Assembly (NCBI GenBank): GCA_003693705.1
Contig: RBZT01000855.1
Location: 186,001-250,000, forward strand
Direction: 5' to 3'
DNA from: Polymyxa betae
Taxonomy: Eukaryota; Endomyxa; Phytomyxea; Plasmodiophorida; Plasmodiophoridae
Length of the DNA stretch: 64,000 nucleotides
Part shown: positions 1-64,000 of the stretch, one piece after another
How the letters are laid out: each line of letters opens with the position of its first letter
How positions within the stretch are numbered: the first letter of the stretch is position 1
The notes under the pieces: model-generated
Told to the model about the DNA's origin: nothing
What the model saw: the letters and a program-made list of their open reading frames with translations, nothing else
Databases searched by the model: none
Translations under genes and position numbers: made by a program

Positions 1-415
1 TCGCACGACGAACAGCTGGAGACATATTAAGCTCGCCTGTCTGAGCAATGTAAGAATTTGCAAGACGATAGAGGTATCCTTATTTACTTGAATGTTGATA
101 CAATCCAACTCGGTGTTTTCCGGTCGTTGAGATAAAAATTTATCGACATTGAAAACATAAGAATCGCCTGTACGTTTATATCGCCCTAAAAGGGTTCCAC
201 ACCATTCCACACCAGGTCTCTAAGAAATTAATAAAGACTGCTGAGAAATAAAATCTACGTACTTGTGTATATTGATACACTTGCTCCAAAATGTGTATTG
301 GAATAATAATGACAGGAAGAAAACGTTCAATGTTGATATCGACAAAATCGCCAACTGGCTTTCGATCCCACAGAACACTCCGATACGAAGGAAAACGAAA
401 ATGCGACGAGATACT
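1..415 (-). CDS. Partial JAMM/MPN-like protein (runs off the left edge)
   Basis: The minus strand is open from about 415 to the window edge across one 43-nt GT-AG intron (220-262). The peptide has a hydrophobic strand and helix (PVIIIPIHILEQVYQ), then VEWCGTLLG and a YVFNV strand. That order resembles the beginning of a JAMM/MPN+ metalloprotease domain, in which a Glu precedes a GxLLG strand. The diagnostic HxH...SxxxxxxD part would lie beyond position 1, so catalysis cannot be judged. I see no start codon: an in-frame stop lies just upstream (about 412), so a further exon is needed. A competing plus-strand frame ends with TAG at 532-534 and overlaps it. The domain call is inference from a short stretch. 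Confidence 0.35.
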
Positions 416-534
416 TCATGGGATCTAAGATAATCGCCCAGACAGACTTATATCAGTACCTATGCGAGTTCATATTGGAGAACAGCGAGTCGGCAGAGTC
501 GCTCCTTGACGGATTGCAAGCCGACGAAAAATAG

Positions 535-1174
535 CGACTTAAATCATTAACCGAGTCCATGGCCAACCCCGGCCAGGGGCGATAATGCGAGGCGGCCTAG
601 CGAGAATGTTAATGCGATCAGGTAGATTCGAATTTGAAACGGAAGCAGGCTGTTGCGACTACAGGCATTCATGTAGAAGGGAGGCCAATATGTGCGGCGG
701 CGGGGCCCACCTACAGTCGCACTCTCAGCGCGGGCTTGAAATTGCTCTTTTTGACCCATTGCAGCTCAAGAGATAGGGTGCATTAGACCGAAAGTGTGTA
801 TACCCGGTCAGTACGTGGCTTCAGTTCATACAGCAGAAACGGTCTACTCAAGGATCGAAGGGACATTTTGAGTTTGTTGCAGCAATTCTTGGACTCAGAG
901 TTCGGCTGGAGTTTATATAAACCCTTCTTGAAGATTTGCTGCCAGAAACTTGTTGTGTGACTGGCTCGCTTACGTTAATAGAGATCGATTTAGAATCGGT
1001 CGCCCACGCTCGCATCTGCGTAACTTCACTACCGTCTACCGGTACCTACATCCGCAGCTCTTCGATCTACGAACTTAAGTTTCCTGCCACAACCAATATT
1101 GTCGGTGTATTCGTTGAGGTCGGGCCTATCAGTTCCATTCAACTTTCGAGCATAAACTCTGAATTTGCATTACG
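535..1174. other. Intergenic, nothing recognised
   Basis: Only short overlapping open frames on both strands, none with recognisable motifs or good splice sites. It presumably includes the leader of the protoglobin gene that starts at 1175. Confidence 0.5.
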
Positions 1175-2089
1175 ATGGAGAAGATCAATCGTGATCAGCT
1201 ATACACGGATTTGCTTTACCGCTTCCAGTATGTTTCCAAATTCGTTGACTTTGGCGACGAAGACAAAAAAATGATTCATGACGCCGCCACCCATCTGGCT
1301 CCTCTTGTTCCGACCGTTGTGAACGCCGGTATGTCTCATCTTTCAAGTTTCCGAACTTCAATTGATTTGATTTTTCAGTGTACACCAAGCTGTTCTCATT
1401 TGACATCACCAAAAAGCACTTCGCTGCACAAATGGAGCATTTTAAAGGAAACGTTATTAACAATATCGAGGAGTTATCTCAAGATAGGTTAGTCCTGCTG
1501 GTTTACTGCTGTAAATGGCTAATTTTGCTATAGTGAACAAATCAAGTTCAGGAAAGACATGCTTTCGAAATATCTTACAAAGCTTGTCACAGCCGAGTAT
1601 AACGAAGCATTTGTGAAATACCTGGATTGGGTTGCCCTGGTTTGCCCCTTATTTCTGCCTATTATTGTTATCTGATGCAGCTAATAGATTCACACCAAGA
1701 CTGAGATCAAGAAGAGCCCTATCAATGTCGAGTACATTCACATTAATGCACTGCTAGGATACGTCGAAAACATCTTAATCGCTGCCATTTCGGATTTACC
1801 CTTAGAGGCTGCCCTTAAGAAGAAGACATTATTAGCATTCAACAAGCTGCTATGGATCCAGAACGACTTATTCTCCCAATATTACGTGTACGATGGCTGC
1901 GATTTAGTTAATTCGCGAGCGAAAGAAAAGAAAGTGCAACGCCCATCATGCAAACAGGGCATAATGTCACTGTGTTGTCCAGTAAGCAATGGCATTCCTG
2001 CTTATTGTAAGCATTCTGCAATTGCCGGTCTGTCAATCCTTTCGCTCTGCGCTGGGATTGCCGCTGGATACTGGGCAAGAAAGCATTAG
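1175..2089 (+). CDS. Protoglobin / globin-sensor protein with C-terminal membrane anchor
   Basis: Four exons (1175-1328, 1379-1487, 1534-1639, 1688-2089) join in phase to 256 residues. The first 180 or so match the protoglobin/globin-sensor fold: an LYTDLLYRFQYVSKF start, the HLAPLVPTVVNAVYTKLFSFD segment (helices B-C) and YLDWVALIHTK, whose His is the likely proximal haem ligand, then an IHINALLGY helix. Family members bind haem and O2, CO or NO. No output domain follows; instead there is a Cys-rich linker and a C-terminal hydrophobic segment (roughly residues 230-250, SAIAGLSILSLCAGIAAGYW) ending in basic residues, which looks like a tail anchor. The start is the ATG matching the family N-terminus. 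Family call good; membrane anchoring is inferred. Confidence 0.85.
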
Positions 2090-2200
2090 CATAGCATTGC
2101 TGATCTGATAAACAATTTCGTGTTTAATTACAATGATTATTGCATTGCAATAGATCTCAATTGGATATCTCACAGTGAATGCGATTGTGTACAAAAGAAC

Positions 2201-2869
2201 TCATAAATCTGGAATGTCATCTGACAACGTGCCTGTCATTGGAGTAGCTCCATTCTCCAAATCTTGGTCGTCAACCATGGTCTCGTGACAAACCGCATGG
2301 CCAGCTGCAAGGATGACGCAAAGTCCTAAAACTGGTGTTAACAGCAGCAAGCCGTAAACGAGAATTAATCACCAATTACTAAGAACAAAGATGTTCCAGT
2401 CAAAAACAACACAAAAGCAGCTGTTATCGCCGCCATTATATAGTATTTGTTTCTGCCCTTAATCTGATATGGAGTGTATGGGACAACAATAACTTCGACA
2501 GAGGATACATAAAACCAAGCATATGCATCGATAACGGCGAACACCAACAGCATCGGCGTCATTAACAGAACCAGCCCAACCATTATCAGTGTCAGTAAGG
2601 CGTAATTCGTTGCAAAATATTGCACATTGAGTTCTAGTCGCGTTGTCGCTTCCTGCATTTGAATAAGCTAGGAAAGAAATGCCGGCAGAGCCAGATCTGA
2701 CCTCAAAATTTCGCGGCTTACTGAAGGCCTCTTTGTCAATAAAGACATGAAGAGGACGCAGGCCTTGAAGCCAGTTCTTTGCCCAGACTTTGTTCAGTAA
2801 TACCTGGGCATAGTTGGCCATAGCGTCCTGCCGCTTTGTAAATTGGTCGGGCTGCGCAGTTGACATCAT
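2201..2869 (-). CDS. PRA1-family (prenylated Rab acceptor) membrane protein
   Basis: Exon 1 (2869-2702) ends in the family signature RPLHVF...FSKPRNFE. A 49-nt intron (2653-2701) joins it to a segment rich in long hydrophobic stretches (NYALLTLIMVGLVLLMTPMLLVFAVIDAYAWFYV and IMAAITAAFVLFLTG). These are the membrane pairs of PRA1/Yip3 proteins, which act on prenylated Rab GTPases in ER/Golgi membranes. The open frame stops at 2365, but a further open stretch down to TGA at 2201 encodes another hydrophobic segment (VLGLCVILAAGHAV) and an acidic tail ending DIPDL. A 41-nt GTGATT...CAG intron would join it in phase, giving the final membrane helix the family normally has. The last exon is inference; the rest is well supported. 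Confidence 0.8.
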
Positions 2870-3592
2870 TAATGAGAATTGGGATTTAAGGCACTTGATG
2901 CCAGATCACTGATCACTCCGGATAGTGGACAGCTAGACAAAACCACACTTGGTTAGCCTTGCTCAAGCCGTCGAAATCTAGCTAACGGTGTGGAAGATTA
3001 TAAGCCAGCAGGGTTCCTAGTATGTGATGTGCTCTGCTTGCGACACGCAGCAGTCTAACTGGCACTCCACCGACTCCCGGACGAATGCTTTTCTTTATCA
3101 TATGGTTTTTTTGTGGACCAGATTCACTTTTAATGAGCTTTTCCATTTTAAACTCTGGAGATTTCACTATCGTCGCCAGTCAGATCATGGATTGGATTGG
3201 ATTGAATTAGACTACCACCGGTAGTTTGCTGGTGCTTGTCAACAGGTGATGCTGTGTCTCGCAAAGCCTGTAGAACTCAGGCATCATCATAATATCTACC
3301 AGGATGTCACCTATTTATGTAAATCTATGTTCGGTCCTATTGAAAGGACCTAAGAGAGGCTCGACGAGAAAGGGCAGGCACCCGCCCAACCCACAGTCCA
3401 GATCATATACAAAATTTGAAAAATATGGGATAAGTAAAAGTGAAAGCTTCGGGATTGTCTATCGCATTTGCTGCTGTCGAGAGTAATCTCATTTCTCATG
3501 ACTCATGAGTCATCGAATACTTCCGGTTGTCCAATGTTGACTTTGATTTCAGTGATTCCATTCGTAAATCTCCCAACAACAAGCCATACATC
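2870..3592. other. Intergenic, nothing recognised
   Basis: Short frames only. Three tandem GGATT units lie at 3189-3203. The PRA1 gene is transcribed away from here on the minus strand and the next gene on the plus strand, so the stretch probably holds two promoters, but no defined motif was seen. Confidence 0.5.
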
Positions 3593-4018
3593 ATGGCAAC
3601 TACTTTCTTCTTTGCAGTTCCTGGCAAAATCGGTGTACTGGTTTTAGCAGTTGTCACCATAATTGCTGCTATTGTCCACGCCATCGTATCAAAGCATTTC
3701 TGGTATCAAATTGCTTATGAAACTAGTGCTGGATCTCCTGTGAAATGTGCTTCCGTTCTAATCATTCTGCAATGCATCGTTCGCATTTCCTTCTCTATCT
3801 CTTCAGCAGCTGGGGCATTGATGGGCAATCCTATGGCGATTCTGGGCGCGTTTGGCCTGACAGTTCTCGGTTTGCTGGTGAATTGCATTGAGATAATCAA
3901 TGCAGCTATCAGTTCCGATAGCGTGGAACTAGCTGTTCTCATAATGATGAGCATGTGCCTTTGGGTTTATTGCAATCTGAAGATCTGGGAATACCACAAA
4001 GACTCGGATTCTAAATAG
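3593..4018 (+). CDS. Small four-helix membrane protein, unknown
   Basis: The ATG at 3593 opens a 141-residue frame (MATTFFFAVPGKIGV...). It is dominated by four hydrophobic stretches: GVLVLAVVTIIAAIVHAIV, CASVLIILQCIVRISFSI, AILGAFGLTVLGLLVNCIEI and LAVLIMMSMCLWVYCNL, ending in a short charged tail (KIWEYHKDSDSK). The frame is open further upstream (DFDFSDSIRKSP), so a 5' exon could add residues. No family is recognised; the layout is that of a small tetraspan. The frame's length and its regular hydrophobic periodicity make it likely real. Confidence 0.6.
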   Translation: MATTFFFAVPGKIGVLVLAVVTIIAAIVHAIVSKHFWYQIAYETSAGSPVKCASVLIILQCIVRISFSISSAAGALMGNPMAILGAFGLTVLGLLVNCIEIINAAISSDSVELAVLIMMSMCLWVYCNLKIWEYHKDSDSK

Positions 4019-4159
4019 TTAACTGATCTGTCAACTCATTGTATAAAAGTTACTTGGTTACTCTTCAATAATGGCCCTGCTGATATCTATAGCTATGTGA
4101 ATGTATACTACCTAGGCAGTGTACACTACAACCGATCGTTTCTCTTTTATCGTGAGGTG

Positions 4160-4610
4160 ATGACGGAACTTCATGTGCTTGAGAAAACTGATTCGTTCGA
4201 AATCGATTTGAACAGGATCCGCCAGGATTTAAGCGCTACGTTATGGCAATCCTACTGGTGTGACACATTGGTGAAAACGCCATTCTGTCATCCTATCAAT
4301 CCACCTAATGATGAAGGGAGTTCTGCCGGTATGTCCATTTCTATTGAAATAGCAATCTCTCATACTTCTTGCAGCTGCAACGCTAACACTAAATCCAACT
4401 CACCTCTATCGATGGGATCTGCATGAATTCCCGCCCCAATTGCCAACACTGTCAATCACCGAACGTCATGAAGAATGCATGGTATTCTGGCGCAGCTTGG
4501 GCCCCGATCTGTACAGCCGAGTCGTTGAGAAGACGTACGACGTCAGCTTTAGCAAGCTTATAGACGAAGTCGCTGACCTCGAAGGTCACAGCAATAGCCT
4601 TGACCACTGA
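4160..4610 (+). CDS. Hypothetical soluble protein, two exons
   Basis: Exon 1 (4160-4328) and exon 2 (4375-4610) are joined by a 46-nt GTATGT...GCAG intron in correct phase to 134 residues. The protein is rich in Trp and acidic residues (WQSYWCDTLVK, YRWDLHEFPPQLP, MVFWRSLGPDLYSRVV) and ends NSLDH. The frame is also open upstream of the chosen ATG, so a longer N-terminus is possible. It stops only 27 bp before the ATG of the next plus-strand gene. No family recognised. Confidence 0.6.
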
Positions 4611-4637
4611 AGCGACCTCCTAAACCCTAATCTTCAC

Positions 4638-6949
4638 ATGACAGGTGTTGACGTATACTGGAGCGGCCATGCTACTTCATCTGTATCAAACAATCAAACG
4701 CCAATAGCAATCCCCTCGAAATCTGTAACGCGGTTCGGTTCGCTTCGTGTCTGTCGGTTTCCGTTCACGGCCGAGTTCCACTTTGATGACGTCTTGGAAA
4801 GAACGACGTTCTCTCTGGCATCGAGCATCGCTGATGATGCTTTCGAACTACTCGTCGCCGATCTACAACTCCTTCTTGACGAGAACAGAAGCCAGCAAGT
4901 CTCAAATATTTCATTGCTGGTGTAGAGGTTGTAAATATGATCTGGTTGTTAGGTTGTATTGAAGAGGAATGCAAGAAAATCGTTGCGCTGTCTTTCTGAG
5001 AACGAAGCGCAAGTAGAAATTAGAGTAAACAAGACATTCGGATATGCATATCTATCAGGAAAGATGTCTGTGAAATCAAATGAGAGCAGGAATGCCGGCC
5101 CTCAATGTGGATTCAACGTTCGTCTACTTGACTCGAAAGTCGTGAAAACAAAAGGGTTTGTCTGCGAATGCCTGATCGCAACTGGAGATCTTCCTCTACA
5201 AGAGCTTCTCGGCCAGTCTCCCTGTCTTGATGTACAATCGAAGATTATACTTTCCATTATTGAGGCTATACCAGAAAAGCAACTAAGCCAATTTTTTACG
5301 AAGTACGATGCTTACAAGTCCAAAGAAAAAGCAGAATATGCCAGAAAAGTTGACATTTTGGATTCGTCGTTCTACGTAAGGCATCTATGAAGATGTTGCT
5401 AGCCTAACTTTTTGCCCAGGTTGATGTATTCGCAAATGCTGATGTAGCTTTGGATCGTCTCTTTGAACTAATAAGCGAGAAATACCCGAACCTAGACAAA
5501 ATTTTCTCCAGCCAGCAAATCCAAAATCTTATAGCTTATCGAACGGCGTATGTTGTTTTTCCAGTCTATAGTGTTTTTATTCTAATCTTTTGCCCAGGAT
5601 CAGTTATCTAGACAGATGTTCAAAACCTGAAGTCTATTGGTATAATTTCTGGCTACAACTATCAAAGAACAAATCTGGCTGGATTCCAAATTCCGTATCC
5701 TGTAATCCAGAAGATCTGGACTCCATTCTGTATAAATGTTCGCAAATCAAGGCACTGGATGATCTGGAAGCTCTTGGGTTTCAACGGTCTGACTTGGATG
5801 CGGAACCATTCGTCAGTTTTTGGGCCCGATTAAAACTCATTCAATCGAAGGTGTTTTATAAAAATGTGAACTACCTTAATGAGGCTATCACTTCGGTACG
5901 GCTGGTAAGAGAGTTGCCTGACTTTAACCGGCGCTTTTTAATGGCCATTTCAGGAAGCTTCTCGTTGTGAGTTCATCGATGCAGCTTCAAGGTTAATCCA
6001 TGTGGACAGCCAGTCCAGAAACAGACGAAGTTTAGATTCAACATTTGATCAGCCTCTTGAAGCCGTAGACGTGAAGATCGCCATCAGTTACAGCGATGAA
6101 ATTGACGACACGCTGAACGATATCATTGTCCAAGACCTTTTTAAGCCAGAAGGAACGTCAGATGACGACTTGGAAGATGGCTATGACGAAGTACAAGAAA
6201 TGGATGATCAGCAAAATCCTGGTGAACAAAATTACGGCACCGATTTGCAAGATAACAATACCAAAAGACCTACTATTAGATCGTCTAAAGCTAATAATAT
6301 ACCGAGAAGGAAAACTTTTTGGAAAAGAATAAGTGGGTATGAAAGTGATGCTGATGATATGAAAATGAAGTTCACGTTGAACCGCGTCAAGTCATTGGCA
6401 GCATCATCGACTCGAGCAAATTCGCTTAGAAGCCAATTAGAACTTAAGGATGAAGAGTACAGGCGCTCGTTGAATCTACCCATTGAACTGGATGTTGTTC
6501 TAGAGGAGGATCCAACATCCAATGGAATGAATAACAAAGATGATAAGGGCGGAAAGGTTGGCGAAGATAACCCTGATACAAAGCGATCTAGAGATAGCGA
6601 CGACTGGAAATCTGACGGCTCCTCAAAATCGGAATCATCAAGCGATAGCGAAGAAGAGCCATTCGGAGTTAAAAAGGCAGCATTCAAAGTTCCTCATCTC
6701 AAAATAGATGATGCTGGTATATCTCGTAGAACTTGTCTTCGAAATCATCTCTAAACTTTAGCTGTACTAGGATCTGACGACAATTTTATCCAAACTCTCA
6801 AGCAAAAATCCCCAAGTAACAAATCTATATTGAGCAGCCCAGTTGCACGCGTACATCAGCTTGAAATGCGACGACGAACAAGAAGAAGTACAGTGCTTGA
6901 GACGGTTTTAAATGTGGTTGTGCCTCAATGCGGACCTGGTCGCAGCTAG
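4638..6949 (+). CDS. Unrecognised protein with long acidic/Ser-rich C-terminal region
   Basis: Six exons (4638-4919, 4953-5375, 5420-5547, 5598-5904, 5954-6716, 6771-6949) join without a frame break to 693 residues; the first intron is only 33 nt. The N-terminal 200 residues look beta-rich (EFHFDDVLERTTFSL, VEIRVNKTFGYAYLSGKM). The middle is helical, with a Trp/Tyr cluster (VYWYNFW) faintly reminiscent of a BSD domain. From about residue 390 the chain is disordered, with Asp/Glu/Ser-rich tracts (DSDDWKSDGSSKSES) and basic patches (MRRRTRRS), as in scaffold or nuclear proteins. No confident family. The consistent splice phases support one gene; the first exon is the least certain. Confidence 0.6.
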
Positions 6950-7063
6950 AAACTGGTTCATAATCAAATCGCATACTGATTTTCCCGATATATAAATTAT
7001 TGTTATGGATTTAGACAAATTTGCCAAACGAACGCTGGATAGATTTCATTGCTTTTCTTGAAA

Positions 7064-8814
7064 TTACGTTCTCTTGGAAAAAGCTTTGTTTTTTCTATCA
7101 TGATTAGCGAAACGACCTTTATGCCGGTCCTTAAACTGACGTGCTCTGGCATTATCTGGAGCAGGGTGAACACTGGACTTATTACCAGATTTGGTGTCCT
7201 TCGGTGGCAATGTTTGTGGCGAAGAGTCTGGTCTCGTTGATATAACCTCATTAGTATCAGACTCGGCATCATCACGAATATCAAACCTGGCGTAGCCATC
7301 AAAAGTGTCATCATCTTCATCCTCATAGACTGCATTCATTGATTGCACAGCACGATCGCGAAGAACACTGGCGGCGGCAGCATCAAGAGCGAACACTTCA
7401 TCTTCTTTCTTGATGCGTTCTTCTTCAAGAACACGAGCCATATTGATAGATATTCGCCCTGTTCGTGACAAGAACTGAAGCATTTCATCGCTGGGCCTAG
7501 TGGAAGCATCAACAGCCTTGTCGCTTGCAATTTCTTGGGTTTGTTTCTTCCATTCAGATGTGTTTTCAACTTGAGCCAGATGCGGCGGCAATCTGCCCTC
7601 CAGTATTGCATTTACAGTCTGATCAACAGAAAACCCAAATTCCGATAAGCACGCTCGAGCAAAATCTTCACTGTAATTAGAAAACAATTCGATTAATTGT
7701 TTAACTTCCTCTGTGTGCTCGGTCTCCAACTTCGAATGTGGCGTAGCTTCAATTTGTGACGACGATTTGCGAATAACAGGAACTTCATTACAAACGGAAG
7801 CCACGATGTCATATAAATAAGACAGTCTATCAGCATCTAATAGGCAAATCAATTCGTTAGGGTTTAAAAGGAATGACATCTCGTGCAATAACTGGAATTT
7901 CAGATTTAACGCTTGAGTCAAATAACCGGTTTTCACTCGATGAAACATGTTGGGTGGTACATCAACAGAATCGGCAGCAGAGACCATTGAACGTAAAGTG
8001 TTTTCAAATCGTTCCCAAGAAGCTTCGCAGTTGTCGTTGCCGGTAGATAAAGATTTCAGAAATCCATCGATTAATATAGTCTTTGAAAGTATCAGTATCT
8101 CTCCCTTCAATAAATACAATTGCTTTTTAGAATCCTCTGGAAATTGAGACTCAGTGATGGGAATTGTCACATCGAAGCATTTCGATAATGATTCTAAAAT
8201 GGAACTGCGCATAAGATAATGTATAAATGAAGAGGAAATTTCAGCCACGCGACGAAGAGATTGAATAACACCAATAAGAATTATAACTGGATTACTAAGC
8301 ATCTTGACGTCTTCAGAAGGAACCGCAGAATCTATTATACTGCAGGCCTCCTTTAATGCTGCTGCAATTTCAGCTTCCCGGCCAGAATGAATCACGTGGG
8401 CGGCGAGTTTAGCCACCTCCTCTTTAGCAGATTCACCATAGATATCACAGATGTCAAGGAATGCAGCGAACGAGGGTAACGAAGAAGCTTGAATAATACT
8501 GAAAGTCAAATGTCCTGGTGCATTGGATTAAACAAGAATTCTTTACATTCTGGATGATTACCAATCTGTTTGAGCAAGTTTAGATTCTCTAATCTTAGCT
8601 GATCATGAGCGCTTTGCTTGGGATCCAGACGCGGAAAAGCGCTCAGAATTTCATCGCACTTGGCAAGAACTGCATCCGATGCAGCCGTGTTTTTAGTCGA
8701 GTTCTGGCTCAAATTATAGCGAAGCTGGGAGAGGTAAGAGAAAGCTTTGATTGCATCGTGATGCTCAGACGACTGGGATTTGACTACGGCTACAGCTTCT
8801 CTAAATGATTTCAT
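7064..8814 (-). CDS. ASCC2: ASCC2 homologue (CUE-domain subunit of the ASC-1 complex)
   Basis: A 481-codon frame (8509-7064) carries a helical domain followed by a CUE ubiquitin-binding domain (EVKQLIELFSNYSEDFARACL...AILEGRLPPHL) and a long charged, basic C-terminus. This is the arrangement of ASCC2, which binds K63-linked ubiquitin and recruits the ASCC3 helicase in alkylation repair and in clearing collided ribosomes. A 5' exon (8814 downwards) joins through a 35-nt GTTTAA...TTTCAG intron to give KEF-FIIQASSLPSFAAFLDIC, matching the NNFLFDIPKILDLC region of animal ASCC2. The N-terminus is shorter than in animals; the frame stays open upstream of the chosen ATG, so an extra 5' exon is possible. 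The gene starts 130 bp beyond the end of MND1 on the same strand. Confidence 0.85.
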
Positions 8815-8944
8815 TGAAACAAGTACGTGCGCAGCCCCAAAGCTTGAGACAAGATTTCCGGTAAAATGAACGCATCCTGAAATTCAAAATTTATTATCGG
8901 CTACAACAAGCTTCGAATCAGCAATGCAGGTCTTAGTTTACCTC

Positions 8945-9769
8945 CTACTCGACGTTGTCCATATCAGCAGGTAACCCAAACTGTTGCAATAATGTCGCCT
9001 GGTCGATACTGGCGTTCTTAGATGTGATGTAAGAACAGATAGAGAAAATGTTATCTGTTTAAAAGTTTTGATTAAATAGGCTAAATAATTTTTGGCGTTT
9101 GTACCTGTCCATCTATTCACTGAATCGCGAGCTTCCACAACCTTCTTTTCTGGATGGTTACATTAGTTTGTAATCTATCTGGAGAAGTGAAATTATACCG
9201 AGTTCTTGAAGCTTAGCCGGGTTGCGATCGTCGTAGGCCGCTAGTTTGGCGTTCACCTCGTTTAGTTGCATATGCAATGACTCTAATGAAGTTTCCAATT
9301 CTCTCCTTTCGTCCTACCACCACATCATTACAGTGTTGTGTTTTTTACTGCTAAACATTTTCACCGATTCCTGTCGTTCCGATTCCAATTCTTCTGCCTC
9401 AACTGTTATTCTTGAGATGTCATTGGAGAAAAGTTCAGTTTCGTCCGTGAGACTTTTGATTCGATTTTGTTTGAAGCTAAGCGCCTTAGATGGAAGAGCC
9501 CAGAAAAAGTTCCCAGCTCCTATCTTATCTGAATCGACCAAACCGTCGTCAACTAGACTTTGCAGCACATCTTTAACTGTTTGTGCGACTATGCTTAGCA
9601 GTTAACAATACTCTTTTAGTATCAATGCAATTTGCCAACCGATGCCTTTTGCTTTCGGAAGATGTTTTTCCAGTTCTTTCAGGGTCATCACTTCTTTTTT
9701 CTCATAAAAGAAGTCGCACATGCGCTTTCGTTTTTCGTCATGGGAAAGTCCTTTCTTCTTGCCACTCAT
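8945..9769 (-). CDS. MND1: MND1 meiotic recombination protein
   Basis: It starts [20 protein letters not shown], continues [13 protein letters not shown], and after a 51-nt intron (9589-9639) reads [19 protein letters not shown]...[10 protein letters not shown], the conserved winged-helix N-terminus of MND1. A coiled coil follows (ELESERQES, then [19 protein letters not shown] after another intron). The C-terminus carries [10 protein letters not shown] and ends [16 protein letters not shown], matching the usual RTFGIPEDFDYID ending. MND1 pairs with HOP2 to stimulate DMC1/RAD51 strand exchange in meiosis, so its retention implies a sexual cycle. Start, end and most introns are well fixed by family conservation. 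Confidence 0.92.
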
Positions 9770-10569
9770 GATAGAACCGGTGAAAGGTTCAATGAGACGA
9801 GAGATCAGTCAGAGGAGGGAACCCAGATAGGGGCAGCTATCAGTGAGCGGAGCCCATGAGCGCAGCCCCATGATACAATGACCAAATCAAGTTCGTTCGT
9901 CGTGATTCCGAGGAAAGGAAACAATGAATCAAGCGTAATGTCAGTGTTTCTATGCCCAAATTGGTCTTGCTTGAAAGTCCAATTGGTCTTGTTTCAAACT
10001 TGAGCTCTTCAATTACATAATTATTTTTCAGTTTTGCTCTGACTTTGCGACCCTTGGATAACACTAATCTGTTGGCCAATCAGCCGCCCAGAACCGTCTT
10101 CTTTCTCAATGTAAAAGTCCTAATCCTAATACTGTACAAATATTTTTTCTAGCAGTTGTTGATATTGTATGATGTGAATGGGCATTTCGGGCAAATGATG
10201 TTTTATTTTATCGGCACAGAATTTGGTTTAATTTGGCTCTTATCAAATTTAATCAGTTTTATCGCTTACTATCTGTCGCAATTTTCCAGTAATTCTTCGA
10301 TTCCATATCAATAACAAATTGCAATTTCTCTGCCGCTTTGATTTGAGAGTATCCAGTACAACAAAATTATAAAGTATCTGTATCGAAATGGCCTATAGTG
10401 TCATACCTGAGTATGCAAAGCAAGCAAAAGAACGAGAAACTCGTTTCATGCCGCCAATACTGGAGCTGAATCCAAACTTCTAAAGACTCAAATCTTTGTA
10501 AAGAGTGACCATACTCAATTTGTTTAATAAGTACGCCTGTTGATCTGAAACAACTTCTCCAATCTTGTC
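9770..10569. other. Intergenic, with one possible tiny gene
   Basis: Divergent spacer between MND1 (minus) and ZMYND12 (plus). Only short frames, apart from the 31-codon frame at 10388 listed separately. The stretch 10140-10380 is AT-rich, consistent with promoter DNA. Confidence 0.5.
10388..10483 (+). CDS. Possible 31-residue microprotein
   Basis: ATG at 10388 to TAA at 10483 encodes a charged, single-exon peptide starting MAYSVIPEYAKQ and ending LELNPNF, preceded by an AT-rich ATTATAAAG stretch. It is too short to assign by eye and could be chance. It is noted because its amino acid composition looks natural and it lies alone in an otherwise empty spacer. Confidence 0.25.
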   Translation: MAYSVIPEYAKQAKERETRFMPPILELNPNF

Positions 10570-11829
10570 ATGTCTATTCGCCTGAATCCTCTTAGTGCTG
10601 CTCGCGGTGCCAAATTCCCATGCGAGCTTTGTGGCCAACCTTCAACCCTAGCTTGTGCTCATTGTCGAGTTACTTATTACTGTTCGAAACAACACCAATC
10701 CATTGACTGGGCTGGTATTCACGAACGAATATGTATGACTTTGGCGTCTCTGAGGAATCCGCCCGAATCATTCAATAGCGAGGAAGAACGTCAGCGCCGC
10801 CAGCTAGCGGTGACTACGAACCAACAGGCGCTAATCGAACTTTCCAAGAACGAAGCTTCGAAGTTATTGGTCCAGGGACAGTTTGAGCTCTCAATCCCAC
10901 CTGCATTGCAATGTTTGAAACTCTCCAACGCTGTCTATGGCAAGGGTCATGTTGAGCTGGTTCCTTCCTATCTGTTGCTGGCAGAAGCGAACATGGGTTT
11001 AAGACGATTTGCTCAGGCTGAGAAATTCCTTCTGCTCGCACAGTGGGGAATCTTTAAGAACCCTAACGAAGGCCAGGCTTTAAAGTCAGTCGTTACACAT
11101 AGTTCTATCTAGTAGCTTTACTCTCTTGTCTAGATCGCCACTATTTCGACTATTCGGGAAGATTTATCTCGCTCAAGGACTACTTGGGCAGGCAGCCGAG
11201 CATCTCGTCCAAGATATATACTATTCTTCTTTGCATTATGGATCAGAACATTATTGTACAGCAGCTGGATACTATCAAATGGGGGTATGACGTTGGTTTT
11301 ACTGATCGCAACTTCAATCAATTCTGATCTGGGGTTTCAGCTTATTTTCTTGAAACAAGATCAAATTGATAACTGCCTAGCTTTTTTGGATAAAGTAGTG
11401 GATATATGGTTCAAGTTTTTAACAAATTTTAAGCAACAGGTGATAAGCAATACGTACCACGTTTGAGTTTGCTAATTTTCTGTAAAGCGAGGGAATACAC
11501 CAATAAGCAGCGTTCTTAGCGATACCATTATAGGAGAGGCAGCTGATATATTACGTTCAGTTATTGAAACCCGTGTCGAATTTCTTGGAAATGGACATAT
11601 TGCAACTGCAGAGGCATCGTATGTCCTCGGAATGCTTTGCCAGCTTATGGGACATCAAGAAAAAGCTTTAGAGCTTCTATTCTCTGCTCTCAATATCTAC
11701 GAAGTTCATGTCGGTGCTGACCATGATCTGACCAAAGAGATTCGAATCGCTCTAGCTGATGTCGAAGGCAAAGAATTTATCAAGAAAGAGGGTATATCTG
11801 TTGATTCTCCTATATCTGTGCCGTCTTGA
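10570..11829 (+). CDS. ZMYND12: ZMYND12 homologue (MYND zinc finger plus TPR, axonemal)
   Basis: Four exons (10570-11084, 11134-11284, 11341-11439, 11488-11829) join in phase to 368 residues, about the length of the animal protein. An N-terminal MYND finger is complete (CELCGQPST...CAHCRVTYYCSKQHQSIDWAGIHERIC). It is followed by NSEEERQRRQ and TPR-like helices (IPPALQCLKLSNAVYGKGHVELVPSYLLLAEANMG and ALELLFSALNIYE), co-linear with human ZMYND12. The family associates with TTC29 in axonemal dynein function, so the organism probably builds motile flagella. The start ATG directly precedes the conserved N-terminus. Confidence 0.92.
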
Positions 11830-12176
11830 CTGGGCTGCTTGGAACCCTTTCAAGAAGCTATATAAACATATATTCCTGCAAATATTTATATTTTTTCTGA
11901 TTATCAAAAACACTTTGAGAAACTTTGTTATAGCTCGTTCTAGGATTTAAACATGGTGCTAACTGCTAAGCCTAAAGGTTTGAAGAAATCCAACAATTTT
12001 TTATAAGGAATCTTGGTTGAAGAATGTGAGACATATAATCGGCGGACTGCGTCTCTATCAGTATCACCGAGTATTATTACATTCTTTCACAGAGCGTCTC
12101 TCTCTTGAATCTGGCAGCGTATTCGAGGCAGCCTTACTGTTGTCGAGCTAGAAGTACACTCCAAGCCTAACTTATC
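11830..12176. other. Intergenic, nothing recognised
   Basis: Short spacer between two plus-strand genes, holding the ZMYND12 3' end and UPF2 promoter. AT-rich at 11870-11950, without a coding frame or defined motif. Confidence 0.5.
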
Positions 12177-15100
12177 ATGGTAACCGATCCTGACCGAGGG
12201 CGACATAAACAGCCAAGTCGTGGGTCCCGGGTTACCTGGCAGAAGAAGGCAAACATTGCTGAACAACAGTCAAAACAATCGAATGGGAGTATGGAGAAAT
12301 TAGACTTTAAACTTTCCTGTGGATTGGTCGAGGCTTTTTCTGCTAGCACTGAAAACGCAGAGAGCCTAAATGAATGCGAGCCGAATATAACAAAACAAGT
12401 GAAATCAGAAGATGAACAGGCTGAAGCCAGAGCTCGTGTTGACGAATGGATCCGTCACCGGCAAGATTTGCTCCAATGCCGCCAGCAGAACCTTGGCGCC
12501 TGGGTTATCCGCTCTGCCCCTGTTATGAAGAACCTCGATTCCAGCATCAAGAAAACATCAGCCTTTTTAAGAAAGCTGCGCTCGTTCAGTTTAGGCGGAG
12601 AAGCTCATGTCAGAAGCCTCCTTGCTGAACTCGAAAAATTAAACATGAGCCGATATGGGACTGAGATGGTCAGCGCTATCGTTGAGACTCGACTAGCGAG
12701 AAGTGTCGATGTTGGATATGCTGTTCAAATCTCTGGTGCTATCCATAGAATCTATCCGCAGTTCGCCTCTGATCTGGAAGCTGCCCTGTTGCATGTTTTC
12801 GACGGAATTGTCCAGATCTCCAAGAAGAGTGAAATTGATAAAGATCAAGCTGCCCGTTGGAGAAGCACTTTAAAGCTGGTGACAGATTTGGTACTATTCT
12901 TCGCTTATACAATGAACTTCATTAAGCCTTTGTTTTTAAGTTTAGGCATGGTGTGTTCAAGACCCCGAAACTAGCAGCAACTGCAATTAAACAGTTGATT
13001 GAATGTGACCAGGGTTATGATCCTCATTGTACAATTTTATCGATTTTGGTCGGGTTCTGCCGGTATGCCGGCTATGATTTTCTAGGCGTGCTTCCTGTCA
13101 AAGTTGAAGCTGATTTTCAACTTTTTGGTGAATCATCTCGTGACATTTTCAACAAGCCTGAAGATGAGCCGATCGATCAGGAAACGCGAGACAAATGCCA
13201 AATTCTTTTCCATCGTTATTTCGACGCTCTTTCGGGTCGTTTCGCTACGCTGGTTCGCGAGGTGAGCCACCAAAGGAAGGAGAACAAGAGACAAGCCTTC
13301 TACAAAGGGACTGTTGACGAGAAACACATTGCAACTCTCAATGCTCTTACCGAGAAACTGGAATCGTTGAAACTTCATTTGAGCCAATTTGCCGAATTAA
13401 TTCACCGGGACTTGCCCGAGGTGCAAATCGAGGTGGAGGATGAATCTGGAAAGGTTGTTCTAGACAATGAATCTTCAACCGCGCCCAATACGCTTCAGCT
13501 TTTTGACGATGAGGAGACTTTTGCTTTCTATTCTTCGTTGCCGGATTTAAGTGCTATTGTTCCTGGCGTTTTATTGGGTGATATGAAATCAGATTCTGCG
13601 CAAACCGAGGCCATTCTAATCGATGAGAAATCACTTCAAGAAGAGCCGTCATCGTCTGCTGAATCTGGGAACTCTCAGCCCAAGCAGCTTTCTCCCTTTG
13701 ATCTTTTCTTACAAACTTTACCGGACGCGATGAACCGTTCGCAAATTGATGAGATGGCTGAACGTTTTTGCCATCTCAACAACCGTGGAACGCGGAAGCG
13801 CCTGATCGAGACGTTATATCTTGTGAGTCGCGATCGCCTCGATCTCCTTCCATATTACTCCCGTCTAGCTGCCATACTGACTCCGTGTTTCCCAGATATT
13901 GGCTCTGAGGTAATTTTTTTTTACATATGATTGATTTGGCTAAAGTCCATATAGTTGGTCCGGCTTTTGAAAAACCAGTTTTACGGTCTCATGCGGAATA
14001 AATCCCAGCATAATATCGAATCGAAAATCAAAAATGTTCGATTCATTGGGGAATTGGTGAAAGTGGGTTACCAATTGTTTGCTCAACGATCTGTATTTAC
14101 CAGTGTTCTTGCAGTTTGGCATCGCACACCACTCGGTGGCATTTAACGCATGGAATTTTTGCTTGAACGAATTTACCGGACAGCGTATCAATGTCTGCTG
14201 TGCCCTTCTAGAGTCGTGTGGTCGATGGCTGTTTAAAAACCCTGAGACTAACGAGCGTTGCTCCCAGTTTCTTGATCGCATGATGAAGCTGAAGGCTGCC
14301 AAATATATGGAAGAGCACATGAACAATATGGTCGAGAACGCTTATTATCAATGCAATCCCCCAGCTATTCGTGTTCGACGTCGGAAGGTCTATCCGCCGA
14401 TGCGATTATACCTTCATCACTTGATCTATTCTGAGCTCAACGATTCCACTATTGATGACATTTTGATTCTACTTCGGAAACTTGATTGGGATGATGCCAA
14501 TGTTGTGCGTTGGGTAAAAAAGGCGTTAATCAGGGCGGATCGTGTTCAGGTCCAAAACATCAAATGTTTGGCGAGCATCGTCGCCGGTCTTGACAAGTTC
14601 CATCCTGTCGCTGTCGAGATCGGCGATGTCGTTCTTGAGGAGATCCGTCAAGGTCTTGAAAGAAACGATTTCGCAGAATCACAACGCCGTTTAGCATTCG
14701 CCCGATACCTCGGCGAGCTGTATAACTATATGGTTGTCAATGCTCAAACGATTTTCGACACGCTTTATATGATCATCACGCTGGGGCATGAAATCGATCG
14801 AAAAGGGCAACTCGTCAGCCAGATTGACCTCCCAACCGACACATTTCGTGTTCGAATCATATGTGTTATTCTCGATAGCTGTGGTTCATATTTCTCTGGT
14901 GGATCAAAGAAGAAACGTCTCGATCGGTTCTTCTTATTTTTGCAAAGATATCTCATATTGAAAACAGGCAGGTGCCGTTGTATTGTTTTTGTTTATGAAT
15001 GACAATTTCTGCATAGTCGTTCCTGCCGACATCGATTTCTTGGTTGCTGATATTTTTGATATTCTATCCCCTCAGTTACCTAGATATCGTACACTCCCTG

Positions 15101-16045
15101 AGGTGAACGATGCCATTGCGAAGATGGATAAAGGACAAAACGTTGACCGTCTGGTTCCTCTAAGCGGTTTCGAACAATCTAATCAGCAGGCTTTGGAAAC
15201 TACTACTGACGTTGATGCCGAAAGAGTTAGCGATGAGGAAAAGGATCAGAGCAAACCGAACATCGTTGATTCAGAAGATGGTCTCGATGCCGACGATTCT
15301 GAGATCGGTTTGGATGATGAACTCGATGATTTTAATCGCTGGAATCAAAAACGAGATAATCCTTCTCGTTCCACCGATGATAACAAGTTCGGATCTTTCA
15401 GCCTGGATTTTTCTCTTCCTTAATTGATCGCTTTTTAGGGCTTTTGAATTGGAGTTCGAGCGTTTGGTTTTGGAATCTGTGGAACAGAGGAAATTCGAGA
15501 AAAGAACTATTCAAAACTTAACCGATGTCTCGTCTTTCGCTGGTGGCATTAAGCCTGCTTCAAAGATTGATGACGGCAAAGTTCTGTTTCAGCTGTTGAC
15601 GAGAAAATCCAATAAGCCTCAAACTAAATCGTTAGCGATTCCTACTGAAGTATATCAAAGTATTCTATCATCTGCTAATTTTAGCATTGACCGTCATATA
15701 GGTAAGGTTGGCAGCCAAAAGTTTACAAGACAAGAAGAATGCTGCCGAAGAACAAAATGCTTTAAAAAGACTGGTTTTGGCAGGAATGCAGCGAGAAGCG
15801 GAGGTGTGTCTGGACGACATTGCTGATCCGCACATATATGTTGATTTGCTGTGTGTTAGGAGCAACGTGATGGTCATGGAACGGCCTCTGATCTTGACCG
15901 GCACATAACCGTCGATCTCAGCTATCGAAATTTCGATCCGAAATCGACGTCCAGTACGCAGCCTAATTCCAGTCGCCAAAAGTCTGCTCGCGGATTCTCT
16001 AGCGGGCGCAGGTTGCTTGGACGAAGCGGTTCGAATTTGGGTTAG
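12177..16045 (+). CDS. UPF2: UPF2, nonsense-mediated decay factor
   Basis: Eight exons (12177-12890, 12941-13909, 13955-14062, 14115-14967, 15017-15386, 15439-15649, 15702-15803, 15860-16045) total 3513 nt, 1170 residues. Three MIF4G domains are visible: the first starts LDSSIKKTSAFLRKLR, the second spans RFIGELVKFGIAHHSV, and the third has MVENAYYQCNPPA and RYLGELYNYMVVNAQ. An acidic linker follows (DADDSEIGLDDELDDF). The UPF1-binding C-terminus is present (LLTRKSNKPQTKSLAIP and EEQNALKRLVLAGMQREAE), with a basic tail ending RSGSNLG. UPF2 bridges UPF1 and exon-junction UPF3 in mRNA surveillance. One intron (14968-15016) needs a GC donor to keep frame. Recognition is strong. Confidence 0.93.
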
Positions 16046-16284
16046 TACGGTATCGAGCATTGCCATAGAGCAGTGTACAGCCAACGCCCTCGAGCGCGTT
16101 AGCTGTCACGATGGTGTCATTCACAGCACATTGGCATGGAAGACGTGGAAGGCATGACGCTTCTGTGTTGTGCGATTGCGAAGCTTCGGATTGACGAGAG
16201 TCGATTGTTGTGTGCTTTATAAATCCGGTCCTGCCTTTTAATCAGTTTATTTAGCATTCCAGTTAATCATCACGCATCAGATAT

Positions 16285-17351
16285 TCAATCTGAATCGACG
16301 TCCTCTAAGTGGCCAGCCAAGCGCATGGCGGCTTGCATCTCTTGCGAGGTTTTCTTGTAGACTTCTTTAATGTCTTGGCCTAGATGGCAAATGCAGTGAA
16401 ATGGCTCCCAGGTGTCTGTACATAATCAGTCCAACGCTGCGATTTAGTGAAAATAATCCAACCGTCCCAATTTCCCTCCCATTCAACCAAATAGACCAAC
16501 TCTCCACTTTCATTCTCTTTGACGTCTTTCAGCCGATTCACAACATACTCTTTGTCAGCTTTAGAGCTTGAGCTGCGCCTCTTCTTGGCCTTTCGCTTCT
16601 TTTCAGCCACGCCTGGTTTACCCGTCCTGACGGGTGACTTTATTGGCTTTTTCTCATCATCCCGTGCATCTTCTCTGGATTTTCGCTCGTCGACAAGACG
16701 AGTTTTTTTTTCAGGACTCTTGGGTTTTAAGGATGTCATTTCGGTTAGACCTGGTTTCAACGTTGTTTTCGGCAAAGTTGATTTTGATTTCTGCTGTGAC
16801 AAATTCGAAGTCACCTTCTGATATGGCAGTCGCAGTGCCTCTTTTTGAGCAGGTTTTAGTTGTAGTTTCTCCGATAATTGAACAGGAGATCGAGACAAGT
16901 TTGGAGTGAGACTACGTTGTTCATCCAGATCAACAGGCGTATTTCTTAAAATGGACATCGGCGACAGTGATCGTGGACGGATTGTCTCTAATGTTGGCTC
17001 ATGGTGTTTCGAGCGTTTCACAAGTACCGATTCTGGATGACCTTCCTTTCCGTGACCGTTATCATCCAGTAGCCCATTAAAACTTGAAATCCTGCGAATA
17101 GGATCCCTACCGCGTTTGCGATGGTTTCTCCAATCATTGCCGAGCAGTGTCGACATTGCGGTTTGTGACGACATCTTCTGATGGGAAGCGTTATGTTGGG
17201 ATAGCTCATCGATATATTCGAAAAAATCGTGAGCTTGTCCACAGTCCAAAGCCATCTAAATAGGAAATTTAACATAATTTAGATCCAGCAAAACAAGCAG
17301 ATTCGAGAAACCGACTTTATAGGCGAGCTCAGCAACGTGCTCCCACCACAT
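16285..17351 (-). CDS. Chromodomain-like protein with long basic disordered region
   Basis: A short first exon (MWWEHVAELAYK) joins across a 60-nt intron to a 291-codon frame beginning MALDCGQAHDFFEYIDELSQ. Residues about 30-240 are disordered and Lys/Arg/Ser/Pro-rich, with strongly basic patches (AEKKRKAKKRRSSSSK). A C-terminal module reads YVVNRLKDVKENESGELVYLVEWEGNWDGWIIF. The YLVEWEGNWDGW core resembles a chromo or chromo-barrel fold that reads methylated histone tails. A last exon (ending about 16285, AAMRLAGHLEDVDSD) is inferred from an acceptor and conserved phase. The protein is probably nuclear; no specific orthologue recognised. Its ATG lies 28 bp from that of a possible divergent plus-strand gene. 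Confidence 0.6.
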
Positions 17352-17379
17352 GGTATTTTAAGCAGTCAATTCTAATTAA

Positions 17380-17798
17380 ATGCTCAGTACTCGAAGTGCA
17401 GCTGACAGAGCAATCCCGTCAGCTTGTAGAAAATTAGGCGGCTAAAATGATCTGAACTGGCCGAGAATGTGAAAGATAAACGACCAAGAGCAATGATATC
17501 AAAAGTCCGCCCGCTTGCTGACTGCTCGTCACACAAACGAGCGCCATTAATCATTAATGTATTCTCAGCGGACGACAATTTCGTTGTCAATCATGTCTGT
17601 CGAAATATAATCCAACTAAATGTGAAGGTCCAAGGACAGTGGGGATCCAAAGTCAGGCATCCTGAACGTTCTCGTTGGTGTGCTTTCTTTAGAATCAAGA
17701 CGATGGTGGGATGTAAACTGCTGTGGGTCTGGAAATCTGTTCTGAGCAGTGAGCAAACCTCGATTGAGGTTAAACTGATTCACCGCAAATTACGGTAG
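17380..17798 (+). CDS. Possible small gene, divergent from the chromo-like gene
   Basis: ATG at 17380, then two short introns (one starting GTAGAA at about 17426; one GTGGGG...TTTAG at about 17640) keep phase and give about 104 residues: RAPLIINVFSADDNFVVNHV, NIIQLNVKVQGQ, KTMVGCKLLWVWKSVL and IEVKLIHRKLR. The alternating pattern suggests a compact beta-rich protein. The unspliced frame is also open for 110 codons, so the second intron is optional. Unrecognised, and the opposite strand has competing open stretches, so confidence is low. Confidence 0.35.
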
Positions 17799-18255
17799 CA
17801 AGAGCACTCTTATACGCATCCACAACAATGATAAGAAAATACAGTACAACAGGATTTGCTTTGGACAAAACTTTCCATAATAATTGAATCCTGGATATTT
17901 GGAATAAGAATCTGGATGCTAAATCCAGTACCACATACAAGACGGAGGCCTTATATGCCGATTTTCTATAAAACCTGAACATCACAATTTCTCGACGCCT
18001 ACAGCCCTGGTAACTGCCTACTAAATACTGATCGCCATGTTCTGTATTGAGGAAAATCGATTGGTTTGCCTGTGATTGATAACAGCAATAGTGAAAATGC
18101 TGCGGTCAGAAATCATTCGCATTGTTGAACGAACTCCACTGGTGCACGCTTATTAGCACGAACGGCGCCAACAACCTTGGTTCAGATGTTCGCGGTTGTG
18201 CACAGCGAGATCGCTGGCAAGTCGTTGTGGGCATTGACTCAAACGTCCCATTGCG
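17799..18255. other. Spacer upstream of the EF-hand/PH kinase
   Basis: The minus strand carries a short hydrophobic open stretch near 17770-17985 (SKANPVVLYFLIIVVDAYKS), which may be a small membrane protein or chance. Otherwise nothing recognised; promoter of the kinase gene expected here. Confidence 0.4.
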
Positions 18256-21200
18256 ATGGGTAGCGGAATCAGCAAGAGTTCGCAATTGAAAGCGCTCGAA
18301 AAACGATGTAGGTCTTAGTCGATATCATTGCTGCTTATATCATTTCTGGCTATTGAATCTCGGTTCTGCATAAACCGAGGTTTGGGTGAGGGCCTCGTCT
18401 CTCTGTTTCATTTCAAATCTCTCTGTGCTCCGTTCTGATCTTCGTCAAGTCGATGCCGAGGAGTTGTTCACGCTGCGTCAGACGTTTACCGAATTGGCGG
18501 CCCGGAACCGAGGCAAGTTCATCGATCGGGAGATGTTCAAACTCGTGTTCCGGATGCCCGGCATCCTATCAGATCGACTTTTCAACGCGTTCGACCTGAA
18601 TCAGAGCGGCATGATCGACTATGAATCATTTATCACTGGCTTAGCGTTGTTTGTGAGAGGATCTTTTGACGAAAGGGTCAGACTGGGTTCTAAATTCGTT
18701 TTTTTTTTACTTGCTCATTTACTTTTTTTTTCCTACGGTTTGCTTGCAGCCTCTGTTTTCTGTTTGATAATGCTCGGTGTATTCTTATCAGGAGCGATTC
18801 TTTTCTCGTTAAACCGACAGTTCCGTTGTTAGTATTTCTCGCTTACATTTTCGTATTAGATTTCTATTGGTTAATCGACTTCAGAGTGCTAATCTCGCTT
18901 CTATCATAGATCAATTTCCTTTTCCGAATATACGATATTGACCAGAACGGTCGGATAACGAGGGAGGGCCTGACCACTGTTTTGAACTCGGTTCTATTTG
19001 CTGGCTATTTGATTATCTCGTCGCAGAGCGACCCTGAGCGTATATCTGATAGCATCTCAGACGTTATTAGCAAAAGGGTAATCACTCATATCAATCACTG
19101 TCGTTCATCGTTTTTCTCATTTTTGTGTCTCGACAGACCAAAAAACTGGTGGACGACGCTTTCCGCTTTCAGGAGCAAGATGCTTTGACAAAGGATCAGT
19201 TCCGTCGATGGGTATGTCACATTTTGGCAACGTTTAAACAAGCTCATCTGTTGAGAGTCGATTTTGTGCTCGAATAATTTACAATCTCATCTTTCAGGCT
19301 CATGACAATAGCGTCGAAGTCGAATACGCCCTTGATGTTCTCATCCGAGATCGTAACACTTTGCGACGAAAGGGTAACTGTAAGCCAGGCTCTTCGTCTG
19401 ATCTTGGCGGTCGTCTCACATTTGACGGTGTAAGGCTTTCATCGTTTGAGGCGTTATGATTCAAACTCACATTGCCGTAAATGCAGATTTTGAGGTCGCC
19501 TTCTCGGTCATCTTCGTCGCATAGTCCGAATCGTGAACTTTCAACTTCACAGCCGTCATTTCAGCTGTCGCAAGGAGGTTCCTTCCAAGAGATAATAGAT
19601 ACTGGATGCGTTCAGATCCGTCGTCCTGATATGACTGATTATAAAGACAAGTATGTTTCTTGCCCGGATTTCCGTTTGAACGTTTTCTCGGTTGTCCCAT
19701 GATTCTCATTGATCTCCAGACCGGGCGTTCAGATCACTTGCAAGTCCTGCGATTATGACATTTCCGCCTGTTATTGTGCCTACTGTGGATCACCTCTAAA
19801 GTCGCGTGATCGCTTTCTGAGCTGCCCCTACTGTGTTTCCGAAAATCGGCTCGTTCAATGCGATTTTTGTATGAATTGTGGATCTGACCTGCACCTTTTC
19901 AAAACGGATTCTGACGAAGCCGAACCAATTTATGGCGAGATGTAAGTTTGATCAAGTTTCAGGATCTTTCCCTACTTTTGCTGTTGTCCGTATTGCAATT
20001 TTATCCATTTTTCCTGTCACATCTGCACCGGTTTTCACACTATTCTTCTGTTTCAGATCGATAGAAGATGCTTACGGCGGAACCGAAGGCTATTTATGGA
20101 AACTCGGCCAGCATCTGAAGATTTCGGTAGCGTTCATTCTTGATCCGAACTGAAGCCCTTCTGATCCTGCTGACAGACTTGGAGGCAACGCTGGTGCAAA
20201 CTTACTGGGAATTTTCTGTATACGTATCGTTCCGAGGCGGCGTGCAAGCCGGCCGGCATGATCTGCCTTGAAGACGCCCATATCGAGCGTGTTGATCATA
20301 GCAAAGTGCACACGCGCATGAAGAACGGCGTGCAGATCTATTCGCCGATCAACCAACTCAGACGCTGCTTCTATGCTGCAACCGAGTCAGATCGCGAAAG
20401 ATGGTTCAAGGCTTTGCGGAAGGCGGCCCATCAGTTTTGTTTCGAAGTATGCCTTTTGCTACCAATGTTGATATGATGCATCTTACGATTGAGTTGTAGG
20501 ATTTCTACACGATCATTGGAAAGATCGGCGAGGGCAAATTCGCCAATGTTTACTCGTGCACACGAAAGCGAAACAACCAGAAATGTGCTGTCAAAGTCAT
20601 CAACAAATACGGTGAGATTGTTGATTTTTATCTGTCTCGAATTGCTTTATGAACGTTATTATTTTGTCATTGTGCGGACTCTGTCACGCTCAGTGAATGC
20701 TAATTTCTCTGTGGTTTGTTTTTCGGTTTGATTTCTAATTGATAAATCCCTAATCATCAATATCTTCCTCATGAATTGTCTAGATGTCAGACAAAGCGAT
20801 CGCGATAGTTTGCGTACCGAGATCGCTGTCCTGCAGTTTGTCCATCATCCGAATGTTGTTCACCTGAAGAATGTTTTTGAGACACGGTCTCGGATCTATA
20901 TCGTCATGTCGCTTGTTGAAGGTCAGATATTATGATATGTGGTTTTCATTTTGTCGTCAATTATTACAATTCTGGTGATTCTGAGCAATTTTGCATTTGA
21001 CAAACTGCTTAGGTGGTGATCTGTTCCAGCGCCTAAAAGAGCATGGTCGCTACAGTGAAAACGAAGCCCGGAAAGTTATGGATCAGCTTCTGCGTGCCCT
21101 TCTCTATCTGCACGAACGTGGCATCGTTCATCGAGACTTAAAACCCGAAAATATCATGTTAGCTAACAAAAATTCGTTAACTGATATCCAGGTAAATGGC

Positions 21201-21857
21201 TTTCACTCGTTGGTGTCACTTTTTTCTAATGTCTACTGGGAACAGTTGGTGGATTTCGGTCTGAGCAAATTCATTGCCCCAGAAGAAAAAATGAACCAGG
21301 CATGCGGCACTCTATCGTATTTAGCTCCAGAAGTCCTTTTGCGTCAAGGATATGGTCGGGAGGTTGACATCTGGAGCGCTGGTGTCATCCTGTACGTCAT
21401 GCTGTCCTGTCATTTTCCGTTTCCAGATAAAGACATGAAGGCGTACCTAGACAAGGTATATTTTGTTAACTGATTCGAGAGTTTCTTCATTATCTACTGA
21501 CTTATGAAAATTAACCTACGATGATAGGCTATCAATGCAGATTTCTCATTCAGCCATCAAGAATGGGAGACTTCATCCGATGAAGCGAAATCGCTGATTC
21601 GAAAAATGCTAAACCCCAACCCGAGAGCCCGAATCACCGTCAAACAATCGCTCGAACACCCATGGATGCAATATGGAATGGCAGCAAATGGTTCTTTAAC
21701 AGTTAAAACCGAGCCTTCTGATTTGGATCGGTGTAAAGATATACGCTCTCTTTCAAACTCTCAAAACAGTGGATCTTCCTCTAGTAGATCAATTGTAAAA
21801 GGTCCAATACTTCAACAGCTACGTGTAGCTTCAGCAATCGTGGATGCGGATCGCTGA
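18256..21857 (+). CDS. Myristoylatable EF-hand / zinc-ribbon / PH / CAMK-type protein kinase
   Basis: A 52-nt first exon encodes MGSGISKSSQLKALEKR, an N-myristoylation consensus; a 142-nt intron joins it to FDAEELFTLRQTF. Calcineurin-B-like EF-hands follow (FDLNQSGMIDYESF; IYDQNGRITREGL). A Ser-rich linker leads to a cysteine-rich double zinc ribbon (CKSCDYDISACYCAYCG...CPYC...CDFCMNCG), a PH domain (GYLWKLGQHLK...TWRQRWCKL...ERWFKALRKA) and a complete kinase domain: GEGKFANVYS, AVKVIN, HRDLKPEN, DFGLSK, GTLSYLAPE, DIWSAGVIL. The tail is short. It most resembles CAMK/CDPK kinases, but the EF-hands precede the kinase, opposite to CDPKs. Predicted role: Ca2+- and phosphoinositide-responsive kinase at a membrane. 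About a dozen introns, one of 233 nt. Domain calls are strong; regulation is inferred. Confidence 0.87.
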
Positions 21858-21974
21858 AATAAATTTATTACCTATTGATGTAATACCTAAGTATTTATCA
21901 AATAAAGAAAATTTTCGGTGAAAGCAGCGAAAAAGATCGAGGCATAACATCATATGAAAGAGAATTTATTCCAC

Positions 21975-24900
21975 TTAATTCTTGTTATCTTCGGTTTTAT
22001 CACGCCAACTGGTCCCGGAAGCTCTGGCGCCCGCCAAAGGCAACTGTGGTGCCGTTCCAGAGTCACCAACACGCCTCCAAGGGCCTACAATTCAGAATCA
22101 GATCTATGCAAACCGCGACAGCAATCAGCGCCCAAACCTGAATCGGCGTCGGCGGTGCCATTCGCATCTCCAATTCGAAACGACGACCTCCATGCGTTAG
22201 ACGCTTGCTTAAGAGCGGGTCCAGCAGAGGCAGATGGTTCTTCACGACGCCAGCCACGTTCAGGGGCCGCAGCTACAACAGGTCTACGGGCGCTAGTATC
22301 AGCAGCGACAGGACGACGAGCATCAGCATCGGCAGTTCTCCAGGTGCGAGCTTCGGGACCAGCTGCAGCAGCAGCAGCTGGAGGAACCACGCTGGCAGCC
22401 GTTTTCTTCTGGCGACGTTCTTCGATTTCCTGAAGAGTTTTGTAAGCATTGGAATGGAGAAAACACCAGCATGGCCAACCTGTTCTCTCTTTCGCTGAAT
22501 TTCGGCGATGCGATCGAGCTTGGCACGACGTTCATTGAGCTCACGGGACTTGGCAGCGCGAGCTTCCTCTTCAGCGTTACGTTTACGTTCAAGTTCTTCT
22601 TCACGGCGTTCGCGTTCAGCATCCAATTCCGCCTGTTTCTTTAATTCCTCAGCGCTACAAATGTTCAATACTCTCATCTCTAAACACCAAAACCGCAAAG
22701 CATACCGTTCAATTTCCTTTTCACGAACTTTTTCATTATATTCTTCAACCATTGCCTTGTAAGCAGTACGGCGCTTCATCATGATCTGCTCGTAAAACAA
22801 TTCACGGAAGTTTGTCATTCGCGATAACCGAGCCTGATCCCAACTTCAATAGATTTCAGGGTACCACTAACAAACACAACCTTGTCGGCAACAGCATCCT
22901 CATGACGAGCGCGATGGGCAGCACAATGCTTCTCCCATTGTTCGTCATAATAGGCCTGGTCTAATACACGCTGCTTGTTATACTGTTCAATCAACAGTGG
23001 GCGCTCTTCAAGGCGCATAGCTCGGTTGGTGAAGTCCAGACGCTTGAAATCTTCCTTCAGTTTGCGCTCTTTAGCACGTTGCCTGAAGATAACAATGTCA
23101 ATACACAGAGAGTTGGATGTGTAAATAGAGCCAACTCTTGAGTCTGAACTTCTTGTTGCGCTTCGATCAGCTTCTCACGATCGACGTTCTCGGCGTCGCC
23201 TTCCAGCGTCTCGATGATTTTACGGGAACGCAGCGTGGCAGAATCGCCAGCAGCAGCAGCAGCGGCCTTCAACTTATCAATCAAGGCGAGATTCTGGGCG
23301 ATCAACCGGTCCTTCTCGAGCCGTTCTTCACGCTCCTTCTCGCGGCGAATCCTCTCTTCATTGAGCCGAGCTTGTTCATCCTCCATCTTACGCTGCTTGT
23401 ATTGCTGAGCGCGGATCATCTCTTCGCGCTACAGTTCACATAATGAGCGCTTCATTTAGCAGTCGAACAGACGAGTACCTCACGACGCTGGGCGACCAGC
23501 TCGGCTTCCTGTTTGCGTCTCTCAATAACCTGCTTACGAATGAATACATCACGATGTTCATGATCCATTCCGATCTTGGCCAACTGGAACACCTATAGAG
23601 CATTAACTACTACGAAGATGGAATGGAGAAGGGATGATAGACCCACCTGAGCTCGTTGCAGATCTTTATCAGTTTGAGTGATAGGATGGATCTTATCAAT
23701 ACAGGTCTGTAGTGAGGCAGCAAGTACAGAGATCTGTTTCATATACCGAGACGATGCAGATGATAAGTCCGAATCGAACACGAGCAGATCTGATGTGTGA
23801 TCAACACGAACACGAACCAGACCGTTCTATGAACAGGCATCAGTAAAGAAAAAACCCCTAAAGCCCCGAAAACCCTAACAACCTTAACAGAGAGAACAAC
23901 CAGTTGCTCAACATGATCCGGTGTCAGCTGAGATGGAACCAATGACAAAAACCGGCTCATTCGCAAGACACGGTACAGCTTGGCACATTGACGCAGCAGT
24001 GTGAATGCGACCGTACGGGCCAGCGCGGGGCCGTACTGGTCCAGGTGTTCGGTGGCAACAACGGCGTCCAGGAGCGGGCGGACCTTTCGCGAGAACGCGA
24101 TCGGGGAAACGGCGTCCTTGCTGGTCATCAAAGCGAAGATCTGCAGAGCCCGCGGGTCAGTACGATGTGATGGTGGAGATGGAAGGCGAGAGCGATACCT
24201 GACGGACCGAATCCGAAGCGAACTTGGTGACATTGGTCTGATGGATCTTATCAAGCATGCGATGGCGGCTGGGAGGTTGAGCGAATCCCAACATCGCCGC
24301 TAGACGAAGGTTCTTCTGATCATCAGCATGGATATGAGCAGGACGGAGCGTCATCGATGAGGTCTGGACAGGGATGGAGAGAGCAGCGATCACCAATTGA
24401 TCCGCATCTACAAACATGTGTTGGGCCGTTGAACGGATACCGACGACGACGAGGTTTACATCGTTGCTGATTCTGGGCGGCCTCACTCGATACGAACGAG
24501 AACTCGAACAGTTTGTCGACACAATAGGCGTGGAACAGCGGGTTCGACGATTTGCAGAAGATGAGCTCGAGTTTCTCGTAATAGGTGGACAGCAGCGATT
24601 GATCCAGGTTGATATCGATCTTGGAGCGAAGAAGCAGCTCGTGAATGTCTGCAATAATGTCAATGAAACCCTAAAACCCTAGCAGAACACCCGCACGAAC
24701 CTTCAATGATACGATAGGCCTCCTGCCAGAGGTCCAACGACGAAGCACATTCCAGCTGGGCGAATCGCGTATTCAAATACGCCTGGACAATCTCGGGAGC
24801 GCTGATATCTACAGAGTTCGGCTGTCCTTGAAAATTGACGATGGCGTTCAGATGAATGCGCATGATCTCGCAAAGACGACGGAATTCACTAGCACGTTGA

Positions 24901-25645
24901 TGCTGCTTGCAGTATTGTAATGCCTTACGAACAGTAGCATGATAGAGCTGATCCAAATGCTGATTGTTTCGCATCACATCCAGAACAGTACGATAGGTGT
25001 CCCAGAGGTATTTCAGCCTGAATACAACGTGAGACAAGGATTGAAGAGATCTGGAAAAACAGAGCACACCATGGCGTCACGATCTCGCGCTTGTTGCGGT
25101 CCTGGTCGTCGTCACCGCCAACACCAGGTACGAAATAATGGACGATATCGGTACGGTAGCCGAGGTCGGCGGTCGGCGCTGTCGGCTGGGGCGTCGGGCT
25201 GGGGACCGCCACAGATTCGGCTTCGGCATCCGATGCTTTCGCCTCGGCCAGACGAATGAATTCTTTAATGATTTTCTCTAATGAAGCCACTTCCTTGGCC
25301 TGACAGATATTACGATAATGCAGTAGACCATCCTAATAGGGAGCTCAGAATGGGGTCATGGGGTCATGGGGTCGCCCCAGATAAAACCCACCTTGGCGTT
25401 TTTTCGATTATTAACGGCCAGCTGAACATAGAGCATCATGATCTGTTCATGAGCTGGCTGCCAAGTTCGATAACGACGCGACATGAGCATGGTATGAAGG
25501 CTACGAAGGGCGGCGTCATCTTTGTTGACTTTGACCAAATCTAGGCAAGCGAATGTCAACAGAGGGGCATCACGAATCCCGGACCGGCAGCCGTACCGAG
25601 CGCTTTGCGCAAGGCGTTCTCGGGCTTGGCGAAATGGTGCGACAT
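21975..25645 (-). CDS. EIF3A: Translation initiation factor eIF3 subunit a
   Basis: It starts MSHHFAKPENALRKAL and, after an intron, reads DLVKVNKDDAALRSLHTMLM then RTWQPAHEQIMMLYVQL, the conserved N-terminal helical repeat of eIF3a. The PCI region follows (IFALMTSKDAVSPIAFSRKV; RMSRFLSLVPSQLTPDHVEQ). Then comes the long charged coiled coil (RLNEERIRREKEREERLEKD; RLEERPLLIEQYNKQRV) and an Ala/Arg-rich tail with repeated Trp-Arg (TWRTADAD, RGWRREEP, AWRSS) ending SWRDKTEDNKN. The final exon is recovered past an in-frame stop by a 52-nt intron. eIF3a scaffolds the eIF3 complex on the 40S subunit. Roughly 950 residues, shorter than in animals mainly at the C-terminal repeats. About 15 introns; two contain telomere-like strings. 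Confidence 0.94.
24666..24681. repeat. Telomere-like CCCTAAAA motif inside an eIF3a intron
   Basis: AAACCCTAAAACCCTA on the plus strand, so TAGGGTTTTAGGGTTT in the transcript, just upstream of an eIF3a acceptor. It is about two units of a TTTTAGGG/TTTAGGG-type repeat. A related string lies in another eIF3a intron at about 23869-23878. Confidence 0.6.
25350..25373. repeat. Three perfect ATGGGGTC tandem units in an eIF3a intron
   Basis: Three consecutive identical 8-bp units lie inside the intron that follows the NNRKNAK exon of eIF3a. Too small for a transposon; most likely slippage, possibly polymorphic. Confidence 0.8.
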
Positions 25646-26031
25646 GATGCCGAGACTGGTGGAAGCAGGCAGATGGGGGCGAACAAGGTAGACCCGGGTG
25701 CCGCCGACCACCAACGTAACAATGATGCTCTAAAAGCACGGACTGCGACAACTCCGTAACGATGTCCGGACCAAAAATTTCTATCTGCAGAATCAAGTTT
25801 CTCAATGCATTTCGTAAACTGGATGGAGAGTTGTGCGACTCTGGTGGCTGCTAGAAAATATAGTCAAGATTGTGATAAAATGTTATTATCAAATTGGGGT
25901 TTTAAATATTCGTAAAAGGTTGTTGGAATTCGATTTCCGACTGTGAAGTTTCACATCGAACTGATCGGAAGCCACACCCGGAATGTCTTTGTTTAATGTT
26001 GCTAGGGCAGGACGACCTGGTAGATGATCAA
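25646..26031. other. Intergenic spacer, eIF3a promoter side
   Basis: Lies between the stop of the C2HC zinc-finger gene and the eIF3a start, both on the minus strand. No coding frame or defined motif was found. Confidence 0.5.
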
Positions 26032-27902
26032 CTAGAGGTTCGGGAAGCAGTTATTCATCTGAGTAATATTCAGTGTGATGTTGGAGCCTTTCAGAAGCGG
26101 GTTTCATACCAATCGCTGGAACGCCTCTGCTAGATCTAGAGCTTCGACGCGAAACCTTTTAGGAATCTGACTTGATAGATCGTTGGCGACGGCGATTTGT
26201 GTTAGGAAATACACCTAAACAAATCCAGCGAATCAATAATGGCTTACACGAATAATCAAGTTTTTGTGACAAATATTCAAAACTGGCTCTCCATAGAAGC
26301 AGCCAGAAAACCACCTTCCAACTCGAAAAAAACTTGTAAAAGTGGAAATTGGAAAACCTGATTGAGCTCGTCAATGAAGGCGTCGGATGCAATTTCCTTC
26401 TTTGACGCCGCCATCTCGATCTGCTTCCGCAGAATGGCATCACGGCAATCGAGCCCTTCCGATTTCCGCTGCCGGATATCGACATGGAACGCGAGGATGA
26501 CTTCAATCACAGAGTTTAAAAACAGCAAGATATGATTAGGACGATTAACGATAAATTAAAGACTTACACAGGCTGGCGAACAGCATCGATTTTCGGAATG
26601 TGACGAGATCGTTCTTCTCCATGAACTGATCTGCATTTCCGATCGCCTGTAAAGAGTATTATCATGAGTGCGATGCAAAATCGTAGAAAAGAAACAGAGA
26701 ATACCGACCTCAATAAAGATGTCCCAGAATCGTTCACATTGTGTATCCAGCGGTACCCAAATCAAAGGATCCATTCGCAGCAATTCTGTGGCGGCTACAT
26801 AGCAGGCCACCGACATCTTCAATGAGACATTCTTATTAAGAATCTCAAACAAGACGCACGTGAAAGGCTCCGGTGGCAGATCGATACCACATGACACCAT
26901 CAGCTGAAAACATTTAAAATGCAAAACGATGCACGACACGACGACCGACCTTCAACGAATCTAAAGCGGATTGGTCGATACTATTGTTCAGGAGGGCGTC
27001 CAGAGCCGTGTCGTCAGCAAGCGAGGCTTTCTGTTGACGGCTTGAACCGAGATGTCTCAGGCCTGGCGACAGCAAGCTGTGAGCGGATGCAGCGATCGCC
27101 TTTCGCTTTGCCCAGCGATTCTCGCTGAGAAATTCGCCAGGTTCTGGACCCGATTTACGTCCACGACGTTTAGCGCCGCCATGCGACCCCTAAAAGCTGC
27201 AATTTCAGATCGGGATTCGGTCATGGAATTTGGCGAACGACGAGCAGATCGGAGACAGCGACGACGTCGGGATTGGATGGCTGCCCAGGGCAATCCTTAT
27301 CCAGATGGGTGCTTTGCATGAGTTTCAAATCGACCATTTGAAGGCAGGCCGGGCATTGCACCATCTGATCTGTCCCGACCGACATCGAGACGTCGACAGT
27401 ATTGACAAGAAATCCTTGAGTGAATTGCAAGGGATGGCGCCCAAACACATATTGGAGTTAAAAGCGCGCCAAACGCCTCGACTTCGGCCAAAATATTTTC
27501 GCATTGAAGTAAAATATCGAAAATCCGCGAATTCGTCGAATTTTCTGGGAACACCAATGACGATTACAAACAAGGAAGCGATGCCGGTCAATAATTTCGC
27601 TTGCAAACAGGAGCGTCTTCTGATTAAAACGACCCGTTGGACTGTTTTCTTCATCCTCGATTTTTCTTCTCACTTGATGGTTGCTCTATCAGGAAGTTGA
27701 ATTGTTCTCCTTCAATACTGCCTCCGGGTCGAGAGGGCCAATGTTTAGTGCCTGTCTTGCCAATCTTTAGTTCCCGCCTGATGCAGATAAGCCAGCCTTG
27801 TTGAAATCTCCCTTCTACAACCAGATGATACATAAGATCGGCGTATTCAATCTCAATCAACGCGCGAGTGTAAATAGGTCTATTTAGTTTCTGGGCGACC
27901 AT
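26032..27902 (-). CDS. C2HC (UBZ4/Rad18-like) zinc-finger protein with helical C-terminal domain
   Basis: Pieced together from about eight exons, ATG at 27902 to TAG at 26032. A zinc finger reads CPACLQMVDLKLMQSTHL...C (C-x2-C...H-x4-C), like the UBZ4 ubiquitin-binding fingers of RAD18, SLX4 or WRNIP1. A basic linker follows (GAKRRGRKSGPEPG), then an all-helical C-terminal region (SLKLMVSCGIDLPPEPFTCV, LLRMDPLIWVPLDTQCERFW, KQIEMAASKKEIASDAFI) ending MNNCFPNL. The N-terminal 80 residues are unrecognised. Phase is kept at each proposed junction, but two (near 27640 and 27400) rest only on open frames. The finger suggests a DNA-damage or ubiquitin-reading role; I cannot name an orthologue. Confidence 0.55.
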
Positions 27903-29050
27903 CCCTTTGCCTCCTGCTGATCATCAGCGTCGAAAGTCCCAATCTGAATTTCAGATCTCTGATCTCATCTCCAAACACGCGACATCACAACTGAAGCTTT
28001 CCTGCATGGCAGCCATCATGCTTTGTCGGATTGTATCGATCGAGGATAAACTCTCAACCGTTGTAGCTTGCTAGTGTACGCCTTGACCATCACTTCAACT
28101 GTCTGAGCACAGAGTGAAATACTATTGGAGATGCAACATTTTCACGATCGGCAAAAGTCGAATGTCGAGGAAGGAACAAAGCGAGTAATGCGAAAACCCG
28201 TCTATTTCTGAGAAGTAAGCCATGCGTGCTTGTTGATTTAGAATTATAACGGTTTTCTAGACACAATTTCGATGACATTCGTCGAGGGTTCTCTAAGAAC
28301 GTTGGACTTTTACAAACCAAACATGGGGTACATTCGCAAAATGTTTTATCAATGAGGTACATTTTTTGAAACTTATGGAGCGGTGCAAAATGGAAAGCGA
28401 TACTCATTGTGATCCCAATAAAAAAACATCAATAATTACCAAGCAGGCTTTTTTGTCATAGAAGTTTAGGCTTCGAAATTATGGTTGGAATGCAATACGC
28501 GGTACATCGGTTCTGTTACCCGATGCCAAGATAGGTTTACTATCAAGCCACCCATCCATTAACAACGAGCTCACCAATCCATGATGCAAGAAAGAACCTA
28601 TGATCTATTTGGAGCAACAGTCTTGTTCGCTATGAAGCAGAGAACTGGGAATTTTCGAATGTCTGCGAAAAGATTTTCAGCGAAAGTTCTTGTTCTGAAG
28701 TTGGCGATGTCCAGGATTTCAGTTTCTTAGATTTTTAGGGATCGATGTCAGTCGATTTCTGCTTGCAAACAGTGGCGTGGTCCTGCCTATGAAAGGACGC
28801 CTACCCAATGACGAGCGCACTCCTGCTGAAACCACACCCAGCAAATGAGATGGGAAGATGACGCTTCCATTCATCTCATTTGAAACTGCACTCACATAAA
28901 AAACATCACGATGATGGGATGAGCACTGTGGGTGTGACCATGGCAAAGAGGCCGCTGTTCGGGGTGCCTCTGCTAATGGGGTCATCCCACTTTCCACCCC
29001 AAAACACTCTCTACTCTGGAGCTTGTTTTTTGACATTTAATGTGCCAACC
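27903..29050. other. Intergenic, possibly one small unannotated frame
   Basis: About 1.1 kb between the divergent zinc-finger gene and the PDK1-like gene. A 105-codon minus frame (28407-28090) starts with ATG but has no recognisable motif and no splice or codon evidence, so it is not called. Runs of A/T occur near 28420. The plus frame upstream of 29051 is open to about 28880, so the kinase could start earlier. Confidence 0.45.
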
Positions 29051-30485
29051 ATGACATCGGCGAAAGTGAATGATGGCACTGTTTCAGACGTCAAGCTGTC
29101 ATTGCAGGATTTTGAACTAGGTGAAGTTCTTGGAGAAGGATCCTACGCCCAGGTACGAGATGTTTCCAGGAGATAGGGTGCTTGATTAATATATTTTTAG
29201 GTGATTGAGGCACGTCATCGTAAATCTGGTTTCCGCTATGCCCTGTAATTACTGGCTGTCCACTGTCAGCCTGGGATAGGTGATGAAATTCCATTTTTCA
29301 GGAAAGTAGTTGATAAACGTCACGTTCTGCGCCAGAATAAACAGCAATATGTAATGTCGGAGAAAGCAATATTATCCAGGCTGGATCATCCTGGAATTGT
29401 TCGGCTATTCGGCACATTTCAAGATGAGATTTCTTTATGTATGTTGATTCTTAATGCTAATTAATTTACTGTAACCATTGTATCTCGGTACAACCTCGTT
29501 CAAATTTTTCCCAAAATTTGACTAATCTCTTTGTCATGTCACTTACAGCTGATTTAGATTTTGTATTGGAGCTAGCCGAGAGCGGAGAGCTATTCCAACA
29601 AATCAAATCTGTAACATTTTGTTGCTTTGACTATCCAACTTTCTAATGGAAATTCTGTCAATGGTACAGCTCGGAAAATGCCCGGAATATCACATCCAGT
29701 TTTGCTGTGCCGAAATCCTCCTCATTCTTGAATATTTGCATAGCTGCGGCATTGTTCATCGCGACCTCAAGCCCGAAGTAGATCCTGCCATCTGCGTTTC
29801 CGAATTTTCAGTTGCTGAATCTCTCGTGATCAGAATTTACTTCTCAAAGACGGGCACATTAAGCTGGTTGATTTCGGGTCTGCGAGAAAACTCGCTGAAG
29901 GAGCCTGTACGGCATCGGATTCGAACCGACGCAACTCGTTCGTCGGAACTGCAGAGTAAGCAACTTTGGAATGCATTTCCTGTTACGTATTCATGGTGGT
30001 AGATATGTACCTCCTGAGCTACTTAACAATGAACCTGTTGGATTCGAGTAAGAGTAAGGCAATGAAATTTATGTCGTGGTCTTGAATGCTCGAATTGCAC
30101 AGAGCCGACCTTTGGGCATTTGGATGTGTGATCTATCAGATGATATGTGGGCGACCTCCTTTCAAAGGCGAATCCGAATACTTGACGTTCCAAAAAATAA
30201 TTAACTTTGAGATTGATTATCCTCCTTACATTTCTTCAATCGCGAAATCCTTGATCCAACGTCTGCTGTCAAAAAATCCGGAAGAGAGATTTGGATCCGG
30301 GTTTGAATCGTACGTTTTCAGATCATGGTCCTTGTTTGCATATTTTGTTGATAACTTGTATTAGGTTAAAAGCACATCCCTTTTTTCATGGGATTGTGTT
30401 TGAAGACTTGTTTACCCAACCTGCACCATGCTGGACATGCAGTTCCCACGAATTAGATACTGGGAATGGGATTAGAAGACCGTAG
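29051..30485 (+). CDS. PDK1: PDK1-like (phosphoinositide-dependent) AGC kinase
   Basis: The kinase domain is complete across about nine exons: [16 protein letters not shown] (P-loop), ALKVVDKRH (catalytic Lys), [44 protein letters not shown], a long activation segment with [33 protein letters not shown] and [10 protein letters not shown]. The SFVGTAEYVxPELL activation loop and EYLTFQKII are PDK1 hallmarks. PDK1 phosphorylates the activation loop of other AGC kinases. No C-terminal PH domain could be found: the frame ends soon after the kinase at 30485. Alternative splices into 30486-30786 would give only a short basic tail. The 3' end is therefore uncertain; the start could be the upstream ATG at 28920. 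Confidence 0.85.
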
Positions 30486-30782
30486 AACAAATCTACAGAA
30501 TAAAGGAACGAATTCTGTCAGACAAGCTCGGTAAATGACTGCCGAACGCAATTCTTAGATTGGGCGTTGAATGATAAGGCAGAAGAATCCTGATGATACC
30601 GAGCGTGCCAGGAAGGGTATGTTTACATGGCTCGTCGTATTAATCAGATTTAATTGCTATAGTAAACATAAACCTACTGACTACTGCAGCCCAAAGAAAC
30701 AACTTAAATTCGCCTATTCCACAGGGAGATTCAAGAAATTAGTGCAATCCGTTCATCGGAACATTGTAATGATTCCCTCAGT

Positions 30783-31725
30783 TTAGTGGAGAAGTGTGTC
30801 GAACGATAGCGATTCTCCCGTGAACATGGCACGAATCGAGACCTTCCTCTGCAGCTGCTGACTAACTTCCTCAGGAGTGCCCTTTAGGAGAGGAAACGTT
30901 CCCTAAACTTCTTTCAGGATGAGTTTTATCCGCAAAGAAACGTTTTACGTAATGCATTGGGATCAGGGTTTGCACTGATAAGAGCAGCTTATTCAATGCA
31001 TAAGCCGCCTCTTTCGGGCCCTAACCAATCATTAGCAGGAAGCACCTTACAACCCTCACGAATTATTATACCATCGTAAAATGGCCCCCAATCGGCAGCA
31101 GAGCCACTTGTGGCGCATACAGCTCTGAGATCAGCCGCATATCGCCAAAAACGTTCGCTGTTGTGGCAATTATCAGCTACGGCTGAAAGCAAAGCAAATG
31201 AGTCATACTGTCACCAGCATGGTAGAAAGTTGGGCCATTTTTGATGCTGACAACAAAGCCTGCAGGAGCGCCTCCGATTAGCAATCCGTGTTGTCCTGGG
31301 CAGCCACTGCTATGATCTGCATTGACCATAGTGACAGAGATCCCATCAATAACCTCGACAGTCCCGCCTTTGTTCATCTAACCGTCCATAAATGACGATT
31401 TCCAAATTAATAACGCTATATTGCCCACTTGAATGATTTGATCGTCGGGCACGCCTTGCGACTTGATCCATTCGCCAACTTCAAATATACAGACGACCTT
31501 GGCGTTAGACTGCTTTAGCAGATCGGGGGCGCTGGCAGCATGATCGAAATGACCATGCGTTACGAGCACGAGGTCGGGCTTGGGAAGGTTTCCGCCCCGA
31601 AACTCCTCAGGAAAATTGGGCGACTCCAACCAGGGGTCGATCATGATCGTGGCCGATGTTGGCGTCTTAATCATAAAACCGGCATGGCCAAGCCATGTCA
31701 CACTGCTGTCAGCAATCGCCTTCAT
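30783..31725 (-). CDS. UPF0173-type metal-dependent hydrolase (bacterial-like, with introns)
   Basis: Spliced from five exons: [42 protein letters not shown] (HxHxDH metal site), [48 protein letters not shown] and [18 protein letters not shown]. These are the signature blocks of the metallo-beta-lactamase-fold UPF0173/UlaG-like hydrolases, widespread in bacteria and archaea. All metal ligands appear present; the substrate is unknown. The introns show it is a genuine nuclear gene rather than contamination. Similarity to the prokaryotic family suggests ancient lateral transfer, which needs a phylogeny. Confidence 0.88.
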
Positions 31726-32180
31726 CAATGATCAATACAGATACAGATCGGAAATGAGGTCCGGAGACGAACACATCTGGTTTTCGGAACACTCGAGATC
31801 CACTCCGAAGACAATTTACTCATGTTGTTGTGCTGACTCGATCTCCCATCCTTGAGCTCGTTAATGCAGTTAATATGAGGATGGGTGCTGCGCGTACCTG
31901 CTAAGCTCGTGAAGCTATGTCCAAAAAACAAAGGACGACAATACACAATGGTCGCATGTGCGAAAATGATAATCAAAGCCAGTTAGCTCAGGTGCACCTG
32001 ATACTATTTTCACCCGATATAAAATCAATAAGAAGCACTCGGCGGATTTCCCATAATTGACGTCAAATCTGCTTCTGCGTTCGAAACGATTTTAAAGAAC
32101 CCTGAGAAAAGTGCGGAAGAGAATGTTGGGACTGTCCAAACTGTACATGTCGTTGTTGTGTGCTGCTTGAATTGGCCAAG
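31726..32180. other. Divergent spacer between the hydrolase and NSE1
   Basis: Shared upstream DNA of two divergent genes. Only short frames with no motifs; presumably a bidirectional promoter. Confidence 0.5.
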
Positions 32181-32906
32181 ATGCCACGCCCGATTCCCGT
32201 TATCGAATCACCAGATGCCGTCAAGGCTATGGTCCAGTACTTCAACACTGTGCAGGTGACACGTGAATCGAAAGTTATCAAAGAGGTCAAGGCCATTGCC
32301 GAGATATTTGAATTGGACGCACCACAGGCCGATGATTGGCGGAAGCTGATTGGGAAGGCGAATAAAGTGTTCCAGTTTGTACAAATGACGATCAAGGCCA
32401 TGATCTCAGAGGTCAATGGTCAAATCTACTGGGGCCTTGTCAACACAGCTAACGACGACATCGCTTCGGTTGTCTTCCCGGAGAAGGAAGTGAAACTGTT
32501 CCAGGAAGTGTTTAAAACACTGATCGACCAGAGAGGGACCATCTCTCAAGAGAATGCTCTCGACTTACGTTGTCGTGAAGGGCAGCATAAATTGACTGCG
32601 GACGAAGCCAATGTGGTTTTGCAGAAGCTGTGTACTAATCACTGGTTGAGACCCGATAAAGACGGCAACTACCTTATTGGGGAACGTTCCTATCTTGAAT
32701 ACGGCAGCTATTTTGACCAATTACACCGAGCAGGAGAGGTCCAATCGTTTACACTTCTTGAAAATCGTTCTTACTCTTTGTTTTAGCTGCCGACCTGCTC
32801 CAGCTGTAAAAATTGGATGATTCTAGGGACTGATGAAGCGCTTCATTTTCATTGCCAAGAGCGAATGCGACAGGAACGATCTCAATTAATTTCTTATAAT
32901 ACTTAG
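32181..32906 (+). CDS. NSMCE1: NSE1, SMC5/6-complex subunit with truncated RING
   Basis: Two exons (32181-32738, 32787-32906) give 225 residues. The winged-helix region matches NSE1: INGQ-like EVNGQIYWGLVNTANDDIAS, FPEKEVKLFQEVFKTLIDQRG, SQENALDL, LTADEANVVLQKLCTNHWLRP and DGNYLIGERSYLEYGSYF. NSE1 with NSE3/NSE4 forms the SMC5/6 head subcomplex and normally ends in a RING that helps ubiquitin transfer. Here the C-terminus keeps CSSC and a HFHC block but lacks the central and last Cys pairs, so the RING looks degenerate. The TAG at 32904-32906 overlaps the stop codon of the convergent channel gene. Confidence 0.87.
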
Positions 32907-34921
32907 CCACTTTCCCGTTTTTTATTGCTGAATATTTTTGTCATCGCTTTGGTAAATCTTCCCATGAATGTTTTCTTTTTATGTTTATCCATGGTCGCCT
33001 TTGTAGCCAAATTAATCTCAGCCATTACCATCTTGGCGAAGTTGACGTCTTTTTCTGCTAGACGATGGTCATGGTACGACCCGTGTATAATGCTGTGCAT
33101 CCATGCATTAGATAAACTGGATTTATGTGATGACTTTAACGTACGCTAAGAACATGTGACCCAGAAGTAATTCAATCGAAGCGAAGAAGGCGAAAGCCAG
33201 CAGTGGCCCCAAGAAGACTTTTTCATAGTTAAATTCAGCAATGAAATGCACAAGACAATGTTCTTACAATTGGAATGCTGCACCTCTTCAAAACTGAGTT
33301 TGCCTGCGCCAAAAATGGACCCATACTACAATTCAGATTAGCGAAATTTGTGTTTTCAGATCAGTATCATACAGCAGTTAAAAACGAGTCCGTCATCGAA
33401 CGGAAATGCGGAATGTCAACATTGAACGCCAAGAAGAACGCGTGTACGTAGCCCATCATAACGATTGCGAAAAATACAACGAACATCAGTAAATTTCGGC
33501 TGTAACCAGATTAGAGCTCTTTATATAACAGAATCCTTTACAAACCTAGCTCCCAAAAATACTCTCTTGATCATACGTAAGCCGTTCGACATTGTGAACA
33601 AATATTTCGCTATCTGTTAGAGCAATCAGATCACAGCTTATCAACGAAATGCAGTGGGACCGTACCCGCATCCAAGAGATGATAATGACGACACTCGTCA
33701 TTCGACGAATGTGGATCTCGAAGGCAGCGAGGTCATGGAAGTCGACATATGGCTCAGTTCCACAAGCAGATGTCAGCTTCCAGGCTATGATATCATGTGC
33801 AATACGAGCAATGATGACAGCCAGAATCAACACAAATTTCACAATGTCCATCAGATTCCAACCGGACTTGAAGAATGTCTTCCCGTATAATCTGAAGCTC
33901 TTGAACATGATCCAGACCATGTACAAATAAAATATAACGAATATGATCTCGAAAAAAGCAATAACGAGATTCGATATGCGATCGTAAGGAAATGCATCAA
34001 TAACATGAAAGTGGGACGTCGTCTCAATGCCTCCATATGGCGGAAGTTCAAAGAGTAAGCGAATGGCACAAATTCGGTTCCCGTTGAGATTATACAGCGA
34101 AAAGTCGAGCAATACAGCGACAGTATAGGCATCGATCCAGGTGTTCAGCTTGAGAGATTCAATAAGGTTATGATTGGCTACTTCGTCTAACGTTAGAAAC
34201 GCATTATAGCCACCAATACCATATTCATGATTTGCAGCAGGTAGCCACTCATTGATTTCTTTTTGATACTGATCTGTCCAGACGAAAACACCATTGGGCC
34301 CGAATGGATTCTGGTCAAGATTGCTCTCCAATACCAATGGTGGACAGGAATCTGGGGTCTGTGTGAACATTGATTTGTAGAGATCGGGGCACGGCCCTGG
34401 TTTAACACGTTTTTGCTGCAACAGAACCGAGCCCAGTAGATAGCTGCCATCATAGCTCTTAGTCCCATTATCTGGCCGCAGGCCGTTCGTAGCAAAATAG
34501 TCCAGATATCGCCAGAGTTGCGAGATTGTGTTCAAAATTGTGAAAGCCGGGACGATCTCATTATTGGCATCAATCCAATCATATGACGAAGTGAAGCGCC
34601 GTGAGATAACATCTCCCCAATGGTACTTTACTGAATGATTTTGATAAATCTAACATCGATTCGCGTTCCAAACGTACCATAATCGTAATTTCGCGCATAT
34701 GCAAACACTGAAAGAACAATAACGAACACGAGATATCGAATTAGTTCCATTAGCCGCTCTCGGTGAGTTAATCGAACCTCGCCATCTGCTGTGGCCAGAG
34801 TCGACCCCGATGTGTGCTTGCTTGTGGCAGAGGTTTCATTGCTGCCCCTAGAAGTGGCCGCTTTACTGCCATGCCGACTGTTACCATGGCCAGATTCCTC
34901 GCTGACCTTCTGCCTGGACAT
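32903..34921 (-). CDS. Polycystin-2 (PKD2/TRPP)-type cation channel
   Basis: Start MSRQKVSEESG at 34921. A Ser/Thr-rich N-terminus leads to a first membrane helix (ELIRYLVFVIVLS). A large extracellular loop follows, typical of polycystins (NTISQLWRYLDYFATNG; RICAIRLLFELPPYGGIETT). Next come further helices (NLVIAFFEIIFVIFYLYMVW, DIVKFVLILAVIIARIAHD), VVIIISWMR-IAKYLFTMS, LLMFVVFFAIVMMGYVHAFF and the pore/S6 region ending GHMFLAIIHGSYHD, equivalent to LNMFLAIINDTY. The tail is basic (FMGRFTKAMTKIF). About seven introns. Polycystins are Ca2+-permeable channels, often on flagella. The tail is short, with no EF-hand or coiled coil seen. TAA is at 32903-32905. Confidence 0.9.
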
Positions 34922-36140
34922 ATCAAGACCTCATGGTTCTGTGACGAAATCGATCGGACTCTACGGCCTACTTCCGCTTGGCAGGGGATTCGTGCTGTGC
35001 TTGAAAGCAACGCGCCAGATTCATCATAGCGAGTGTAATCATGGGAATGTGCTTTGAAGCAACCTACAACCATCATTCAGCCCAGAGTCAGGATGGGGGT
35101 TGCGCTGTTCATTGGCTTCTTGCAGATAAATGTTGGTCCAAGTCGCTCTTTGATTGTTGCGTCCTGCTGTCGTCTGACCAGTCTAACGACCTATATTGGT
35201 AATCATCCAGCGCCAAAACGGGTCTTAAATGCGCTCCATTCCAGTTTTTGATCGACAACCTCATCCTTTCTGCAACGGCGCGACTCTTTGCAAGCCATTA
35301 CCTAGTTCAATATTCTATCCACGTTTTTTAGTTTCAAACCGTTCAACGAAAACACAGATATCCTAGCTGACATTGGACCTTTATTTCTAAGCTGGAAAGG
35401 AATGATTTCTTATCCAACTAACAACTGTTACTGAATTTGGTCTTCCCGAACTCGCAGAATGGATTGCCAAGTCGTATATTTGCTGATGACCTCCATTTGG
35501 GATTTTTAGCGATGTTACTTCCACTGTCCTCATTTTTTCTATTCTCGACTCCGATATGGGAACATTCATTTTATTGTTACTCGTCGTGACTTCAAATTAT
35601 CAATGTATAGGGTGTTCATAGCTGCAAATGCAACGCGAAATCTGTTACCAGACCAGATGAAACCGAAAGCAACTTAGATAGAGTCTGTACATACCCTCTG
35701 TAAAATACCTAATACATAAGAAGGCAGTTGATACAACTATGTAAACGCGAGCAAAATTAGTAAAGATGCAAACAATCACGAATCTATTTACAGAAAGCGA
35801 ATGTAATCCCCAACGACCATGATAACTTATAATGTGATTCTGTAGAGATATCTGCTTATTGAGAAATGGACTACCGTATGACTAATGAGTTATGAGCGAC
35901 CATATGGCCTATTCTGGAGAATAACATGAAAAAGCAGGAAGATCAGCGAAAATTCGAGTAAAAATTGGGACAAAGTTCTGGCCAGAAAATGACGCAGTCC
36001 GAGATATAGTGCGCGGATCTGCCAGATTTCTGATTTTAAAGCAGCTCTGTGTCTGTCATCAAGCGAAGGTCGTCGTCTCTCCGATTTAGGGACAGCGATT
36101 TCATTCACTCTAACGTCAAGCACAGAATTCAGACTTTTCC
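34922..36140. other. Intergenic, nothing recognised
   Basis: A divergent 1.2-kb spacer, among the longest here. Only short overlapping frames (such as 36147-35890 minus and 35569-35387 minus) without motifs. Likely the promoters of the channel and the zinc-finger gene; no repeats or RNA signature seen. Confidence 0.5.
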
Positions 36141-37472
36141 ATGGCAACCGTGACCGCAGACGCTCCCGCCCCGGCTTCTCAGACGCCCAGCCGTCGTCGC
36201 TCGCGTCCAGACGACGCCGACGACACCGTCAGTAAGCAGGCGCGCGTTTCACACCCGTTCAAAGTCGAAGAAGACGATCTGAAATGCGTCGTCTGTATGG
36301 AGTTTCCTGATGGGAAAATCTTCCAATGCCCCAATGGCCATCTGCTTTGTGAGGAATGTCACGAGCGTGTTATCGAGGCATATCAATGCGTCTGCCCAAC
36401 CTGTCGGGCGAAGCTGTCTCGTGACCGCCCGTCCAGAAATCGGTTCGCTGAATCGGTCCTGTCGACGATTGTCGTTCCGTGCCCAAACTCTGGCTGCAAC
36501 GAGCGCCTACCGTTCGGCAAGATTCGCGCTCATGCTACCGACGCCTGTTCGTTCAGAATTGTCACCTGTAAATTCTCTCCTCTCGGTTGCGATTGGAAGG
36601 ATATCAATTCCAAGCTGAAAGTGCACGAAAGGGAATGTACGTTGAAGCAGAAATCTGCCAAGTCGATACTGAAGCGGGTGCTGGAACGGTCCGCGCAGCA
36701 GAAGGCGGAAGAACGACGAAAGAAGCACGAGATGCAATCGCAGTTAAAGATCGCCGAGTTGCTGTCATCAAGGTGTCGCGATATCATCATTCGCGAGGTC
36801 GTTATTGAACGCGACACCATTTGCGACATGATTGCTAGTAAACCGTTTAAAGCGTTTGGGGCGACCTTGTCGCTCGAGTTGAACGATATCAATCCTTCGT
36901 CGTCCTCGTCATCGTCAAGTCCTGATACGAACGGTGTCTCGAACTCCTTGTCAGATGTCGCTGTTGTTAATGAGGTGAACAACAACAACAACAACAACGA
37001 GTCCGCAACGCCGAGCAATGAGAAGAAGGTCGGCCTGTTCCTGGTACAGCGATCGAGGCGCGCCAAGCGATTGCGGATGACAGCATTCCTGCTAAAAGGC
37101 CCCGACTCCGAAATCCCCAACTTCACGCCCGTTATCGTACCGGTGCAATTCTCTCGCAACAAGCGAACCAGCGATCCGTTCCCTCTGCCGTTAACCAAGG
37201 ACCAGGCCAAGGACATGTTCGAGATGGGCTCTCTGACGGTTCGTATCGGGCTAATCGATCGCAGGCGGGGCCTGTCCCGATCGTTCTCGAACGATCTCTC
37301 GGCGCGTGGCGGCGATGACGACTCCGATTCGTATTCGTCGTCGTCAGAAGACGACGGGATCGTCTCCGAAGATCCCGACCTGCATTATTACTCGACATCG
37401 AGCGATGATGATGATTGTATACATACGTATATGGATGATGATGACAATGGTGCTGAGTTAACCTTGTATTAA
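36141..37472 (+). CDS. CYHR1/ZTRAF1-like RING and TRAF-type zinc-finger protein
   Basis: A single 443-codon exon, unusual here. An N-terminal RING is visible (CVVCMEFPDGKIFQCPNGHLLCEECH...CPTCRAKL). TRAF/SIAH-type fingers follow (CPNSGCNERLPFGKIRAHATDAC; CKFSPLGCDWKDINSKLKVH). A beta-rich C-terminal domain has the CYHR1-like LRMTAFLLKGPDSEIPNFTP and a DPFPLPLTKDQAKDMF stretch. Low-complexity tracts interrupt it (poly-Ser about 36897-36920, poly-Asn about 36978-37000), and the C-terminus is Asp/Ser-rich. The RING suggests E3 ligase activity; the domain order matches animal CYHR1. GC content is visibly higher than in its neighbours. Function in protists unknown. Confidence 0.8.
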   Translation: MATVTADAPAPASQTPSRRRSRPDDADDTVSKQARVSHPFKVEEDDLKCVVCMEFPDGKIFQCPNGHLLCEECHERVIEAYQCVCPTCRAKLSRDRPSRNRFAESVLSTIVVPCPNSGCNERLPFGKIRAHATDACSFRIVTCKFSPLGCDWKDINSKLKVHERECTLKQKSAKSILKRVLERSAQQKAEERRKKHEMQSQLKIAELLSSRCRDIIIREVVIERDTICDMIASKPFKAFGATLSLELNDINPSSSSSSSSPDTNGVSNSLSDVAVVNEVNNNNNNNESATPSNEKKVGLFLVQRSRRAKRLRMTAFLLKGPDSEIPNFTPVIVPVQFSRNKRTSDPFPLPLTKDQAKDMFEMGSLTVRIGLIDRRRGLSRSFSNDLSARGGDDDSDSYSSSSEDDGIVSEDPDLHYYSTSSDDDDCIHTYMDDDDNGAELTLY

Positions 37473-37587
37473 ATTATCTTTCAAACATCTATTTACATAT
37501 CGACGTTCTTGCTGCTTCAAGCATGCTTTTTTCTTGTCAATATTAAACTTATGATTCCATTTCACGATTCACAAACGAATTGATGCA

Positions 37588-38793
37588 TCACTGTTGTGGT
37601 AGTTTGGCTCGTCTTTTCCGCTGGATGAGTTCATGTTGATGGCTAGCGTATAGAGCGTTAAACTGTTTCTGAAGCTGCGCCTTCTGCTGAAGTTCGAAAT
37701 ACGTCATCTGAGGCAGACCTTCGCCGTTCTGGCTGGGCATGGTCGGATCAAACCGGCGCGATTTAAGCGCATCTAGCACCTTTCTGCCATCTGCATACTC
37801 CTGATGGTGTTTAGCAATCTGTTTCCTTTTCCGTTGAATCTCGTTCTGACGCTGCTGCCGGATTTCGTTCAACACCTGAAGACGTTTCTGTTTAGTTGAC
37901 CCTTCAGCTGTTTCCGAGACCGTAGTCTTGTTCATCCTCAAATTGAAGGGCCTTTCGTTCTGATACATTTTAGTCTTCAATAAGACTTTATCTTGACCAT
38001 GCAGATGATGACTGAGGATTTCGGAATACCTTCTTCGATGTTCTCCTTCAAGCGGAGCAAGACGATCCGTGTCTGTTTCCTCCGGATGCTTTAGTGGGTC
38101 ATGAGTTGCCGGTTTCCTGTCACGCTTTGATCGCAATTCTGATCTTTTATCAAAAGATGGCAAAGGGATGGAAAGGTCAACGAAAGGAGGCAAACGTGTT
38201 CTCTGAGAATCGATAAAACTCTCCGTTTTGAGTGAACTTTTTGCAGAGGAATTTAAGGGCTGTTCAGGTTCATTCGCATGATTTTCCTCATCCCTTAATT
38301 TGAGCAAAATGGCGCTTAATTCGGGTCGAAACCGGACAATAGCATCGATCATATTCTCTTTGACATAAATGCTGTCATAAAAACGCTCAAGCACTTTCGA
38401 TAACCGATCAACGTCACTGGTAACCATTTCGAAGATACAATGCACGGAGCCGGACGAACTCAATGGATGTCTAACGATAAACCGGCGAAGTACATCGACG
38501 GGAACTGATTCCAGACCGAACACCAGTAGAAATATCAGCAGCTGGCAGAGCGGTTTGTACTTTCTCGGAATTGTACAGAAATTACCTTGAAGATGCTGCA
38601 TAATGGCTGCGACAACTTTCCTATGGCTAAATATTGCCGATATCAAATTTGCAGTTGGTGCCTGAAACTGGTCTAAGTCGCACTGAACATCTTTAGGCGG
38701 ACTCAGTTCGTCTAACGTGCACTGAAACGATCGCTGAAGCTGGCATTCGGCCAGATGTAAAACTTTAAGCAGCGATTTTTTGCATTTCATCAT
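37588..38793 (-). CDS. Probable CFAP99-like flagellar protein
   Basis: One 401-codon exon. The N-terminal half is helical (HRKVVAAIMQHL, CQLLIFLLVFGLESVPVDVL, RFYDSIYVKENMIDAIV) and a PFNLRMNK motif follows a disordered linker. The C-terminal half is a basic Gln/Arg/Lys-rich helix (NEIRQQRQNEIQRKRKQIAK, FNALYASHQHELIQRKRRAK). Helical N-terminus, a PFNLT-like motif and a C-terminal coiled coil are the plan of CFAP99, a ciliary protein. The call rests on architecture and short motifs. It is tandem with PNKP: its ATG is 28 bp past the PNKP stop, close enough that transcript ends may overlap. Confidence 0.5.
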   Translation of the reverse strand: MMKCKKSLLKVLHLAECQLQRSFQCTLDELSPPKDVQCDLDQFQAPTANLISAIFSHRKVVAAIMQHLQGNFCTIPRKYKPLCQLLIFLLVFGLESVPVDVLRRFIVRHPLSSSGSVHCIFEMVTSDVDRLSKVLERFYDSIYVKENMIDAIVRFRPELSAILLKLRDEENHANEPEQPLNSSAKSSLKTESFIDSQRTRLPPFVDLSIPLPSFDKRSELRSKRDRKPATHDPLKHPEETDTDRLAPLEGEHRRRYSEILSHHLHGQDKVLLKTKMYQNERPFNLRMNKTTVSETAEGSTKQKRLQVLNEIRQQRQNEIQRKRKQIAKHHQEYADGRKVLDALKSRRFDPTMPSQNGEGLPQMTYFELQQKAQLQKQFNALYASHQHELIQRKRRAKLPQQ

Positions 38794-38820
38794 ACCTTGT
38801 ACAACGTGATATAATTATCT

Positions 38821-40245
38821 TTAGTAGATTCTCTTGAACAATATCTCCTCTTCGTTCGTCTCGAATTCCGCCACGAATGGGACCTGCATAATCTCATGAT
38901 ATCCTTCGTCGAGACTCGGAGCGACATAGTATTTCGCATACGTATGATAGGCGACATCGGGGACCTTGCTGTCAAATTTCCCAGCTCGTACTGCCCGGGC
39001 ATGACGCACACAGTTCATATGCTGGGCAAGCGCGCGATCAATATCGAACTGAAGCACCCGAACAGGGCAATTGATTTCCGGGCGTCGGCTGATTTTCACC
39101 CAATCCAATCGAGTGGATTTCCGGTAGTTGGTCTAGGACGAAATGAATCTCGGTTAAAACATGGCCAAAGTAGAGTACGCTATCAATGCAAATTGACTTG
39201 CCTTGGTGCAATGCTTGCACTCCCAGTTTCATGCATTTTGAGTGCGATTTCAGTATGTCTTGATTGATAGCGACGTATGACGACAAATACTTGGAACAGA
39301 ACGTCGACTTTGAAGTCGTCAGAATATCGCGATAGAGAACGAACAAGCGACAGACCTTGCCACAGCCCGGCCACCCTACAAGCAGCACGATCTCCTGTTT
39401 CGGCCTGTCGTTCTTGATTTTTTCCAAAACCTCGTCGAGGCTCTCAGGATCGTTTTTGAGGAATCTGCTGGAATCTGGCATGATGAATGGAGTGGGCTCT
39501 TGTCCTTGAAAATATTCTTCTGGAGTCTAAAGGGAATTTTTACTCAAAAGAAAGCTATATTCAAAATGATTTTGACCTGAAATTTAACGCCAATATTGAA
39601 AGCGAATGCTCGATCAGTGTAAGAGAAATCGGGTTTATTGTCCCGTCCCGATTGAAGCCTTCCGGCAGCATCACCTGAATCAACAATCAAACAATTGTCA
39701 GTTCATTCGACAGATATGATACCGACAAACAGCGACGATTCTTTGTCGATCGAGATTTTGAAATGGGTTTTGAGATAATCGACGAGATACTCCCACATGC
39801 CAATATCAGGTTTACGATATTGATCTTTATCCAAAGCCGCCATTGCAATCATGGGGATTTTTATGGCCACCATAACCTGTCGAAATCGTTCCTGGATGAC
39901 ATCGATCGAGACTTTCACAGCTTGATTGGAGACGATCACACACAAGGTGTCCCCATCCTGAACGGAGTCTCGAATCTTTCTAATTCCATCTTGGAAAAGC
40001 CAACACCAATCATTCGGGTCCTTGGCGAACAACTTCCCAGATCTCGTCCGAATTAATGTGCCATCCAGGTCGAACATTAACAGCGATATTTTCGATCGTT
40101 CAGCTAAGGTCGTTTTCAAAGCCGAAGCCGTCGCTAGCCTAAGTAGACGTTTCGTGATCATGTAGGATTCGATCTTGTGAGCGTCGGGTGTGAACAGACA
40201 AGCTGCAAGCGTCTTGACGGTCCCATCAACTAAACGTTTGGTCAT
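38821..40245 (-). CDS. PNKP: Polynucleotide kinase 3'-phosphatase (PNKP)
   Basis: The HAD phosphatase half reads LLMFDLDGTLIRTRSGKLF (DxDGT nucleophile), CVIVSNQ, RKPDIGMWEYL and FVGDAAGR, then DFSYTDRAFAFNIGVKF and TPEEYF. The kinase half has LLVGWPGCGKSTFC (P-loop), ECVAINQD-like VAINQDIL, and CIDSTNYRKSTRLDWV, recovered by splicing a 46-nt intron. The conserved C-terminus follows (CVRHARAVRAG; LDEGYHEIMQVPF). The enzyme repairs strand-break ends by adding 5'-phosphate and removing 3'-phosphate. The N-terminal FHA domain of animal PNKP is absent, as in many protists and plants. The start is the ATG before TKRLVDG; the frame is open upstream. Confidence 0.93.
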
Positions 40246-40504
40246 TATCACAATGGCAAAATGGACTCCGTCCGTGTAATGTATTGAGTGATTCAATCAG
40301 CATTTTCTACAAACATATTGATATGCCTCAAACCCTAACAGACCAATCATCTCTCTGTTTTTTTATTATAAACGCGATTTATTACTGCTATGCACCGATG
40401 CGTTTTGAAATGCGTTTAAGTACACACCAAGGTTGCTATGGCCAGCACATAATGCAAGGAGCTTGAAATGTTCAATACAGGCCGCTTCTCAGCATGTAAT
40501 TCAT

Positions 40505-40915
40505 ATGACATCCATAAAGGTAAATGGTGTCCCGCGGTACACTACGTCGTCCGTTGTGGATGAGATGAAGACATTCGACAAACCAATCGTGGTGCATTCG
40601 GGGTCATTGGACGACGAACAACCCAAGCCAGTCGGTCGCCTGCTCAATACTGTATGCAACCTGGCAGCTGCTGAGAAGGTATGATGGGCTGCTTCAATCA
40701 CCCAGCTGGAGAGAGCAGGTAGATGGGCCCACCCCATGGGCTGGCCGGAGTCGATTGCCTCTTTACTACAGGGCTCCGAAGAGTTCTTAATTAGCGGCGC
40801 ATTGCGGTTCTAAGCACTTTTCATCTCCCATCTCATACTGTAGGGAGTGCAGAAAGCCATTTCGGTGGTAGGATCTCGAATCTCCGACCTGAGTTTCCGG
40901 TCATCGTCATAATTC
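40505..40915 (+). CDS. Hypothetical 81-residue protein, two exons
   Basis: Exon 1 (40505-40678) reads MTSIKVNGVPRYTTSS...KPVGRLLNTVCNLAAAEK. A 165-nt GTATGA...TGTAG intron leads in phase to GVQKAISVVGSRISDLSFRSSS and TAA at 40915. The junction falls inside an amphipathic helix that continues smoothly, which supports the model. No family recognised. It lies between PNKP (divergent) and the CorA gene (58 bp downstream). Confidence 0.45.
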
Positions 40916-40972
40916 CGACACATCAATCTGTTATCGGATCCTGGTTAAGCACCAACACTTCATTTCTTGACA

Positions 40973-42913
40973 ATGTCGCAACGCGATGATCTCGCTGTCG
41001 ACACAAACCCGGCATCAGCCGGTCGAGATGATCAAACTCAATGGACAGTGGAAGACGCCGAGAACAAGTCTCAGGATGTTCGCCTGGTTCGGTTACGCTG
41101 GGAAGAGGATTTCGACGATTTCGCTGCCGCCGTCGTCCATAATGGCGCCTCGCTTGCTGATTTGCGTATTGCAATCACCAGACAAATTCAGGGCGATTAT
41201 GGTATTTTGCAAGACAGCTATCAGTTCGTATGCGATGGACTCCCAATCACCTCGGTATGTTTTCGCTTTGTATTTTCTATCACAAGGTTTTATGAACATT
41301 TTTCAGGTTCAAGAGCAGCTGATTCCAGTCACGACTGTATCGTCGCTTGTTCTGCGAAATTCGACCGAAGCAGAGGATTCCTTTCGCAGACGCAGCTTAT
41401 TGAAAGCCGACCACCTTCAGAGTCCCAAATCGCGTGCTTCGACTATTTCTGGAAATGACGTAATGCTTGCTTGATAGCGATGGAGGGGATGGATATCAAT
41501 GTTGTTCTGATAGATTAGTGTCGTTATTCCAGCATCAGATGACGAATCGAATCTTCCACCTGTGACACCTTCGCAATTGACTTTTCCAATTCGGAACCAT
41601 CGGCCACATGATGGTCGCAAGGCATTCGTTGCCAAGGTTCACGTCTCTGGTCAAAATATTGTCGAAATTAACGACATTCTTATGTACAATTCTTTTTCAA
41701 CAGGAATACCAATGGTTCTCCAATCTGAATAGTCGTTAGGTTGATTGGGGTTCTCCAGAAGATGAAAGCCCAGAAGCATCATCATGCCGTCACCTGGATT
41801 GATGTTCAATCAGCGGAAGCGCCCGAACTCGAACATATTGGGCAGACCCTGGAGCTTCATCCACTGACCATTGAAGACATATCTGTTGAGCATTCGCGCC
41901 AAAAAGTCGAAGGATTTCGGCAGTATATGCTCGTCATCTTTCATGGGCTTCCTTTACCTGTAAGTTGTTTTCAATAGCTGTTTCTCAAATGGGATTTGGA
42001 TTCTCAAGTCGTCTTTACAGCATGAAGACCGACACTATTTTGAGTCATTAAGCATGATCGTATCGAGCAGTCTAGTTTTAACGATCCATCACGCGGAAGT
42101 TCCAACGTTGGATTATGTTCGCAGGCGGCTCACTAGAACTTATAAAATGGAGATTCCCTGCACAGCGACATTGGTGTTGTACTCCTTTGCCATTTTAACA
42201 CCAACAGGCTCTAATGTTCAGCTTAGGTACACGCTGTGGCTGATTGTATTGTCGACTACGACACGCTGATCGTCGACGAATCAGTTCAGGAAGTGGACTC
42301 GTTGGAGGAACTTGTCTACATCCTCTCACAATCGGAACAAACCGATCTGCTTAGGCGTATGCAGTTGGTTCGTAAACGTCTCACCCTGCTGCGACAGGTC
42401 TGCCTTAGACAGTGATGGTTTCATGCGATCATTAATGTTCAGTGAATAGAGCCTGTGGTCTCGTCGGGATATCATCACTCAGCTGATGTCTCGTGAATGG
42501 AGAGGGTTCCTAACAGGTGTTCGAGTCGCATATTTCCGAGATGTTCTTGATCACGTCCTCACAATGATACAAAAGCTCGAGCTGGCCCAGGCAATGCTGG
42601 ATTCCTTGCAATCGACTTATATGGCTAAGGTTAACGATTTTTATTGGCAATATCGAAGGCTGATTCCTTTTAGGTTTCGATCGAGGTTTCGGAAGCTTCG
42701 AACAATATCAATTTGGTCATGAAGAATATCTCATCATTTGCAACTGCCTTCCTTCCAATGACGTTTATTACTGGACTCTGGGGCATGAACGTGAATGTTC
42801 CTTTCCAATCGGGCACAGAAGAGAAACCTATCGCCTTCTTTGTTATTTTAGGGTCAATGTTGATTGGAGTGATTCCATTCATTTATGTTCTTAAGAGACA
42901 AAAATGGCTATGA
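40973..42913 (+). CDS. CorA-family Mg2+ transporter
   Basis: About eight exons. An N-terminal extension of some 200 residues starts MSQRDDLAVDTN; it includes a folded-looking stretch (RWEEDFDDFAAAVVHNGASL) and a disordered linker. The CorA core follows (WIDVQSAEAPELEHIGQTLELHPLTIEDIS, LVIFHGLPL, LTIHHAEVPTLDYVRRRL, DCIVDYDTLIVDESVQEVD), then the long stalk helix. The signature pore GLWGMNV sits between two membrane helices (SSFATAFLPMTFITGLWGMN; FFVILGSMLIGVIPFIYVL), with a basic end (KRQKWL). CorA/Mnr2/Alr-type proteins move Mg2+ across plasma or vacuolar membranes. The long N-terminus is Mnr2-like; location cannot be told. Confidence 0.9.
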
Positions 42914-43043
42914 AAGAAACTCACCAATGCCGACTAATTAAATCTATCGCAGTGTGATATATTAGATAAACTGGAATGAATAATCCATTTTCACTGAAGG
43001 TTAAAATCAGAGATCCTTTCAAAAACAGTCACGACGCTAGAAT

Positions 43044-44108
43044 CTAGTCCATGGACATCGATTTGAAACGCTCGAGCGCTTCCACAGTTGCTTGAAAATC
43101 ATAATCATGTGTCAGCAAAACGCTTGCATTTAGTTTTGAATTGCTGAATCCCATTGCAGCTAAACGTTCCAAAACATCACCGTGCTCCGCTTCGACCTTC
43201 TTGATACTGGCGCTTAAACTCTGCAGACGTTCAAGATGACTTTGTTGAGTCTGGCGGCGAACAACAACAAAAGAGTCAGCACCCCCGGTGCTGGACTGTT
43301 CATAGCGGGTGTCATCCAGATCGTCGGAAAGACAGCTTTCGCACATCACATCAGCCATCCGATCAATCAAGTCATCATCTAGAGTATCGATATCTTCTCC
43401 TGACGATAGCGACTCGGCGTCGATGTTTCCTCTGTCTCCAGATAAATATGACGAAACTTTCTGTTCTTCGATGGCGCCGTTAGCAGGCGCCACTTCCTCT
43501 TCAGTTCTCATTTCTTTCTCTGAAATGGGCTCCAGTTCGATGGAAGCTGTTTCTTCATCTTCTTGCAATGTTTTGCCATCGCCTGATTCAGAAATTTCTG
43601 ATTCATTGATGCTTGAATAATCATCAGCTTCACCTTGGTTTAAGTTTTCATTGGCATCAGTCGCCAAGCAGTTATCAGGAACAACTTCATGAGCAGTTTC
43701 GGCTGGCAGGACATTTTTGACAAAAGTCTGAACCCTTTGGGGATTTTCAGAAATTGTTTTCTTAATATCTCGCACTTCAACCAGAATATTATCCACAGCT
43801 CGATAAATTTTCTGCAATGACAAGATCATAGGTTGAGTCGTATCCGATGATGGATCAGCCGGTTTCAGCTCAGCATAAAATCGTGGAATCCTTCCATTTA
43901 ACCTGCTTTGCTGCACCGTATCTTGATCACTGACCATTGATTCCATCTTTAAAACTTTCTCGCCATCATGCACGAACAGCCGCTCGGGTTCGACGCCAAA
44001 GACCTGGGCCAGGCTGGGGATCACATAATCGGCATCCCGCACACGAAACCGGCGGATCCAACCCTGAAATTCGACCTTGATAGGATAGCCGGATTCTTGC
44101 ATCTTCAT
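43044..44108 (-). CDS. PB1-UBA protein with LIR-like motif (candidate autophagy receptor)
   Basis: A single exon of 354 codons. Residues about 8-75 form a PB1-like fold (YPIKVEFQGWIRRFRV...LFVHDGEKVLKM). A long acidic, Ser/Glu-rich linker follows, with DSFVVV at about residue 275 preceded by acidic residues, which fits a LIR/AIM core ([FWY]xx[LIV]). The C-terminus is a UBA domain (VLERLAAMGFSNSKLNASVLLTHDYDFQATVEALE). PB1 plus UBA plus LIR is the working set of p62/SQSTM1 and NBR1, which link ubiquitinated cargo to Atg8. The ZZ finger and the NBR1 (FW) domain are missing. Domain calls are good; autophagy function is inference. Confidence 0.72.
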   Translation of the reverse strand: MKMQESGYPIKVEFQGWIRRFRVRDADYVIPSLAQVFGVEPERLFVHDGEKVLKMESMVSDQDTVQQSRLNGRIPRFYAELKPADPSSDTTQPMILSLQKIYRAVDNILVEVRDIKKTISENPQRVQTFVKNVLPAETAHEVVPDNCLATDANENLNQGEADDYSSINESEISESGDGKTLQEDEETASIELEPISEKEMRTEEEVAPANGAIEEQKVSSYLSGDRGNIDAESLSSGEDIDTLDDDLIDRMADVMCESCLSDDLDDTRYEQSSTGGADSFVVVRRQTQQSHLERLQSLSASIKKVEAEHGDVLERLAAMGFSNSKLNASVLLTHDYDFQATVEALERFKSMSMD

Positions 44109-44598
44109 TCACCTCAGTATTAAGTGCAATGAGGCCCATCACCATTTAACCACTTAGTAACCGCCGAACTTCACTACGCAACTACCGTAACTTTTTAAAC
44201 ACTTTACGCAACTAACTTTTTCAAACTCTATACTCTATACTCTTTACGCAACTAACTTTACAAACACTCTTGTAATTCGAACGCACTTGCTCCGAATTGT
44301 TCGTTTCTCAGCTTGGGAAAAAAATTCGCGACTTTCGCTGGCAACATCGTTGGACAGCGGAGCAAAATCAGTTTGACATTCGAGCTTCTAGCAGTTTTGC
44401 AATCCGATTACAATAGGCTGCGGTCATCTGTTATCAACATACTTGAAAATGCTGTAGGAATTACAGCTGCCCCATTTCGATATTCAGTTGTCAAGAAGTC
44501 TCTATCATTATTGGTCTTTATCATTATCAGATATTGGCGTTTACTTGAAGATCGTAATAAGAGACCAGCAGCGGGATTTGGCGCAGATTCGCTTGCTG
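44109..44598. other. Divergent spacer with repeated promoter motif
   Basis: Separates the minus-strand PB1-UBA gene from plus-strand MED31. It holds the TACGCAACTA repeats listed next. A plus frame overlaps 44313-44645 but has no motifs. Confidence 0.5.
44175..44254. promoter_or_regulatory. Three TACGCAACTA repeats in a bidirectional promoter
   Basis: Identical 10-mers occur at 44175-44184, 44205-44214 and 44245-44254, two of them extended to TTTACGCAACTAACTTT, spaced 30 and 40 bp. They sit 67-146 bp upstream of the PB1-UBA ATG. They could be transcription-factor sites or simply a local duplication. Confidence 0.55.
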
Positions 44599-45100
44599 AT
44601 GGCGTCGCCGAGCCCGTCGCCATCGCTGATGGCTTTATGGTCTGATTCCAAGACCCGATTCCTTTTAGAGCTGGAGTTCGTGGAGCTATTAGCAAACCCA
44701 TGGTATCTGCAATCTCTTGCTCAACGAAAGTATCTGGACAGTGCCGAATTTATTCAGTATATCGACTATCTACAATACTGGAGGAAGCCAGAATATGTCC
44801 ATTTTATTAGGTTCGTTGATATTGCTGGTTTTGCCTGCAGATTCGTCGTTAATACGTTTTCTGTCTTAGTCATCCGCATGCGTTGTATTTCTTAGAGCTG
44901 CTTCAGCAGCCGGTTTTTCGAGGTCGCCTCTCGGAGCACAGCTTCGTCGAATTGCTGCACAATAATCAGTTCTGGCATTGGAAGGTAATTTATACAGGTC
45001 CATTCCTTTTGATTCCTGGTTCTGACCAGGTCGTCAGCATTTCCGAGCCAATCGCTTCATCAATCAGCCGCAAGAGGCTAATATATCTGAATCCGGATAG
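44599..45100 (+). CDS. MED31: Mediator subunit MED31
   Basis: Exons: 44599 to about 44811, about 44870-44994 and 45038-45100. The conserved core is nearly complete: RFLLELEFVELLANPWYLQ, AQRKYLDSAEFIQYIDYL, WRKPEYVHFI and HPHALYFLELLQQPVFR. Skipping a 43-nt intron gives NNQFWHWKHFRANRFINQ, the equivalent of the usual QQFYFWKNYRNNRL ending. MED31 is a small subunit of the Mediator middle module for RNA polymerase II transcription. The start MASPSPSPS immediately precedes the domain. Without the last splice the frame would read to 45140 with an unrelated tail. Confidence 0.92.
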
Positions 45101-45281
45101 AGCTTTACTAGGTGCAGGAAAAAAGGATAAAAGAACATGATAAACTCCCAATATAAAGCGTTCATGCTAAAGTTTGTTTTCATTTCTTATCATGTTGGCA
45201 CCAGTACTGAAAGCAGGCGATCTCGTCTTTAAATAAAAAAAAAGTTTTCTCGGAAAGTTTGGTGAATTTTCAGTGGAACAA

Positions 45282-46133
45282 ATGAGCGGTGAGCCGCGCC
45301 GTTATTAAGCCGATCATTCACAATTGTGCCTGGATCGATATATTGCTGCTCGTCCATGCTGTTGCCCGTTCGGCCCAGAACCCGGTTCGCCATTCAGTCC
45401 TGATAGCAGTAGCGGCGCCCCTCAAGCATCCATGACAGGCGTCGACAAGAATCTCGATAAATGGTTCCAGGTCGAAGACTATGGCACTCGTATTCAGGGC
45501 ACCTGCCTGTTGCCGACCAAGGCGCTGTCGACGTAAGCCGGGCTTAGGCCGCTGCTGCCAGGTTTGCTGACGTCTCGTAGAAACGCCTCGCATGGTCATA
45601 CGGTGGAGTCGTTCCTGGAACAAAATCCGAACGTGTTCAGCATCATCGATTTAAGCAGTGAGGTGGATAATTACGAGATCAGCGATCGGTTTCCGCACGT
45701 TCGTCACCTGAAGCTGTCGTTTGAATCGAAAGTGATCCCCAGCAGGGAGAATGTTCGCGATTTTATTCAGCTGGTCGACGATAATTTACCTCCTGATAAA
45801 GAAAACGTCAGCGGCGTCGTGTCATATTTGCAGTACATGTTTGCTAATAGTATTTTTAGGGCTTAATTGCTGTCCATTGCCATTACGGGTATGGATGTTT
45901 TCGTTCTGCTGGTCCGGAAAAAGCTCATGTGGTTGTCCTTTAATAGGTTCAATAGAACTGGATTTCTAGTCTGCTCGTATTTATGTGAAGTTCAAGGACT
46001 TGACCCAGACGAAGCAATCGAGAGATTTCGCCTTGCTCGTCCACCCGGGATTAAGCATGAGCATTTCATCAAAGAGTTGTATAGGAGGTATTCGAATCCT
46101 GAAAATGTTCAAAATCAAGAATCGCCAATATAA
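45282..46133 (+). CDS. RNA 5'-triphosphatase / DUSP11-type phosphatase
   Basis: A 7-nt first exon (ATG AGC G) and a 90-nt intron lead in phase to SPFSPDSSSGAPQASM, then WFQVEDYGTRIQGTCLLPTK, VFSIIDLSSEVDNYE and, after another intron, GLIAVHCHYGFNRTGFLVCSYL. The active site HCHYGFNRTG matches the HCxxGxNRTG of metazoan/plant-type cysteine RNA triphosphatases. A characteristic ARPPGI and ELYRRY follow. These enzymes remove the gamma phosphate of nascent RNA before capping; stand-alone DUSP11 acts on other 5'-triphosphate RNAs. No guanylyltransferase domain follows: the frame ends at 46133. The tiny first exon is inference; ATG 45432 is the alternative start. Confidence 0.87.
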
Positions 46134-46235
46134 CTTATTTCGCGAGTAATTTTATGATATATATTTTTATCCTTACTGCAAAGAAAGTCAGAGATCTCAG
46201 CTCTGTTTGTTATCATACAGAATTTAAACATATAT

Positions 46236-46690
46236 ATGACGAGCGCCGTTAAGGATTTCGAATGGTTTGCTTTTGGAGTTTACCGACATTGTGCTGACCA
46301 GGTGAGTGCTCAAATGATCAGCTAAAAGCTGTAGGGCGTCACAGGCAGCGCGCGAATCATTCTCGGGATGATCGTAGTCGCTGGCGGCTGCTCCGTGTTA
46401 AAATGGCAGCTACTGGGACAATGTTTCAATCGAATTATTTTCACTGGCGACCGATCATGGTGCAGACAATATCCTGATATAGGATCTTTTCGAAGTGAGG
46501 GCAGCCGAAGCAATGATGACCCTTTCTGAGTATGGTCTTGACGCAAGAACCCACAACGTAATTGTTGTGGGGTTAAGTGAATTCTATCCTGTGATCGTGT
46601 TGGACGTCTTAGCTTGGGTGTTGATTTCGATCGCAACAGTGAATGCGAGCCTGTTCTTGTCAGGAACGAGACATCCCCGAAAATCCGTTT
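46236..46690 (+). CDS. Possible small membrane protein, model uncertain
   Basis: Exon 1 (46236-46301, MTSAVKDFEWFAFGVYRH) ends at a strong GTGAGT donor. After a 32-nt intron the frame reads GVTGSARIILGMIVVAGGCS, a likely membrane helix, then FNRIIFTGDRSWCRQ. Downstream exons are ambiguous: one route gives a second hydrophobic stretch and TAG near 46690, another gives VIVVGLGVDFDRNSECEP. A 209-codon minus frame covers the same DNA. I report the plus model because of its start, donor and hydrophobic pattern. Confidence 0.3.
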
Positions 46691-46881
46691 AGTTGATCGT
46701 TGCCTGCTTAAAGTTCTCGATTCATTCATGTGTGTTGATGTCAGACAAATATCTGCAATGAGTTTTACTGGGAGATTCCTTTGTAACAAACGATCCCAAG
46801 ATATTATCCATAATAGTTTGATGAGAGCCAGAAAATATACGAAATTAACAATGGGATATGCTTTCATTAAACTGCAAATAA

Positions 46882-49800
46882 TTAAAATAGATAGAATTTC
46901 TTGGAACCATCGTCTTTGAATAAAGCCCCGGACTGATTTTGGACCGGGCAAATGTTATTGTAGGCCTTCAATACGGTCTGCTGATCGGTTTTCTTGACCC
47001 CTTTCAAATCCATGATACGTATTAGATCAATCTGATTTCCGTTCGGTAACAGGGTTGAATAGGTCTGCAAATTGCTTAGAAGTAATACAGCAGTAAGCAG
47101 ATTAAAACATACTTCCGCAAGCGTTTCAGTCGCTGCCGAAAGTGTCTTCAGGATTGCCTCAGTTTTATTAACCTAAATCCGTTGAGAAGAGGCTATTCAG
47201 AACTAAAAACCTTATACCTGATTTAGAAGAATTGTAGAATATGTTTTGGGAGGACGCTTCTTTGCGGCTTCCAAATCGGCTTGTTTATCACTGAAGTAAG
47301 GTTTATACCTGAAATTAAACAATGACTTTTTTGCTTTACGTTCCAAGGTTGGGAAGATTCAAAAGGATAGTTTTCAAAGCTTCGGTATCCAGAAGCAGCT
47401 GTTGAGCGCCAAAGTCATTGATTTTCTTGCATCGGATTATTGAGAACATATATTTTGGTAAGAAATTAGCGACTAGTCGACTGCAAAAGACGTGATGATA
47501 AGAGGGAGACAGAACAGCTGAAATTGAAGACGTTTTCTCCTAAATAAAGGTTAGAGAAGATAGGATTTTAAAAAGAGTTCCTACATTGAACAGTAACTTC
47601 AGCTGCTGAACATATTGAGAAGTATCCCCAACCTGTCAAGTTAAGGAAACTCTGGAAACAATTCAGGAAGCGACTTACAGCGTCTAAGCTGGCTAAAGGT
47701 AGTTTTGCCATTACAGACAAAATTTTGTCGGCCTGAAACATAATAACGGAGATTATGTCTTCTATGGTTTTACTGATCAATGCATCGAATCGTTCCTGAA
47801 CAATGTCAGATCAGACCAAATCCCTACTCTTTCGCAGTAAATACTTGAGAGGACGAGCAATCAATTTCTTCCCCTACTGCCTTCGAGACTGATTCTTGCA
47901 ATTGCGGTAGAGTTTCACTGCAATACCTAAAGAATGTTATCCAGAGCAATCTCAGCATTCGGAGTTTTGTTACATACTCTGCTGTATTGATCAGAATGCC
48001 TAACGACTGCAATTGCAAATGTGTTAAATCCTGAACAGGGGAGACGACATTGTTGGCAACAGCAGATGGAAGCGGGGCTGCAGCTGGCTCTGATTTGAAG
48101 AATTCCTTGGCTTGAGACTCCAAAAGGGAACAGAAGTTAGTTAGACCGTTGAAATAGATCTTCTGCACATCACTCAGGAGTTGCGTCTGTTCAAGATGAA
48201 GACATCGTTTCATCGAGCTGAGACTCACATTCAGTATGTGTAGACAGACTTACTGACGAGTCCGATTACTTTTTAATGTACAGGAAGACCTGATCTGATC
48301 CCTTGTATCTTTGCAGACTTGTTGACGCAGGAGTTGTTAGGACCCAGATCTCTGTTGTTAAAAGCGTTCTGATCAACCTGAATTGGCTAATAAGCATATC
48401 CAAAACAAGAGAAAAGCATGCTTAGCCTACTCATCCATGTTTTGCTGTTCTAATGTGACATAATATCTCATAAAAGGTTGGAAACATGATGATATCGTGT
48501 TGCGAAAATGAATCCGAGTCACCTCGTTTAGAACTTCGTATCCTTGAACAAAAACATTAATTGATGTGCAAGAAGAACCATGTTTAATGTTACGGGATGT
48601 GCCAACAGACTTGAAATGACTCCTGAAAGAATCGTCATGCTCTGACTGCTTCGGCTAGGGACAAATGAACACGAAATCTATCGCACGCTTTAGAGAGCCT
48701 ACGTTATCCGATAACAATTCCGAGTCTTCATCTTCCGTTGTTTCAGGTGTCTCATTAGAATAATGACGTTGAAGCTCCTTCTCAAAGGTGATTGTCTGGG
48801 TGAGAACTTTGACAATTGAAGCGACATCAATATTTTCATCTCGAGACATGACTTTAAGGAGCGTTTTCAGGTGCTGATTAGCTACAACAACTGGTCATTA
48901 CAGAAACTCATCCTGGGTCTCCTTATCATACTGATGTTGCAGAACTCGAGAGCCATTAATCCTGCAACGTTCCACCCCTTCGGGAAAATGCCTCTGAACC
49001 GTTCCGTGAAGATTCGAATCTGGCGCTTGAACCATGCATAGCGCCTGTCCGTATTCTCGAAGCAAGCATCCTCGACCTGTAGCAAGAATTTTCAGAGCGC
49101 CATTTCGAGCAGCAATGGATAAAACCTGGCCTGAGCCGCTGATTTCGCTTGGTGTGAAAATCGTTTTGTAGGGTTCCATCTGTCTGCGTATAACCGATTC
49201 CACTAAGGCAGATCTGCAGTCAGCACCAAGAACAGCGACGACACTACATGCCTAAGCAAGAATCAACGCACGTAACAGCAGAAGTCGCGAGGCTTACTTC
49301 TCCTAGAAGCTTTTGGTTCTCCACTGAACCTGCCCCAGCAGCACCGAAAACCTCAAAGACCGCTGCTCGCAAAGAGTCGCGACATTCTTGTGTTTTCTTT
49401 TTAAGCTCCGACTGGAAAACAAGATTATAATTGCGACCAGACTATCATTTGGGCTTACAAGCTTAGCAACATTGTTAACATTTGAAAAATGGATTTCCAG
49501 TGCTTGAACGGCTTCCAGTAAGTTAGCTGCTCTTGCAAAATCGCGTTGATTTGTTGCAGCCTTCAGCTGATTAGCAGCACTGCTCAGCATGTGCAATCGC
49601 TTCAATGCAGTTATTGTTAAAGTGAGGTTCTTTTTCGCAGTGTCCTGGAAACTATAAACCTTTTTAACATGAACACTTTCAAGTAATACTGACCAGGACG
49701 CGAATGTCACTACAGATATCAGCTACAAGCTGCTGTGATTGTTGAGATTTTGTTGATATTGTGTTGATTTTCGTGAATAGATCAGTGACGACTTCACGAG

Positions 49801-50164
49801 TTTCGCTTAATGCAGTTTTTGTTCGCGCTCTTGAGCAAGCAGCGTCATGGATTCCACTAAATGCTGTCAGATTTAAAAGCCTAAAGATGAATTTCAGAAA
49901 AAAACACCTTCGAATTTCATTATCCAGCGCTTCGATTTGTGTATCAATTCTTTCCAAATAACCAGGAAGCTTTTCTAGCGAAGCTGGATCTGGCAATAGC
50001 TGGTTAATGAATGCAGTGGAATCGAATGTCGGGCCGTCGATGTTAGCAAAGAGCTCATCTGGCTTGAAATTCGTTTTCCGTCCTGGGCTGAGTGCCTGCA
50101 GAACGGCTTCCGATTGGTCGCTTAGGCAGAGATCGCGATACGACGGAGAAGTGTCTGCTGCCAT
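46882..50164 (-). CDS. VPS53: VPS53, GARP/EARP tethering subunit
   Basis: Starts MAADTSPSYRDLC. Conserved blocks: FINQLLPDPASLEKLPGYLE with IDTQIEALDNEIR (the NxYLNQLFP region), REVVTDLFTKINTISTKSQQ, LVADICSDIRVL and KNLTLTITALKRLHMLSSAA. Then come RDFARAANLLEAVQALEIHF, TQTITFEKELQRHYS and a C-terminus with STLLPNGNQIDLIRIMDLKG ending SKKFYLF. VPS53 works with VPS51, VPS52 and VPS54/VPS50 to tether endosome-derived vesicles at the trans-Golgi network or recycling endosomes. The gene is heavily split (over a dozen short introns); individual boundaries in the middle are provisional. The direction is fixed by the ordered conserved blocks. Confidence 0.92.
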
Positions 50165-50676
50165 GATCACCCTGCTATCAATCAGCAACTGCAGTAAAGT
50201 CGTATTTCGTAACGTGGCTGCTGTTATCTACCGTACAAACGGCACCCCTGTTAGTTACTTTGTCTGAACTCGGTGCAGAGATTTAGGTCCACTCTTGAAA
50301 GAAGATCTGTTGAAAACTATAATTCCGCATCCATTGTAATTGGTGTTATCGGTTATCTAGTTGCAAACCGAAGACCGCAAACCTCCCATTATTGTTTCCG
50401 TTTTTGAATTTGAAATGTCTTTTTGTTGCGAGAAGTGTTTATGGAATTTGTTTACTGGTGTATTGTTGACAGGATAAGTGCAGCCCAATCCATGAAAAAT
50501 GTTTATCAGAAAAGACAGAAACTGAAGTCGAGGCCCTCCCCATTCCCAAAAGTAGCGTTAAGTTGCGTGCATCAAAAATCGTTACTGTCAGGCTTTGAGT
50601 TTGATCACCATACCTGACATCGTCGTCTTCTACAGAGATTTAAGTTCAGATAGATCATCCTAGCAAGTGACCCATC
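50165..50676. other. Divergent spacer between VPS53 and RPN5
   Basis: Only a 64-codon plus frame (50423-50617) without motifs. Probably a shared promoter; nothing else recognised. Confidence 0.5.
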
Positions 50677-52425
50677 ATGGCTGACGAAACGCCCAAAATG
50701 CTGATGGACCATTCGGAGGAGATAAACCGGATGGTACCTAAGCTGGTTGCTGATGCGAAAGCGAATGTAAGATTATTGCTAGAACGGCCAACATGTAAAC
50801 TTAAGGTCTTAGAACGCACTGCTATCGAACTGTCTGGAATCGTTGCTATCCCTTGAGAAAAAAACTCGATTGTCTGCAGACGTGGCGTCAAGCAAGAAGG
50901 TTGTCACTTCGATTCTCCAGCTTCTCTTCGATCTTCAAAAATGGGATTTGCTGAATGATAATTTTCGCCTGCTTTGCAATAGAAGAGCTCAGTTGAAACC
51001 TGTTATCCAAACCGTTGTTCAATCAGGCGTTAAGTTTGTTGATGAGATCAAAATAAAGCCCGTTAAGATCGACTTGATAACCGTTCTTCGAGAGGTAAGC
51101 TCGTTTTGCAGTTCAAAACTACTATTATGTTTCTGATTGTGTCAAGGTATCACAAGGGAAAATATTTGTAGAGTTAGAGCGGGCACGACTTACCCGCATT
51201 TTGGCCTCTATTTACGAAGCTGATGGCAAAATCGCGGAAGCGGCTGAAACTCTTCAGGATGTACAAGTTGAGATAATGGGGACTATGGAGAAAAAAGAGA
51301 AGGCAGAATTTTTACTGGAACAAATCCGTCTTTCACTGGATAAAAATGACTTCGTTCGTGCTGAGATAATTTGCAAAAAGGTTGGGAAGAAACCGATTCG
51401 AAAACATGGAATTAGAACTGAAGTTTGCTGCTTAGGTTAACAAAAGCATCCTTGGCGATGAGCCTGAATTTGAAGAATTAAAATTGAAATTTTACCGGCT
51501 TATGGTGCGGTTCTATCTGCACTCCAACCGATATCTTGATATTTGTCAAGCTTATAAGTCCGTTTACGAATCGAAATCGGTTAGCAACTTGTTCCAGAGG
51601 CGGAGTGTCATTTATGCTTTCCTATAGATTCAAGCATCCAAGACAGAATGGCAACCCGTTCTTCGTGCATTAACTGTTTATGCACTTTTGAGCTCTCACA
51701 GCCCAGCGCAGGCAAGTTTTTTATTTAACCTAAGAACTGTTTTTAACTAGTCTTAGCTGGATATTTTAAACTGGCTTCGTGCGGAGAAAAACTTGAAAAG
51801 TCTGCCATCTTGCAAGTCAGCTGTTGAATTGTTCTGCACTCCTGAACTGATTGGCCGTCCTGTTCCCTACGAAAAGGTTAGATTTTGCAATCTATATGCG
51901 TCCATCGTTAACTTTATTTAGGAATGGGCTAGTGAATTCTTTAGCGGTCCTAAAGGTGCTCAAGCCAAAGCTGATCTGGACTGCCGTATTATCGAACATG
52001 TCAGAATCGCACCTCAGGGCTGTGGATTGAACATTAATTATCTGTAGAACATTAGGCTAATTGCAAAGAACTACACCCGAATCTCATTTTCACGATTGGC
52101 AACATTGTTGCAGGTTTAATAATGGTTCTACACTAAAATCAATCTGACTCTCTATCAGTTAAGTCCAGAGGCTACAGAGCAGCATATCTCTGATATGGTT
52201 AGTGATAAAGCTGTCTTTGCCAAAATTGATAGGCCCGCGGGTAATGATTTATCATTTTTTCATCAGATTGCCCAAGTTTGTTTTGTAGGAGTAGTCTCAT
52301 TCCGACCTGCCACCAAGCCAGATATTGTTCTAAACGAATGGTCTTCGGATATTTCTGACTTACTGTCTCTGGTCGAGAAGACGTGTCATCTGATTAACAA
52401 GGAGATTATGATATATGGATTGTGA
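50677..52425 (+). CDS. PSMD12: 26S proteasome lid subunit RPN5 (PSMD12)
   Basis: About ten exons. Starts MADETPKMLMDHSEEINRMV. Ordered family blocks follow: NLESLLSLEKKTRL, TSILQLLFDLQKWDLL, KFVDEIKIKPVKIDLI, RILASIYEADGKIAEAAETL, VEIMGTMEKKEKAEFLLEQI and LKLKFYRLMVRFYLH. The PCI domain reads NIRLIAKNYTRISFSRLATLLQ, SPEATEQHISDMVSDK, KIDRPAG and VVSFRP, ending in the helical HLINKEIMIYGL. RPN5 is a PCI scaffold of the proteasome lid. The intron near 52243-52290 (ending TTTTGTAG) is needed to join KIDRPAG to VVSFRP. Confidence 0.94.
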
Positions 52426-52650
52426 TCATAATCCATGATTGATAAGTCAAGTAAACTTTCTTACCTATTTTGTATGCTTGAAAATGTGAAATGTCACAAC
52501 GTTGACCGATCAGTAAGATACAGTAGCCAAAGGTTTGTTATTTCGGTGTTTGTAACCATCTTGAACTTTCAACGAAATCCTACAATCGAAGCAATGCCGA
52601 CGAAGTGCGTAGCGGGGGTCCATGTCTCTTTGTAAAATCTCTGTTCGTCG

Positions 52651-55600
52651 ATGCTGGATACTCTTAGAGATGCTCTTGACAGTCGCCTGCTATCATCTGG
52701 TCGAGAAACCGTCGATCAGCTCTCCAGAAATATTTTAAAAGCAGCCAGTCCGGCTGATGCGCATGCAATTGTCGACAGCGTTTCATTCTTCGCGTTGCAT
52801 CTGCCTCACAAATATGATTCGCTGACAACTGGTGTTGCCAGACTTATCTTCAACCTAATTTCCAGTGCAATTTTTGTCGAGGACGATCTAAATCGTTTAA
52901 TTTCTGTCCATGTATCTATGCTGAATTTAATCAACGATCCGAAGTTGATATCGTCATCGTCGAGTCTACTTGCTCAGCTGCTTCGCCACATGCCGGTGCT
53001 ATTAAACTCTTACTCTCTCTGTATCTTCTCTGTAGATTTATCAAGCAATTTTGTTGCTCTCACTGCTGCAATTCACTACGAGCCGTTCTTAGACAAGTAT
53101 CGCCTCAAAGTAATTGAGGCATATTGCGATCACATTGTTGGTGGGAAACAGAAAGCGCCTCCGACTGTTTACAAAAATGGTTTCATTCCGCTGTATTCTA
53201 CTCTAAATTCAGATGAAATGGACAAACTGGTCGTACCTGTCGTGGACCGGATGCTGAAACGCGCTCAGGGAAGCACCATTCAAATTATTGTGCCGCTATT
53301 CGAGAATCTCAAACTTTTCCCGATTGACAGCTATATTCCGCTGCTGAAATCTGTAATCGGTTTGAATTTACGCTCCCCGGAGGAGCGTAGAAGGAAGGCT
53401 GCTTCTCAATTATTTCGAACATTAACTTTGAAAGCAAGGAATAGCGACCTGCTTCAATCACTGATATCTGAGATTGCAGACCATTTAAGTGGGAAGAAGG
53501 ACGGATTCATTGCAAACATTGAGGAACGACTTAATGTTATCAACGCACTTGGCTCTGTAACCCATTCTCCCATAATACATGATGTTGGGGCAAACGTTGT
53601 CGCCCTTCTTCAAGAACATTCAAAACGCGAAACTCACGATGAAGGTTTGCTTTTTGGATGCATTTTTTCTGCTACTGTTAACGTCTTGTAGGTCGCATTG
53701 CTGTTCTTGAGTTGCTTTCGCAATTCGTGCCGCTATTGCCGCTTCCAATTCCAAATGTGCTTGTATCCTATATTGAACAAACCATTATAAAGACCGGGAC
53801 GTCTAAACCTGACACTATTGTTGGGCATTTGATTGTGCTGTTATCCATTATCCGGAAGTCCAAGGACTCGGTTAGTTCAAATATGCTCTCGGCTGTCGAG
53901 AAGATCTTGAATGAAAATTTCAACAAATCTCAGCTCCGCACTGCATCTCTCGCATGTACCACTGCTAATTATGAGCTTCGATTGAGCTAACGTTTTTTTG
54001 AAGGTCTGGCAATTTTATGTCAACTGGGCAACGATGAAGTAGTGTCGAAATTTCTTTTAACTGCTGAAGCGTCGTTTGCCACGTCATTTAAAAGCATAAT
54101 TCAAGGTTCTGCCAGAGAATCGTTTTTGCTTGGAACAATCATTAATTCGCTGTTCGCAAATCGTATTGGCGCAGGTGTGTCTTAATGTTATCCTCATGGG
54201 AATTCTCAGTCATGTTTGCTAGTTTGGTCTGCAAACGGTTCTTACCGAAATGTATTTGATGCTATAATTGCATTGTTGGTGAGACCTGAAAACGCTGTAA
54301 ACATATCTGCCTTTCACTTGATTCGAGGTATAATCGCTTGTTCCTGCTTCCAGCCACTCTGACACTCCGTCAGATTTTCCACAATTAGCTCCTGACATCA
54401 TTCAATCGTTTTACCGACTGCTCTTCACTAGAATATATCCAGAGAGTGCTACGAAGCCGACTCCGTTTCAGTTATTGGCAATACTTCGTTACGTCGCTAC
54501 TATTCAGTCATTAGATACAGATTCGTTCTTGACTGCTGCTCTTATTTGCCATGTCAGGTTTTTCTGTTTATCTACTGTTATGGAGTCTCATTTGATTACA
54601 GCATCCGGCCTTACGGAGGTCAGCTCGGGAGAAGATCAACAGCTCGCCTTGGGATCATTTTTATCGGAAACAGTCGAAAAACGTGGCTTTGCTGTTTGCT
54701 AAAAGCATCGATACCATTGTTGAACTAGTTTTTTCTGGTACATGTTTGCTTGGTTCAGACCAGGACTGCTTTCTTGCTGGTTCGAATTTCATCGCAACTG
54801 TCATCGACACCAGTCCATCGTGCTATGAACCCGTCTTTAATCAATTAAAAAAGCACTTAGACTGCTCGGCTTTGTCAGCCCTGTCTGAAACAGATCTGGC
54901 TATTTTCTCGGTTCCAGATGGACAGGTCTGGTCTTCTGCATTACCTGGTCTATCATCTCTGATTTTGCCAAGATTGCCAAAGTATCATCATCATCCACCT
55001 CCCCTGTCAATGTGACACCAAGAGTTGGGCGCTCTAAGCAGATGTCGGATGAGGAATGGGCCGCTAAAGTAAATCCGTTTTTGTTGCTTAATCGGCATTT
55101 CTAATTGGAAAAGGTCCAATCTGAGATCGATAGCAAGAAAGGGTTAATGAAGAAAGACGAAGAGTTGGTTGAAGTCAAGAGACAGAACGAAATTCGTGCA
55201 CGCATTTCTTCGCTGCTTTTGCCTATTCAATGCTCTTTGGAGGCAATTCGGTTTTTGTGCCTCCGGCTGCAAAAGTCGTTCACCGAAACGATACTGTCTT
55301 CTCAGTATTGTTTCCTGTTGGATGCGATCTGCCAATTGGCTCCTTTTTCTTTAATAACTGCCCAAGTCAGACAAACACTTGCCAGTATTGCTAATACCGG
55401 TATTAATCTATTCCCTTTGCTGTTCCTCTTTCGTTTGTCGCTCATTCTTGTTGTATGGATAGGGCTCGAAGGTCGAATTAGCTCTCAGCATGGCGATCTT
55501 ATCGCTTACGCTGTTGCTGTTTCATCTCAGTTTGGGTCGAAGACTTTCCAGCACGATTCTCCTGTCCTCAAAACTGTATTCGAGATATTCTGCGCTCGTT

Positions 55601-58600
55601 TCTTTTGTTCTGACCATCGATCAGGTAAGTGATGCTGTCCATGCACTCGTTCAAGGTTCGGTGGAGTCGCGGCTGTTCTCCGGCTCTACTATTCGCTTTT
55701 TAATGCCTCTATTCGAAGCTGCTGCTGCGTGCCTTTCGTTATCTACTTCGATGCAGTGCATTTCAGTGCTGACTGCACATTCAACGGTCTCTGATCTCCC
55801 TGTGGACCGTGTTTTGGATCTATCATTAGAGATTCTGAAAGTTCCTCGAGGTGCACCGGATGCAAATACGCTTCTTCACGGTGTCAGTCCCTATTTAAAA
55901 CCGATCCATATTGACGCTCTTATTGACGATCGTGGTCTGCTTTCTTCAAGTCCTTTTTCTCGCAAGGTTGCTCTTGAAACTTTGGCGCTTTCATCATTGC
56001 TTCACTCTCCTAATTCTCCAGAGCTGGTTGCAAAACTGTTCTTAATGACCCACGATGACGATGCTGAACAAAATCTAAAAAGTGATGCCGAGCGTATCTG
56101 GCATCAGTTCGGATTCAAGTACATTCCAATTATTCATATTCTGACCCCGCTGCTCTCCCACCCGACTCCTTGGGTCCGTCGCACTGCTGCTATTAGCTTC
56201 GGCTATGCTATTCGCCGGCAAGACGATGCTGATCTGCAGATTGCTTCGCTCTTAAATCTGATCAAAAACAATCCTGATGAGATGGTCCAATCGCAGTTCG
56301 ACATTGATGCCCGAGAAATTGGTTTGATGAGTTTCAGTTTTGGCTGTATTCTGCTCACCGTATTCTAGATCGATCTGCAACGAGGGTGTCAGCTTTTATT
56401 GCTCTTGGTTATGCCGCTCCAGCTCTGTCCCAAGACAGTATAATGAATTCCGTTCAGTAATATTCTGTAGTATCAACTCTCAGTTCGTGCTTAACAAGTT
56501 TTTTCCAGGTTTATTCTTGAAACAGGATTTCTCGATAAAAAACCTGCTGTTTGGAATGCAGCACTGCAAGCTGGATTGTCAATCATCAGTACAGATCTGG
56601 ACGCATCGTCTGTCCGTGATCTTCAGTTGCTCCTTGATAAGGGTTTGTCATTGGGTATCGATAGTGGTATGTTGTCCTGTCGGCAGCTCTTTATACTTTC
56701 CTTATCGTTATTCAGTATCCGAAGGCGCTATCGTTCTGATTGGCCGCCTGGCTCAGTTTTTAGATCCGAAAACTGACTCTGAACAAGTTAAAGCCGTTTT
56801 TTCACGCCTGATTGATGCTCTTCGAATTCCGTAAGTTTCTTCACGTGTCCTCTTGTCTTCCTTTGTCATCTTATGGCCAGGTCGTATTCCGTTCAATGTG
56901 CTGTTGCCGAGTGTCTTGTCCCGTTGGCAGGAATGCTTCAGGATGATGAACAGAAGCAAGAAGCGTTCAACCGTTTGATTGAAACCGTTTCGGGTGGGAA
57001 AACCTATGGCGACAGAAAAGGCGCTGCTCTTGGTCTGGCAGGGCTTGTTAAAGGACTTCGGATTTCGAGCTTGAAAAAGTCATTTTCTGCCACTTTTCGA
57101 CCGTTTGCTAAAGGATGCCTCAGGTACGGAGTACTGAGCGCCCTCACCACGATGGCGAAGGATAAGCGATCTCATACAAAGCAAGGTGCCTTGTTCTGTT
57201 ATGAAGCACTTTTTTCGGCTCTTGGGAAGCGATTCGAGCCATATCTGCCGCATTTGATTCCCGATCTGCTCGCTTCTTTTGGGGACCCGGTTAGCGAAGT
57301 TCGCGAAGCCACTCAAGAGGTGTGCCAACTGCTTGCCATTTTTGACTGTTTAGTGGGTGATGTAATACGTTTTGTTTAGGCTACTCGTGTCGTTATGGCT
57401 CATGTGACAGCTCAGGGTGTCAAGATGATGTTGCCTCATATTCTTAAGGTTTACCGCAACACCGCCTGTGTCTAACCCTATATTCAGTGTTCTCAGGCTC
57501 TTGACGACGATCAATGGCGAACCAAAGTCGAATCGATTGGTATCTCGTTCTGTTTCTCCTAAATTAAGGTTTGGTGAATGGGGGATTTCAGGAATGTTGG
57601 GCTCAATGGCGTTTTGCGCTCCCCGGCAACTTTGTGCTTTCCTTCCGACTGTTGTACCTCGACTTACTCGCTGTTTGGCCGATCCACATCCAAAAGTTCA
57701 AGAAGGCGGTAAAAAGGCCCTGGCTGAAATTGGTTCAGTGGTCAGTTTTTTTCATTTCGAAGCTGACTCAAATTCAACTGTTTTCAGATTCGAAACCCAG
57801 AAATTCAGTCTTTGGTGCCTTCTTTGTTAGCCGCTTTGATAGATCCGTCTTCTAGCACTCGGGACGCCTTACAACAACTTCTTGATACTTCGTTCGTCAA
57901 TTCTGTCGATGCTCCCTCGTTGGCGCTGATCATCCCCATTGTAAAACGAGGCTTACATGACCGATCGCCTTCCGTTAAACGAATGGTGATGTCTCGCTTA
58001 CAGCCGATTTTTTGCTTATATGTTATCGAATTAGGCCGCATTAATTGTCGGTACTATTTGCGAATTCCTTCGCGATGTTTCTGCGATTTTACCTTACACC
58101 AAGTCCCTGCTGGATGATCTACAAAAAGTTCTAATCGATCCCATTCCTGACGTTCGGGCTTCCAGTGCCCGAGCAATGGGTCTCCTCTTCAAAGGTGTCG
58201 GTGAAGTACATTTCCCGAACTTAATCGGTGCGGTAACGACCTCGTTGTGGTATTCATCTAACTGTTGCTTTAGATTGGCTTCTTCAGATGCTCTACACGA
58301 ATACCTCCAGTGTTGAAAGAAATGGTGGTGCTCAGGTATTTCACCACAAGTCAGACGCTGTTTCTCTTCTAAGCGCGTTGTCAGGGTTTAGCTCAGGTGC
58401 TCGCAGCACGTGGGCTTTCAGCGCTTTCTGACTATTTGGATGTCATCCTGGAGGGCGCTGGTCATAACGAATCTAATGTAAGGGAAGCGTATATGGAGAT
58501 TTGGGTTTATCTTCCAAGGGCCTTTGGCGGCCCGCTTCACATCTATCTGGAAAGGGCTCTGCCAGTTATTATCAATGTATGTGTCTTAGTATTTTCCCAA

Positions 58601-61600
58601 CGTTGCTGTTGGAGTTGCCAAATACGGTTTAGGGTCTTGCAGATGATAAAGAAGCGGTACGCTCCATGTCGCTATCCGCAGGAAAGTCTTTGATTACTGC
58701 TTACGGTGCCGACCATTTCGTTATCTTCCTGCCGTTTTTGCAAGAAAGCTTACGACATGAAGTTTGGCGCGTCCGAGAACACACCTGCGTTCTCATCGGC
58801 GACGTTCTCGCCCGAATTTGCGGAGCCCAGGTTTGAACAAAATTTTAAGGCTATGACAACCATTAAGGGCTTTAATTTTTTGCTTATAGGTCAGCATCGT
58901 CGCCAGTGACCATATCGAATTCGATATGGATGACCAGCGAAAGGTTGAAAATGAAGAGGTTGGCATCTCTATGTTTGCGACTTCTAGATTATTTTAAGAA
59001 TGTCTTACAGGCGGTTCTATCTGCACTCGGACGTTCTTCTCGTGATCGCTTGTTTTCTGATCTATTCATTGTCCAAGCTGATAGCGCTAGCAATGTTCAG
59101 CAGACATCCTGGCTGGTTTGGAAGTCTTTAGTCGCTAACACGAATCGGATGTTGGCGGATATCATGCCCGTCCTAATGGAAAATGTCATCAAGTCTCTTT
59201 CCGACCCCGATTTCGAGCGTCGAACGGCCGCAAGCAAATCTCTTGGATCAATGTCTGTATCGTGCTATTAGTTTTATGCGATTGTTTGCTTCTTTGTATG
59301 ATCACCATTTTTTTGTTCTTTCTGGTATCATTTCCACCATATGCTCAATCTTGCTTTAGGGTTCAACGCAGCGGTGAGATTGTTCTCCCCATCATCATCC
59401 CTATCTTAGAGGGAGGTTTATCCTCCCCATCTGCTGCAATTCGTCAAGGTGTCTGTTTCGGTATGAGCGAAGTTATGGCGTCTGCATCTAAAGACAGCAT
59501 CACTGCCTACATGTCCGCTCTGATTCCGGCAATCCGCTCTGCGCTCTGCGATGAAAGCGAAATGGTTCGTGTTGCGGCCGCCCGATCGTTTGAAACTTTG
59601 GTTCGTAACACTGGTCCACGAGCCGTTGCGGATATTGTTCCCCCGCTCGTCAAAGAACTTTCGGAGGATTTTGCTGTCAACTCGCTGCTGATTTTGCAGG
59701 GACTACGTCAGGTTCTTCAGGTTCGAAGCAGTCCTGTTTTGAATCATCTCATTCCCGCTGTGGTAAGTCTTTTTCGAGTTTGCCTTCTGCTTGGCTTATC
59801 TTTGAACCAGATTTCGAGACCGATAACACCGTTTTATGCGAAGGCGCTGGCGTCATTATCCGATGTTTATGGGCCAGCTATCGATATGCATATCGATACG
59901 GTGATGCCTTGGTATCTTGATGGCATTGCCAATACACAGGATCCGAACACATATGAGATATTGGCTGATGCAGCCACTTCTTTCCTTCTAGGTCTTCATA
60001 AAGATGTAAAATAGTCTCTGTCATGCTTACTTTGCCCTAATTCTGGTTTGTAGGCGACCCATTCCGTTGTGCAGTCTCTATGCTCGTCGCTGGATGAACG
60101 TCGGCGGAATGCATCGACATCACTGATGCTTATTTCTACCAAACTTCTTGGCTCTTTCTGCTCCTCGTCTCAATCCGATTACTCTTCTGAGTTGGAGTAT
60201 GACATTCTACGCTCTTGTATCATGATAATGATTCTTTAAATAGATCTATTTTGGGTTCGCTACTGTCGCTGTTGATCTCTGCTGAGGACGATCTTCAAAA
60301 TGCAGCCGCGGAAAGCTTACTTCAGGTGACAACGACGAGCAATAAGGTAATATTTGTTTTTAAAACTGCTGGTTTCCGACATTATGAAAGGATGAGCTCG
60401 TCTGTCATCTTGTGTACGTTCGGCAGTCCATCCAACGTTTAGCTCGAGATTGTGCTCGCAAGTCAAAAGCTGAACAGGTTTGCTATCCAAAGTCGTATTC
60501 TTCGATTGTTCATCAGTGAAACAGATTGTGATTCCTGGTCTTTGTCAGCCCTCGGGAATTGCTGCTATCTTGCCGATCTATCAGTACGGGTTATTGAATG
60601 GTTCACCTGAGCAACGACAGCAAGCGGCTACTGCTCTTGGTGATCTGATCACTTATACCACACCATTTGCTCTCAAGCCTTACGTCATCAAGATTACTGG
60701 TCCGATTCGTTTGTCCCTTTATTTTATCGTTGCTCATGTACTCGATTAGGCCCATTGATCCGTATTGTCGGTGATCGTTTCCCATCCTCGGTTAAGGCCG
60801 CCATTCTGACAACTTTGGGCTTGCTTCTGGACAAAGCGGGACCTTTCATGAAACCATTCGTACCTCAACTTCAAGCGACATTCACTAAAAGTCTGAGAGA
60901 TCCCGATTCGTCCGTCCGCTCGAGTGCTGCACCGGCTCTGGCTTCTCTCTTGGTGTTGGCGCCCAAAAAGGTCGACCCTCTGGTGCAAGAAATCGTCTCT
61001 GCATATTTTGAAGATAATGGGCCGGTCTCATATACGATGGTCTCAGCGTTATGCGCTCTGTTATCTACTGTGGTATGAAGAGTGCTGTTAATCATATCCA
61101 TCTTAGGGGTTTTTTAGGGATCCGAGATATCTCCTGAGCTTTATGGTTCTGTACAAGACGCTTTAGTGTCGGCTTTGTCGAAAGACTCAGATTCTTGTCG
61201 ATCAACCGCTGCAACTGGGTTAGGACATCTGTCCGGGATTGTATCTGATCCTGAATGTCGCCAGCTGTTTGAGCGCGTTTCATCTCCTTCGGTATCAAGT
61301 GATTGGGAGGTCGATATCGTTCTTGTCTCGTACCAACTCCACTGATAACTTTTAACAGGCGCGTCATGGCTTAGCTTTAGCTTGTGCTGCTATCATTCGT
61401 CGAGCTGGAGCCAAATTGGATGGCAAATCTTGTCTAATGGCGGTGCAATCCTCACTTCGTGATACCGATTCTACTGTCAGACAGGCTGGATTAATTATGG
61501 GAGCTGCATTTTCGGTTGTATCGCAGGGTGAAACAGTCGATCTTGCTCTGTCTTCAATGATCGACCTTTCACGTGATCGTAATGCTGATGTTCGTATGGA

Positions 61601-61880
61601 ATTCTCCAACCAAATCAACTTCCTGGGCAAATCGCATCCGAACGTGCTTCTGACACGAACCGATGTTCTGAACCAAGTCGTTAATGTTCTGCTTGCGTTG
61701 ATCAACGATGGCAGTCAATCTGTGTCGTTGGCCTCACAGAATGCATTGGGTCACACTTTGCAGCTTCATCGCGGTCGAACTCACACGTTCGATTCTTATC
61801 TGAAGACTGTCGATGTCAACACATCGGCAGCGCTGGATAAGTTTGCCAGAAGGTCGCGTCTATTTCGGTCAGCAGCCTGA
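52651..61880 (+). CDS. GCN1: GCN1, ribosome-associated activator of GCN2
   Basis: A 9.2-kb gene of some 25 introns (about 2600 residues), starting [17 protein letters not shown]. It is HEAT repeats throughout: [21 protein letters not shown] early, and [20 protein letters not shown] near 56.1 kb. The eEF3-related repeats follow: [75 protein letters not shown], and [20 protein letters not shown] at 57.7 kb. Later repeats include [15 protein letters not shown] and [20 protein letters not shown]. The C-terminal GCN2/RWD-binding region is near 60.5-61.8 kb ([41 protein letters not shown]). GCN1 binds collided ribosomes and activates the eIF2alpha kinase GCN2. No frameshift needed. Confidence 0.95.
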
Positions 61881-62881
61881 TCTTCATGAAATAAACTCCA
61901 ATTAGACTCACCAATCAGTTTCGAAGATTATGATTTTGTTGGTTCACTGATCATTTGACCTAAGTCGATTCTGGTCACAATTTTTCAATTCAATGCAGAT
62001 TTACTGGACTTAGGGTATTTCACTCAGATCCGTGAAACCCTGAAACAAGTAACATATTTTATGACTCCTTGTAAGAAGGGGTTCAGGTTATGTAGATAGA
62101 GCTGTGTTCGAAATTGAGCACCTGATTCACGGTGACTCTCCAAGCACAGACCTTTCAATAGGACACGAACGAATAAACCCAAGATTTGAATTGAAACCGT
62201 ACCAGCAAGAGGCAGTAGTCCAAGACCAAGTCTATAGGAAGGGGGAATGGCTCAAGATCTAGTTAATGGGATGCAACACAGACGACGAAGTCGTTGAAGC
62301 AGATAAATCCCTTATAGTTAAATATGGATGGTGCTCTTTAGAGTCTTCTGGTTCGTCGTTCGTTGATAGATGTGGACTGTGCTGTGTTGTTTTGATCTAA
62401 TGCTTAGACTTTCATAAGAATCTACCGGTAGCGATTTGCTAATAAAGTAAATTCCTTTTCCCAGCGAGCCTATAACCCAGCCCGTCAATGGTATGAAGTC
62501 TCGTTTGAATGATTGGGCGTATGTTTCTTATGGAAATTGTTTAGACTAGATTCAATGCGGATGGTACCTGTAATTTAATTTCGGTTCCTGTTCGTTTAGT
62601 GCCGAACCATTCCATATATGTTTTGACGTGTACTTGGTTGTGCTGAGAATCGTATTGTTGATATTGCCAACGAGTTGTTGAAAAGGGTTGTATCAACTGG
62701 TCGTCAGGTACCCCGTCATGTAGCTTTGTAGATTACGGCCAACGGCTCTACAAATACGGTCAACAACTGCAAGGTCCGAATTGAAGATTTCAGGTCGTTG
62801 AACATAATGATGATGTCCTTGAAATGATTGTATTGGTTTCATTTCGTAATACATTCCAGAATTCTTACAATATGTAGGAAC
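61881..62881. other. Intergenic, with a coding-like relic or small gene
   Basis: Follows the GCN1 3' end (AATAAA-like string at about 61890). Apart from the 62065-62400 frame described separately, no coding frame, repeat or RNA signature was seen. Confidence 0.5.
62065..62400 (+). CDS. Open stretch with one in-frame TAG or short intron
   Basis: Reading from 62065 gives 65 codons (YVDRAVFEIEHLIHG, ERINPRFELKPYQQEAVV) to TAG at 62260-62262, then 45 more codons in the same frame (MGCNTDDEVVEADKSLIVKY) to TAA at 62400. A 33-nt intron (GTCTAT...ATCTAG, about 62230-62262) would remove the stop in phase. It could be a small spliced gene, a decayed gene fragment, or chance. No start codon precedes the first part and no family was recognised. 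Confidence 0.25.
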
Positions 62882-63510
62882 ATGAGCAGTTACCGTCCGG
62901 TTGCCAACGACCCTGCTCTAGGGCGCTTCTCGCCTGCTATCCCTGCCGGTGCTGTCGACAGGGACGCTGTCGGCAGAGATTCGATACGCAAACGGAAGAT
63001 TCATCAATTGGCATCGATTCTGTAGTAACTGCGCCTGGACTTCACAGCAATTAATTGACCAAAAGGGACAATAACAGCTCCAAAGCTGTTAGTCCAGGGC
63101 TCACTTAAACAGTACTACACACGTTGCATCCTGGGCTAGCTTTCGTTGCTGAAGTTGATCTTGCGGAAATTCGAACTTCGCAGGCCATTTCACAAGCTGC
63201 TGGTGCTGATGTGGCGCCACCCTGGTTTGCCGGAGCGATGGCCTTAACGATTGCTTCATTACAAGCGCGTCTTGAAAACATTTCGCGCTTTCGCTCAAAT
63301 CGATTGGTATGCAGCCTCGATTACTATTGTACTCGTTTATTTACGCTTAAATTGACTCAGGAGTTTGCTACACAGAAGCGTCTTCCGAATGTTATGCCAT
63401 TTAAAGTTGATGCCGAATTTTCGTACGGCCCTCCTATCCCCGCGATGGATCCGCCCAGGATTCCTGCAAATATTGCTGCCATATTTGCCGCTCCTGCTCC
63501 AATGAAATGA
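62882..63510 (+). CDS. Hypothetical protein(s), splice structure unresolved
   Basis: ATG at 62882 opens MSSYRPVANDPALGRFSPAI...RKRKIHQLASIL (47 codons). From about 63124 a second coherent stretch reads LAFVAEVDLAEIRTSQAISQ and IASLQARLENISRF. After a clear 54-nt GTATGC...CTCAG intron it continues EFATQKRLPNVMPFKVDAEF, SYGPPIPAMD and a Pro/Ala-rich end, stopping at 63510. The two parts may be exons of one gene, but no intron joining them keeps phase, so they are given as one provisional locus. No family recognised. Confidence 0.4.
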
Positions 63511-64000
63511 ACCCTAAGAATCAAAAGGGGAGGCAAACTAGAGAACTAGAAGAAGACCACAGGAGCAAGACGGAAGAGGACAGAACTAAAACGAGAAGAC
63601 GAAACGAATGACCGCAGCCGAATTGGGCTATATCTGCAGATGGTACAATATTACCGCCGATATCGTTCCTGGTGATCTTCTGCACGAGCAGCGTCGAAAA
63701 CACTTCAGGATTTACATATTTCCATTGTTCAGTTTCCTTACATACAGTATATGTTTGTAATTGTACCTAACCGACCATGCCAGGCTCTGAATCCGTCGGG
63801 CTACCGTTAAGAGGGATGCCCGGCAACTGATCCTTCCGGGCGATCATTCTGCACACCAAGCAGACGCGATACGCGGATGAATGCGATAACGATTTACTCC
63901 TGGAGAATCATAGCGATGTGTAGGTCTCACCACCGTCTTCAAACATCTCTATTCCTAATATTCCAAGTTCTGTCTGTCTGTACATCTCTAGGGTTTAGGA
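63511..64000. other. 3' end of the window, unresolved
   Basis: A 50-codon plus frame from 63608 (MTAAELGYICRWYNITADIV) might be the first exon of a further gene. The last bases (about 63987-64000) contain TCTAGGGTTTAGGA, a telomere-like string of the kind seen at intron ends elsewhere here. Nothing firm can be called. Confidence 0.35.

What the first reader, a model, noticed from the sequence alone, without database searches (positions are those of the whole stretch)
18256..21857. Calcium kinase with reversed domain order: myristoyl-EF hands-zinc ribbon-PH-CAMK kinase
CDPKs place the EF-hands after the kinase. Here they come first, followed by a Cys-rich double zinc ribbon, a PH domain and a CAMK-type kinase in one polypeptide. 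A tiny first exon adds an MGSGIS myristoylation site. This would combine lipid anchoring, Ca2+ sensing and phosphoinositide reading upstream of the catalytic domain. I do not know a described kinase family with this exact order.
Basis: partly seen in the sequence, partly recalled or inferred. Interest (0 to 1): 0.8.

Follow-up and report, generated by a model that had tools for sequence, protein, structure and literature searches.

The report
EF-hand, zinc-ribbon, PH-domain protein kinase
A real protist gene for a probably membrane-targeted protein kinase whose calcium-sensor-like part comes before the kinase; this order is already known from malaria-type parasites and a water mould, but this version adds a zinc-ribbon-like module and its calcium sites look worn out.

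Summary
A 14-exon gene (18256-21857, +) encodes 782 residues: MGSGISK start, calcineurin-B/NCS-like EF-hand module, four-CxxC zinc-ribbon-like segment, PH domain, CAMK-type kinase with intact catalytic motifs. A relative (P0001, 71-73% identical over residues 1-460) on a 1725-nt contig, too short for comparable introns, supports all eight junctions of exons 1-9. P0035 carries the whole order in one 783-aa frame.

EF-hands, PH, kinase is published for apicomplexan CDPK7 (PMC7909640, PMC3227725) and Phytophthora PITG_08008 (PMC3019232); 27 of the 135 database proteins listed to me show it. Calcium sensing is doubtful: both recognisable EF loops lack an acidic residue at position 12, and a recalled PROSITE EF-hand pattern matches nowhere in the protein, while 18 of 26 relatives have a match.

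I found no description of the zinc-ribbon version: 6 of 36 family rows, plus three other loci with all four parts in this genome, where the family is expanded and includes probable pseudokinases. Verdict: new variant of a known kind, modest interest.

The parts
18256..18307 (+). exon 1: MGSGISKSSQLKALEKR, N-myristoylation-type start
   Evidence: co-linear with P0001 MGGGLTKRSQLKALEKRFDAEEL
18450..18676 (+). exon 2: EF-hand module, first half; loop DLNQSGMIDYES (aa 66-77), Ser at position 12
18910..19077 (+). exon 3: EF-hand module, loop DIDQNGRITREG (aa 102-113), Gly at position 12
19137..19211 (+). exon 4: last, degenerate EF-hand of the module
   Evidence: model of P0001
19298..19429 (+). 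exon 5: end of EF module and linker
19487..19650 (+). exon 6: Ser-rich linker
   Evidence: the matching stretch of the P0001 model has pLDDT under 50
19720..19941 (+). exon 7: zinc-ribbon-like segment, CxxC starting at aa 280, 292, 308 and 320/323
   Evidence: DZR sub-threshold
20057..20126 (+). exon 8: start of PH domain
20177..20446 (+). exon 9: rest of PH domain (PH = aa 357-454)
   Evidence: 2.7e-13; nearest solved sequences cytohesin/GRP1
20500..20611 (+). exon 10: kinase N-lobe, GEGKFANV and AVKVI
20784..20921 (+). exon 11: kinase N-lobe
21013..21191 (+). exon 12: kinase catalytic loop HRDLKPEN
21246..21455 (+). exon 13: DFG, activation segment, CGTLSYLAPE
21528..21857 (+). exon 14: kinase C-lobe end, Ser-rich tail without Pfam match, stop TGA; AATAAA follows at 21858

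Best explanation
The gene encodes a CAMK-group Ser/Thr kinase, probably active, that works like CDPK7/PITG_08008: a lipid-recruited membrane kinase. SHOWN from sequence: a myristoylation-type N-terminus, an NCS/calcineurin-B-like EF-hand module, a four-CxxC segment, a PH domain abutting a kinase with its catalytic motifs intact, and a family with this order. INFERRED: myristate plus the PH domain put the kinase on a phosphoinositide-bearing membrane. The PH domain, about eight residues from the kinase, probably holds it inactive until lipid binds. The zinc ribbon is a structural or partner-binding spacer. The EF module acts mainly as a Ca2+-independent or low-affinity docking/structural module, not as a classic CDPK calcium switch.
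For: Gene model: 14 GT-AG exons, one frame. P0001 supports the eight junctions of exons 1-9. P0035, P0054, P0059 and P0069 carry EF, zinc ribbon, PH and kinase in one protein. Domains. EF module like CnB/NCS by sequence and, in the model of P0001, by fold. PH closest to cytohesin/GRP1, and 1fhx (GRP1 PH with inositol tetrakisphosphate) is among the Foldseek hits of the P0001 model. Kinase motifs GEGKFANV, AVKVI, HRDLKPEN, DFG and CGTL..APE are intact. The two EF loops end in Ser and Gly at position 12, and no recalled-PROSITE EF loop occurs anywhere in the 782 residues. Recombinant PITG_08008 gave a negative 45Ca result (PMC3019232 passages). PH-dependent localisation of PfCDPK7 and PIP binding of TgCDPK7 are reported in passages of PMC7909640.
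Against: TgCDPK7 showed a Ca2+-dependent thermal shift (PMC9436416 passages), so a kinase of this kind can respond to Ca2+. 18 of 26 relatives keep at least one canonical loop. The loop at 102-113 departs from the pattern only at position 12. The recalled PH lipid motif K-Xn-[KR]-x-R is present in the window protein (K362...R373-x-R375) but broken in P0001 (Ser for the first Arg; alignment), so lipid specificity is uncertain. Autoinhibition by the PH domain, zinc binding and myristoylation are untested. The structure models are of relatives (P0001, P0035), with pLDDT of only 50-69 over the zinc ribbon. P0001, P0035 and P0059 give no Pfam DZR hit up to E = 0.05.
Confidence: 0.68

Rival explanations
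1. A true Ca2+-activated kinase: the EF module binds Ca2+ despite imperfect loops and relieves inhibition.
For: The loop DIDQNGRITREG keeps acidic or polar residues at 1, 3, 5 and 9. TgCDPK7 showed a Ca2+-dependent thermal shift. The fold is that of real Ca2+ sensors. 18 of 26 relatives have a canonical loop.
Against: Position 12 is Ser or Gly in the two recognisable loops, and both residues are the same in P0001. 0 of 12 loops match the recalled pattern in the window gene plus five paralogues, two loops tested in each. PITG_08008 did not bind 45Ca.
Confidence: 0.22
2. Two adjacent genes: an EF/zinc-ribbon/PH protein and a separate kinase, with the exon 9-10 join wrong.
For: P0001 ends 27 residues after the point where exon 9 ends, by reading on. 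The kinase part is not covered by P0001.
Against: Phase, splice sites and spacing fit. P0035 encodes EF, zinc ribbon, PH and kinase in one 783-aa frame on a 2432-nt contig. 27 of the 135 proteins listed have EF, PH and kinase in one chain. PH and kinase exons also sit side by side in paralogues L029-L032 and L038.
Confidence: 0.04
3. A genuinely undescribed kinase architecture with no known relatives.
For: I found no description of the zinc ribbon in this setting.
Against: EF-EF-PH-kinase is published, and zinc-ribbon versions are already in sequence databases.
Confidence: 0.03

Closest known systems
Apicomplexan CDPK7 (PfCDPK7, TgCDPK7)
   Same: N-terminal EF-hands, PH domain directly before a CAMK-group kinase towards the C-terminus; a putative myristoylation motif is reported for TgCDPK7 (passages of PMC7909640; table in PMC3227725)
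   Different: CDPK7 is longer (2265 and 1346 aa in that table) with long linkers; the same table shows no EF-hand for TgCDPK7; 'zinc' does not occur in the main text of PMC7909640; no CDPK7 sequence was available here for direct alignment
Phytophthora infestans PITG_08008
   Same: N-terminal EF-hands weakly matching consensus, PH between EF and kinase, structure confirmed by RT-PCR, 45Ca binding negative (passages of PMC3019232)
   Different: no zinc ribbon mentioned in the passages seen; sequence not available here for alignment
Canonical CDPKs (plant, ciliate, apicomplexan)
   Same: CAMK-group kinase with EF-hands in one chain
   Different: their EF-hands follow the kinase with a junction domain between (passage); here EF-hands come first and the kinase is followed only by a Ser-rich tail without Pfam match
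Protein kinase D (recalled comparison; a 2023 review names CDPK7 as the closest ortholog to PKD1/2, passage of PMC10543664)
   Same: zinc-binding module, then PH, then CAMK kinase, in that order
   Different: PKD has C1 domains (recalled) and no EF module; the window protein gave no Pfam match to C1 up to E = 1

Membership tests
EF-PH-kinase (CDPK7 / PITG_08008 type) | EF-hand module N-terminal to the kinase in one chain | tested here: met
EF-PH-kinase (CDPK7 / PITG_08008 type) | PH domain immediately before the kinase | tested here: met
   PH 357-454, Pkinase 463-720
EF-PH-kinase (CDPK7 / PITG_08008 type) | kinase domain groups with other PH-kinases rather than RSK or CDPK kinases | tested here: inconclusive
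   54-row tree: window sister to P0035 (84) in a 9-row group (93); the whole PH family is one side of a branch, but with support of only 66 and a long window branch
EF-PH-kinase (CDPK7 / PITG_08008 type) | orthology to PfCDPK7, TgCDPK7 or PITG_08008 themselves | not testable with these tools
   I had no way to fetch their sequences by name; no row listed in the three protein searches bears such a name, but most rows bear none, names are cut short, and one search listed 120 of 5402 hits
EF-PH-kinase (CDPK7 / PITG_08008 type) | binding to phosphoinositides through the PH domain | not testable with these tools
   needs a binding assay
Canonical CDPK | calmodulin-like EF-hands C-terminal to the kinase | tested here: not met
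   residues 720-782 match no Pfam family up to E = 1 and the recalled EF pattern nowhere; EF-hands lie before the kinase
Ca2+-binding EF-hand protein | at least one canonical 12-residue loop with acidic position 12 | tested here: not met
   0 matches to the recalled PROSITE pattern in the 782 residues; binding itself untested
N-myristoylated protein | Met-Gly start fitting G-{EDRKHPFYW}-x2-[STAGCN]-{P} (recalled pattern) | tested here: met
   window and P0001, P0035, P0054, P0059, P0069 all fit; modification itself untested
Double zinc ribbon (Pfam DZR) | score above Pfam's cut-off | tested here: not met
   E = 0.16, 12.6 bits against cut-off 27.3; four CxxC pairs present

The most novel reading that the evidence does not exclude
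A zinc-ribbon-bearing branch of EF-PH-kinases has, in this lineage, turned a calcium-sensor fold into a calcium-independent docking module and then multiplied, with catalytically dead sister kinases, into a private membrane-signalling family within a 24-Mb genome.
Probability: 0.3. Interest if true: 0.45.

Novelty: new variant of a known kind. Interest (0 to 1): 0.3.

Why it matters
CDPK7 is described as critical for the development of Plasmodium falciparum and Toxoplasma gondii, yet whether calcium controls it is stated to be unclear (passages of PMC7909640). A relative whose loops lack the key acidic residue, in a genome with several paralogues and probable pseudokinases, offers a natural comparison for asking what the EF module does apart from binding calcium. 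The zinc ribbon adds a further module for which I found no description in this family.

Tried and rejected
Two separate genes: rejected for the reasons given under rivals. Unknown architecture: rejected after the paper reading. Apicomplexan origin: the inner-membrane-complex family PF12314 gave 0 of 1 genomes; of 14 control genomes, all prokaryotic as far as named, only Caulobacter rang, so this is weak. Oomycete origin: elicitin PF00964 gave nothing, and nothing rang in any control, so it shows nothing. Cercozoan or foraminiferan origin: five tandem polyubiquitin repeats on contig C318 start exactly 228 nt apart (a sixth follows after 280 nt), leaving no room for the extra junction residue recalled for those groups; suggestive only. 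The 18S rRNA search failed four times for technical reasons. No listed row named CDPK7 or PITG_08008 appeared in the three protein searches; only the best 120 of 5402 hits were listed, and only the 7988 candidates sharing most words were scored, so absences there mean little. The VIA list spans mainly residues 6-188 and 349-456 and barely tests the zinc ribbon, so no fold statement is made for it. Paper searches that led nowhere on the zinc ribbon.

Full report
WHAT IS THERE. The window lies at G000:C267:186001-250000 of a 24.4-Mb, 541-contig assembly whose gene here has spliceosomal-type introns. Fourteen exons with GT-AG introns of 50-233 nt splice to one frame of 782 codons that ends in TGA at 21857, with AATAAA directly after it. 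The 52-nt first exon gives MGSGISKSSQLKALEKR.

IS THE MODEL RIGHT? The search with residues 1-460 found one protein above threshold among 5422 candidates, P0001 (485 aa, E = 2.8e-217, 71% identical). Aligned directly it is 73% identical over 462 columns and runs through all eight junctions of exons 1-9, tiny first exon included. Its contig is 1725 nt. Its reading frame takes 1455 nt, and the window gene's first eight introns total 811 nt, so the contig is best read as spliced RNA. P0001 stops 27 residues after the end of exon 9, which I read as a retained intron, so it does not cover the PH-kinase join. That join is supported by P0035: 783 aa on a 2432-nt contig, with EF, zinc ribbon, PH and kinase in one chain. 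Of the 135 proteins listed by the three searches, 27 had EF, PH and kinase in that order, 8 had PH and kinase without a detected EF, 3 had EF and kinase without PH, P0001 had EF, zinc ribbon and PH only, and 96 had none of EF, zinc ribbon or PH detected.

CALCIUM. The two clear loops are DLNQSGMIDYES and DIDQNGRITREG; position 12, normally Glu or Asp, is Ser and Gly. The PROSITE EF-hand pattern used was recalled. With it the window protein has no match in its 782 residues. In the first 330 residues of 26 relatives, 18 have at least one match and 8 have none (P0001, P0035, P0059, P0088, P0103, P0110, P0118, P0123; P0110 is cut short at the front). In five paralogous loci of this genome 0 of 10 loops match; only the two clearest loops of each were tested, read. 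Published facts point both ways: recombinant PITG_08008 did not bind 45Ca (passages), while TgCDPK7 shifted its melting with Ca2+ (passages). My reading is that this protein is at most a weak sensor.

FAMILY AND GENOME. A tree of 54 kinase domains (window, 35 PH-family rows, 18 others picked from 99) puts the window beside P0035 (84) in a nine-row group (93). That group holds the five zinc-ribbon kinases of the tree and P0043, whose front is missing, but also three rows without the ribbon (P0057, P0088, P0110). The PH family as a whole is one side of a branch with support of only 66, and the window branch is long. Of 13 stretches fetched from this genome, L030, L031 and L032 show EF, zinc ribbon, PH and kinase in order; L029 has EF, PH and kinase; L038 has zinc ribbon, PH and kinase; L033 has EF and zinc ribbon only; L039 and L040 have the zinc ribbon only. 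L034-L037 and L041 have PH plus a diverged kinase; an EF match was found in L035, L037 and L041, and one search gave weak EF matches inside the stretches of L034 and L036 as well. In those five DFG reads DIG, and no catalytic-loop motif D[LI]KxEN occurs in any of three frames of the stretch, whereas the same scan finds it in 5 of 5 other kinase loci, L029-L032 and L038. They look like pseudokinases; a motif split by an intron could be missed.

WHAT IS KNOWN. Passages of PMC7909640 describe CDPK7 as having two N-terminal EF-hands, a long linker, a PH domain beside a C-terminal kinase and, in TgCDPK7, a putative myristoylation motif, with TgCDPK7 binding PI4P and PI(4,5)P2. A table in PMC3227725 (section 7 read) writes PfCDPK7 as EF.EF-PH.KD but TgCDPK7 as PH-KD without EF; passages of PMC5371900 likewise report that SnCDPK7 lacks EF-hands. 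Passages of PMC3019232 describe P. infestans PITG_08008 as EF, PH, kinase, confirmed by RT-PCR and at that date called undescribed for any kinase; another sentence of the same paper counts it among proteins with C-terminal EF-hands. So the claim of an unknown order fails. I could not align these published proteins directly, so 'same kind' rests on architecture and on the reports, not on a tree.

HOW IT PROBABLY WORKS. Shown by sequence: the modules and their order, intact catalytic motifs, degenerate loops, a myristoylation-type start. Inferred: membrane recruitment by myristate and PH, inhibition by the adjoining PH domain until lipid binds, and an EF module that mainly holds partners or the chain itself. 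The lipid-binding motif I looked for (recalled) is present in the window protein but not fully in P0001, so lipid choice is open.

VERDICT. A sound gene and a good domain reading, but a known architecture. What I did not find described is the zinc-ribbon version; the loss of canonical calcium loops and the local expansion with probable pseudokinases come. New variant of a known kind; interest 0.3.

Noticed in passing
L034, L035, L036, L037, L041 (own-genome contigs C99, C99, C86, C381, C181): Paralogues with a PH domain and a diverged kinase in which DFG reads DIG and no D[LI]KxEN catalytic loop was found (5 of 5): probable pseudokinases.
   Followed up: partly
L033:1076-2453 (contig C123): EF module plus zinc ribbon without any PH or kinase match within about 5 kb downstream, possibly a stand-alone sensor-like relative.
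   Followed up: partly
L039:3191-3361 and L040:2450-2614: Isolated copies of the same zinc-ribbon-like segment with no other family domain detected in the fetched stretch.
   Followed up: no
window 33551-34649 (-): Polycystin cation channel exon (Polycystin_dom 1.8e-22, PKD_channel 2.6e-10).
   Followed up: no
window 52636-61877 (+): Successive frames matching GCN1 N-terminal, EF3-type HEAT and GCN1 C-terminal models, probably one large GCN1 gene.
   Followed up: no
window 36114-37469 (+): 452-aa open frame with a Sina-type RING (1.4e-09) and TRAF-type zinc finger (1.1e-07).
   Followed up: no
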